DNA of 64,000 nt from assembly GCA_027596075.1 (NCBI GenBank), contig JADGJC010000006.1, forward strand, positions 186,001 through 250,000, read 5' to 3'. This document shows positions 1 through 64,000 of the stretch, one piece after another (position 1 is the first letter of the stretch; each line of letters opens with the position of its first letter). The notes beneath the pieces are model-generated. The model made no database searches, was not told the origin of the DNA, and was given only the letters and a program-made list of their open reading frames with translations. The position numbers and the translations under genes were made by a program. Source of the DNA: Rhizophlyctis rosea (lineage: Eukaryota; Chytridiomycota; Chytridiomycetes; Rhizophlyctidales; Rhizophlyctidaceae).

Positions 1-1
1 C

Positions 2-1078
2 CTCAACCGCCGCCAAGCAATAGAAACAATCCTCCCACTCCTAACCTCCGCCCCCGAATCCTCAACAACCGCCACACTCGAAACAACCGAACCCGCCACC
101 CCACAACCAACGCACAAGCTCGCATTATCCTACACGTTGCAATTCATCGGGTCCATCCTGATGATCTTCGCGAACGGAGCGTACATTATTGCTATTGAGT
201 GTTGTGCGGCTCGGAGTGATGTTTTAATCGATGTGGAGAAGGTTTTGAGGGAGGATGAGGAGGGTGATGGGAAGGTTGTGGGGGATGTGGAGGAGGAGGG
301 AAGTGTGACGGAAAGTGAGGGGAGTGAAGGACGGGGTCCTCGTGTTATATCTGCGGAGGCGTCTAGTGCTATGATGGATGTTCCCGCTACTACGGAACCA
401 CAACCCACACTTCCTCATGGCGTTATTGCGAACGAAGAGGCAGCTCTATCACTGCATAAAACTCCTTCTGCAGTTAGTAGCACAAGTAGCAGCGGGGAAG
501 AAACAGAAGCTCATAAAGCCCCACGTCAAACCCAAAAAGCAGCCAAAAAACTGCAAGATATCCGCAACCAAACCATAGGCCTAACACCAAACACAGAAAA
601 GAACATGATCGCCGCCGTAAGATCCCTGCAAATGGCTCCCGACGTTCGTAAAATGCAGAAAGAAGCAACTTCATCCCATGGTGTTGTGTCCTCAGAACAG
701 GATCTCGACTCCCAGGGTGAACAAAATGTAGTAACTTCGGATGAAGAGGAAGCGGTGACAATACCACGTTCACCAATATCGCCTCCACCCAAAGCGAAGG
801 CAACAATTCGTAAAGATACAGCGGAGGTAGATATCGGATTGACACCAAATACGGAGAAGGGTATGATTGGGGCGATAAGGGCGTTGCAAACCATTCCGGA
901 TGTTCGGAAGATGCAGGAGTGGGCTCGGTCTGGCGAGAGAGGAGGTGGATCAAGTATGCAGGCAGGAGGGGACGAATCTCAGGAGGAGGATGAGAGGTCA
1001 GCGGTGGGTTCGTCGGCGAGGTGGTTAAAGAAGAAGAATAATGGGAACAATGCGGAGTTTTCAATAGAAGAATTGTAG
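2..1078 (+). CDS. C-terminal part of a membrane protein with a long cytosolic tail and a duplicated 28-residue motif
   Basis: The frame is open from the left edge, so the gene starts outside the window. About 45 residues in, a hydrophobic stretch (LQFIGSILMIFANGAYIIAI) looks like a last transmembrane helix. An acidic, Ser/Thr-rich, probably disordered tail follows, to the TAG at 1076-1078. The tail carries two near copies of one motif, at about 580-657 (IGLTPNTEKNMIAAVRSLQ...) and 832-918 (IGLTPNTEKGMIGAIRALQ...), each ending in PDVRKMQ. The repeat suggests a short binding module used twice. I do not recognise the family; a transporter or channel with a regulatory tail is possible, but only the final helix is visible. 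The C-rich start and G-rich continuation of the exon are a striking composition change. Confidence 0.75.
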   Translation, partial: LNRRQAIETILPLLTSAPESSTTATLETTEPATPQPTHKLALSYTLQFIGSILMIFANGAYIIAIECCAARSDVLIDVEKVLREDEEGDGKVVGDVEEEGSVTESEGSEGRGPRVISAEASSAMMDVPATTEPQPTLPHGVIANEEAALSLHKTPSAVSSTSSSGEETEAHKAPRQTQKAAKKLQDIRNQTIGLTPNTEKNMIAAVRSLQMAPDVRKMQKEATSSHGVVSSEQDLDSQGEQNVVTSDEEEAVTIPRSPISPPPKAKATIRKDTAEVDIGLTPNTEKGMIGAIRALQTIPDVRKMQEWARSGERGGGSSMQAGGDESQEEDERSAVGSSARWLKKKNNGNNAEFSIEEL

Positions 1079-1310
1079 TACTTTCCCCCAACCCCCGTAT
1101 CTGCAAACAGCAACCCACACTTCTCGAAATACCAAGGCTCACTGTATTAGCAAGTTGTGTCACTGATCATGGGTATCATTAACAATATACTGTACATAAA
1201 ATTACAAATCTCAAAAAGAAACCATTACAAATGGGACTTTACCAAGGGTCAAACCTTCATCATCATCATCACGTCCCCACCACGCGTCCTCACATTCCCA
1301 CCACCCATCC

Positions 1311-3135
1311 TCACATTCCCTGCACCACACCCCCCTTCTCAATCTCCTCCACAAACGCCGCCGCAATCCCCTCCAAAGGCCACTTCTCAATCGTCGTCTT
1401 CACCAAACTCCCCACCCCACCACCCCCAGCACACATCGCAAAATCCAAGCCTGGATTATCGCTCTTCACCAAATTGGGTGCCCAGACGATGGCGAGGTTT
1501 TGCGCGTGCATGAGATTTGTGGTGGAGTGTTCGTGGACTTCGTGGAGGAGGTCGAAGAGGGCGATGAAGAGCATTTTGGCGGGGGCGGTGAGGAGGGGGA
1601 AGATGGTGGAGGATATGTAGGTTGCTTGGTCTTCTGGCGTGGTGCATTCTGTAAAATTACGGCGACATATGTTAGTGCGTGCTTGACCGTAATGCATGAT
1701 GATGTTCCGCACATACTTGATATTCCATTTATGATTTCGTACATCTTCCCCGGGAATAACTGTTGTTATGAAAAGTTAAGAAATCATTCCACAGCCCAGT
1801 CTCATAGCCAAGACACCCTCCACGTACTGCCTGTGGTAAATCCCGGAAATACATTTTCAGGAGCACACACGCAATATGAACATCCTCCACTGGTGATGAC
1901 ACCAGCGGACGTTCACCTTGATCGTATGCTTTCTTGGCAGCTTGAACGGCCCTGGAGGCAGGGGAACGTCGAAATATTCCTTCTGCATCCAGCCCTACAC
2001 GATCAAACATCTCAGATGTGGGCAAAACCTCATTGTTACCATAGCTGGAAGGTACCCTACCGTATGTCCGTATGACAGATATGCAATCGGTAACGACCAC
2101 AGGTATTCCCTTCTCAGCATTAGGTCCCATCAACGACTCCAGGTCGCCGCCGAACTGGCGAGATTCGGTGACAGAGGATAGACTGCGGCTCATTGTTTCG
2201 GGTGCTACTCTGGATGGACGTTCGTATTTGGCGTTCACACTTTGATAATGTTCCGATCAGTGAGTAGTTCCACATGCACCACTGAGGGAGAACTTACTCA
2301 TGAATTATTGGAGGAATGTCTAGTCTTTCAATAGGTACGAGTTTGGCAAGACTCGACAAGCTGTACACCCATATGACCTAACGCATGCGTGAATGATCAT
2401 CACAGGGCTCAAGTGGAACGTCACGACGATGCAAACCTTGCGTGCAAATTTCGGGCTGTATAGATTGATGGTATCAGTGCACAGAAACCGGTCGAATGAT
2501 CCACATTGACACCACTAACCTCACTACCGCCCCCATGAACTGCATCAGAAGTTTCGGCCACATTGTTGGATGAACAATGAAAAGATTCTTCAGGTTTTTG
2601 CGATACCTGGAGTATTGTTCAATCATAGCAAACTAAGACGCGTAATGCATCGACCAGACAACTTACTTTCGTGACAGGTTTGCGTATGTTCTGAAGATCC
2701 ATGCCCAAGACGGTGCGAAGTTCCCACCAGAAGCAAAGAAGACCATGACATAGTCGCTCTCAACGAATTGGTCGAGATGACCAAGAACGCAGCTAAAGTG
2801 CAAAATCGATATATTTCGTTATGTTTTGACCAGCGACTTCAAATCAACTGGTAAACCCACTTCAACAGAACATCATAGTCGGCTGTGGCTGGATCTGGGA
2901 GGTAACACGCATAGAACACGAGTAGCGGACGGCTCTCAAAGTCCACACCTATCCGCGACAGGGAATTCACGCGTCAACACCGTTGATAGTGTTTGAGCAC
3001 TGTGGGCTGTCAAGATGGCGAGTCGACCTTACCGGCCTGCTTTATTAGTTTTGAGGCCACCAGCTCACGGATCTCCGCCTCCGTCTTCCGCGGCGGAGGG
3101 CCATTACCGAGTGCGGAAGCGATAGCTGAGAACAT
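1311..3135 (-). CDS. CRAL-TRIO (Sec14-like) plus RhoGAP protein, ARHGAP1/p50RhoGAP type
   Basis: Predicted GTPase-activating protein for Rho-family GTPases with an N-terminal lipid-binding CRAL-TRIO fold. The start ATG (3133-3135) gives MFSAIASALGNG, then exon 1 splices (donor GTAAGG at 3032) to GVDFESRPLLVFYACYLPDP. Later exons give LDQFVESDYVMVFFASGGNF, YRKNLKNLFIVHPTMW and KFARKVIWVYSLSSLAKL, which follow the order seen in p50RhoGAP. After a linker the RhoGAP domain begins (1729-2238): GLDAEGIFRRSPASRAVQAA holds the arginine finger (R of FRRS), followed by CVLLKMYFRDLP. The last exon (1311 to about 1650) carries HAQNLAIVWAPNLVKS. At least seven exons are needed. The donor before the last exon is uncertain. 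The order Sec14 then RhoGAP is diagnostic, so confidence is high for family and moderate for exact splice sites. Confidence 0.88.
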
Positions 3136-4135
3136 TGCAATAGCGTATGCCACCAAATAGTGTACATATGCCTTCGGTTGTCAATGTCGTGAACAGAGTT
3201 GTTGAATTTAAAATGAGGTGGGATTGTGAGACCGGGTGAGACGGCCCGGCGTCACGGTGTGGGTTGTGCCCTCGTGAGGGCGCGTGCTGCGCCATCATCC
3301 CAAATGTGGTTAGATGAAGGTATGAAGCTATTGGCGAGCTATGAAGAAGTTATCCATCTGTGAACGCGTTTTTGAAGCAAAGATTGCAATGGGCGCGGTT
3401 AAACTGGTTGGTGCTCTCACCGCATCTTGTTCGGTTATGGTGCGCCTGCGGGGGCTGCAGGAAACTGCTAGATTCTAAACTCCGGCTCAGCCACAAACCG
3501 ACAGATTTGACGCGTTCCAGCTGGCTGTAATGCACCCCTCAACTTGCGTGGTGACAAGGACCCGCATGAACGAACGCAGCGCCACGGGTGTGGCTGTGCT
3601 ACAAAGCCCAACGCCACAATTGCATCCACCATGATTTGCCAAAAGACTCCACTCACCTTTCCCTCCTAACATACCCGGATCCTGGCGATGGGTATGTTTT
3701 GCAAGTGCGGTTTTCGATACAACACATATACTGAGTATTTCCTTCAGGCTGACAAGAGCTGTCACAAAGACGCCATCTCCTTTGGACGGACTACTTCTTG
3801 CAATCAGTTAAGTTCAGTGCCCAGTTCCCCTCTGCACAACGTTTTACTCCCCTCGGATTGGTCAATGAGGCGGGGGGTAAGGGGTGGTGGTATGGAGCTA
3901 TCTGGTGGTCCGTTTCCTTCGCAGCTCTTCAGTAGTGATACGATTCCGACGTCCCAGTGGTCCCTTTTTGTGGACCAGGCCTACCACTGCCTGTCGCGAG
4001 ACTCGTGTCGTTGCAATCCGAGTTGGGAGTTACTTCAAAACGAAATGCCTGATTCTTTTATTGTACACACAGATAATACACCTCCCGGGCATGAGGTCGA
4101 CAAAGGGCCCGATGGCTGCGTTTAGCTTAGACTAT

Positions 4136-4268
4136 TGCAAAAGCGACCGTTAAACTCGGTGGCCACCGGCAACGGTGGACAAGGATGTGTTTTCGCGGGG
4201 GCCCACGATAGCTTTAGAACCTGCAAAAGCGACCGTTAAACTCGGTGGCCACTGGCAACAGTGGACAA
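4136..4268. repeat. Tandem 47-nt structured element, two copies 86 nt apart
   Basis: Copies at 4136-4182 and 4222-4268 match at 45 of 47 positions. Each can fold into a 4-bp hairpin (ACCG, 7-nt loop, CGGT) followed by a 6-bp hairpin closed by a GCAA tetraloop. The only two differences (C4167 to T4253 and G4174 to A4260) are partners in the same base pair, so the stem is kept. A short TAGCTT(T)AGA word precedes both copies and recurs near 4315. No gene overlaps. It may be a small structured RNA or a cruciform-forming DNA repeat; no known class is recognised. Confidence 0.7.
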
Positions 4269-4417
4269 ATACAAACGTGGTGCTCATCCGCTGGGGTGTC
4301 GTTCCTTCTATGATTAGCTTTAGAAGTGTGCATTGAATATAATATGAATTACATGAATTTGAATATGTTGTTCGTTGTGTTTTGACTTGTGTTCTATGTA
4401 AATCATCCGTCTATCCG

Positions 4418-4765
4418 TATCTCAATCAATAATGGCCATCCATCCAACTTCTTTTTACATCCTCGTTCTTCAGAAGAAGCTCTTTCAATCTTGCTATCCC
4501 ATGTGTCTCTGTAGTGCTGTCTGCTCAAGTTATGTGTGTGCGAAGTCGCGCGGGTCCTTCCTTACGCGCTTCCCGCTGGTTGCCGGCCAACCGTCTGACA
4601 CCGGTATCCCAATGAATAATGGCCATCCATCCAATATTTTTGGATACTAGTAATCCTCAGAAGCAGCGCTTTCGAAGCATACCACTTATAACGTCTTCCA
4701 TAAGACTCTGTGTGTGGTGTGTGTGAAATGTCGTGGCCGTTTGGACGCGCTCCCCGGCTGTTCCA
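4418..4765. repeat. Diverged direct duplication, about 170 nt per copy
   Basis: A block starting at 4418 is repeated from 4605, offset 187 nt. The first 30 nt of the copies differ at two positions and share AATGGCCATCCATCCAA. Later matches are patchy: CAGAAGAAGCTCTTTC against CAGAAGCAGCGCTTTC, and ACGCGCTTCCCGCTGGTTGCC against ACGCGCTCCCCGGCTGTTCC in the closing part. It is an old tandem duplication in non-coding DNA with no coding frame preserved. Confidence 0.7.
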
Positions 4766-5130
4766 TCTTCATCATGACACTCCATATTGCGCACCACTCA
4801 TTACGAACGACAGCATATGCTCTCCCAGCGAGGCCTACATGCTATACATCATACTTGAGAAGACGTTACTATTTTCATATTCACAGCTATTACCATTGAT
4901 TACGTTTCTTTCATTACTGTAGTTCTCACCCTCCACACTATGCAGACCTTCCCCATGCCAACGACCCCACCATAACACTATCCACAAAACAACTATCTAC
5001 ATATGTTCATCTGTGCACAAGTAAGATTAGTAAAGAAAAGAAAGTGTTCCTCGCTTCGTCCAGCGAAAGAAGATAAATCCCTTCTCCCCCTCCCGCATGT
5101 TCCTCTCGTAGAGGCTTTCCGCAAAAGAGT

Positions 5131-7446
5131 TCACGACGTCGTAGTGTTGACGGGGAGTAGGTTTGCCAGAGTTTGCGTGCCAGGTTTGAGACGGAAGGAG
5201 CCGACGACTTCTTTTGCGGCGGTGACGAGAGTGTAGCGGACGACGAAGTTGTAACCGTCCTCTGCGAGGTGGAATATACCCGTCAGTAAGCTGTCAAAAG
5301 GTGAAGTCCACCAGCACGTCCTGCATCCCCACCTTCTTCCGACACACTCGTAACATTATCATACCCCTCAATCTCCTTATACACCAACGCACAAGTCGAA
5401 ACATAATCCGGAACCCCATTGATATAATCGATAAACTTGAACAGCTGCTTCTCCTGCTCCCGGATGTCTTTGATATCGCTCGCATTGTGGTGCATGCGCA
5501 TCACGAATGCATCTGGGAGCGGTTCGTGGCGACGGATGTTGTAATAGTCAGTTCGATCGTATGGGTCCGGCGTGCGAGGGTTGTATGGGCTTCCATGTGC
5601 GGATGTCGCATCAATGGTCTGCCGTCTCGCTATGGCGTCGGCGATGCTTCGCTTTTTCCTGCCGCCCCAAACGGGTTGTCTCAAGCGAGGGTCGGTGATC
5701 TTGGAATTGGGTGGGCCGATGGAGTTGGAGTAGGAGAAGCACTGGTGAATGAGTGGAATGTTAGAGTTGGATACTGGGAGGAGTGTGCGCAGAAACAAAC
5801 GACAACACACCATTGCGCCTTTTGCACCATTCCCGGCGGGATTGAGTACCTCCTTGACTGCTGTGTCCGCCCACAGACCGTAAAAGACCAGAATATCGGT
5901 GGACTTGGCATCAAAGTTGTTCCATCCCGGTCTGTTGTTTCCCGAGTATTGGAAGGCAGCTTTCGGATGTTCTTTCTGCCATTTCCACCACCATCGGTCA
6001 ACATTGGCGTGATGCAGGAAGAATACGCTGTGACCACGGTTGTTAGTGGGAGCTTGATGCTAGTCTTATCATTATTGGCAACTTACGGATCTGTAACGCA
6101 ATGATCAGTACAGGAACGCACATTCCATAAGCATGTTCAGCAATACACACCGTTGACACTCAGCGTGGGATCCCACATGTCGCCGCCGATGGCCGCGTGA
6201 ATGCTGTTGCTATTACGGTTTTACCAGTCAGCACATTGCATGCAATGAAGCGAAGTATGAGACCGTTCAACATACTGTGGATGATTCTCCAAACCACGTC
6301 GAAATTGATCGTAAGTATCGACGGCCGTCACGTAATCCATCTCCACTGGTGAGAATTGAGCGCCCAGCCTGCGGATATGAGCAAAGACTTTGATCAAACT
6401 TGCTGAAAGGATGAGCTCACCGCGCATGCGACGAAACTTACATGTCTCCAAAGTTCGGGTCGCTCTTGGAACCCGTCTGCCAATCTCTCTGAACACAATG
6501 CCGGTATGGGAAAGTAGCCTGAACGCTGAAATTTCCATTTTTGATGCATCCATTCTTTTTTGGATCGCCATTCCCGCCTGTTGCACGACTTGATGAGCAG
6601 CTTCCTTGTCAGCACGGGGTCGCATGCCAAGACGCATACCAAAGTACTGGCGCTTCCAGATCAAAGATTTCTCCGGCGCCTGAGAATCGTGAGACCAATC
6701 CCAATAGGGTAGCGGTTTCTTCCATCCGCAGGTCTTGAGAGCTTCTTCCAGCGCTCTAATGAAGACCCTATGCCATGGGAGGAAGGCAGCCTGTGGACGC
6801 GATGATTGTGAATATTCATGAATGATGCCACCGCAAAACGATTACGCGTACGGTATTGTGCGCCTGCATAAGTGCCTTCCCTAAAGAGTTGAAGCATAAT
6901 CGTTAAGTCAGAGCGCAAGTAAACAAATCGAAACATGGACCACGTACAGTGAGAGTAAACAAAGTCATCATACGCGCTAGGACTTTTGATAGCTTTCCGC
7001 AAACGACTCGGCTTCGACCTCAAGCACTTCAGCGCCAGCACGTACTTCTCCCTGTCCGCTTCGGAGTATTCCCTGAATTCCTTCCTGACCCACTTCTTTG
7101 GGTTGCAAGACATCTTCACACCAGTCGGTTTCCATGCGGGATATTTGGTAGAGCCCCATGGATCCAGGACGACTTTGTTGCCGATGCGTGTAGGGCCGCG
7201 TCGATTGTCGCTGCTGGCGACGTTGCGTTCGGGGTCAAATACTTTCGTTGCCTTGTTCGGTTTTGAGGCGCTGGCGTGGGAAGGTAGGTGGAGGGAGACT
7301 GGTGTAAATGACCATTTTGGTGTAATTTTAGACAGGTGCGTAGGGTTTTGGCGGCGAGAAAGGTGGAAGTTGTGCGGGATGCTGGTGACGGCGATGGGAG
7401 AGCATAGGAACGCAAACAAGATGATGTGGAGGATGTATGGGAGCAT
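5131..7446 (-). CDS. Secreted tyrosinase (type-3 copper monooxygenase)
   Basis: Oxidises monophenols and diphenols to quinones (melanin-type chemistry). The ATG at 7444-7446 opens a signal peptide, MLPYILHIILFAFLCSPIA, so the protein is probably secreted. All six copper-binding histidines appear once introns are removed. CuA: YDDFVYSH, then a 29-nt exon (6852-6880) giving WKALMQAHNT, then AAFLPWHRVFIRAL and PYWDWSHDSQAP. CuB: ENHPHNSIHAAIGGDMWDP, where the first His codon is split by an intron, then NDPVFFLHHANVDRWWWKW. The Asp-Pro before VFFLHH needs a 4-nt exon at 6087-6090. The last exon is read as joined through an intron of about 71 nt to GYNFVVRYTLVTAAKEVVGS and a TGA at 5131-5133. That ending is less sure than the core; without the splice the frame stops at 5283. 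Confidence 0.9.
6087..6090 (-). other. 4-nt micro-exon (ATCC on the coding strand) of the tyrosinase gene
   Basis: The upstream exon ends at 6151 with GTC AAC G. The downstream exon starts at 6027 with C GTA TTC TTC. Only insertion of the four bases ATCC, flanked by TTACAG and GTAAGT, restores N-D-P-V-F-F-L-H-H, the CuB signature of all tyrosinases. The two flanking introns would be 60 nt (6091-6150) and 59 nt (6028-6086). Direct joining of the outer exons shifts the frame. Confidence 0.85.
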
Positions 7447-8371
7447 CCTTATGTTACCACGAGCATCGATCGCAAGGACTGAAGCACAAGATCAAATTGG
7501 CGGGACGTGAACCTCCTCCGCTCAATATGAGTATGTGTGCTGGATGATGGTAAGACAAGGACAAGATTCGTCCGTTCCGACGCGTGGGATCCATTTGTGA
7601 AGAAGACATGACTAACGTGTAGACTAGACATGGAAGTTCCCCTTCTAGTCATGCGGCACGTTGTGGCCTGCATAAAGACGGACGAACAGTGCAAAAATTT
7701 GGGCAGACTGATGCAAAAAGAGGGTTGTAGGGTCCACCCAAATGAGCATTGAGCACTGACCAGCCACCTGAAACACGCGTGCTGGTGGTGCAGCGAAATG
7801 AATGAAATGGACCCCGCCACTCCGACCACTGCTGCACAAAGCTGCAACAACGGTTACAACATCTATACCACTTATACCCTCCCATTCCGATGAATCCCCA
7901 TGCCATTTTGCGTACAACCAATAGGTTCTGGAACTCTATTGTTCCGACATCAAGGTATTTGGGACCCACCATCATCCATGGGTGTGAGCATCTTTCTGTT
8001 TCTCGTAGGTTGCATATAATTGCAAGTCATCAACACTGACAACATCAGGGAAGAAGTCTTTTCCGACGTCATTTCGCCCACGGCTGATGTGCCGATGTTC
8101 TAATAGGAATGGTGCGCAATCAATTGGGCCAATCGTTCATACTTACGGTCGGACTTGGGGTAATCCCCGCAACCAGTCCAACATTCACATATCTCACATA
8201 TTATACAAAACAGGAAATTACACTATATCTACAATTTGGGAAGTCGGGTCCGCTACTCTATATGTGGGAATATGTGGCAACTAACGCCAACAAAACTCGA
8301 GCCGAAGGAGCCAAAAAATTACTGCGGAAAGGGAATACGGGCATGGGCATTGAACTACCAGTTATATGAAC
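7447..8371. other. Intergenic region upstream of the tyrosinase gene
   Basis: 925 bp with no supported gene; the open frames are short and overlapping. It must contain the tyrosinase promoter and the 3' end of the bZIP gene. Nothing else stands out. Confidence 0.5.
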
Positions 8372-9229
8372 TCAAGCAGGAAAATTTACGCCCGGTGGGG
8401 GCCCCTGATGCAGCATAGGGTGCGAGGTGAGGTTCGGAAGGACTGGCATCGGTAATAGAGTGTATGGTACTCCTGGTGGGGAATAACGAGATTAGCATCA
8501 AACCCAAATGCCCAAAATATCGGGAAGAAAACATACCAGGATCAAGAACCGGTTTCGAGATTGTAGTGGAAGCGCATGTGTTCAGCACTTGCCGAAGTTG
8601 CCGTTCCAATGATTCAAGCTTTTGCCCCATCTGTGCGTTCTCCTGCCTCAATCTTGCGTTCTCCTCCATAAGGCTTTCCTCCTTCTGTCGTTGCACCAGA
8701 GGGTCAGGAACCTTTGTGGCTTTCAAGGCATCCTAATGCATGATTAGTTTCGTGTTTATCGACGTCTCATACAACCGAAAACATACCTGAAGTTCCAAAA
8801 CTCGAGCTTCCAATGCTTTGACATACTTCTCCTTCCGCTCCCGAAAAGCACGCTGTGCGGCCCGATTCTGTGCGGTCCGTTTGTCTATCGGTTCATCATC
8901 TCGCGCTGGTTTCCTTCCGGGCTTCTTTTTGTCGACGTGCAGCAATGGAGATCCTTCGGACGAACCTAGGAAGTTTTGGTAAAAAGTTAGACTGGATTCG
9001 TCATTGACGTTGGATAGGCCAAAACCCTACCATTAGAACTTCCATCTTGTAAAGCGCGGACGCGCTTGATTATCTCTTCTTCATCGGTCGAGACGTCTTC
9101 CGCTGCTCGCTTTAGTGGTCTTCGTTCTTCATCGTCTGGTGAGAGAAGTCGGGTCTGGTAACTGCTGTGGCCGCTTACACCGACGGGGACCACACTATGT
9201 GCGAACGCGGTTGAATGGAGTTCGGTCAT
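8372..9229 (-). CDS. bZIP transcription factor, PAP1/YAP-like basic region
   Basis: Nuclear DNA-binding factor of 224 residues in four exons: 9031-9229, 8787-8965, 8537-8732 and 8372-8472, which sum to an exact number of codons. Exon 2 holds the basic region KRTAQNRAAQRAFRERKEKY; NRAAQRAFRERK is typical of fungal AP-1 (Pap1/Yap) factors rather than Gcn4 or CREB. The zipper runs across the exon 2/3 junction, with ALEARVLELQ, then MEENARLRQENAQMGQKLES and LERQLRQVL. The N-terminus is short and acidic (SPDDEERRPLKRAAED). The C-terminus is short (PMPVLPNLTSHPMLHQ) and lacks the cysteine-rich domains by which Yap1/Pap1 sense oxidants, so it is probably a smaller YAP-family member with another trigger. 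The start is the first ATG of the open exon. Confidence 0.85.
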
Positions 9230-9683
9230 ATGGTTTGCTTTCAGAATAGTTGTCTTTTTGTTCACTGTACGCAATGTAACGGCACGTATGTTTGTAGTGG
9301 TATCCGGATAGAAGTTTGTTGTCAACGATTTGTGAATGGGGGTGATGGGTTTCTGTGAAGGGTGAAGTAGTTTGGGGTAAGACTGCGAATTCGCAGCCCA
9401 GATGACGAAGTTGGTGGCGTTGCATTTGTGGTGGTGTCTCGTGCTTACGAACAATGACGTGGATAAATCTGCTGACAAATGCTAATTAGAACTACAAATA
9501 GCATCCAATAACAAATCCGATCCTTGATTTCAGCTCATTCCCGAAGTCCGTCAAGAGTTTTCTCGTTCTTTCACGCAAAATCCCACTCCCCAGACCAGAT
9601 TGAACTCACATAGGGACTGGGCGTGGGACATGTCTGTGGTTTTGATAGCAAGATCAACTTCCACCCCACTGATTACGTAGAAT
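9230..9683. promoter_or_regulatory. Shared divergent promoter region of the bZIP and KAT8-like genes
   Basis: 454 bp between two start codons that face away from each other. No open frame with domain content. No individual site is called. Confidence 0.5.
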
Positions 9684-11467
<1,784 letters not shown>

Positions 11468-11605
11468 AGATTGTATGAACTCCTCACAAATATACCCACA
11501 CTTCGCGCTGGTCGTCATACACATTGAATAATCTACAAGTGCACTGACAGGATCGATTTACATCATTCAGGGTATATGTACAGACCAAAAATTTTGAATA
11601 CCGTG

Positions 11606-13114
11606 CTAATCTTCGTTTTCTCCTAACGCGTGAGCATTTGGTATGGATGTGGTAACGATTGCACTCATTGGCTGCTGTCTCATCAGCTGTTCTCCTCTCG
11701 GGCTGTCAGTCTTCAACTTGGACGTGTCGCGGAGTGGGAGACATCCGTCAAAATGGGGCGGCTTGATGTTACCGCTTCCCGAGAATGACCGTGCGAGGAT
11801 TTGGCCGTATATTGTACAGGAGTTGCATTCTGTTGAGGGTTTTATGAGCGGTTTGCATTCATCCGCGATGCCGAATAGTGCAGAAAAGCTCAAGCTAGTT
11901 TCTTACCAATGTGCGCATCTGGAGCCAGAATGGTACCAAAGATTTCCGTGTTTTCAAGGACCAAGGTGGGGATCCCGAGGACATTCCATAACACTCTACT
12001 GGGGTGTGTGAAAGTTGCAGTGTCTAGATTACTCAGAATCACTTTGTCGTTGGCGCGTCGGCTGGGATAAACGTTGAGGATGATGGTTGTGACTGGCTCG
12101 TATTTGCCCGTCATTGTCAAAGCTGTGAGAAATCGTGGTGTCAACCATGAGCCTTGCCAACAAATACCCATGTCGAAAATCAATCCATGCCAAATCAGCG
12201 TTCAACTAACCAATAGCCTTAACATTCGTCAGAGCATCCACACCAAAATGGGCAACCTCTGTATCCCTCTGTCTCGGCATCCAAATCGTCAAGCGTCCCG
12301 TCATCTGTGGATGAACTCCCAATGTCAAACTCCCGGGCAAACTCCTTGCCAACTCCGCAATGCCCCTCATATCAGACTCAACATCCCTGATCCCCTGTCC
12401 CTCAACACGCATCTCGCTTCCATTGACGACTCGCACAGTACATCCCCGTCCTTCCATTCGATCTACTACGTCCTTCCCGACATCCGAAGTACGGGATGTC
12501 GTGGTCGTCGTGGCATGTCCGTTGAAGATGGATCCGTTCCGGAATGTGAGGGAGTCGAGAGATGTGAGTGTTGAGGAGTATATGGAGGCTCTTTCGAGGT
12601 CTGCGCAGGATTGGGGTTGGGGGAAGATGGAGGTGCCGAGGGTCCAGTTTGTTAGGTGGGCGGATGAGAGGGAGAGAAGGCGGCCTTTGATGATGAAAAT
12701 ACAGTGTGAGATCTACGCGGAGAACTCTGCACAAGAGCAGCAGACGATTATACCTCCAACAGAACCGCCAGGCTCGCTCCCATTCCACTCATTTAAGACA
12801 ACAGCATTAAAAACCTGCAAGCCCTTTCCAAGCGGTGGGGACGCACATCCTCCCGCCGTTCTTGGATCCGCCCCGACGGGAACTGGACCACAACAAAACC
12901 AGCATCAGTTTCAGAATCAAGACCGTCTCCTTTCACTTTCCTATAACCAAAACTTACTCGGAGCCCTCTTCATTCTCGCCGTCTGCTTCCTCCTCCATTC
13001 CCGGACAATATCACTACTCTTGAGACCCTCCCATCGCTCAGGGGTGTTCATCCATCCTAATGCTGTCAAGAGCGCAATGAAGCTGACAACAGCTTTGAAG
13101 GCGGGTGGGGCCAT
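11606..13114 (-). CDS. Secreted protein with a choice-of-anchor A type domain
   Basis: Extracellular or wall-associated protein of unknown function. The ATG at 13112-13114 gives a hydrophobic start, APPAFKAVVSFIALLTALG, a likely signal peptide or anchor. Exons joined by eye give LGKGLQVFNAVVLNEWNGS, a Ser/Thr-rich stretch, SRVLWNVLGIPTLVLENTEI, FGTILAPDAHI and YGQILARSFSGSGNIKPPHF. The VLWN, GTILAP and final G-ARSFSGSG-I-HF-GC elements follow the pattern of choice-of-anchor A domains, known mostly from bacterial surface proteins and also from fungal secreted proteins. The stop TAG is at 11606-11608, 137 bp from the convergent KAT8-like gene. A long unrelated frame on the plus strand (12360-13124) is its shadow. 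Family is moderately sure; function is not. Confidence 0.72.
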
Positions 13115-14447
13115 GGTTGTCTAGAAATGGAGACATTGGGCTGCGGAGGAGCAGTGTTTTCTGTGGGACAGCAGGGATGGGCAGTGGATGTCATGATGGA
13201 CCCTGAGATGGATGATGTAAGCGGCCAACAAGCCACGCCCATCCTCGCGGCCCCGTCTGGTGGCCGCACAAAAGTTCCCCTCCTTCCCAATTGCTTCCCA
13301 ATCTTCCCATTCTCCTTTTCTCTTTCACCACTTTTCATCTACAACCGGTTACCCTACTCGTCCCTGCCGGTCACTCTGCCCCAAGTGGAAAGCTCCATCC
13401 GTTCCAAGTCCCCCAGCACAGCACGCATTGTGCACGGTGTAATGCGCCTATTCCTTCGGGTTTCCAATTCTGCTACGTGACTGCCTGGCCGTCCAGTTCC
13501 TTCCGGGGATTGGCACATATCATCTCAATGCGAGATAGAGGTGTAGACCACCCGGCTTTGATCTGGTAGTGAGGGCTCCTGCCCGTCGATCTACTTGAGA
13601 GAAGCCGTCGTTCCTTGAGGGGAGCGAGGTTGGTCTATCTGTTGGGCGTTGCGTTAGAGGCTTTGGGTGCGTGCTTGTGCTGTGGGGACTGCGGCGCCGG
13701 AAGGCGGCAGCAATCGTAAGTATCATTGTTCACTTTCAATCCTCTCTTTCGCATGTTAATTCATATTTTTTCTTCAATAGCACAAGGAACCAGATAACCC
13801 AGAGGACAAAGCACCACCAACATCGACAATAACATTACGCTCGGGAATCTTCCAACGCACCTTGACCCACACGCCTTGCGTTTGCCTGTAGTATTCACTT
13901 TTTGTGACGCTACGCCGGTTGGGACGTGACATCCGGAGGAGTCCCTCCACCGCGGACTGGGTACCCGTTGGTGAGGGATTCTGACCGCCTGTCGTTCCCC
14001 CTTCTTCATAGCTTTGATGGCCGCAAGGAATGCTGGTGATAGGTGAGATTCCCTTGATTCGTACCATCGAAGCATGCTCTTCCAATAAGGTCAAGTAGTC
14101 GAGTTTTGTGCGTTGTGTTATGCACGTGTTGGAACAGATACTGACTCACCCTTCACTGTAATTAATGGGCAGGACATTCTGGATGTACAAAGCAAGCTCC
14201 GCCCCCGGCGGTGACGGTTTCCTATTTCTACATCATGTACATATGCAACGCTTAAATATAAATGATTTTGAAGTTGAATCAAGGCGCTCTGGTTTACTCA
14301 ATTCGTCTCAAAATTTCGTATCTTTGGTTATGTGAAAGATCGACATATGAATCTGATTCGTAGGGGAGGCACACCAAGCTCATTCCCCTACACTTGCGCT
14401 ATTTACAATTTGAGAACTAGGAACTCTGGCTCCACACATAAGCGTCC
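13115..14447. other. Intergenic region without a confident gene
   Basis: 1.3 kb between the secreted protein's start and the dehydrogenase's 3' end. A minus-strand stretch at 13761-14215 stays open in several frames and could be a small two-exon gene, but no domain or clear start is visible. The rest shows nothing recognisable. Confidence 0.5.
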
Positions 14448-16707
14448 TCAATTGAGCCAAGACTTCTCCGCGGGCGGGGCCCACTGTGCGGAGTAACGTT
14501 AACACCATTTTACCAATTTTAATCCCGTCCAACTCGACGGCGACATACCTTCGTGGTAACCTTCCTCCGAGATGTGAAAAACTCCATCCCGCCATCTCCA
14601 GTGATATCCAAATCACCAAACTTGGAGGCATTGATTCCCCCGAACGAGAAAGGCTCCCTAAGAAACAAAAGGAGTGAGATGAGTTCGGCCGTACGTCCAT
14701 GAATTCCGTTTCGAAGAGAAAAGGTTACCTTGGCACTGGTACGCCGATATTAACTCCAATCATCCCTGCCTGGAACCTCTTCGTGAACCACTCCGCGATT
14801 CCGCCATTTTGCGTGTAGATGCACGCTGAAAAAAACCGCCACATTCAGCGCACCGCAGACAAGCAAAACACACGAATTCACAAAATACCCACCAGCATTC
14901 CCATACGGATTCCCATTCTCGATCTCAATCGCCTCCTCCTTACTTTCACACTGATAAATACTCAACACCGGCCCAAAAATCTCGTCATGCAGCGCCGGAT
15001 CCGTCTTCTTCGAGTGCTGAATGATGGTAGGTCCGACCCACCAGCCCTCATGCCGTTCGTGAGCCCACGACCGTCCATCAAGCAGGATCTTCGCGCCCGA
15101 GTTCTGCGCCTCGTCGATGTACCGGAGGATCTTCTCCTGCGAGACGCCGTCAATGACTGGACCGACGCAACCGGAGTCTTTGCCGGGTGTTAGTTGGGAC
15201 GCTTTGCGGATGAGGAGGTCGGTGAGTTCGGGTTGAGGTCCGATGGTTAGGAGGACGGAGGCGGCCTGGTGGAGTTTGTGTCATTGATGAATGCATTTGG
15301 AGTGGAGATGGCAAGAGGCTTTACCATGCAGCGCTGCCCACTGCAGCCAGTGAACGAGTTGACGATATCTGACGAGGCCATTTCGAGGTTACATTCTGGG
15401 CTAGAGACCAGATGATTCTTTGCGCCGCCTGAGGTATTACAAATGAGTAAATGCAAGCAACCCGTTGCCACAAGTCCAGCATACCAAGAGCAAGGACACG
15501 CTTATTCAAGTTGCGGCACCGCTTCGAGACAATTTCAGCAATGCGTGTCGTTCCGACAAACGTAACCGCCTTGACATCCGGATGGTCGCAAAGATGGTTC
15601 ACGGCTATGAAATCCGTCAGTCACTGTAAATGAGTGTGACGAAACATAAGGCGTACCTTCAGCAGTGCCATGCACCAAATTCACAACACCCTGTGGCAGC
15701 CCAGCATCCCTCAACAACTCCATGGTACGGCACATTGTCAACGGGACCTTCTCCGAAGGCTTCAAGACCATGGTATTCCCTGTTGCAATCGCTATGGGCA
15801 GCGTCCACATTGGTACCATGTATGGGAAGTCTGTGATGCACGAAAACATAAGTATCTGAACGCGCAACTCTAGGTGCCATTGATCACTCACTGAAAGGCA
15901 CAACAGAAGCAATCACTCCCAATGGTTTGCGCATATCATAACAATGCACGCCACGACTGACTTCCAACATTTTTCCTTGGATGATTTGGGGCAAGGAGAT
16001 TGCATACTCGACCGTTTCGTTTCCCTTCGCGATCTCTGCCAGCGCCTCTGCTTTATTCTGAGTGGTATAGCTGTCAGGTTGGAGTGCCTCCTATTTCAAC
16101 GTCGGAGAGCAAAGGACAAATATGCTCCACCTTCCCATGCTCAAGAACAATAAGATGTGCCAATTCGTCTGCATGCTCTGATTAAGAGGTACAGCATCAG
16201 GATCCAAATTTTGATTATAACTCCCTCCAGAAGCTCTTACCAACAACAAGCTGATGGAACTTCATCAAAATCTGCACCCGATCCTTCACAGTACGGTTGC
16301 TACACGCATTCAAAAGTAATATATCAAACACCCCTTCTCCGCCAAAAGACACCCAATGAGAAACCCTACCTCCACCCCTCCCAAGCCCTCCTCGCACTCT
16401 TCACAGCAGTATCAACATCCTTCGCCCCACTCAATGGCACATAACTCAACACGCTCCCGTCATGCGGCGACGTCACAGGGACATATCGCTCCCTATTCTT
16501 CAAACTCTCGTCAGGAACATGGCGCACAAAACTCTCCAGCGAGGGCGTGGACTCTTCGAGTTTAGTGGGGTCTGGGGGGTTGGTGTTGGTGTGCTCGGCG
16601 CCGGCTTCGACGTGCGTGTGGTCGATCCAGTTTTGGAGGGCTTGTGGGGCGTGGGCTTGGAGGAGTATTTGGGTTTGGGAGTAGGTGGAGGGGAGGGTGG
16701 TAGACAT
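14448..16707 (-). CDS. Methylmalonate-semialdehyde dehydrogenase (ALDH6 family), probably mitochondrial
   Basis: Converts methylmalonate or malonate semialdehyde with CoA and NAD to propionyl- or acetyl-CoA in valine and pyrimidine breakdown. The ATG at 16705-16707 opens a long N-terminal leader before RERYVPVTSPHDGSVLSYVP, and the family motif VPLSGAKDVDTAVKSA follows. Later exons give PYMVPMWTLPIAIATGNTMV, LKPSEKVPLTMCRTMELL, VTFVGTTRIAEIV, and FTGCSGQRCM with the catalytic Cys in GQRCM, the CoA-dependent ALDH6 signature. Near the end come DPALHDEIFGPVLSIYQC, TQNGGIAEWFTKRFQAGMIG and PFSFGGINASKFGD. The last splice gives KVTTKWAPPAEKSWLN and a TGA at 14448-14450. At least seven exons. One glutamine-poor leader region is atypical in length, but catalytic parts look intact. 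Confidence 0.9.
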
Positions 16708-17076
16708 TTGTTTTTTTTGGGCGCTTTCGGTGGGTTGTGTGTGGTTGTTCAGCGGGGGTTTGGGTTAAAGGAGAGCAGCTTGAAAGGAGTTTCGGGTTCC
16801 AGATTGACAGGTCGGTTGCAGCTTGCGATGAATTGCAATGACGATGAGTTGCAGGGGGGAGCTTGAGAGTTGCCTTGTTATCATGACGCGTCAGGTGGGC
16901 GTGGCACATGGCGGCACATTCCCATGACAAGGGTCCACATTCAATTATCATATCTTCGAAGGTGCGGGTAGCTACTAGCGCGGAGCTAGTCTGAAGCTAC
17001 AGGATGTTCCGATTTACTATTCGCAAAATATATTTAAATGGCAAGTCTATATGAAGGCAAAGGTTCTAATGTGCAA
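16708..17076. other. Intergenic region upstream of the dehydrogenase gene
   Basis: 369 bp between the dehydrogenase start and the 3' end of the methyltransferase gene. No supported gene. The first 100 bp have a long G/T-rich run on the plus strand. Confidence 0.5.
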
Positions 17077-18727
17077 TTACTGCTTCACAGCAGTGAAAAA
17101 CACGGAATTATATACGTGCTGCAACATGGAGTCGGGGTTGCCGGCATATGTCGAAGTCACCATGCGCTCATTCTGCAGGAGGGACATCAGCAGAGTGAAG
17201 GCTTGAGATGTATGAATAATGTGTCTTACCTCAATCACAAATCCGCAATCGTGAACTAATTCTTTCAACTCTTGCAGAGTGAGTTCAATCGACATTTCAT
17301 TTAGTGTTCCCTCCCAGTGCCAGTACAGGGGCCCTAGTTGCATTACATGTCTTGTTAGTAAACAATACGGTCGATGGGTCATTGATCCAGCGCTTACATA
17401 CCCAAATTTATCCACAGCCCGCCTGACTTCAACACATTGGATATGATGTCGACGTATTGCACTACATTCTTGGCCGTGTCCATGAAGAAACATGTTACCA
17501 CCACGTCCCAGTCTCCTCGATGCTTCTCCTCGGCGTAAACTTCACAAAAGTCTCCTGCTGACATCGAGAAGTTCGCGCCTTGTGGAACTCCGACCGCTGG
17601 ATGGACGTCCGGTATTCTCACGCCTTGCAATTGGCCATCAATTGTCGGTATGTTGGAGAAACTATGAACCCATGGATAGATTTCGACTTCGTTGATGTTT
17701 CGCGTTCTGCGCCGTAAAAGGTTAGAGCACATGGAAGCTGGACCCACGAACACATGGAAACCTGTTGAGGACGAAATTCGACCCAAGTAGCTGGAAGCAA
17801 CAAAATCAGGCACCAAGAAAGCTGGCATAATTCAACGTGAATGAATCAATACCATGTAGAAGCTGAATTCATTTCCTGCAAAGCACCACGCGTTGGCCAC
17901 CCATGTTTACAGAGCGCTTACAAGGAGTTGACATAACTGACCTTCGCATGAGAATCCTGGATCTTTTTGTAAATAAACATATCTACGATCTTATCAACAC
18001 CTGCTATTGTGCCAACCTTTGGTCACTACTTCAAAAGCTAGTCGTCCCAATCCCGCCCCTGGCACGAGGACTTTGTAATGTCCTCTAATCGCATAAGTCA
18101 GAACTGCGTCAACAGATTGTGACGAGAATCATGATCATCCGCAGTTGGTCACCTCTCTGACAACGGAACATTCGCAAACCGTCTCTCTAGTTCTTCTAGT
18201 ATCAGTCCATAAGTCGCGTCCCGTTCAGCTTTCCCCTACGCAATTGGTTAGCTGTTGTGGGCAGTTTCAATTGAAGTCGTCCTGACTGACAAGCGTACCT
18301 CCACCGACCAATCGCGGACAAACTGACGCAGTGTGCTTCGAACCTTGTCGGCGTTGCTTTCAGGAACTGGCTTTTGTCTATCCGACTGAGCACTTCATTA
18401 GTCAGCGGGGGGTGATCTTGTCTGTCGCCCGCAGTTTCCGGTACTAACCAGAATGTCCGGAGTAACCTCTCCCTCCACCAGCAATTCCAAGAAGGCTGCG
18501 TTAGACCTTATTCTCTTGTCAGTCTCCGCTATCTTTTGCGGCAAGTGCTTCAGGAGCCGTTTATGTTGTGCTGTTAGGGTCGCGTAGTCTGCCCGCCGCT
18601 TCGCGTTTGTGGCCAGAGCTTTCTGAGCATAATTTAAGAACGTGCGAATGCAGTCTGCGAAGGCAGTCTTCTCGAGCGCTTTATCCTCCGCGGTCCCTTC
18701 CAGCTCGTCGTCGGTGTTAACAAACAT
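17077..18727 (-). CDS. Carnosine N-methyltransferase-like protein (N2227 family)
   Basis: SAM-dependent methyltransferase; relatives methylate carnosine or histidine-containing peptides and proteins. The ATG at 18725-18727 gives MFVNTDDELEGTAEDKALEK, then a helical N-terminal region (FADCIRTFLNYAQKAL, AQHKRLLKHLPQKIAE, IRSNAAFLELLV) that matches the family. After introns comes the SAM-binding glycine motif HYKVLVPGAGLGRLAFEV, then GNEFSFYMVLIHS, SMSAGDFCEVYAEEKHRGDW and VVVTCFFMDTAKNVVQYVDI. The last exon gives GPLYWHWEG, SIELTLQELKELVHDCGF and SMLQHVYNSVFFTAVKQ, with the TAA at 17077-17079. The full domain order is present and length is normal. The substrate in this organism is unknown. Confidence 0.88.
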
Positions 18728-19215
18728 AACTCAATTTACTGCCGTATAGAAGAAGGAGTTCGCGGACCTTTAAGGTAAGTTACCTACCTACCTATTGGAA
18801 AACTTGAAATTGAATGTTTCGAGGGCCTGGGACTCTGGCTGTGCCCTGGAGTGATGAGTCATAGTGGGTGGGTCCGCAGCAATTGCCTCACAGTCTTGCA
18901 CCCGTGCCACCAATGCAATGCAATCACAGGGTTTCCCACAGTGCTTCCCACACTCCTTCCCACAGTGCTTCCCACAGTGCTTCCCACACTCCTTCCCACA
19001 GTGCTTCCCACAGTGCTTGACAGCCTTTCGGCCCTTTCCCACGCCCTCGCTGCTCTCTCCAAAACACACCCACCATCGGGGAATGCGAAATATCGCCCCT
19101 CCACAATATACACAAATAACAACTAGGCTTGCTTCATATCGCTCAACTGAGTTCTTGTCCGCTATCATATAGATATTAATACTTTTTCACACCGTGCTTC
19201 ACTCACTACGCCAAT
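18728..19215. promoter_or_regulatory. Shared divergent promoter region containing a 12-bp minisatellite
   Basis: 488 bp between the methyltransferase start and the unknown plus-strand gene's start. It contains the repeat at 18932-19015 and a minus-strand open frame across it (18788-19168), discussed in the findings. No other element is called. Confidence 0.5.
18932..19015. repeat. Minisatellite, seven 12-bp units
   Basis: Units read CTTCCCACAGTG (g) or CTTCCCACACTC (c) in the order g, c, g, g, c, g, g, so a 36-bp higher-order period is visible; the first unit has one base change. The unit length is a multiple of three and contains no stop on either strand, so all frames stay open through it. 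Confidence 0.9.
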
Positions 19216-21452
19216 ATGAAACGCGGACCGGGCGGCAACCAGCCAAAAAATCCCGGAGGCATATTGTTGAGCTTTGACGACACTCCTGCACCGCAGACAA
19301 GGAATACGTCTCCAGCTATATCACAACAACAGCCGGACCTTGCCCACCGCCACACCGTGTTTGCGCCCGTTACACCTTCAACTTCTTCGGCCAATGTTCA
19401 GACGGAAAGCTCAGTCTGCACTGGTGCATCAACCCCGATGATGCGTAAGAGGAAAGGGTCAGCAAATCAAACTAGCTGGAACGCCAAACGGACCGGCGCG
19501 CAGCCAGAAATCGGCGGTGCAGTCGAGTCGTCGCTTGAAAATCAATCGGATTTCAAGATGGAACGACGATCGGCGAGCGGGACTTGGAATGCAAAGAGAA
19601 CGCAGAAAGCTGTGTCAGGACGTGAGTTGCTGGTGTCTCTTCAAATGACTTCTTAACTGTGATTGACAACTCGGAACCAGCGCCCACTCCCACAGCCCCT
19701 TCTTCTCCGTCGTCGTCCGGACACGATAGTGTGCCTGCGGCACACCAAGGCAGGCTCGAAGGGGACGAGAGCATTGAGCTCCCTTTCAAGAAAACTGCAA
19801 AGAAGCGTAAGTCAATTCTGAAAGCCGTAATGATGCACTGCAAAATAAGACGTTGACAGGTCCAACAGCTGGTGCCTACATCAATGACTTACGCCATATG
19901 GACAAAAGTGACGACGAATCATCGAGATCGGATGAGACGGACACGCTTTCAGTCCACGCAAATGTGGAGATAAAAACCGTCAAAAAAGAAAATGGAGCGC
20001 ATGCGGCTCCAGCAGCAGAGACTGCGCTGCCCGCAATTGACCATCGTGCTCATGGTTCGGCAGCTAATGTCCAAGTGAAGCTGAATGGTAAGACGCGTTG
20101 TGACAACTTGGATTCAATCATCAAGAGATGTAAACATTGTTAATACAGAAACGGAGACCGTTACCGCAACCACGAAAGGACAATCCGCAGGAGCAGCGGC
20201 ATCAGATGCCGTCCAACGTCCTGGTATTGTCAATGCTTTGGATAGACATGTCCGCGGGGCAGACGGAGAGGAGACAGTTGATGACATAGTACTACCCCCT
20301 CTAACGACGGCAAGGGATGAGATTGCCGAGGGCGTCTGGGTCACGACCAGCCAGGAAGAGGGTGATGTTGGACGTGGGGACGAGGTCGCGGAAGGGGCCG
20401 ACAATTCGCTTAATCCTGAGAAAGAAGCCGATGTGGTGGCGGGAACTGGTATGTTATTCATTGTGTTTGTTTCTGCCACACCCCAGAATTTCATTTCTAA
20501 TGGCTGTCAAGCAGAATCCACTAGCACATTGGTTGTCGACAATCATGTTCAGGTTGAAATGGACATCAGACCACCGACCTATACGAGTTCTGCACAGTCG
20601 GTCATTGCCGCGTCGAACACCGATTCGGACTATCCTCTATCGTTCGACCCGGCGAGCTCGATCTCATCCCCTGCTTTGCCGACGACGTCCCCAGTCTCCG
20701 CTTACAGTACAATGCCCTCCATGACGGGGGCACTTAACAGATTCCGAATGTTCTCCCGTCCGCCAAACCACCGACCGTCCTTCCAGACGATTTTCCATTC
20801 ATCCCAAGTGCGACTTGCACCAACTGTCCTCGGCGTCCACACAACCACTCTCGGGCCGATCAACGAACCCGCCGCTCACCTGCTGCCTGACGTCCAAGCG
20901 CTTCACCTGCTCGGAAACTTATACCTCGCTCAGACCCTTCTCCCAGACATCCCCACTCCGAATGGCACCAACCCCAACCACGAGTTCCGCTTCCCGCACC
21001 GAGTCCATTGGTCAAAGTTCGTGTGCGACTCGTATCTCTGGAGCACCCTCCAAAACCTCGCATCGCAAAACGGCACAGGCGGTCGTCGCCCAACCTGCGA
21101 CTGCCCCTGGCAACAGGAACTATGCTGCCCTCCACAAGGACACGACGTGCTCGTCATGGTCTTGCTACCTCAAGATGTCAACGATTCAGCGGCTTGGCAA
21201 CCTTTCCAAGACATGGGGGCGTGGATCAACAGGATCGCACGAATTCCGGTGGCAATCACACCTTACGGAGGGTATGGGGCGGACCACGCCGAAACGTACC
21301 TCATGCCGATGTCAATGCCATCCAGTCCGCCTTTGTGGAAGATCGTTGCGGATACGTTGGCGAAGGAGGGAGCGACAGGGGCAGCTGGGTGGAATGCGAT
21401 TGTGCGGCAGGGGTGGGAGAATGCGTTTGTGGCAGTTGTTGTAGCTAAGTGA
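19216..21452 (+). CDS. Unknown protein: disordered N-terminal half, globular C-terminal domain
   Basis: I do not recognise this gene. The ATG at 19216 opens a Ser/Thr/Pro-rich exon with two copies of a WNAKRT motif (near 19480 and 19585). Four or more short exons follow, each acidic and low in complexity, separated by small introns (for example around 19620-19680, 19805-19860, 20090-20150 and near 20450). Downstream of about 20730 the protein becomes ordered: RFRMFSRPPNHRPSFQTIF, VHTTTLGPINEPAAHLLP, EFRFPHRVHWSKFVCDSYLW, a Cys pair region (CDCPWQQELCC), HDVLVMVLLPQDVNDSAAW and a Gly/Ala-rich end. The C-terminal domain of about 220 residues is probably a conserved module. The gene shares a promoter region with the methyltransferase gene. 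Exon joins are approximate. Confidence 0.65.
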
Positions 21453-21781
21453 GTTTGGGGTTCATGATGTTGGGGAAGAAGGGAAGGAAGGGTTTTGCAA
21501 GACGATGGTGGATCGGGAAGGGGAAGGAATAGCAGGGTTTTTGCAATGTATATATTGGTCGTGTGTTTGTTGGCGCGCATGTTTTGTGCTGTACCACTGT
21601 TCAGGAATATAAGCAGATGCGGTTTTTCTCGTCTCTTGGTTTGGCTACATTTGAGAAACACGCCGGTGCTGCCAATGTTAGATGAATTTTCGTCACAGCC
21701 TTTACAATGATTGCTAATGATTGCGGTTGAAGTGTGACGAATGCATCAAAACTCTCTTTTGAAAGACTTCATCATTCATCC
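21453..21781. other. Convergent intergenic region
   Basis: 329 bp between the 3' ends of the unknown plus-strand gene and the deubiquitinase gene. Nothing recognisable. Confidence 0.5.
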
Positions 21782-24700
21782 CTACAACAACGGCTCCGAC
21801 CCATTCCAATCCACCACTGCTCCAGGCCACTTGGTCCTAATAACATGCTCTAAAGGCGGAACCAAGCCCTCCCCTTCCTCCGCCCTGCCTTTCGCCGACC
21901 CCACCGGTCTATTTGGCAATGTTATCGACAACCGAATCTCCTCAGTCTGGTTCGCTAAACCATCGTAATAGTACATGTCGAATGATCGGATTGTTTGTGT
22001 ACCTGTTGGTGTTGGAGAGCGAAGGTGGGATTGGAAGGAGGATGAGGAGGGTGGGGCACGTGTTTTTGAGAGGAGGGAGGCGTCGGTGCTGAAGAGGGTT
22101 GTGTAGTGGGATTCGGAGCAGATGATGAAGATTGGATAGGTTGGGTTTTTGAAGTATTCTCCGACCTTTGAGGAGGGGGGAGATGTTGGAGGGTGTCGAT
22201 GATTCAGAGGTTCGGGGTGGCTAGGGTGGTGTAGGAATTTGATTCACTTACCTTCAAAGAACCGTAATGTTCGTAGAGGGTCAAGTAGCCGAATTGTACC
22301 GGGTGTTTGATGCCTTTGAGAAGGTTTCCTCCTTCATCGTCATCACCATCGCCACCTCCCAACTGAACATCTCCATCAAAAACGTTGGATATAGCTTGAC
22401 CGGTCAATATTAGATTGACCATTTCCTGCAAAAGAGTCAAGTACATCAGTCATTCTAACTTTGGAATACATTTCCTACCCCTATGAACGAAAATACCCTG
22501 CCAACAATGCCCTACCTGCGTACAATACCCATGCCGTCCAATCAACCGAACATCCGGTTCATCCATATCCTCCATCTTGATGGTGTCAATGCCTCGCGTC
22601 AGGATGAGCGAGTACAAGAACTGAATGACGCCGTGGCGGCCTGTTTCGTTCACCATAAACTGAGAAAATCCGGAGAGAGAAACCAATTTGCCCGGAATGA
22701 GTTTGTCAACCCCTATATGAAACTGCTTTAAATCTGTTCCTCACTTTCCACCAACCTGACTAATATTCGATGCCAAAAACTCTCGACTAGACCCTTGATC
22801 AGAAAACTCATGCAGCTCCATATTCTCCGTAATCCCATCCGGCATGTACCGCTCACGGGACATTGTGCTCATGCTGACTCGGGCGTTGGCGAGATATCTG
22901 GTTGATTGGGAAGTGTTAGCCCGATGTAATAGTTTAACGTCCCCGCCTACTCGTCAGGTGAAAAAACGTTCCGCCAGGCAACGTACAGGCATATAATCAC
23001 TCTACGCTCTCGATCTCCTCCGGCTTGCCAAAGAATCTCGTTCAATGCATCAATGAGGGCCGTGCGGCACTGTGCAGGGGTTGGACGTACTTTTCCTGCA
23101 CTGGTGAGTAAGTGTGAAGATAAAATTGAAAGAGGAAGAAAGTTAAATTGAGCACACGATTTATCAGAGCCGATCAATCAAGAACCCATTATCACTTACT
23201 GCGTTGCAAATGAATGACTTGTGAAGAGTAAGTGCTTTAACACAAAGGCTTGTACCGCTGCCAGTAGACCACATGGTCCGCCCTTAAAGGAATCAAGTAA
23301 GTATTGAGTGAAAGTTTCTTGAGCAGAAACAGACCACCTGTAGCATCTGTCACATACACCACACCGCCTCACCTTCTGCTGCACAATCCCATACCTTAAC
23401 TCCTCCCTTTCACAAAACTCAAACCCCTTATTCTTCCACTCCTCTCCAAACGTAGCTCTGCCCCGATCACCTGGAAACACCAAGCACCTCAACGCCAGCG
23501 CCGTCTGAGTTGTTATCAACGTCCCTCCACGTCCGACTCCAAGAGAAGTTCCGATGCTAAGGCCACTAAGGATGTTGGAAAGGTTGGTGTCGGAAGTAAG
23601 TTCATCATCTAGGTGGTCTGTTACTTCAAGATCGTGGGTTAGGAAGGAAACGGAACTACGGGGTTGGGTTGGGGTGCGTGGGGATGCTGTCCGTGGTGGG
23701 TTGTGGGTTGTCCATGGGGTGGGTTTTGGTGAAGGCTTAGAGGCATCGGATGGAGGACGAGCTGTGGAAGGTCGGTGGGGTGTGTCAAATCCCGTGGGGC
23801 TGTCTCTTTCATCGCTCCGTCGAGATGATTTGCGACTTGACTGGCCAGGGATACCACCGGTTGGGCTACCACTTCCTCCAACTAACAATTCCCGCGACGC
23901 TCGTAATCCAGGGCCGACATGGTCCTGCATAACCGACCGGGGATTGGCAGATGAAAAGGCTCCCAGAGCTTTTGCAAATGCAGCAGTGGTAGCATGGGAA
24001 GGATCGTCGGAAGAGTTCCCTATGCGGGAGGCATCCACATGACGCAGTGGGTTGGCATATGAGAATGTGTCCATTGGATCAGGATAATCTTCATCAGGCA
24101 AACTTGGACGCCGGGAGATGTACTTTGCGGTGATGCTTGCACTATGGGTGTCCCTCGTTGGCGAGATATCCGTATGTGTTGATGCTGCTGCTCCTCGGGC
24201 TGCTGTTCTTGGGCGTTCGGCTGCAGTTGTTGGACGGGTTTTAGGTGGTGATAGGTCGTCCTGTGAGAGATGAGTAGATTTCAAGACGGTGGGCAGATTC
24301 TTTGCAATGATTTCAAGATATGTTTTCTCTGGCTGCTCTGAACAGTGGAATGTGTTGATCAGACTTCTTTTTGCATGTCTCCTGCGGTCCAATGGATAAC
24401 TACCAACCGGAACTCTTATTCTGCCGCACCCATTTGATTATGCCCAGCTGTTTTGCAAGTTCCTGCCGATTAGACAGCCCTGATTGCTGTGCTTACACGT
24501 AACCAATTAGTTTGTAAATTGAAGTAAAATGGTGTCAAACAAATCTTCTTACCCCTTGCTCGTTGTCCTCCTGCAGGAAAACCCCGGCTGTACGCTTAAA
24601 CCCTCTGGCATTCAGATACTCTCTGATCAATGCGCCGGCTAGGATATTTGTGGAAAAGGACGTTGATTGCTTTGAGGTGGACGCGGGTATTGAGGGTGCT

Positions 24701-24810
24701 TGGCCTGGTGCAGTTTTAGGGCGGTTGCTATGTGACTTCAAGTGTTGATCCGACTCTCGCCTAGCAGCACGGGCGGAAGACACAACCCGTGGATACAAAG
24801 GATCGGGCAT
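21782..24810 (-). CDS. LisH-containing MINDY-4/FAM188-type deubiquitinase
   Basis: Cysteine protease that trims ubiquitin chains (Lys48-linked for MINDY enzymes). The N-terminal LisH-like motif is TNILAGALIREYLNARGFKR, TAGVFLQEDNEQG. After KQLGIIKWVRQNK and EQPEKTYLEIIAKNLP comes a long disordered linker rich in Pro, Ser and Thr (about 23560-24290). The catalytic domain starts with LRCLVFPGDRGRATFGEEW and the active-site Cys motif GGPCGLLAAVQAFVLKHLLF. Further exons give GVIQFLYSLILTRGID, RHGYCTQEMVNLILTGQA, SNVFDGD, VGEYFKNPTYPIFIICSESH (catalytic His) and YYYDGLANQTEEIRLSI, ending VIRTKWPGAVVDWNGSEPLL. The LisH-plus-linker layout matches MINDY-4 rather than MINDY-3. The start at 24810 (MPDPLYPRVVSS) is the best ATG; an upstream in-frame ATG at 24999 is possible. 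Confidence 0.88.
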
Positions 24811-25258
24811 AGTCGATATCGGAAGCCTGTTGTTTCTCAGTCCAGCTTCTCTTGTCACAGCAAAAGAAAGCGTGTAGGGTGTAGTGGGCGTGAAAATGCC
24901 TGGCATCCAAAATGCGCTGGCTGTGCTCACCCTGACCGCCTTGGTATGCTTTGTTTGTTTGGTGTCTGATTGCTGACGTGACCTGATTACCCAATCCATC
25001 TATCAATGGCACGACCACTGATTGCTTTCTGAAAAGCTCAAATCACCTATATCTTCTTCTTTCACCCCGGTGACATATACCTCCTGGTGTGCATAATGGC
25101 AATGAGGCCTCCGTTTTGGTATTGGTCCTATCATAATGAATGCCGTGGGAGTAGCTTCAAGCAGGTATCAACCCATGCTTCCATAGTGTACCATGTAAAT
25201 AAAGAAATCTGGAGGTGACAGCGAAACAGAGTTTCTTAATGCTGGCTCTATAAACCGT
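24811..25258. other. Intergenic region upstream of the deubiquitinase gene
   Basis: 448 bp between the deubiquitinase start and the GST-like gene's stop. An alternative upstream start for the deubiquitinase lies here (24999). Otherwise nothing is seen. Confidence 0.45.
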
Positions 25259-26377
25259 TCAATCTACATATCTGAACCCTCCCTTAACCGATCGACCCGC
25301 GACATGGTCATCTTCATGACCTTCAAGGAACTTCTTAATAGCGTCCAACGGAAATGTAAGCGTTACCACCCGATTAAGAGCCACCGTCATGTCCAAATCG
25401 CTCGTCTCCACCAATGATCCAGCCAACTCCAGTTCGGCGTCTCCGCTCACAACACCAACTTTAACCGCCTTCCCCTCATTCGCCTTCACATCCGCCTGCC
25501 CTTCCCAATCCTTCAGCAAGAAATCAACAGCATCCTCCACAGTCACCTCGATCAACGCCCCCCGCTCGTCAAGTGCCACATATCTTTCCAACTCATATAG
25601 CCAGCGCGCCGTCATGGGAAACTTTTCCCATTCTTCTCTCCCACCGACGAACGACTTTGCCCGTTTTGCTACAGATGCGACGGCAAGATCAGTAGCGTGC
25701 GGGTACGAAGACGTTGGCAAGAGCCATTTACTGCCGTAGTTTGAAGATTCCAGTAGCGAATGTTCAATCAATGATAGATATGATTTGATGGGATGCGGAG
25801 GAGGAGGTATTGATCTACTAGCGTATTGTTCTACTGGGGCACCGGCCGTACGTCTGTGTGCCCCGAGATGGGGTAACAATCTGCGATAAAAGACTTGATC
25901 GCTCCACCCTATCAACATACTTGCGAGTGTACCAAAAACGGGCGTCCTTCTGGTCTCGTGTTGCGCTGGTGGGGGACCGGGAAATAAGGTTGGGGAGGGG
26001 TATCTGGTGGCACGAATATGAGCTTCCATCCAGGACATACTGATATGCGAAAACAATACCAACATGCGGTCCACCATCCTGAAAACGGTGCTACTTCCCA
26101 GGTAGAAGTTCCGTCCAAGTTGTACGAGGGGCTCTTCGGAGTTCCCCATCGCCGGGTGCAAGCGACCAAAACCGGCATAACTATCGTGGTAGCAGTCGTA
26201 CCAGTCCTTGTTTTTCAGCGATAAAGCCCACCGGAACCGAGTAGTTATGTCGTGTATGCGGCAAACAGTCGGAGAGGGAGTATGTCGCCGAGTTAAAGTG
26301 TGGATTATGAGGGGAGGATTGGTCGGTCCGTGAGCGCCGAGCGATGTTCGCGTGGTGTATTTTGTTACAAAGTCCAT
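25259..26377 (-). CDS. GST-fold-like protein of unknown function
   Basis: Single exon of 372 residues from the ATG at 26375-26377. The first 110 residues have the outline of a thioredoxin/GST N-terminal domain: PLIIHTLTRRHTPSPTVCRI, ALSLKNKDWYDCYHDSYAGF, then PLVQLGRNFYLGSSTVFRMV, like the GST pattern of a substrate strand followed by a Ser-Ser turn. The C-terminal part is helical, with SLIEHSLLESSNYGSKWLLP, PHATDLAVASVAKRAKSFV and FPMTARWLYELERYVAL, resembling a GST C-terminal domain (the aDlavasv motif). About 90 further residues have no known counterpart. I infer a distant GST relative; enzyme activity and substrate are unknown. Confidence 0.6.
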   Translation of the reverse strand: MDFVTKYTTRTSLGAHGPTNPPLIIHTLTRRHTPSPTVCRIHDITTRFRWALSLKNKDWYDCYHDSYAGFGRLHPAMGNSEEPLVQLGRNFYLGSSTVFRMVDRMLVLFSHISMSWMEAHIRATRYPSPTLFPGPPPAQHETRRTPVFGTLASMLIGWSDQVFYRRLLPHLGAHRRTAGAPVEQYASRSIPPPPHPIKSYLSLIEHSLLESSNYGSKWLLPTSSYPHATDLAVASVAKRAKSFVGGREEWEKFPMTARWLYELERYVALDERGALIEVTVEDAVDFLLKDWEGQADVKANEGKAVKVGVVSGDAELELAGSLVETSDLDMTVALNRVVTLTFPLDAIKKFLEGHEDDHVAGRSVKGGFRYVD

Positions 26378-26740
26378 CTTGGTGTTGTGTGCAAGCTTGT
26401 TCGTGAGTAAACTGGCCTTAGAAGTTGACTAAGGCAGTAAGTGTGAAGATCTCCTCACCACATCAGGAAGCCGCCGACACCAATACTTACGGAAGCAATA
26501 AATATTCAAGCAAATAGTGAAGCGGTTGTGTAGGAGGTGCTATGGTATTTGTGCTGTAACGATGAATTCGGCATAGGTACTTTGGAAGAGAACTTGCAGA
26601 GCGGGAATTTATGAGACACGTCATGTCACGCGTGGCGCATGTGTACCTACCTTTCTAAGCTTGCGAAGTCCAAGTCCATCCTTCTTCAAGATCTCTTTCT
26701 GCCCATCCCTTCTTGTCCAACCTCACACATTCCATAAATC
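26378..26740. promoter_or_regulatory. Shared divergent promoter region of the GST-like and SWC5 genes
   Basis: 363 bp between two diverging starts. It contains one ACGCGT word (near 26628), the MluI cell-cycle box sequence of fungi, inside GTCACGCGTGGCGCATG. A single hexamer is weak evidence for regulation. Confidence 0.5.
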
Positions 26741-27755
26741 ATGGGTGACCTAACCACCGCAAACTTCGCTTCAGACTCAGAGGATGACGACGAGGACTTC
26801 ATCCCTGACAGTTGGTGTCATTGAAGTTCCTTGCACACTTCCAGTCCAGAAGTTCTCACCTTTTGCCCAAACCCCACGCAGATGCAGCAGATCAGTCTGA
26901 CTCAGGGTCAAGCGACTCGGACGATAGCGAAACAGAAGCTGCCGACGGCTCCGTCCCGGCAAAGCGCAGAAGCCGCAAGCGGCAAAAAGGCAAGAAGAAG
27001 CAAAAACAGACAGCACCAGGCGAAGACCCTGCCTCGCTACGTGCTTCAATTGAAGCGGCCGAGCGCGCAGAGCAAGAGCGGAAAGCAAAGATTAATGATA
27101 TATGGAGTTCGATGCGGACCGATGATGGTGCCACCAAGAAGTCGTCGAACTATCTGGCGGCATATGAAGCATCCCTAAACTCGAAAACAAACAAAGTCAC
27201 AAAGACGTACCAATTCGCTGGCAGGCAGTTCAGGTAGGTTCATATGGGTTTTTCCCTTTCTGCGCAGTCTGCATATCAGTCCCTCAAACCGGTTCCGCAC
27301 ATTCCAAACAACCAGCATAGAACAATCCATCACCCCAACCCTCCAATCAGAACCCCTCGCACCACAAGAACCACCTCCAGGCTCTACCACTCCTACCGCC
27401 CCAAAAGCTCGCAAATCCCGCCTAATGGAGATCGCCGAAAAGTTCGGTGTAGCACACGAGGCAGCCAAACTCACCGTGCTCGAGAAATCTAAGCTTGATT
27501 GGGTAATGCACGTGGACGAAAGTGGTGATGCGGAACGGTTGCAGCATCATCGGAAAGATGGGTGGGTGTCGTGTTTCTGAGGGAAGAGAGTTTTGTTGGA
27601 TCTTGGGGTGGCATGCTCCGTATGCTGATCAAATGCATCTCTGACCGCTTCTTTGATTTTACAGGTATTTGGAAAAGCATGACTTCTTGTCGAGGATGGA
27701 TCAGCGGCAGGCGGAGCATTTGCAGAGTTTGAAGCGGACTGGGCGGCGGCGGTGA
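26741..27755 (+). CDS. SWC5: SWC5/CFDP1 (BCNT-C domain) subunit of the SWR1 chromatin-remodelling complex
   Basis: Part of the nuclear complex that exchanges H2A for H2A.Z. Four exons (26741-26810, 26882-27233, 27316-27561, 27665-27755) total 759 nt, 252 residues. The N-terminus is acidic (SDSEDDDEDFIPD, then SDSGSSDSDDSETEA), as in SWC5, where it binds H2A-H2B. A basic Lys/Arg stretch (KRRSRKRQKGKKKQKQ) and a helical region (RASIEAAERAEQERKAK) follow. The C-terminal BCNT domain is clear: AKLTVLEKSKLDWVMHVDES, then KDGYLEKHDFLSRMDQRQAE. The glycine codon of KDGY spans the last intron. Length is normal for the family. Confidence 0.93.
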
Positions 27756-28140
27756 GTTAATAGGGTGCGGCTTTAATATGGGCATTCTTGCCAGCGGATG
27801 GGCTGTGCGCGCAGTGTGTATGAATTGTACATGGTAGTCATACGGAAATATACCCGGTCGCCGGCGGTTGTTGGCGATAGCTTCAGCCAAACTCTACCGG
27901 CCCACTCCTTCATCCCATATGACAACATTTGTACCTTTCAATGAACCAACCTCACAGTTGAGATCGGTGGGGCAATCAACTGAAATACATAATATATTAG
28001 GGTATGACTATTTAGCAAACATATGTATACAAAATTTAGTATGTGCTGGTATGTGCTATGACAGCAAATGCAAAATACTAATCGACGCGTCGAACGCAAA
28101 TGAGGGATACCATCCCTCTACCCGGCTGAGCGCAAATCGC
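27756..28140. other. Convergent intergenic region
   Basis: 385 bp between the SWC5 stop and the stop of the small minus-strand gene. AT-rich in the middle (27960-28060). No gene seen. Confidence 0.5.
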
Positions 28141-28590
28141 TCAATCCCTCCTCGGGATCAACTTCAACTTCACCCAGACATCCCCGTACTGATCCGTCCT
28201 GCTCTTCAAATGCCCCATATTCCCACTCGCCGTGCACCTCCACGGCGTCCGCGTCCCAACCTTCTTCGGTAAATTGTAGTTGATGAACCCGATTTCGCTG
28301 ACCTCCCAATCCTTCAACGAGTCCCTCTTCAAGCGTACGAACTGGTTGGCTATGATTTTCCCATCAGGTGCGATGAAGTGGTCGCAGATGATTTTCCATG
28401 TTCCGTCGTTGCGGCCGACGCGTGTTGTTAGGGAGGGCCAGGAGTTGCGAGGGTGGCGGGCAAAGTATTTGAGATCTGAGACGAAGTCTTTCACGTATTG
28501 TTTGTGCCGGGCTTTCATGGCGTCGGCTGACGGGGCGGCGGGTGCGGTGGGGGAGGGTCTGGAGGACATTGGGGAGAGTGCGACAGACAT
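28141..28590 (-). CDS. Small unknown protein, 149 residues
   Basis: I do not recognise it. The single open frame runs from an ATG at 28588-28590 to the stop at 28141-28143. After a Ser/Pro/Ala-rich leader the sequence looks like a folded domain: YVKDFVSDLKYFARHPRNSW, GTWKIICDHFIAPDGKIIAN, RLKRDSLKDWEVSEIGFINY, and a C-terminal YGDVWVKLKLIPRRD. Alternating hydrophobic strands suggest a beta-rich fold. Codon composition shows the C-rich then G-rich pattern typical of genes in this window, which supports it as coding. Upstream exons cannot be excluded. Confidence 0.6.
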   Translation of the reverse strand: MSVALSPMSSRPSPTAPAAPSADAMKARHKQYVKDFVSDLKYFARHPRNSWPSLTTRVGRNDGTWKIICDHFIAPDGKIIANQFVRLKRDSLKDWEVSEIGFINYNLPKKVGTRTPWRCTASGNMGHLKSRTDQYGDVWVKLKLIPRRD

Positions 28591-29210
28591 TGGGCTGGGA
28601 AAGATAGGTCGTGTAAGTGGTGTGGACGAAAAGCGGTGCTTTTCGTATGCTTTGGTACTTACAGGAAGTATGGATAGATCTTACGTGAAAGTACTCTTTG
28701 TTGTAAATCCTAAGCTGCGCCCGCTAGTCAATAAGCTGCAGGGAAGTGTGTCGGTTACAGTGTACTGGCGAGGTATCCACCAGACGCAACTCCACTCACT
28801 TGCTTTCCTTGGTGTATGACTACCAGCTATCAATACTGATCAACTTCAGTACGGTGAATGTGGACGCGGACGCAAAGGCTTGTTTGTAAACACTTGGTGT
28901 GAAGTTCAGCGCAAGAGGGCGGCCAAGAACGAATGTGCTATTTATGCGGGGATTGTGAGGGAAGATGTTCGAAGACGAGGTGACCACGGGTCACAGTGAG
29001 GCTTGCAAATCATATTCCCTTTTTGGGTCATACTGTGTTATGTCAGAAATTGATCGTCGTGCCGACGGATTTTTGGCCGATAAGCAGGGGTCTGGCATCC
29101 TGGATAAGATGGCGCGTATCCTCACTCCCTTTCCCCACCCACGTCCTCCATCTTCACTTTGTTCAGCAAGTCTCTCCGCCCTATTGCCGTGACTTATACG
29201 CCCGGCCGCA
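28591..29210. promoter_or_regulatory. Shared divergent promoter region
   Basis: 620 bp between the small unknown gene and the 5-hydroxyisourate hydrolase gene, which diverge. No supported gene or individual site. Confidence 0.45.
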
Positions 29211-29771
29211 ATGTCAACCCACAAAAGCCCAATAACAACCCACGTCCTCGACACCGCCAACGGCGTAGCAGCCAAAGGTGTAAAAGTCTCCCTCTCCTAC
29301 GGGCTCCAAACCACTTCCGCAGGGACAGATAGTTCAAGCTGGAAACTTCTCGCTTCTGGGTATGCCGCTTGAGTTCCGTGTCGTTGCCCAGAACGACGAA
29401 AATAACTACACTTTGACAAACGCTCGGACATAACCACTATTCGTTGTTGCTCTACTAGGGAGACCGACGCAGACGGTCGCTGCACCGCTCTCCTTCCCGG
29501 AACGAACGGCGTCCCACATAGACTACAACCAGGAACATACCGCTTGACGTTTCGCGTGAAGGAGTATTTTGCCGAGAAAGGAATGCAGTCCTTCTTTCCT
29601 TTTGCTCAGGTACTGTTGTTTCATCGCAGGAAGGCTCGAGCACCAGAGATTGGACGTTCTCATCTTCGCCTCTACCAGGTCGTATTCGAAGTCCCAGAGT
29701 CACCACAAAGTCACTACCACGTTCCTCTCCTTCTAAGCCCATATTCCTTCTCCACATACCGCGGCACATAA
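29211..29771 (+). CDS. 5-hydroxyisourate hydrolase (transthyretin-like), purine catabolism
   Basis: Hydrolyses 5-hydroxyisourate, the product of urate oxidase, on the way to allantoin. Three exons (29211-29359, 29459-29609, 29679-29771) total 393 nt, 130 residues, the usual size. The N-terminal signature THVLDTANGVAAKGVKVSL contains the catalytic His. The middle exon has the PGTYRLTFRVKEYF segment. The C-terminus YHVPLLLSPYSFSTYRGT has the second conserved His and ends YRGT where most family members end YRGS. No urate oxidase or OHCU decarboxylase gene lies in the window. No peroxisomal targeting signal is evident. Confidence 0.95.
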
Positions 29772-29940
29772 TGACTTCCCCATAATCAATAAGACAAAGC
29801 CACTATCACCACTCTTGCACATCCAAAGATTGTACTTGTATATATATCATATCCTGCATATTTTGAATTTAACAGCTTTACATGGGGAAATTTACATATT
29901 ACATAGTAAGAAGAGAGAGGACCCTTCAAATGCTACGGAT

Positions 29941-31512
29941 TTAGAAATTCTGAGAATCTACCAATTTCGTCTTCGTCATTTTCAATTCATCCGCAGTATC
30001 ACTCTTCGGTGCCAAAGTGCCACTCTTCGAAAACGCCCCGCTTATCCTCCCCGCCAATCCAGAATATGAGCCCTCCTCCGCGCCCCGTTTACCGATCCCC
30101 ATCGATTGCAGTGTTGGGCTTTTGACGAGGTTGGCGAGCTTGCGGTATGTGCTGGTATCATTCGACTGACCGCCTTTGCCAGGACTTAGCATGTCGTCCA
30201 GCCTTGCTATTACTTCGTCCAATTCTGGTCTCTGCTCAGGGTCCCGGGCGATCAAGTTCGCGATTAGCTCATTCCAGGTGTTTGGCATGCCGGGAATTGG
30301 TGTCATGGGGTCTTCAGCGGCCAGAATGGCCTCCCGCACGGCATGTGGATCTCCATCAACTTTGGTGTAGGGAATTGCGTCCATTGTCAATTCCCACAGC
30401 AGCATTCCCAGGCCGTAAATATCGCACTATTGCAAAGAAGTTAGATCGGCGTGGACTGATGTCGGTGCACTACATGAGAATCCGCTCAGGCGCGTACCTT
30501 GAAGTTATATTTGTATCCGACAACGGCGAGGTATTCTGGCGGCAAATAGTTGACCGTACCCGTCCATTTCTGTTGTGTCCGGTGACTGGCATATGTACTA
30601 CAAAGACAAATGTCAATGTCACCTTCCAAAAGTGCGCCAACCTTCACCCAACAATGACCCACCTCAACCCGAAATCCGTCCAGAGCGCCTGCCCTCCCGC
30701 ATCCACAAGCACATTATTGCTCGAAATATCATGATGCACGATCTTCCTACTATGCAAGTGCTTCATCCCATTCGCCATCCCCCTCGCCAATCTGAAGAAC
30801 CACGCCCAATCATGATGGTCGATCCGCTTCTCCCGCTCCGTCTTTGCATACGACCGCAAGCTTCCGTACTTCGCCCAGTTCATCAGGATGGAGATGTGCG
30901 GCTCGCCGCGGATGGGGACATGGGTTATTCCAAAGAGTTCGACGACGTTTGGATGGGTACCGACATTAAGCATGATGGCCACTTCGTTGCGGATTTCTTT
31001 TTTGAGTTCGGAGGTGCGGACGCCGCGGACTTTAAGGGTTTTCATTGCTATGTCTGTAACATGACATCTCGTAAGTTTTGTTTTCCTGGTCTATCTGCAA
31101 AGAATCTCCACCTACATTGGTAACCAGCCTGCTGTGCCGCAATGCCTACGAATCGCCCTTTCGCCACCGTCGCGTATCCTCCACTTTTGACCACATCGAC
31201 GTTATCCATCATCAGGATGTCCTCAAAGAAGAAGTACGGCACGCCTCGTGGAGGACCATCATTGTTGATGGGTTGAGGACCGGACGGTGTGGCAGACTCA
31301 TAGTTGTATTCGGCTGGCACGGACTCGGAAGAATTCTTCAACGCTAGCCGTTCAAGTTGACGTCGAAATAAGTTGTAAAGGACTATGACGCCGATTATGA
31401 GGACGGCTATCACGGCACCCAGCAGGGCAGGAACCCATACTGGGATGCCAGTTTCTGATGCTCGTTTTTGGAGGTGGGTGAGGGGAAGGTTGAGCGGGAG
31501 TGTAGGAGCCAT
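29941..31512 (-). CDS. Membrane-anchored protein kinase (TKL-like) with almost no ectodomain
   Basis: Predicted single-pass membrane kinase. From the ATG at 31510-31512, about 21 residues (MAPTLPLNLPLTHLQKRASE) precede a transmembrane helix, VPALLGAVIAVLIIGVIVLY, then a basic stop-transfer (NLFRRQ). An in-frame TGA lies just upstream of the ATG, so a larger ectodomain would need an unseen exon. Kinase motifs in order: Gly-rich loop KSGGYATVAKGRFV, Lys of DIAMKTLKVRG, catalytic loop IVHHDISSNNVLVD (HHD instead of HRD), DFG as WTDFGL, activation segment TVNYLPPEYLAV, then CDIYGLGMLLWELTM and ARDPEQRPELDEVI. The Arg-to-His change in HRD is allowed in some active kinases. The C-terminal tail is Ser/Lys-rich. 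Probably cytosolic kinase domain with an outside N-terminus. Confidence 0.85.
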
Positions 31513-32008
31513 TTGGGGAGTAGGTGCGGGAAACGAAATTCAAGAGCGAGGGGAATCAACGACCGAGGTTGAGGTCACCCTACAACGCCACCATCATATG
31601 AGAGAGTTTGAACCGAAACTGAATGAGGCACTGCACGGCAATGAGGGTAGCGCGGTATGGTTACGGTGCCGGCGATAAGGGGCACCGAGATTTTCGAACT
31701 GACGCGAGAGTTTCCGTATGAAAAGTGGGGAAGAGCCCAAAATAAACAAATGCATTGAGCGAAACTCCACCGGCAAGGCGGTTGGCATTTTGGCGCCAAA
31801 TGCTGATAGGAAGCTTATCGCTTACAGGGCACCGTATGAGGTAAGCATTCACCCGCTGCTTAACTACTATGTCATGTGAATTGCTTTACTTTGGTGCCCA
31901 CAACTTTCCATCCCTCCTCTCCGCACTTCTCTTTCACTTCTCCGCCGTTTTCTCTCAACCGTCACCTCCTTCCGCATACATACAATCCGTCGTTACACGT
32001 ACGAAGTT
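31513..32008. promoter_or_regulatory. Divergent promoter region with an E2F-type palindrome
   Basis: 496 bp between the kinase and TRIR-like starts. TTTGGCGCCAAA at 31789-31800 is a perfect 12-bp palindrome matching the E2F/DP consensus on both strands. It lies 277 bp from the kinase ATG and 208 bp from the TRIR-like ATG. A pyrimidine-rich tract (31905-31970) precedes the TRIR-like start. Confidence 0.6.
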
Positions 32009-32883
32009 ATGACTGACAAAAATTCTACAACTTCGAGACCGGCACCAACAGCAAAAGCCACTGCACCAGCAGCAACGATACAGCCGAAAACCACCACTTC
32101 GTCCACACTAGTGTCCACCATAAAACCTGTCACCACTTCCGCTCCACCAACAAATAAGTTAAGGTCCGTGACGGAGTGGAGTCATCAAAGAAGACTTTTC
32201 AAGAGAGGCAGGAGAGAGATGAGACTGCCCGTGGTTGTCCCTGGAAGTTAGCCTTGGACAATAAGGGCTGTCGGCAGGTCTTACCCTCCGTTGTTCCTCT
32301 CAAATATGCATATTTCTGTTACACAAAACGGACAAAATCAAGTCATGCATCAAGCTCACAGCTTAAGACCCTCACACATAACAGCAATGATGGACACTTC
32401 CTGGCCGGGCTGACTGTGGCGCAAGAAGAAGAGGAAGCAAAGAAAAAGAAGCAAGAGGAGTTAGCGAAGTAAGTTTCTCTTCCGTGGCGACGATCAAGAA
32501 ATCCGATCAAAGAGAACGGAGTCGCCAATGCTTGCGGGGACGAACCCACCATTTATACTTTCTATTGACATTGGAAAATAACGAATTAGGAGAAAAGCAT
32601 GGGAGGCTTCGTTTGTAAGTTCGACACTATTCCTTGCATCAACCACGTTCATATCTTATCCTGTCAAGAAAGTAACAACGAATCTGACACTTCACAGAAA
32701 CGCCGTGGCAAACGCAAGAATCCTGCAACACAAGAGACTCAAAACAAGAAATCCAAACCGGAGGAAGAGATCGCCGCTGACTTGGACCCAGCAGCATCAG
32801 CCTACCTGAAGGAAATGCGCAAAATGAAGGAGAAGCTTGGGGAGGGTGATTCTGGGAGTGGTGTTCGACCACTCGTCAAATGA
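32009..32883 (+). CDS. TRIR-like (C19orf43-type) small basic protein
   Basis: The animal relative TRIR is a telomerase-RNA-interacting ribonuclease; the role in fungi is unknown. The ATG at 32009 starts a Thr/Ala/Pro-rich leader (MTDKNSTTSRPAPTAKATAP). An intron of about 218 nt (from 32165, donor weak) joins it to NDGHFLAGLTVAQEEEEAKK, resembling the family's NDGSFLE element followed by a Lys/Glu/Gln helix. Two further small introns lead to KRRGKRKNPATQETQNKKS and the C-terminus DPAASAYLKEMRKMKEKLGE, ending RPLVK, the hallmark of TRIR. The N-terminal exon and its splice are the weak part. The E2F-type palindrome lies in the shared promoter. Confidence 0.65.
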
Positions 32884-33155
32884 ACTTTTTGTTTGATTTC
32901 TCCTTTTTCTTTCTACATCTCTCATTTGGTTCTGCACGGCACTTGGTTCTCGGTTACTGCAACCTTTTAATACATACCGTATCACAATCTACTCGTGCTT
33001 GTTCTCGTCTCCCCTGTCCACGTGGGATACCTTTCGATGATTTGTTTCAATGTTGGAAAAAGGCCACCACCGTACGCTCCAAACCGCCCGTATCACTCAT
33101 ACATCTCAAGTCATAACAGAACATCTCGGTTTCCTTATGGTACATTGAGCACGGA

Positions 33156-35275
33156 TCAGAAATCACCCTCATCTTCATCATCAAGGTCCCCTTCAATGAT
33201 CTCCTTCGCCAACTTGCGCTCCTCCTCACGCAACTCATTGACGGACGCCAAATCCTTGCGATGTGCGTTGAGAGGGAACCGCAAAGCCTGAACAAAACAT
33301 CCGTTAGGCTGCAATGCCGAAGGACACCAAAGAACACTCCACAAATATTACCTTGACGGACTCATTGTGCAAGTCGAGACAGAAGCTGATACGGTTGTGG
33401 AAAGCGTTTTGTGGCTCATTGGTGGAGTAGATGTCCGCGTTTTCCTATTCCATATTGTTAAGGCCATTCCCTACTGCTGTCAAAATGTTGGACGCAAGAG
33501 CCACTCACTTTACTCTTCATGAATCCTTTCTCGTGGTCGATTGTGGCATCAATGACGCCATCACGAATGGCCTACAATCGATGCAGTTAATCTCATGCCC
33601 TTCCACAAGCCTTTGACCTTCTATCGGCAAAGCCCACCTTCGCAACAATGTACTCCGCATCCTCCTCGCTATCCAGTTGCAACTTCAAGCAGATATCCTT
33701 CAACGATATCCGCGAGTATGACAAGCTAATCATGCGGACACCGGTTTTGATGACGTTATGCCGTAATCTGCGCAATGTGTCAGTCAAAATTATGATCCTC
33801 CGAAAGCGAGGGCGAGAGTTCGCGATTTTACCGGAGGATGAGAGTGTAGGTCTTGTCGGCCTTGAATACAGCACCATGACTCGCCAATGTCTCTTGGAAC
33901 TTAGCAAGATCGCCCACTCGAACAGCTGCACGATACTTGTTAGACAAACATCCCATTTTACATTGAAAGCGCCGTCGGAGCGCACCTTGTGTAATTTGAA
34001 GGTATGGAATGAGCGACTTGCGGAGTGTCGGATTACGGAACACCGACCGCTCAGGGAATTCTCCGGTCAGGAGTTGGACAATGATGGCGAGTTTGTTCAC
34101 CTGTCATATCCAATTAGCCCAACATTCAGCACTTGCCAATACCACAATTCTTACCGCCTGTTGGAATCCAGCCGCGGATGTGCTTTGAGGAGCTTTACGG
34201 ATTGCTTGCGTCAGATGGCGATGGGAAACAGTGTAATCCAACTGGATTGCGCGAATCCTTCCAAGGTAGTACATGTACCGGGCAACCTGATTGTTGCCCG
34301 CCGATTCAGGGAATGTCGTTTTCGAAATGAGTTTGTCGGCTTGGTCGTAAAGATTGTATTGCAAGTAGTTTCGGAGCAAAAGGTTCAAGAGGGTGGCTTG
34401 GGTATCATCATCGTGTCGCAGGGTAGCTGTTCGTTGCGCTGCCAGTAGCAGGCTGTAAAATGACGTTTAGCGGATCGATTGGCAGATGAAAAGTTCGCAC
34501 CATATCAACATACGGTCTAGCTTCAGCGAGACGCCCATTCAATTCGTAAAATCGAGCAAAGTAGAAGTAGATCCTTCCAGCCAATTGATCAAGTGTTCGG
34601 CGATTCGACGTTTGGATACGCGAAACCAACTCGGTAACGAGCTTCAACCCCTTCTCATACTCCTTTTGATCGTGAACGAGCAGGAGGACCAAAAAACTCA
34701 GGTAGATTTCTACTTCGGGGAGGAACTCCTTGTCTGATTTGGATGGTTGGGCCGTATCGATGTCCATACTGGATGATGACTGTGTAGAATGACCTTCAGC
34801 AACGGTTCCACAACTTCGTGCGCATTGTTTTGTACCTTTCCAATATAGCTGAGCAGAGTACTCTTGGACGAATGGTCTATAAAAATACTTTTAGCCTGGG
34901 CTTAGAGGGATAAGGGATTAACAAACCACAACTACTACCCTTGGGGAAGTGAGCTTCGATTGCTTGCGCCAAAATATCTGCGTTCAGTTTGCGACGAATG
35001 GATGCCGTTGCACGTAGCGCACGAGTAGTGTATCGAGCCTCAAGAGCCGCCACTCCCTTCTCAATGAGCCCAATATTTTGTTTGATATCTGTAGAAACCG
35101 TTGGCAAGCATTCCTATCGGCACCCACTCATCGCAACTTCAGTACCTGCTAGTAGCAGTGCTGCACTCTCTGCAGCCTTCTCTTCTTCCGTCTTTTCAGG
35201 TTCAGCTTGCACCATCTCCACGTCTTTACCGCCCTTCACCTCCTTGCTGTCCTTTTTGCTACGCGTGTCCACCAT
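33156..35275 (-). CDS. RPN3: 26S proteasome regulatory subunit RPN3/PSMD3
   Basis: Non-ATPase lid subunit of the 26S proteasome. The ATG at 35273-35275 gives [20 protein letters not shown], an acidic/basic leader as in PSMD3. Exons then supply [80 protein letters not shown] and [20 protein letters not shown]. The PCI domain follows: [60 protein letters not shown]. The end is [20 protein letters not shown] with a DDEDEGDF tail. Around eight exons. Length and domain order are normal. Confidence 0.94.
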
Positions 35276-36560
35276 GTCTGGTTTTTGCCCTTGAAAACGC
35301 GACCCAAGGTAAGATATCATCAACAGAGTAGTAACCAGCCCACTAGAACCAACCTTTTGAAGTAACCAAATGAACCAAGTAAGGCTATTATGCAAAGGAT
35401 TGCCGGATCTCAAATTGCTAAAATGCAATGGTTGGAAAGGGGGACGATGACCCTGGCTTTTGGGCTCGCCCAACCACGGAAGTCGGATTCAAGCACGTGA
35501 ACTGGCTGGTTCGGATCCATTCAGGATAATTCATCATGCGTCACGATGGCTCACGCAAGATTCTGGCACTCTGATCAGATTTGTGGATGATGGGCCTCGG
35601 CTTTCCAGTTCCCACTCAGGTTCCCGCTGTTGAATTGGGAAGATGTCAGCCACAGTCCACATCGGAGCCACCATTTCATTCTGCAAAATGGGAATGCCCT
35701 TCCTTGTTGCCTCCACCACATCCCATCCATCTCCGAGCTATGGAGCTATGATGAGCCTGTCAACAGTCAAATCAGAGTGGAGGCTCTTCCAAGACACGCC
35801 CTTGGTGCAACCAAACCTTCCCGATCTTGTCGTGAAGGATGCATTGGTGCATGTCAGTTCGCCCTTTTTGTTGGTGCGCATATGCAGGAGATCTGCACAC
35901 GTTTGAAAGTTGTGGCAGTGGACTCGGGGAACTGTCGGCCGGGGGAATGGGCCAAAAGTTCAAAACCTGGTTCAAAACAGCCAAACATCCAGATGAGGTG
36001 GCGAAGAGGAGGTGGTGCATGGTGCCTGACTTGACGGGGGGATGCATAGACTATCGAACACAAGGAAGGAGGGTCGAATTTTCAAAATATTTCGTCAACG
36101 TCAGTGAGACTTCTCTTCCTTCCCTTAATCTTCTACCGCCAGCTACTCCATCAATGGGTACATGACCCTCATCTTCTGCGAGTCAACCATAGCATAGTTT
36201 TCCCGTTATTTGCTGACAAACGCGTCATTGTCATCTTCCGGCAGGGTTCAGCAACTTGCACCCTCTGTCGGTCCCTGCCCGACTGGCGATGCCCATTCGT
36301 TTGCTGGCAAAAGCGACCTGTGGAGCAACAGGGAACAGCGAAGTTCTGCGGAAGGCGCCATATATCACGTAAAGGGCGGCCGTTCAGACCGGCCGGGCTC
36401 GTTGTGGGGAAGGTGGGGGAGGTAAAAGCTAAGAGGGACTGGAGCACAACAGGGCAGATTTGTTTGTTTACCTGGTACGCGTAAACAAATGCAGTTGCCA
36501 TTTTGTTTACGTTCACCCTCAATGACATTTCACGTGGGTTTTAGATTATCATAACGCGGA
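35276..36560. promoter_or_regulatory. Divergent intergenic region with a forkhead-site cluster near the coiled-coil gene
   Basis: 1.29 kb between the RPN3 and coiled-coil starts. Short open frames at 35530-36165 lack domains and consistent splicing, so no gene is called. The proximal 100 bp before 36561 contain three exact copies of a forkhead-type 9-mer (36463-36471, 36481-36489, 36502-36510) and one CACGTG E-box (36531-36536). Confidence 0.55.
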
Positions 36561-39500
36561 ATGCCGTCCTTTTCTCGTCTCATTCGCAAGAAGTCTGCTT
36601 CTGCACCGCAACTAAAACTGCCCGATGAGAAATCTCAGTCAGGAAGAAAAGACCAGAACTCCTCCAAACATCCCAAACAACCGTCTACAACCCATGCCCG
36701 TCCCGAAGTCCAACCACCCGTCAACAGCAAGGGGAGAGCAAAATCGGTATCGGCTGCAAGCCCCGGCGTCAACATTTATCATTTACCTTCTTCGGCCGCC
36801 ATACATACTGTAGCGAGTGATGGAGCCACTTCTTTAAAAGAATCAAAACGGGGGGGTTCCAAAAGGGCCAGCGCGCCCGCAGCTGCGGTGCGATGCCCGC
36901 CCGTATCCACATTTCCGATTTCAATCCTGAAACGACCAGTATCATCTCCGCCAGCATCAACACGCACATCTTACGCCCAACGATCGCAAAGCCCCCGTCC
37001 GGTTCATAAAAGCCCGAGTGTACATTTCAGGGATCGGAAAACTGCATCCTCTTCAGCTCCAACTCCTTTTGGGGAGTCAGAAGTGAAGGTCATTCGGCCG
37101 CAATACATAGTGGGCAGCACTAAACAGCCTACAAAACACGAGAGCAACATTCTGAATGAACTCCGCTCATGGGCTGGAACGGCTGACGGCGGCAACGTCC
37201 CTCCACCGCGATCATCATCCATGGAATCCTCCCACCATCAACCGCCATCGTCACATCTTCATCACTACGCGTCCCCACATATGACCCATCAACCGATACC
37301 CCCCAATGGCACTCCTCGTCGATTGCCGAATTATACCATTCCTTTAAACGATTCATATCCCCATCAGCACATGAATTCCCATAGGCGGCCGTCAGAACAC
37401 GATACCAATCGCTCCCACCATGCGCACCCTCACTCGGCAGACCCCACGCGTCCACATGCTTCCCCACACCTCGACCGAGATTCCTCAGCAATTTCACCTG
37501 GAAATCATATACCCCGATGGACCGGTCATTCGTCCACAACCCTTCCTTCACAATCCTATTCCTTTCCCGCCCGCCAAGATCAACCTCCAGTCCCACATTC
37601 AGGAGTCAACCCCTCCAACTTTACATCCCAGGATCGCATGCGTGGAGTCAGCCAGCTTAGGACAGCCTTCGAAGCCAAAATGGCTCATGAGTCTCGCATA
37701 GCTGGAAGACAATCCCAAAGTCCTACACCTTCTCTGATAGACCAGAGAAGAGGCTCTGCGGCAACATTGATAGACCAAAGGAGGGGATCTGCGGCGAGCA
37801 GTGGGAGAGGTGCCATGAGCGATCAGCGCAAAAACTCTGAGGCGTCCGCCACCATAGCGAAGCTATCCGCACGTACAGCGGCCGCTGATGCCAGAATCCG
37901 TAGTTTAAAAGAAGAGATTGAAGCGCTTAGACGGGAACTAGATTGGCGGAAACGGTCCGACGAGACGAGTAAGATTTCTGCAAAGGGCGATCAGCAACGT
38001 GTAGCGGACTTGGACCTACTCTTATCCTATCTGAACGACATGGTCCACGTCACGTCGGATATCTCTTCTTGCTGTCAGGGCACGTCAAACATATCTCATG
38101 TCCTGTGGGAAGACGAACTCATCCCCCCACATTCGTCCGCATCGGAAACGAAACCGCAAATCCACCTCTTCGTAGCTCACTTGACGCATCTCCTTCGTAT
38201 TGTTCGGTATCTGGCGCAACGAGCCGTGCAGCTGGAATCTCTTGTGCGCGGACGTACGAGAGGCAATACCATCACCAGGGGACAGGTGCTTGCACGAGTG
38301 GGTCAGGAAGTGAAGGATATTGAGGCAATGATTTTGGGGGCGGCGGAGGAAAGGAGGAGGTGGGAGGATGTTGGTGGGAAGGTACATGATGGTGGTGATT
38401 ACACATGGGAGGAGGAGGAGTCTACAAATTTGCCGAAAGGGCACTTCCCGTACTATGATGTTGAGAGGGAGGAGGGAGACGATGATGGGGTTAGTGACGT
38501 AGATAGTGATAAGACAGAGTTGATGGACGATGATATGGGTCCTTTTGCAACGCCCGTGACGCCGGTATCTGCTGGGAGCCGGGCATCGATGCGACTGAGT
38601 AGAGTGGTGACCAGTCCGGATGGGGATGGGACGGTTTCAAAGCGTGGTCGGTCAACGGATGGAAGTGAAAGGGAGGACGTGAGTCCAACAACAGATGCCA
38701 AATCGATCAGCAATGTCTCGGATATGGGAATTCAGACCGAGAACGACCCTCACACCACCGACGCAAGTGACGCGACCCTGACGAACCAACTCGCGTTGGC
38801 GAACCTCCTAATCCACACCAAAGAAGATATCATCACTGAACTGGAAACGCAGCTTGAGTCGTCGCAGGTGGAGCTGGATAGACTCAACCAATATAATTGG
38901 GAACTCAAACTCCAGAACGAGCATCTGAAGGCGATGGGAGAAGCGAAGGAGAAGGTTGTTGAGGAGCTTTTGAAGAGGTTGGGGGAGTTGGAGGATGCTA
39001 GGTCCGCGGCGGGGATGGTTAAGACTGTGATGACTTTGATTGAGGCGACGGATGTTAAGGAGGCGAAGGAGGGTGACGGGGAGGCGACCACGATGGTGGT
39101 GCCAAATTTGGCGGGGATGTTGGGGTTGAGGAGTGTTAGGAGTGCGGATAGGATCTTGTTAGCTCCAGCGGCACCGCCTCCTTGTGTGCCGCTGCCGACT
39201 GTGCCGTGTGAAGCGGTCGTTGCGAATTGTTTGGATAACGGTCCTACGGAGCCATTGCCGGAGTTGCCGATCGTGGTGGGTGGTGATGACGGACCCCGGT
39301 GCGATGCCAATGCTGCCGCCAATCGATCGACCGCGAAAGGAACCTTGCGAAGTACTGATCGCAACACATCGACTGCGTCCCTTCGCAACACGGAACAAGC
39401 CAAAATGGGACCATCTCCATCCTTTATCCGAGCATCTCCTACCCCATCGCCATCATTGCCTCGAACCACCCCTGCCACGCGACCCCGCTCAACGGTTCGA

Positions 39501-39923
39501 AGTCGACCAGCTACACCAGTCGCACGTCCACTTAAGGCACCACCCACATCTCCGCCCTTATCCCCACGTCCGAATCCCACGCCACGCACCATGACATCGG
39601 CCGCTGGACGCGCACGTGCGACATCGGCCGCACCCAATCCAACGAAGGTCAATCGGTCGAGAAGGGCGGCAGGGGCGGATGCTGTTGCGACGTTCCCGGG
39701 GAGGGGAACGGATAATGCTGGAACGTTCCCGAGGCCTGGGACGGTTACGAATAGGTCTAAAGTTGGTGGGTTTGGCGCTGGGAAGGGGGTTGGTGGGGTG
39801 GTGGGGACTACGTCGACTGCGGGTGCGTCAGTGCGGTCCGGTATCCCGACTGTTGCACGATCGGCGAGGATGCTCACTCCTCCGGCTTCACCTTTGATGA
39901 ATGGGGGCTATGGCAAACGGTGA
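36561..39923 (+). CDS. Large unknown protein with two coiled coils and long disordered regions, 1,120 residues
   Basis: Single exon from the ATG at 36561, with no intron in 3.4 kb, unusual for this window. The N-terminus is basic (MPSFSRLIRKKSASAPQLKL). Residues 1-425 are Ser/Pro/His-rich and probably disordered, with a repeated LIDQRRGSAA motif at about 390-420. A coiled coil at about 430-475 (DARIRSLKEEIEALRRELDW) precedes a helical folded-looking block (LDLLLSYLNDMVHVTSDISS...THLLRIVRYLAQRAVQLESL). A second, longer coiled coil spans about 740-815 (ELETQLESSQVELDRLNQYN). The C-terminal 250 residues are Pro/Ser/Arg-rich and basic. The layout suggests a scaffold or cytoskeleton-associated protein. 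I do not recognise the family. Confidence 0.8.
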   Translation: MPSFSRLIRKKSASAPQLKLPDEKSQSGRKDQNSSKHPKQPSTTHARPEVQPPVNSKGRAKSVSAASPGVNIYHLPSSAAIHTVASDGATSLKESKRGGSKRASAPAAAVRCPPVSTFPISILKRPVSSPPASTRTSYAQRSQSPRPVHKSPSVHFRDRKTASSSAPTPFGESEVKVIRPQYIVGSTKQPTKHESNILNELRSWAGTADGGNVPPPRSSSMESSHHQPPSSHLHHYASPHMTHQPIPPNGTPRRLPNYTIPLNDSYPHQHMNSHRRPSEHDTNRSHHAHPHSADPTRPHASPHLDRDSSAISPGNHIPRWTGHSSTTLPSQSYSFPARQDQPPVPHSGVNPSNFTSQDRMRGVSQLRTAFEAKMAHESRIAGRQSQSPTPSLIDQRRGSAATLIDQRRGSAASSGRGAMSDQRKNSEASATIAKLSARTAAADARIRSLKEEIEALRRELDWRKRSDETSKISAKGDQQRVADLDLLLSYLNDMVHVTSDISSCCQGTSNISHVLWEDELIPPHSSASETKPQIHLFVAHLTHLLRIVRYLAQRAVQLESLVRGRTRGNTITRGQVLARVGQEVKDIEAMILGAAEERRRWEDVGGKVHDGGDYTWEEEESTNLPKGHFPYYDVEREEGDDDGVSDVDSDKTELMDDDMGPFATPVTPVSAGSRASMRLSRVVTSPDGDGTVSKRGRSTDGSEREDVSPTTDAKSISNVSDMGIQTENDPHTTDASDATLTNQLALANLLIHTKEDIITELETQLESSQVELDRLNQYNWELKLQNEHLKAMGEAKEKVVEELLKRLGELEDARSAAGMVKTVMTLIEATDVKEAKEGDGEATTMVVPNLAGMLGLRSVRSADRILLAPAAPPPCVPLPTVPCEAVVANCLDNGPTEPLPELPIVVGGDDGPRCDANAAANRSTAKGTLRSTDRNTSTASLRNTEQAKMGPSPSFIRASPTPSPSLPRTTPATRPRSTVRSRPATPVARPLKAPPTSPPLSPRPNPTPRTMTSAAGRARATSAAPNPTKVNRSRRAAGADAVATFPGRGTDNAGTFPRPGTVTNRSKVGGFGAGKGVGGVVGTTSTAGASVRSGIPTVARSARMLTPPASPLMNGGYGKR

Positions 39924-40565
39924 TAGGGTGGTATAGCGTTGTTTCGGAGGACGATGGGTGCATGATGATAATGATGAAGGGACTGTACGGGAATTTGTTT
40001 CCCTGAGAGAAAGCATTTGATGATTTTGTCCCATGTTGGTTGGTAGGAGTAAACAGTACCGCATTGGAGTTTTTTTGTATGTGATTTTATTGTGCGAAAA
40101 CCCAAGTTAATGTGTATAGTAAAAGGGGGGCACAGGCCTTATTGCAATTTGAGTGAATAAAAGCGTTATGTACTTTATGGGGGGTGTCATTTGTTTGGTC
40201 CTGTTCAATAACGTGTAGACTCTGCAGAGGGAGGGTTGTCCTCCACACAAGCCGGAAGTTCGACCGGCGGGGGAAGAAGGGACTACAGGGTTAAGTCTGA
40301 CCAACAGCCGAGCCGAAAGGAAGGTGCAAACAAGGGGACTACATTGTTTGGTCGCTTTCCACCGCAGAATTGTAATAAACATTGGCTTGCAATTCGGCCT
40401 CACAGGATGCATAAGAAAGAGGAAATGATGTGTTGAAGGAGTGGAGGTGGCAAAAAGAGTGATCTGGATGAAAATCCGCAGTCAATGTGGCACAGCAAGG
40501 CCAATGGCCCCAACCCTGGTCATGAATCTCATCTTTCTCTTTCTTGCCCTCTTTGCAAACCACCA
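39924..40565. other. Intergenic region
   Basis: 642 bp between the coiled-coil gene's stop and the DNPH1-like start. No gene supported. An in-frame ATG at 40485 could extend the DNPH1-like protein by 27 residues. Confidence 0.5.
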
Positions 40566-41318
40566 ATGTCAGAACTAGCAATGAGTAAACGAGCAGACGT
40601 AACCTCCGTGGTCACTGACCAGCCTGGAACCGATGGCCAACACAACTTCTACTTCTGTGGTTCTATACGCGGAGGTCAACAGGATGTCGGCATTTACCTT
40701 GAAATTATTAAGTATGTGCTAGACCAACCGCTCATTCTGGACACTTCTGACCCATAGGACGCTTCAGATTCCAAGTACTAAAACTTATGCATTGATCTTG
40801 TAGCCATTTGAAGAGCCACGGGAAAGTGCTGACAGAACACGTAGGAGATGCATTATGGACGAAAACGCTCATGAAGGTATGCTATGTCACATTATCTCGC
40901 GAGTCAGCCCACTCAAATGAGTAAAAACCGCACGGAGAGCAATCAAGGGGAACGGACTTCAAATGAGGCTCTATTGTCATGTTAATCAAAAACTGATGGT
41001 GGCAACCCCATTTCTGCACAGGACCTCACGGATGAAAAGATATGGGACATTGACATGGCCTGGCTAAAATCTTCCCAAGCTGTAGTTGCCGAGTGCACGG
41101 TCACTTCAATGGGAGTAGGCTACGAGATCGGCATTGCTGAGTCGTTGGGGAAACCGATTCTATGCCTGTATCGGAAAGACAAGGACGTTTCGAAACTGTC
41201 GGCGATGATTACGGGAAATCCTAGAGTGACGGTCAAATACTATGAGACGGTGCAGGACGCATGCAAAATTGTGGATGAATTTTTGAAAGGGTTAGGGCTG
41301 GGGAGGATGATAGGATGA
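40566..41318 (+). CDS. 2'-deoxynucleoside 5'-phosphate N-hydrolase (DNPH1/RCL)
   Basis: Cleaves the N-glycosidic bond of deoxynucleoside monophosphates (nucleotide sanitation). Three exons (40566-40711, 40804-40876, 41022-41318) total 516 nt, 171 residues, close to the animal enzyme. Motifs: NFYFCGSIRGGQQDVGIYLE (substrate-binding strand and loop), GKVLTEHVGDALW, then DIDMAWLKSSQAVVAECTVT, SMGVGYEIGIAESLGKPILC with the catalytic Glu region, and a Lys-rich end. An in-frame ATG at 40485 would add a 27-residue extension; the chosen start fits family length better. Confidence 0.9.
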
Positions 41319-41820
41319 AGAGCATGAAGGCCGAATGATGTAGAGTAGATGTATACACAACACATAAGATTTGCACATTTCCATGTCGCGTCAGGCTTGT
41401 ACACGGCTCGTCTGATCTGTCGAAAGGATATAAAACTTTGGGACATTCAGAGCGCTATGTGTATCAAGTGTCAAATCAGATTTGTGTGCTAGACTGAGCT
41501 TTCCGTCAATCATCTTGAATAAGCAGCTTTGGCATATCAAGCAGTTAAGCATCATTCGGTCTTTGGTCAAAAACATACCAATGTGGTCAATGTTTAGTCA
41601 ATCAAGTCCAACAGCACTTCGCTTCAAACTTGCCTTCAAAGGTTAACATTCATGCAACAAACAACCCCCCTGGATTCGAACTATTCGAGTGATATGACTG
41701 GTAAGGCCGACGAGAAGAGGGTTGTGATTGATCATGATTGATTGAAGTGGCTGGTTATGCCCAAGTTCCAGCCGTCTTCACCCTTTCTCCTCCTTCGTCT
41801 CCTCCCCGCTCTGAAACGCC
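41319..41820. other. Intergenic region
   Basis: 502 bp between the DNPH1-like and MORN genes. A tRNA-like fragment at 41661-41725 was examined and rejected. Nothing else is seen. Confidence 0.5.
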
Positions 41821-42630
41821 ATGGGAGAAAACAAATCCGACAGCAAGCGTCCCACCAAAAGCGCCGGAAAGCGCCCGGAATCTGCAGGTGAAGCCCACAT
41901 TTGCATTGTGGAAAATGCGCTGGCGCGTACATGGCACTAACCTAAATAACTTCTTCTCGAATTGGCACGAACAGCGCAACCTCAGCAACCCAAAACAGGG
42001 ACATTTATCTTCAAAGATGGATCACGATATGGTAAGTCCACACTATCTCCATCCATCGGCTGAGTTCTGCTTCTTCAAATTCCTAACAACAAAGCCTGAC
42101 TGTGCTAGAGGGAGAGTTCAGAGAATCAGATCCGATAACACCTCCAGGCGAAGACAAAACCATTCCCGGTCCTGTCCTCCGCCACGGCTCAGGGCGGTTT
42201 GTTGATGCTACAAGCCGATGCACATATGTTGGCGGTTGGGAGAATGACAAAATGCATGGACAAGGTGTGTGAGGATATGTTACTTTTGCTCAGCTGAGGT
42301 CCGCACCAAACCGATTTCAATTGTTTGTTAGGGCGAATTGACTACCCATCAGGTGCTTCGTATGAGGTCTGTCGTATTACCGTCTTCCGAGTCATTTTAG
42401 TTTTCAGCGGTCATTGGCTGACTCAACGCTCATGGCTGCAGGGCATGTGGAAAGAGAACAAGTACAGTGGATCCGGAACTTACATATGGTCAAATGGGGC
42501 CCGCTATATTGGTGGATGGGATGATGGGCGGGTGCATGGCCCAGGCAAGTACGTAAGTGCTAATGGACAAGGTTGGATCGGCACGCTGTTCAAAGGGTCT
42601 GGCACTGCCCTAGCTCCAGAGATTATCTGA
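41821..42630 (+). CDS. MORN-repeat protein
   Basis: Short protein made of MORN repeats, which often bind membranes or organise cilium and basal-body structures. The ATG at 41821 (GCCATGG context) gives MGENKSDSKRPTKSAGKRPE. After an intron comes TGTFIFKDGSRY, then EGEFRESDPITPPGED and LRHGSGRFVDATSRCTYVGG. The third exon begins with GRIDYPSGASYE, and the last gives GMWKENKYSGSGTYIWSNGA, RYIGGWDDGRVHGPGKYVSA and a GTALAPEII end. Four or five repeats of the Y-x-G-x-W/F type are visible. Small size resembles ciliary MORN proteins, consistent with a flagellated organism. The exact MORN subfamily is not identified. Confidence 0.85.
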
Positions 42631-42916
42631 TGGCCGATGTATGTAGGGCAAAGCACCTATGTAGTAACCAGGATAGAAAGGCAATGTTAGGATTATGTAG
42701 CAAGCCTTAGATAGGCAGCAATAATACTGTAGCAATATACATCATTGTTTTTGCGTATTTGTATTTACAAGTCTTGCTTGAAGTCAAGTCCCACAGCGAT
42801 ATTCATCTACCTGTATTTCAATAGTACCAATCAAGGATACATATCGCAATGTGCATCCCATCCATTATATACAAAGCCCACCACATGCATCGACATCTCA
42901 TCCGCCATTCATTACC

Positions 42917-43996
42917 TCAATCAAATGCCGGCACTTCCCGCCCCGCCTGCAAGCAGCTGATGATATTCCGAACGTCCTGCCGCTTCTTCGTGATGTACTC
43001 CGGTGTCAACCTGTTCACCAGCCGCCATGAGGACAAATCACCAGGCTTGTCCGTGTAAGTCGTTTCGCCGAGTTCTTTCATCCTACGGGCCAAGAGGTAG
43101 GTGATCGCCATGACATATACTCCGCAGTCATAGCCGTTCACTTGTGATGGGGTATCGACTTCGGAGAAGTGAGAGGCTATTTTCGCATTATCAGGGCTTC
43201 AATCCTGACATCGATTGTCAAAAGAGCACGACATGAGACGATACATGCCATCGTTCGTAGTCGCCAACAAAGGTGCCAGCGTCTTTTTCGTTCTCTTGGC
43301 TGTTGATACGTTGAATGAACCGAATCCTCTCCTTGAAATCGAATCATAGTAGTAGAACGTGCTCGTTGGACGGTAATAGACCATGAGGGACCTGTCCGTT
43401 AAGCTTTAGAACAGTGACAGCCGCAATAGTTCATGAACTCATACCAATGACTGCCCCCATTTCCGACATTCCCTTCCTCATCATTGACCGGAATGAAGAT
43501 TGCTTTCTTGGTTTGCAAATTTGGAGGAAGTGCTGCTGCCAAGTAGCTGGCGTCCTGCACGTGCGCCATGAGGTGGACCATAGCAGGTCGCAAGAAGGCG
43601 ATATTGCTGCCGCTGAAGACGTCTTGTTCGAGGAATCTAATATAAACTTGATGAACGGGGACATGTCGACGGGTCGTTGACAGTTTCGCGCTTGCAAAAC
43701 TCACTCGTAGAAAACTGGCTCCCGCAAAGGTTTGTAAGTAAGCGCTCCAGGGAATGTCAGACAGGTCACTCACACTCGATGATTGTATCGTTTACCCATT
43801 CGCCGTCCGCCAGAAGTGCAAGATCCTGCAAGGTTTTCGTTTAGTATGATACTCCACACTCTTATGGAAGGTGTGGCAAAACTGATGAACTTGCAGTCGA
43901 CCATACCGTTTCGCGGAGAACCACATCTCCATATGACAAAATTATCTCATCAGGCGCTTTCGAGACTTCATTGTCAGTCAGAGCAAAGCGACCCAT
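42917..43996 (-). CDS. SENP8/DEN1-type NEDD8-specific protease (Ulp1 C48 fold)
   Basis: Cysteine protease that processes NEDD8 or removes it from targets. The ATG at 43994-43996 gives MGRFALTDNEVSKAPDEIIL, continuing SYGDVVLRET. Next exons: DLALLADGEWVNDTIIE, then YIRFLEQDVFSGSNIAFLRP, AALPPNLQTKKAIFIPVNDE. The catalytic His is in GGSHW and the Asp in FYYYDSISRRG; the catalytic Cys sits in NGYDCGVYVMAITYLLARRM. The N-terminal ILSY-LR-D-LL--WVND-II pattern is that of SENP8 rather than Ulp1 or Ulp2, and the short N-terminus agrees. The stop is at 42917. Confidence 0.9.
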
Positions 43997-45293
43997 GCTT
44001 TTGAATGCCTTTAGTTTCCGGGCTCTTCCTTGGGTCAAGTATCGCGTGGGGAAAGGAATTTGGTAAAGTAGATCGTGAGAAGATCAGCATCCAAGACTGC
44101 AACTTCGTGTCATCCAAACATCATTTCAGGCCCTGCCCAGCCCCAATGTGCCCCAGGGCCCATCCGCCCACGCGGGCTCCTTTCGTGTTCGACAGTTCCA
44201 CTTCCCATTTTCCTATCACGCCAGTTTTCTTTACAGCTGGCCAGAAGGTTCGTGTGGCAAAGGGTCGTGATCTTTTTGCACTTGAACTCAACTCTCTGTT
44301 TTGAACCAAACAGGCAACATGGCCTCGCATCGTGGATAGTGGACCATATCAATTGGATTTCATCAGTAAGTCACCTTCTCCTTTCCGCTAACACCCTCGA
44401 TACGGCCAGTTATTCCAAAGGGGACATACGCCTGGATATGGGAGTAGTCGCTATGTGGCCTTGCATCGGAAATACCCAGTTCTGTGCTTTTACGCATTAT
44501 CCATGCGTCGATACTTCGGCTGGTGATATACAATGGCCTGCTGCGTGGTAGCTCACAATTCGAAATTTGCGGATGCCCACGGGCCGCTATTAGAAAATTG
44601 ACCCCCTTTTTGGGAGTCGGACGAGCTTGCTTAGTAGTGCTAATCTCATATCTATGGAGGAACCGGAGGACCCTGTCTGGCCTTGCTGACGACCTTCTTC
44701 ATTTCAGAGACTTCTAACATGAGTTGCCCCCTAGATGGTTTTTTCCCCGTTTTCCTTCCCCCCCGCTGTATTAGGTGGGACCCGACGCAGCGCCGCCTCC
44801 TCGTGGCGGGTCCTGTTGTCCGATGAAGGATGCCTAGCAGCGAGCGATGCACATCATGTACATAATATATCTTCAAATTCTCAGTAATGTGTGATAGTAA
44901 TCTTTCATTCGTGATGTCATGAAATTATCAATGATTCTACCCAATGATTCTTGGGCACTTGCCCACCCTTGTGCCCGTTGGTGTGAAACCACAGGAAGCC
45001 AATATCAACTGGTGGGATCAATCTATAGAATTTGTTTTAGATCTAGGGTATCGGACCGAGGGTTTTGGAAGTCGTCCAATGTCGCGATTGATTATAACGG
45101 TGACCTCTTGGGAAACATGCAGGAGACATAAAATCGTACAACTTTCGGCACACGAGGTCCAGGTCAATCAAATCAAACAGCAAAAATACTCTTATGTACG
45201 GAAACCTTGTCCAAAAAAACATGTACAGTGTAAAAATTCCCGTCCCCCACCTCCCCAAACGTTGCCAAACCCTTTCGGCGTACCCCATCAAAG
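43997..45293. other. 1.3 kb intergenic region
   Basis: Between the SENP8-like start and the 3' end of the PLK4 gene. No open frame with domain content. A GC-rich inverted repeat (7-bp arms at 44778-44784 and 44807-44813) is present but has no known identity. Confidence 0.5.
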
Positions 45294-48760
<3,467 letters not shown>

Positions 48761-49188
48761 TGTCGCCCTTCCCCGCTCCCTTCCCCGCGCCTTTTTCGTT
48801 TCAGCAGTCTAGAGGAGTCGCCATGCAACATGTGCAAAACGATGTTCAAAGAGCAAGCTGTTTGCACTCTGACCATGTGAGCTTTCATTTCGCTGATGTT
48901 GGAAATATTAGCCGAGTAGCTATTGCAGCTACTCCTCTCATCAATCGGCCATCTGATCAGTCAATCAGCCTCCCAAACCTAAGCCACATTACGCGGTCTT
49001 GCCCTTGCGTCATCATGCGATCCCCACTTTTCTCCCTGCTCTTATACCTAACCAATTCGCCGCCCACAGACTTGTTACATTTCCCCCAAACTCTTTCCAT
49101 CTTACACCCTCAAAATCCTCATTGTCATTGCCTTTATTGCGATTTCATTCACATCAAAACTATCATAATCAGTATCTCGCATCCAATC
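48761..49188. promoter_or_regulatory. Shared divergent promoter region of PLK4 and the mitochondrial-type gene
   Basis: 428 bp between diverging starts. C/T-rich close to 49189. No individual site called. Confidence 0.45.
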
Positions 49189-49861
49189 ATGAACACCTTC
49201 ACCCGCCTCGTTCGTCAGCCCCTTATTCGCCCCGGCACCCGCCTAACCCCATTCCTCACCACCCGATTTCCCAACATCCGCACCCGCACATACGTCCAAA
49301 ACACCACAGACGATCGTCTCTCCGTAGAAGAGCTACAAGAGAAGCTATCAGAAAAACGAGATGCACCCGTCATCGTCGACATCTGCACCAACAACGAACA
49401 AAGCCAAGGCGGCGAGAGGACCTCATCGTACGCTATCTCCGGTAATGTTCCTCCCACCCCTTGTGCAGTTGGAATTGACGAATCTTCTTAAACTTTCAAG
49501 GAAATATATGTTGACAGTCAATGACTTCAATGCCGCTCTGGAGAAGCAACAAACCTCTAATGAGACGTATATGCCTCGGTTCCAGTACTCGAAGTCGGGA
49601 AGCAAGCACTATGTAGAAGTGTACTTGGAATCATCAAGATCGACATGCCTGGCTTCTGAGATCACTAAGCGAGGGAAGGATATCCAGTAAGTGGACTCAG
49701 TGCCATGATCCTTTGTTCGCTGCTCTTCATCTCACAATGTTGTATTAAACAGGGACAAAGAGGACCCGGATGGAGGCCTCAAGGGGGAAGGGCTAGAGTG
49801 GGGAGCATCAAACAAGGCTGCGAGCGAGGGGACCGGATCTTCGCAACCGTTGAACTTGTAA
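49189..49861 (+). CDS. Unknown protein with a mitochondrial-type presequence
   Basis: Three exons: 49189 to about 49441, one starting near 49500, and one after the acceptor near 49752. The ATG at 49189 gives MNTFTRLVRQPLIRPGTRL and then PFLTTRFPNIRTRTYVQNT, rich in Arg and lacking acidic residues, as in mitochondrial targeting sequences. Then come an amphipathic helix (LSVEELQEKLSEKRDAP), YMLTVNDFNAALEKQQTSNE and YSKSGSKHYVEVYLESSRST. The end is acidic and glycine-rich, ending in QPLNL with TAA at 49859-49861. The first splice crosses SYAIS-GKYMLT. I do not recognise the family. It is the only presequence-like start seen on a protein of this size in the window. Confidence 0.65.
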
Positions 49862-50040
49862 ATATTCTTCTAGTAACATGGACTGTCGGTTGCATCAAAC
49901 TTCTACTCCTTTGACGGGGCCGAAGAGTTCGGAGGTTTATTTCTACACTCACTGATAGCATCTGTCCTATTTTGCTAACACAATATGGTGAAGCTAATCT
50001 CCGGTCTTCTGGTGGTTCAACACTGGAATGCATGTCATAT

Positions 50041-51030
50041 CTATATAGTCTGCAGAAAGCGCTGAAACTCCACGGACTTCAAAGTGGTCACAATGAAAGC
50101 TTTGATTTCGTCATCGGTCATGGATGCAATATCAATTAAGGTCTCCTGCGTCGATTGCGGTGCGGTGACTATTGGGCTCGTTTCGGCGGAAGATGCAGGT
50201 TGAATTGGAGGCTTCGGGGGATTGGCTGGTTGGCAATTGATGACGATGGAAGGGTTTCGAATGTCTGGCGGTGTATCCACATCCATTGCATCAACCACAG
50301 TTTGACCTGCAGTTGGAGGCATGGGAAATATGAGGGTTGGTGGTGGATATGGTTTGATGACGACTGGTGTTGGTTTTCGCAGTTGCGCTAGTGGCGCATG
50401 AGGACCGCTGTCGGATTTTGCGGCGGTACGTATTGGAGACGGCAGTGCGAGTGATGGAGGAGTGCTTTGCGATTGGCTCTGCGATCCAGAAACGGGTGAG
50501 GACGAGCCGAGACTTGGGGGGATGATTTTGATCCCAACGAATCTCCCTAGGACAGCAGCGCAAGAGGAACAATCGTTTTCGGTACTAAATTTCAACTGAA
50601 ACCGACGCGCACCGTCCTGTGCATACTCTGCATTAAAGACCATTCGACATTGCATCAACCGAAATGATCCTACCCTGTGTTGATATTTGACATACAAAAT
50701 CTCGCCCTTTCGCCAAGTCTGCAATTGAACCAGCTGGATTTGTTCCGCCGTGAGACCGAGCTTCTCCTGATAAAAGCCTGGGAGTCAGCGTTCGAACCAT
50801 CAACGCTTGCCTTCCCCAGCAAATGAACGTACCAGGTTCACCTCAGCAGGTGCCAAAGCAAACACCCTCAAGTGTAGGCCAGCGCCGTGTGAGGTTTCGG
50901 CAACCTCCACTCTCATGACTTTATCAGCAAGATACACCCATCCTTGATTCGCTTGCTGTCCTTGAGCAGCGTTCGGGGACGGTGGATAAAGCCGACTGTA
51001 TTTCTCGATGGCCCAAGTGTGTGTGGACAT
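50041..51030 (-). CDS. REC114-like meiotic recombination protein (PH-fold N-terminus)
   Basis: REC114 with MEI4 recruits SPO11 to make meiotic double-strand breaks. The ATG at 51028-51030 gives MSTHTWAIEKYSRLYPPS, where WAIEKYSR resembles the REC114 start motif. The rest of the N-terminal domain has VYLADKVMRVEVAE, then TWRKGEILYVKYQHRVGSFR, RRFQLKFSTENDCSSCAAVL and FVGIKIIPP, fitting the pattern of alternating strands followed by a C-S-S-C helix at the end of the PH-like domain. A Pro/Ser/Thr-rich linker follows. The C-terminus is an amphipathic helix (DDEIKAFIVTTLKSVEFQRF), like the REC114 helix that binds MEI4. Sequence identity within this family is always low, so the call is moderate. 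Other PH-domain proteins remain possible. Confidence 0.55.
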
Positions 51031-51370
51031 CTTCTACGCCGTATGACCGTGACTTATGAGTGCTACTGTTTTTTGTTGGGAACGTAAGTATGATATCAGG
51101 GTAGCACGGGGTTCTGGGGCGTGGGAAAATTCTGATGGTAAATAAACAAGTGGGGTGAGGGAGGAGACTGATTGACTCAACCAAATGAACCCGCGTGTTT
51201 GTGGCGTGGGGCTTGTGTGGCGTGGACCAATCACAACCGTTGCTTATTTTTGGCCGCTCTCACAGACTCGCACTGGGCCGGAGAGTCCTTCAATTCGTCC
51301 CACTGCATAGGTAGCTGTAGGAGGTTGCAACCCCATTTCGTACACCTTCGACCGCTTATATCGAGCAACA
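51031..51370. promoter_or_regulatory. Shared divergent promoter region of the REC114-like and NOP53 genes
   Basis: 340 bp between diverging starts. A CCAAT word (GGACCAATCAC, near 51228) sits about 140 bp before the NOP53 start. No other site is called. Confidence 0.45.
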
Positions 51371-53284
51371 ATGGCGCCAGCCAACGCGACGGCGACGAAG
51401 AAGGCGGCACAGCCTAGCAGGAAGGGCAAGAAGGCTTGGAGAAAAAACACTGATGTTGCGGACGTGGAGGAGACGCTGGACGAGCTGAGGAATGAAGAGC
51501 GTCTGGGGTGGGTAAACATACGAATATTGAACTAATATATGGCATGTTCTTCAACTTACTCGGTTCCATCAATAGAGGAAAGCTGCACGAGAAGAAGGAC
51601 GAAGACCTTTTCTTCACTGACAAGAAAGGAGACGAAGAAGGTGTGGTATATGCAAAGTTGTATCGGCGCGTAAAGGCGGAACCTAACACGCAAACCTTAC
51701 ACAGTTCGCCAAAAACTACGAAGCCGTCCTCTTCGCATTGACGAAATCCTCCGCCCACAATCTGCTTTCGATGGAATCCGTTCTCGCCCCACCGCACCTT
51801 CCGCCAAACCCGCACCATCGTCAACTGGGAAAGCTAGGGCTATCTCAAAAACCTTGGTGGCGCAAGTTGAAGAATTGTCGAAACGCAAGAGAGAGGCGGG
51901 CTTAGGCCCCGGCAGTGCAAAAGCTACGAAGAAGAGACGGTTGGATGAGAAGAGGGCTGAGCTGAGGAAGGCGAAAGGCGGATTTGACTTATGGGATGTT
52001 CAGGGTAGGCTCGGGCATGAAGTTCAATTTCAGGGATAGCAACAATTCTAACATAGGGTATTTAGATAAAACTGCGGTTACGCACGAGGAAGAGTATTTG
52101 GAACCCGTCAAAGTCAAGCCAGTAAAGGTACTTCGGGTCATATCACCCCTTTGTCCTCTGTATATGGTGTCCTGATACCGTCATCTTAGAAACCAAAACT
52201 GCCGGATCAACGACCAGCTGCCATTCGTGCGGTTGAGCCAACACATCCTGGTATCTCGTACAACCCTACTTTCGATGATCATCAGGTACGCAACGTGTAT
52301 GTTGGATTCATGTAGGCTTTCCGTCACTAACATCTGTGCATAGTCTGCCTTGCAAGCCGCAGTAGATGAAGAGGAGCTGAAAGAAAAGCGGAAGGAGGAG
52401 ACGGCGAAGAAGATGTCTTACCCAGCTGAACTTGACGAATTGGTGAATACAGTCAAAGCCATTGACTCAGTCTGAGAACAACCGGGTGTTGACCTCACAT
52501 TCACCGAAACAGGATGAAGAAACATTCTTCGACGACTCAGACGAAGAAGAAGAAGACGCAACCCCCGACCTAGACGTAACGGAAGCCGACGGCGCAATCA
52601 GCGAAGCCGAAACAGACGGTCGAAGCTTCACAAAACCCGTCGCAGTAGAATCTCGCAAAACGAAGGTGCAGCGGAATAAAGAGGCGCGGTTGGCGGAGAA
52701 GCGGCGGGAGGAGGAGAAGTTGGCGGAGGAGAAGAAATTGTTGAAGCAGTTGAATCGGCTGGGAGAGATTAAGAAGCAGGTGTCGAAGGAGGAGCAGAAA
52801 AGGTTGAGGAAATTGGAGGAGAGGGCGAAGGCGGAGGCGGAGGCGGCGGCGACGTTGACGAGGAGGGTTGGGCCGCATGAGTGAGTTTGTGGTGGTTTGT
52901 GGGGAGTTTATACGGTTTTATGATGTTGACTGGTATCTGTGCTGTAGGTTCAAGCCGGCACCTATGGACATTCAACTAACAGAAGACTTGGCGGACTCTT
53001 TGCGAGAGCTTAAGGTACAATTTTTGGACATTGAATGCGTCTCCCGTTTTTATCATCTAACACCGTCCTTCAAAAGCCGGAAGGAAATCTATTCCAGGAC
53101 CGCTTTTTGAGCTTACAAAAGCGATCGCTTATTGAGACGCGTGTGCCCGTGAGGTTAGTATTTGTCTTTCGTTCTGTGACGCCATACATCTCTTTCCTAA
53201 CATGCTTTCCTCATTCGCTGCAGCAAACGCCTCAAGTACAAACGGAAAGAAATGGAAAGTCACGACTACAAGCGATTCAAATAG
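51371..53284 (+). CDS. NOP53: NOP53 (GLTSCR2/PICT1), 60S ribosome biogenesis factor
   Basis: Nucleolar protein that recruits the exosome cofactor Mtr4 to pre-60S particles. The ATG at 51371 gives an Ala/Lys-rich start, then the family signature SRKGKKAWRKNTDVADVEET and LDELRNEERL. Exons continue KLHEKKDEDLFFTDKKGDEE, LTKSSAHNLLSMESVLAP, VAQVEELSKRKREAGLGPGS, then YNPTFDDHQ and LQAAVDEEELKEKRKEETAK. An acidic patch (DDSDEEEEDATPDL) precedes a Lys/Glu helix block (RLAEKRREEEKLAEEKKLLK). The conserved C-terminus is split over small exons: FKPAPMDIQLTEDLADSLRE, PEGNLFQDRFLSLQKRSLIE and KRLKYKRKEMESHDYKRFK, with TAG at 53282-53284. About nine exons. The order and motifs are those of NOP53. Confidence 0.92.
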
Positions 53285-53522
53285 GTGTTCATTATCAACA
53301 TCGTCGCTCAGCCAGTATCGCGGGCGAGTAGAGGATTCCATAGTCTACATATATCTGATACATTTGTACATATCGTCACCAGCAAACCCTGAATAAGTGT
53401 ATTTTCACGATTTCGTGTTGTATTTACGGAGCAACTTGGTGGTGGTTGAGTGACTATTCAGGCTGCCTTTGCAGATGACATCTACCGAAACTATATATTA
53501 CCGCGATCCAACCAGTTACAGG
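53285..53522. other. Convergent intergenic region
   Basis: 238 bp between the NOP53 stop and the fusion-gene stop. Nothing recognisable. Confidence 0.5.
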
Positions 53523-56500
53523 TCATGACGCTATGCTGCTCTTCCTATTTACATACCTAAAGAAGTCCGCTACCAAGTACAGCGACCCGCAAACTACAAT
53601 CAAAGACAGCCGCTCATGCCCCAATGCAATCATCGCTTCCTCCACATCAGCAACCTCAACACACTCGACATCAGGCAAGACCTCCCGTGCACGTTCTCGC
53701 AGCGCTTCAGTGGCAGCAGGCCGGATCCAGGGCATCTGCTCAGGTTGCGAAAACGGCGAAAGAAATAACCGATCCCCTTTACTCAAAAGCGCCCTAAACA
53801 ACCCACTCGCATCCTTCCCAGCCGTCATCCCAATAACCCACGTCACACTCCTCCCACCAACCTCCTCCCGTCGCAAATCAACAAACTCCGCCAAAGCCTC
53901 CGCAGCCTGCAAATTATGCGCCCCATCAACAAGCACCTTCCCAACACCCCCAACATCCACCCACTCCAACCGTCCAGGCCACCTCACCCCCTCCAACCCA
54001 TCCACAACCGCCTCCCTCGAAACCCTATCCCACCCCCTCCTCCTCAATACATCCAAAACCCTCACCGCAGTCGCCATATTCCCTCGCTGGAACTTGCCAT
54101 TCAAATTGACTCTAACCCTAATCTCCTCCCCACCAAATTCACACCTCATCCACCCTTCCTCCTCCTCCCCCACATCCTCAACAACCTCAAAATCCCGACA
54201 CCCAACCCCCCTCGCCTTACTCTCCAAAACCCCCAATACCCCCTCCTCCCGCTGCACCCCAACCACAACCGCACTATGCGGACTCTTCACAATCCCCGCC
54301 TTCTCCCCCGCAATCTCCCCCACCGTCCCCCCCAAAAACTCAACATGGTCCAACCCAACACTCGCAAAAACACATACTTCAACACCCTCCGCATCACAAA
54401 CATTCGTCGCGTCCAATCGTCCACCTAAACCGCATTCCAAAATCGCTATATCGATGTGGTGTTGCTTGAAGGTTAAGAAAGCAACACAAGTCTGTGCCTC
54501 AAACGTCGTAATTTCTAGCTCCAATTCCTGAGCACGGGTCAAGACTCTCGATAGCGTAGCGTCATATTCCGACTGCGATATAGGTTCGTCGTTGATATGT
54601 ATCGCGTCAGAAGTATGAAGGAGGTGCGGGGAGTTGAACCGTCCAGTCCTATACCCCGCCTTTGTCAAAACCGCCGAAACAGCCGCACATATCGATCCCT
54701 TGCCATTCGTTCCCGCCACATGAACGACTTTCAATCCTCGATGCGGATTATCGAGCCCGTCCAATAATCGAGATATGTTTTCCAACCCAAGCTGGATGAC
54801 GCCCTTCGCGACAGCTTTCGCTTTCTCTTCCCCGCCACTTCCATTCAGAGTAACAGTACTACCATTAACAATCCCACCCGCACTCTCCCTCCTCCCATTC
54901 ACCCCTCCCTCCTCCTTCTCCCCACCCTCCCCCGCAATAGCAAGCCCCTGAATATACCACTCAATCATCGCCCGATTCGTATCCGCATTCTCAATCACCA
55001 TCTTCTCCATCCACACCTGAACCCTCTTACACGCCTCCCCAATCTCCTTCCCCTTCAACCCCGGATGATGCTTCTGCACCAAATTTCCAATACTGATCGC
55101 CTGCTTCGGTGCCTGCACTTTCTTCTCCGCTCCTTTGATCCCTACCGCCGACACTTCGCGTAATGTGCCGGTGATCGGTATAGGTTCAGCTAGAGGGGTC
55201 CACTCGGTGATGTCGTTACTTTCTTTTGCTTTTGCATCGGGGGCGAAGAAGAGCGTGACGTGTGGGGTATCGTTGAAGGAGAGGAGTGGGAGGTGGCATG
55301 GGTCGGATTCGACTTTGATGGCGGTTATGCGGTTGGGTATTTGGCCGATGGCGGTGGCGAAAGCGTGGACTGTTGCGCCTAATCCTCCCATTGGTTCAAC
55401 GTACTTTTCTTGTGCTGGACCGAGACATATTGTGATATGATCGGCGGAAACGGTCCATTTTGCCGGTCGTGGTGTTAGAGAGAGGAGACGTTCACTGGAC
55501 TGCGCATCGAGACACACAGCGGTGTACTTTACGCGCTCCGCAAGATCTATCGGCTCACGGAAGAATGATGCGCTCGTCCTCCTGGGAAGAGTCAACTTGT
55601 TCGTCTTCCGCAAATTCTTCACGCATCCTTCCTCCCCATCCCCACCGATCTCCTCACATTCCTGCGCAGCAGCAGCCTCCTCCAGATCTCGTCGGCACTT
55701 TGCGATTCTCTCGTTCGACCGGCTTACTAGATCTACCACCAGTGACTTTTCCAATTCTTCAGGCATCTGTTGCTCGAGAGCTGGATCGTGCTGAATAAAG
55801 TGACAGTTGAAAGTCTCGATTCGTTGCTTCTTTTGCAAGGCAGTGAGTTCGGACGTGAAGAAGTTCAAATGCCGTGACCGGTCATCGAAAAACTCGACGT
55901 GTTTGATGGAGGGTATAGATTGTAGGAGATTTCGGAGGACTGCTACTTTGAAGTCGAGGGTGGTGGGATAATGACGAGGCTGTGTTGGGTCGTGTCCCTC
56001 ACGGAAGAAGAACCTGTTGTGCGGCGGTTATGAAGATCCTACGGCAGCGAGTAAGTTGACGGAAAGCTTACAGATCAAAATGTAGTGGTGGTTCCAAGCT
56101 ATGCGCGATCTCTCGAATCCTTTCACTGAAAACATTGTGTCTTCTTCCTGTCATTAGGACCGATACGGTATCATCCTTTCGGCTGATAGATTCCCTCGCC
56201 GCACGAACCGTCTCCTCATCCCACCACGTGATACTAGGCTTTTCAGGTATGTAAGGTGCCGATAGGGTGCGACCGTCGGCAAACCAACCGCAATCTGCTA
56301 ACAGTGCTCCTAACAGCTCAGTATGCCAGAGTTTACGATTTGGCAGTGGCGATCGAAATAGGGTAGAGTCAAAGTCGAATATGAGCAGTCGGGTGAGGTT
56401 ACATCTTGACGGGGTGGAGAGTTTGCCTGTGCCGCCTGTGTCAGTTTCGACCGTGAAGGGTTGAAGCGACTCGGTCGAGTTTGGTTGGCTTGACTCCGGG

Positions 56501-56652
56501 GATTCCACCAACTGACAGGAAACTGCTACGGTTTCGGAAAATTCTGACAAGAGAGTGTGAGCTTCGTAATTCTGAGTGGTTAAGAGATGGTTTTTCAAAC
56601 TGAAGATACCTGAGATAAGGCGTTCATAGTGGAACCGCTCAGCTTCTGCCAT
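53523..56652 (-). CDS. Triple fusion: HAD phosphatase (RNA-repair 'Swiss army knife' type), 2H phosphoesterase, folylpolyglutamate/dihydrofolate synthase
   Basis: Exons 56072-56652 and 53523-56013 total 3,072 nt, 1,023 residues. Residues 92-97 (FDFDST) and LMTGRR (about 167-171) are HAD phosphatase motifs I and II; EFFDDRSRH (about 233-241) completes the HAD_SAK_1 pattern. A middle domain (about 350-490) has two H-x-T motifs, DHITIC (HIT 385-387) and PHVTLF (HVT 444-446), the signature of 2H cyclic phosphodiesterases. After a helical linker, residues from about 600 form a complete FolC-type ligase: VVHVAGTNGKGSICAAV (P-loop, 627-633), NSPHLLHTSDAIHIND, LECGLGGRLDATNV and VLVDGAHNLQAAEA. The second exon is one open frame from within the HAD domain through the ligase, so the fusion does not rest on a guessed intron. 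An optional intron near the N-terminus (donor at RLISG) is possible. Confidence 0.85.
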
Positions 56653-57735
56653 TTTGTCGAGTATGAACGTAACTGTAGTATTTCAGTTATGATATGCAGA
56701 CGGGCAGCAAGTACCAAAACCCAAGTGGGTGTAAATTCCGACTTACTTTCGATGGAGATCTGAGATGGAATTCCAAATTGATGACGGCTTGAAATTGTTA
56801 TTGGTGGCAGGGTGGTGGCACAGCATCAGCAGGTGGCTTGGCAGTGCAGTGCCAATGCATCACACAACAGGCGATTCGACGTGTAAAAGGGTCCTCATGC
56901 CATTCCAATGATTCCACCCATTCCCTGACCAGTAATGGCCAACGATGACTGAGACTTGTCATCATAATTAATTGTATATGGTTATGACCATGAATAGTAT
57001 ATTGCCTTGAATTCTTAAGTACTGGCACATTGCCTGTACATGCATGGTGAAATATTGCAGCAATCTATTGTGAACATCCATATTACCTCATGGATTTACA
57101 TGGCAGTGCGCTTATCTATGGGATCACTCTTCACGCTGACCATGGATCATTTGAGCGATCATCGGTGGCCAAGTCTGGATGGGAATCCTTTTCTTTGAAA
57201 CTGACAGGCTCAAACATGGCACACCTGCACTCAGAACGCGTCACATTCCCATCTCATCTTCCCTTTCCCTACCCCACATCGATCTACAATACTGAAATCG
57301 AGGTGAGACCTGCACTATCTGTTGCCTTTTGTTCACCTTCCGCATCAAAAGTGCTTAACTGATGCTTCTGATTGCAATATCAGGAACTCCCGAGTGATTT
57401 AAACTTCTATCCATTCACCCCGATTGTTTGTTTACGAAACCAATACACAAACTCTGACGTTATTCCTCCGACGGACACACGGTCTACATCCAACTGAAAC
57501 CGCTGACAAAGCGAACAGCTGGGAAGACCAGATCGACACATGTTCCCAGCCCACTTTAACGGTAGGTTTCTCCTGCAGCGATTGGAATATCAATCGATTC
57601 GCTCATTCAGTTCCGTTAACGCCTGCACTGGCATTGAACTAACGGCTGACCCTTCCTTCTTGATCTACGCTCACTCGCACCTACTCCAAAGCTGGCCGTC
57701 ATAAAGTTCACTCCTCCGACCCGTCTTGCGCCACC
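56653..57735. promoter_or_regulatory. Divergent intergenic region
   Basis: 1.08 kb between the fusion gene and the glycosyltransferase, which diverge. Short plus-strand frames (for example 57090-57362) lack domain content. No gene or individual site is called. Confidence 0.45.
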
Positions 57736-58888
57736 ATGAGAAGTAGAAATAATAGATTTGCCATTATATCGGCAGCAGTGCTTTGCTCTCTCATAACCAT
57801 GATGGCATGGTCCTCGCATAAACCTGAGCCAGTTGTCACGCCCGCTGGTAGGTTGGCCAATTTATAATGCTAAACTTTCTATCACTGCAGTTCCCCATAT
57901 CGTAAAGCATTCCATGCCTTCCACATATATCACTCATCTTGTCGTTGCTTACCTGGCAGATCTGTTTCGCGACGGAATGAGATGCGATTACCGTCCATCA
58001 GACCAAGTCCCACATATCATTCATCAAAGTTGGAAGACGACCGATTTACCAGAGGTCAGTCTCGTTCATAACGTGTCAATGCGGGCGAAGGACCCTGCCT
58101 AAGTACCTACCTTCACATCCAAAAATATCAGAAATTCCGCACCTGGCAACAAACCTGGAAAAACCACCACCCAACTTGGAAATACATCCTTTGGACCGAC
58201 GCCGACAACCGCCGCCTAATCGCAACCCACTACCCCTGGTTCCTCCGCTACTACGACTCCCTCCCTTCAAACATAACCCGCGCCGACGCATCCCGATACT
58301 TCTACATGCACCGCTACGGCGGCATATACGTCGACCTCGACTCAGAATGCCTAAAACCCTTCGACACCCTCCTCTCCGATGCACCAGCCTACGTCGCCAC
58401 CATGACGGGCAATCCCTCCTGGGACCATGATATCCCGAACGCGTGGGTGGCGAGTAGGAAGGGACATCCGTTTTGGTTGTTTGTTGTTGCGCAGATTATG
58501 GGGTTTTTGGATAATAGGGGCGATGGGGGTGCGGAGGCGGTGACGGGGCCGATTGCGTTGATTAAGGCTTGGAGGGCGTATTATGCGGATGTGCCGGAGG
58601 AGGAGAGGGAGCCCGTGAAGCTTTTGGAGAAAGGTTAAGATTTTTTGCCATTTGCGTTTTATCGTGACTTGATGGAAGAGCTTAAAACTTCCCCGCACCA
58701 CAGGCATTATATACCCCTACGCCTGGATCAACCCCCCTAGAGAACAGTGGACCTGCTGGGGAGGTCAGTCAAACGGCGACTTCAATCCAGAAACGTGCAA
58801 AGTTGCCGTTAACGCAACGGGAAAACCTGAGGAGAAAGCTCACATGATCACATACTGGACCCACACATGGAATAATGAAGATAAATGA
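57736..58888 (+). CDS. Golgi-type glycosyltransferase with DXD motif (Gly_transf_sug/OCH1-like)
   Basis: Type II membrane enzyme expected to add sugars to glycoproteins or glycolipids in the Golgi. The ATG at 57736 sits in a perfect CCACCATG context and gives MRSRNNRFAIISAAVLCSLI, a short cytosolic tail and signal anchor. Exons then read DLFRDGMRCDYRPSDQVPHI, IHQSWKTTDLPE, FRTWQQTWKNHHPTWKYILW, TDADNRRLIATHYPWF, RADASRYFYMHRYGGIYVDL, and DSECLKPFDTLLSD. The motif GGIYVDLDSECLKP contains the D-x-D (DLD) metal site. Later come AWVASRKGHPFWLFVVAQIM, GPIALIKAWRAYYADVPEEE and, after one more intron, GIIYPYAWINPPREQWTCWG, ending ITYWTHTWNNEDK. The acceptor (mannosyl, inositol-phosphoceramide or other) cannot be told from sequence. 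Confidence 0.88.
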
Positions 58889-59359
58889 AATGTCGGTGGT
58901 TGAGTATGTGAATGGAAGGAGGGGGAAGGAGGGGGAGGAGGGAAGGATGGGGGTGACACTTTACTGTGTAGAGTCTATGCCGTCTAAATTTTTGTTTCTT
59001 CTTGTGCGCTATGATACCTCCAAACTGTTTTGTAATTTATGCACGTCCCATCTTTTTGCGCAGTATCAAAGCTTTCAATCACAGTTATGACCGTCGTTCC
59101 AGTTACGATTGTTGTGGGGTTTGAGGAAGTCGCTAGGACTACATAGTCCATCGCGAAAGTAGTCTCCCTTCAATAAGAGATCATTGTTACAATATGAAGT
59201 CGCTATATACACATGGATTTTTGGATATTAAGAATCGTATCAGACTAACCCCAAAACGAGTCCCCAACTATATACAAACCCCACCCATCGTTCCCAACTT
59301 CCCGCCTCATCCTAAACCCCTTTTCCCCCATCCTCCTCCCCCCCAAAAATTGATTACAA
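58889..59359. other. Convergent intergenic region
   Basis: 471 bp between the glycosyltransferase stop and the lipase stop. A C-rich run occupies 59250-59360. Nothing recognisable. Confidence 0.5.
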
Positions 59360-60885
59360 TCAATACCCCTTATCCGCCAACCCCGTCGCAACCCCCAAGT
59401 AAAACTCCACCGAATCAAACCCACTCCGATTCCCCGACGACATAAACCCCCTCATCCGCGGCGGAATCAACTCCCAATGATCACACTTAACACTCCCCAT
59501 AAACTGTCCCCACCTCGCCGAATTCAAACTCACCAACCCATCATTCGGCCCTTCCCTCCCCTTGATAATCCTATACGGGAAATACAGTGGCGCCAGCACA
59601 CCTACATCCGTTACAGCGGCGTAGGAGGCGTAATGCACGTCTGGTCTGTCGGGTGTAACGCGGTTGAATGCTTCGCAGTAGGAGGTTGTTAGGTTTGTGA
59701 ATGCTGGTGCGTCGAGTGGGGAGAATATGGCGCGGATGATGGGGTTGATGGGTTGGGAGGATGGTGGGCGGGTGGAGGGTTTGCCTTCTTTCAGGGCTTG
59801 GGTGCCGACGCCTTCTACGCCGGCTTTGTGTTCGGCTTTGGCGAGGAAGTCGCAGACTACGTCGTCTACTTGGCGTTTGGCGTATTCGCTCATGTGGCCT
59901 ACGCCGCTGGATATGAGGAGAAGAATCATGAGTCTTTGCCGTAAAAACAAACAAGTTGAGTTGGTATGCCACCAACTTACAGCGCTTCTGATATCCAGTC
60001 CATAAACGAACTTCCTCGATGTGGCGTCGCGATTGTTGTTAGGGAGTTGACTTGGTAACTTCGTGATGGCATATGTGATATTACGTATCGGCAATCCAAA
60101 CCTCCCTAGAACATCAAACGCGCTTGTCAGCCTATCACACCAAAAGGGTTCGCCGTGGAACAAGCAGATATACTGACCATTGAATGAGCCATCAGATTAA
60201 TCCGCTGTCCCTTTCCAATAGTCTCCAGATAATCATGTAGTTCATGCGCACGGGTTCGTAAAGACGCTACAGGTCCAACCCGGGAGATATGAACTTTACA
60301 ACCAAGATCTCTCAAAGCTTCCGCTATGCCCTACATGGAATGCAGTCAGTATCAATGCATTGGCGTATAATGAATCGTGGGCTGGATGTACCTTCCAATA
60401 CTTCAGTTGTAGCCATGGTAGGGTCTCTGGTCCTATGTTGATTACGTCATAACCGAAAAGACCTATTTCACGTAGACGTCAATTAGATTGCACTTTTCGC
60501 AAAGAAGTAAACATTGATAACACGTACCATGACATAACACGATAGGATCCTTTGGCGCCCTATGTACAGCCGCCACGCGCATCCCTACGTGAGCTTTCCG
60601 ACCCGCCGTTCCCAACGATGACAGACCCTCCGGTTTGATCGCAACAGCCGACATGGTTGACTGCGATGCATGGGCATCTGAGAAACCCGCTAGGAACTGT
60701 TTCAAAACTGCTAGTCTTTCCTCCCGTTGTATTCTGCGATGTCGCGCCTGTAGCTGATCTTGCGCTGTTGCGCCGCTAGCTGCTGTTAGTGTGAGGGAGC
60801 CGCGCGAAGCTGATAGCGCGCCGGTGAGGGCGGACATTAGCCGTTTGCGGAACTGGCTTAGTGCAGATGTTGTTGGTGCTGACAT
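59360..60885 (-). CDS. Triacylglycerol lipase-like alpha/beta hydrolase
   Basis: Serine hydrolase related to bacterial family I lipases and their fungal homologues. The ATG at 60883-60885 gives a basic, Ser/Thr-rich leader (SQFRKRLMSALTGALSASRG) that may target mitochondria. The oxyanion motif is DPIVLCHG. Exons add YDVINIGPETLPWLQLKYWK, DLGCKVHISRVGPVASLRTR, then INLMAHSMGGLDCRYVISHM, with the nucleophile Ser in AHSMGG formed across an intron, and VNSLTTIATPHRGSSFMDWI. The last exons give EFYLGVATGLADKGY at the end, after GREGPNDGLVSLNSARWGQF (Asp region) and VKCDHWELIPPRM, where the catalytic His lies in DHWE. All catalytic parts seem intact. Substrate is inferred only from family. Confidence 0.88.
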
Positions 60886-62109
60886 GGGTGGGATGGGGTG
60901 ACAAGGGGAAAGAGAGGTGAGGATTTGTGGATGTCTTGACTACTGTTTGCGATGGTGAGATGTTGTGGGAAGGTGTTATGAAATTGTGCGTTTCTCCATT
61001 CCCAGGGAGGAAGCCTAACTTATTTTTGGAGCGCTGGTTTAACAACTTGGATAGTGTGGGAATGGGAAGATTCAAGATTTGATATATACGTACCCAGGCA
61101 AGGGGGTTGTTGCCTTTCAACCGGTCTTATGAGACGGAGCTCCACACATTTGCCCACGTTTTCCCAAATGTCCGCCGTTGGAACGGACCGGACTTGGGGT
61201 CTCCAATTGCACAACAGGGTGTCTTCGACGCCTTCCGAATGACCGCCTCTGTCCTCTCAGCAGTCTCAGCCACAAGATCACTGACGTGACGTTTTGCAAC
61301 CTTTGCACCCCAAAGTTTTACGCCCCATTTCATTTTCATTTGGGCGTGGCGCTGCTGTATGGTTGTCATGTGGTCTGTCCTGTGGGGCATGTGGGCTTGT
61401 TCGCTCACGGCTTACGCAATCGAGGGTCCAACACCTTTCAGGGTCCCATCAAATTATCATGGCCCAATGACGAGATCACACCTTATCACATGTCAGTCAT
61501 GTCGGCCTTTGGAGACGTTTAGCATGGGCTGACTGATGAAAATTGATGCTTAGAATGGTAATTGCTTACAGGAATATGAATGATACTAACAATCTCTCTT
61601 GGCGGTCGGTGCCACTGTACCCGATAGGGCCAATACCAGAATACAGAATTGGGATGACAATCATTCTGACATTCTGAGTATTCTAGTTTACTTGGTTCGC
61701 AATGTCGCAGAGCACGGATAGGCAGATGTAAATTTGGCACATCACGATCAACTGAGAACACTCAGACCGACGTATCCATGATAAACTTCATTCGTAGGAA
61801 AGACGTTTCAGCTCCACGCGCGGCGAGGCAAAAATAGAAATATGAAAGGTGACTGTTTCATCGAGGACAAGGAACGTATTTTGGAATGCTCGCAGGACAG
61901 ACTGGAATGGCAGGATCCATGCATATGAGAGGCTGTCCGTGACTCCTTGTGGAGGAACATTGTTGCGTACTGCACTTGTCTTGATGTTACAATTAAATTG
62001 AATGTCACTTCCGTTCACTCACAACTGGTTCTATTTTACAATCCAAAAAATCAACCGACAAAAACAATCTATGTACACAATCAATACTTCAAAACAGCAT
62101 TCATAGGCA
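60886..62109. other. 1.2 kb intergenic region
   Basis: Between the lipase start and the RasGAP stop. No open frame with domain content. The first 300 bp should include the lipase promoter. Confidence 0.5.
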
Positions 62110-64000
62110 CTATAGGCTCAAATCAGGTGAACTCTGAACCAAATCGACTTCCGAATCCCCACCCCTTTCCTCCACCATCTCCATCCCCATCCCCACCCGT
62201 TCATGTACAAGAGACAATGTTTTGTTTCCCAACCCAGACATCCCCATCCCAACACCTCCCTTTGTTGTTATCGAAGGAATTCTTTGACCCTCCTCCTCAA
62301 CACTACCCTCCGAACCGGCCTTTTCCATCTCAGTAACTGCTCCCACCAACTTCAGTTGCTCCATTCGCATTCTCTTCCGTTCTTCTGTCGTGCCTTGTGA
62401 TTGAATTTCTCGCACGGCGTCATTCAAGGCGCTAACAGCGGCCTTTTCGTCTTCTGTTTGGGCTTCCCGTTGCATTTTGTCGGTGACGGCAGAGAAATGC
62501 CGGTGCATGGCTGCCAGGTGGCGTTCGACATCGATTAGGTTGGCAGCTTTTGGAGACGTTATGTCAGGGGAGGAGTTGTGAGTAGGTGATGGAGGAGTGG
62601 TTTTAGATGGCGATGTCTGGTTGATTGGAATCATTGGTACAAGGCCACCGCTGCCGTAACGGGAAGATGACCGTTTGCCGGTATCCAATGGTGGGGAGGT
62701 GAGATTATCTACGGACCATCCCCCTGGTGGTGGTTTCATGGCAATAGTTGGTGCAGGAGCGACATCGTCGTCTCCACCACCGCAACATGCCGCGAAAAGC
62801 CCTCTCCGTGGATGAGGCTGGTTCACGGCAACTACGCTAACACCAACATCATCATCTCTCGACCCATTCACTACCGCTCCTTCCGGCACCTGATTCAATG
62901 TCCCCCTCCTCGCTGCTCTATCCAAAGTCCCCATACTTCTACTCCCCCTCGCATCCGACCCCTCTGAAACATGCATACTGCTACCCATCGATATCCCCGC
63001 CCCACTCGTCCCACTAACAGTCGTACCCCCAAAACTCTTCTTCCTAACATCCTGCATACTAGGACTAGCCAACTTCATCCGAATGACCGACATAGACCTC
63101 TTCAACCCACTACTCCGCCTCCTAGCCTTCTTCTTCCTCCTCTCCTCCTCATCCCTCACAACAGTGTTCACCATCCCTTTGATCAACTCCATACACTTCT
63201 GCACCGACGGGTTCAGCGCACTCGTAAAAGGCTCTTTAACGCCATCGAATTCCGTCATGTTGGCAGCTTGTTGCATTGTTTTGCTTATGAGTGTGAATGT
63301 ACGTGCTTGTCGTGGTGGTGGGTGGTCGTCTAGGAGGGTCCAAAGTTTTGGACCGAGGATGGCGGCGGTGAAAAAGCGGAGGAAGAGGAAGGATGTTACG
63401 GAGGTGTAGGCTGTTGTTGGGGAGTTTGGGAATTGTGTGCGTGCTGTTTGGTATATTGTGGTGAGGACGCTGCGCATGCCGGAGGGGATGAAGATGTGGG
63501 AGGAGGTGATTGCTTTTGTTATTGTGATGATGTAGGCTGTTACAGATATGTGTGGACTTCTTAGTTTATTGTGAAGCATGAAATATGCACATGCAAAACA
63601 GCCGCGACCACTCACATTCCAAATTCTGCAGATGATCTTCCACCACTCTCTGATTCGTCTCCCCTTCCATCTTCATCGGATCAATCTCACAATCTTTATT
63701 CCATCTCATAATATCCCTAATATGGGATTGAAGAACTTCCCGCAAATAGTCCATTCCAATTAGCTTCATGTATACATCCAGAGTTTTCGTTGCCATGCTG
63801 GAAACACCACCCGTCAGCGGACTTTTTCCTTTCGCTCACCATGGCAAATTGGGGTCCACAAACCTATTCGCCCGAAACAACGTAGCAGGTTCTTTGCTAT
63901 CCAAAATCTCCTTCACGCAAAGATCCGTCACAAAATCCGACGCCGCATCACCCGGAGCGCATTCCGCGATTTGCAAGATGTGCAGTGCGGCATCTTCTTG
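62110..64000 (-). CDS. RasGAP, C-terminal part (5' end outside the window)
   Basis: GTPase-activating protein for Ras. The gene enters from the right edge: DAALHILQIAECAPGDAASD, VKEILDSKEPATLFRANS (arginine finger in LFRANS, with the Ser codon split by an intron at 63796-63874), then MATKTLDVYMKLIGMDYLRE and EIDPMKMEGETNQRVVEDHL. The next exon holds ITKAITSSHIFIPSGMRSVL, SVTSFLFLRFFTAAILGPKL and RTFTLISKTMQQAANMTEFD, the end of the RasGAP domain. A basic Arg/Lys stretch (EERRKKKARRRSSGLKRSMS), a disordered linker and a helical segment (NLIDVERHLAAMHRHFSAVT) lead to the stop at 62110-62112. The N-terminal half, where C2 or PH domains would lie, is missing, so the subfamily (RASAL, SynGAP or other) is open. 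Confidence 0.9.

Follow-up and report, generated by a model that had tools for sequence, protein, structure and literature searches.

According to PMC5434554, the 2H phosphoesterases are defined by two H-x-T/S-x motifs. Proteins that couple such a domain to a HAD phosphatase (HAD-2H proteins) are thought to be the kind of two-enzyme protein that trims damaged RNA ends. PMC1971073 ascribes the final removal of phosphate from dihydroneopterin phosphate, a step of folate synthesis, to a non-specific phosphatase. Term-based searches of the open-licence literature (in which 'HAD' also matches 'had') listed no paper on a fusion of HAD-2H with FolC (dihydrofolate/folylpolyglutamate synthase), none on HAD_SAK_1, and no assigned substrate for HAD_SAK proteins. 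Such a fused gene lies on the minus strand of the window, the 64-kb stretch of Rhizophlyctis rosea DNA analysed here, within contig C534 (genome of 44.1 Mb in 634 contigs). On the basis of the reading frame, the domains, the protein of a second isolate, the paralog and the trees, we consider it, with a probability of about 70%, to be a real fusion of a duplicated FolC to a complete HAD-2H protein, most likely two independent enzymes on one chain. The architecture combines known enzymes in a way that is new and specific to this lineage, and the fusion partner offers a rare hint to the pathway of the HAD_SAK_1 proteins.

The gene comprises three exons. Exon 1 (56610..56652), with its ATG at 56652, is followed by a 66-nt intron with GT..AG borders (56544..56609), exon 2 (56072..56543), a second intron of 58 nt (56014..56071) falling within the HAD_SAK_1 domain, and exon 3 (53523..56013), a single open frame of 2,491 nt ending in TGA. 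The spliced product is, letter for letter, the public R. rosea protein P0001, a 'folylpolyglutamate synthase' of 1,001 aa. The initial annotation had proposed a two-exon model of 1,023 aa, in which the in-frame, stop-free first intron (56609-56544) was read through; splicing it out yields P0001, and the resulting junction, YERLISEFSE, agrees with the homologs in the alignment. The same annotation was right in placing the remainder of the HAD domain, two HxT motifs, GTNGKGS, GGRLDATN and DGAHN in one frame of the third exon (56013-53523), which encodes in order the end of the HAD domain, the 2H domain, a helical C-terminal module, a linker and FolC, the whole lying in a minus-strand frame (53523-56027) that stays open for 834 codons. 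The gene is flanked by a convergent Nop53-like ribosome-biogenesis exon (52450-52881, plus strand; PF07767, E 1e-13) and, upstream, by a glycosyltransferase with a DXD motif (58075-58635, plus strand; PF04488, E 3.7e-21); a Polo-like kinase 4 polo-box exon (45524-46567; PF18409) and a RasGAP exon (62113-63672; PF00616), both on the minus strand, lie further out.

The HAD_SAK_1 domain (55710..56376) matches PF10307 with E 7.9e-37 and 127.4 bits against a curated cut-off of 25.6. Exon 2 contributes DFDSTLF (56376-56356) and TGRRH (56151-56137), which we take to be HAD motif I and the motif II region, and FKVAVL (55952-55935) and DDRSRH (55886-55869) occupy conserved alignment columns further along the domain. 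Both the alignment and the window sequence thus contain the catalytic set, presumably DxD, T, K and DD, in the form of DFDST, TGR, FK and DDR. The downstream region (55146..55547) has the two motifs expected of a 2H domain of the CNPase-type cyclic phosphodiesterase kind, HITI (HIT within 55448-55428) and HVTL (HVT within 55271-55251), and its predicted structure adopts the 2H fold and comes closest to CNPase and to 6u05, a fungal RNA kinase entry. Profile searches of the protein recovered no 2H family above its cut-off, the best being PF08302 (17.1 bits against 23, E 0.004), and a profile of the 2H part built from 13 rows found neither a 2H chain nor anything related among the PDB sequences. 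Of the two domains initially proposed for this half, HAD_SAK_1 is hence firmly identified, and the assignment of the putative 2H domain rests on motifs and predicted fold and not on profiles. Both HxT motifs are present in 18 of the 25 aligned rows. The aligned sequences P0005, P0137 and P0141, from Nowakowskiella and two species of Synchytrium, lack one or both, and their 2H half may be inactive. A three-helix module (54945..55100), conserved close to the C-terminal end of HAD-2H proteins that carry no FolC, completes this half.

In mechanistic terms, opening of a cyclic phosphate would fall to the 2H domain, after which the HAD domain would strip the phosphate. A variant of this first half of the preferred reading, whose odds overlap with it, has the HAD-2H half acting on Appr>p or cyclic nucleotides; it is possible though rather improbable, the closest folds being CNPase and 6u05 as opposed to the Appr>p enzymes.

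The FolC half (53526..54794) is complete, as initially claimed on the strength of GTNGKGS, GGRLDATN and DGAHN: TIGR01499 matches with 310.5 bits against a cut-off of 162.65 over profile positions 1-399 of 400, PF08245 and PF02875 score above their cut-offs, and relatives in the PDB include 1o5z and 1w78. GTNGKGS, GLGGRLDATN, DHVEFLG, EKAGI and DGAHN, which are presumably the ATP-binding and Mur-ligase motifs, are all intact, and from these the half would be expected to ligate glutamate to dihydropteroate or folate at the expense of ATP. Like the HAD_SAK_1 match, the FolC match is far beyond chance. The fused FolC, which in the tree clusters with other chytrid FolCs, may be either a dihydrofolate or a folylpolyglutamate synthase. 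Contig C135 has matches, in pieces, to a third FolC-like gene, which may be the FPGS.

The two halves are connected by a low-complexity, predicted disordered linker of 50 residues (54795..54944), with neither a stop nor an in-frame Met. Given the base composition, 49 linker codons would stay open by chance in about 8% of cases, or in 2.7% with the frame also right, figures that apply to this isolate alone. In P0002 (HK097_005566), an R. rosea protein from a second isolate, the domains come in the same order, with a linker of 35 residues; its identity to P0001 is 60% in the alignment and 58% in the whole-protein search. This supports the three domains, their order and their fusion as originally described, and the joining looks real and old. 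The P0002 model lacks the HAD N-terminus and continues beyond FolC, where a stretch matches PIG-F weakly (E 0.031, one member), and because of this extension its annotation may merge separate genes. A full-length predicted structure of the window protein is mostly confident for HAD and FolC, disordered in the linker and poor in the 2H part (mixed alignment); as its mean pLDDT is 71.8 and its pTM 0.51, no interface between HAD-2H and FolC is claimed.

The linker also bears on the proposal that two genes merely share one frame, with HAD-2H and FolC made mainly as separate products through alternative 3' ends or an internal start, the fusion being incidental. A FolC-only product could start at the in-frame Met 507, 510 or 521, giving it a long N-terminal tail, and the apparent over-merging of the second isolate's model lends this proposal some further weight. 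Against it, a separate HAD-2H product would have no stop, since none lies between that part and FolC; Met 521, the last one before FolC, corresponds to a Ser in HK097, and the stretch from there to the P-loop (606) has no in-frame Met; the gene contains no minus-strand AATAAA, although in fungi this test is weak; and the domain order is identical in a 60% identical protein. We regard it as unlikely. By comparison, the unfused FolC encoded elsewhere in this genome begins four residues ahead of the shared LGLENI.

This stand-alone copy (P0142; C277:35706-36932), public as R. rosea HDV00_007038, indicates how the fusion could have arisen. In the FolC tree (26 chosen rows), in which the three chosen outgroup rows do not fall on one side, the two fused FolCs are sisters (100/97), followed by P0142 (97/93) and then by Borealophlyctis (100/98), whose FolC (P0143) is marked partial with an open N-terminus. 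In the HAD-2H tree (16 chosen rows) the halves of P0001 and P0002 are again sisters (98/95), with Borealophlyctis next on a long branch (100/98). As both trees pair the fused halves and P0142 comes next on the FolC tree, the pattern fits one FolC duplication and one fusion before the split of the two isolates. In profile searches of the contigs PF10307 was found only at the fused gene, and FolC at the fused gene, on C277 and in the pieces on C135. The stand-alone FolC is unlikely to be a contaminant: it is sister to the fused FolCs, its locus has a GC of 49% against 50% in the window, and its public record is under R. rosea. No stand-alone FolC of isolate HK097 appears among the best 120 of 7,999 matches, which is weak evidence. 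The preferred history would run as follows: FolC was duplicated in the Rhizophlyctis lineage, and one copy remained separate while the second, its start codon lost, became attached through a flexible linker (35-50 residues) to the C-terminal end of a complete HAD-2H protein of the kind found alone in other chytrids.

The FolC half of the window protein may also be evolving faster than its HK097 partner, though the signal is weak. Unique changes (window:HK097) number 47:29, 46:34, 48:29 and 47:27 with four outgroups (p 0.039, 0.18, 0.030 and 0.020), as compared with p values of 0.20, 0.50, 0.89, 1 and 0.89 for the HAD-2H half with five outgroups, and the direct contrast of the halves falls under p 0.05 in two of nine comparisons. 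On the tree the shift in rate looks large (0.76 versus 0.25), but it is taken as weak, for the site counts reach only p 0.02-0.18. Faster change, if true, would fit a relaxed need for that half.

HAD_SAK_1 proteins occur in many chytrids. A whole-protein search gave 203 matches, and among the best 120 of these PF10307 is found in five rows and together with Mur-ligase domains in only two, both from R. rosea. In the HAD-2H search, limited to proteins up to ~976 aa (P0001 and P0002 falling outside for that reason), all 24 matches carry PF10307 and none a Mur-ligase/FolC domain, and chytrid FolCs are separate proteins among the best 120 of 7,999 in the length-limited FolC search. Among the matches listed, the fused order is confined to the two R. 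rosea proteins. Seven species have both halves across the match lists, and in six the longest contigs differ in size; in Phlyctochytrium arcticum each lies on a contig of 1,059,799 nt, which may be one and the same. The annotation of P0006, from Batrachochytrium salamandrivorans, fuses FolC to a PF02919/PF01028 protein, presumably topoisomerase I; the sequence MATVQLGLERV just ahead of this FolC resembles a start of its own and suggests a merged gene model.

A more ambitious proposal is that the HAD-2H half serves folate synthesis, for instance as the dihydroneopterin phosphate phosphatase, in which case two steps of a single pathway would sit on one chain. The ascription of this step to a non-specific phosphatase, in PMC1971073, leaves folate synthesis with an unassigned phosphatase and hence provides a concrete candidate role. 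Further, FolC is joined to HAD domains of other families in 15 rows among the best 120 of 203 (P0071, P0073, P0087, P0090, P0093, P0094, P0096, P0103, P0104, P0108, P0112, P0113, P0117, P0119 and P0120), 14 with PF13419/PF00702 and one with PF08282, presumably all HAD families. These rows are bacterial or metagenomic, from Verrucomicrobiota where the organism is named (P0093, P0096, P0103), and are a lead to the unassigned phosphatase in their own right. Other FolC fusions listed involve folate proteins, namely PF01288 (HPPK) and PF01812, which we take to be 5-formyl-THF cyclo-ligase. However, the absence of FolC from the 24 HAD_SAK_1 proteins and the differing contigs in six of seven species speak against a folate role. 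FolE2/MptA makes a cyclic phosphate in archaea; profile searches of the genome matched GTP cyclohydrolase I and HPPK and did not find the FolE2/MptA family. For this reason no pterin substrate of the 2H domain is evident, and a route from FolE2/MptA through 2H to HAD is disfavoured. A folate role of the HAD half is accordingly worth a test but not likely. Equally doubtful is the broader working link, under which the HAD and CNPase-type half would act on a pterin or folate phosphate intermediate, or sense cyclic-phosphate RNA ends and tune folate glutamation; were it true, the fungal HAD_SAK-2H proteins would belong to folate metabolism, not, or besides, to RNA repair.

On the RNA side, the tRNA-ligase phosphodiesterase (CPD), Tpt1 and RtcB families have separate matches in the genome, in pieces and some with internal stops, as expected across introns, which makes HAD-2H an improbable stand-in for missing tRNA-repair enzymes. 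Given these matches, those to GTP cyclohydrolase I and HPPK, and the lack of one to FolE2, neither pathway appears to depend visibly on the fused gene alone. The initial annotation had offered either a link between RNA healing and folate or two jobs on one transcript: the latter is the better supported, and the former would be no more than a possibility, given a fusion found, among the matches listed, only in two R. rosea proteins, separate matches to CPD, Tpt1, RtcB and FolC in the genome, and HAD_SAK proteins to which the papers listed assign no substrate. If the halves are unrelated, the locus would still offer a neat example of a gene that has captured the duplicate of a metabolic enzyme while the unfused copy persists in the genome.

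The closest counterparts of the HAD-2H half, the chytrid HAD_SAK_1 'Swiss Army Knife' HAD-2H proteins such as those of Spizellomyces (P0122, 49% identity) and Powellomyces (P0123, 48%), share with the window protein HAD_SAK_1, the 2H motifs and the helical C-terminal module; they stop soon past that module, whereas the window protein goes on into FolC. With CNPase and the phosphodiesterase of fungal tRNA ligase (PDB 4wca and relatives; 6u05) it has in common the predicted 2H fold and two HxT motifs, but the sequence match is weak, a HAD phosphatase adjoins, and there is no kinase or ligase domain. The FolC/Fol3 dihydrofolate synthetases (1o5z, 1w78 and the paralog P0142) are likewise full-length FolCs with the same motifs; the window FolC differs in being without a start codon of its own and in sitting behind HAD-2H. 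Finally, the bacterial and metagenomic proteins P0071, P0093 and P0112 also place FolC and HAD on one chain, but with other HAD families and, in all three, with FolC first.
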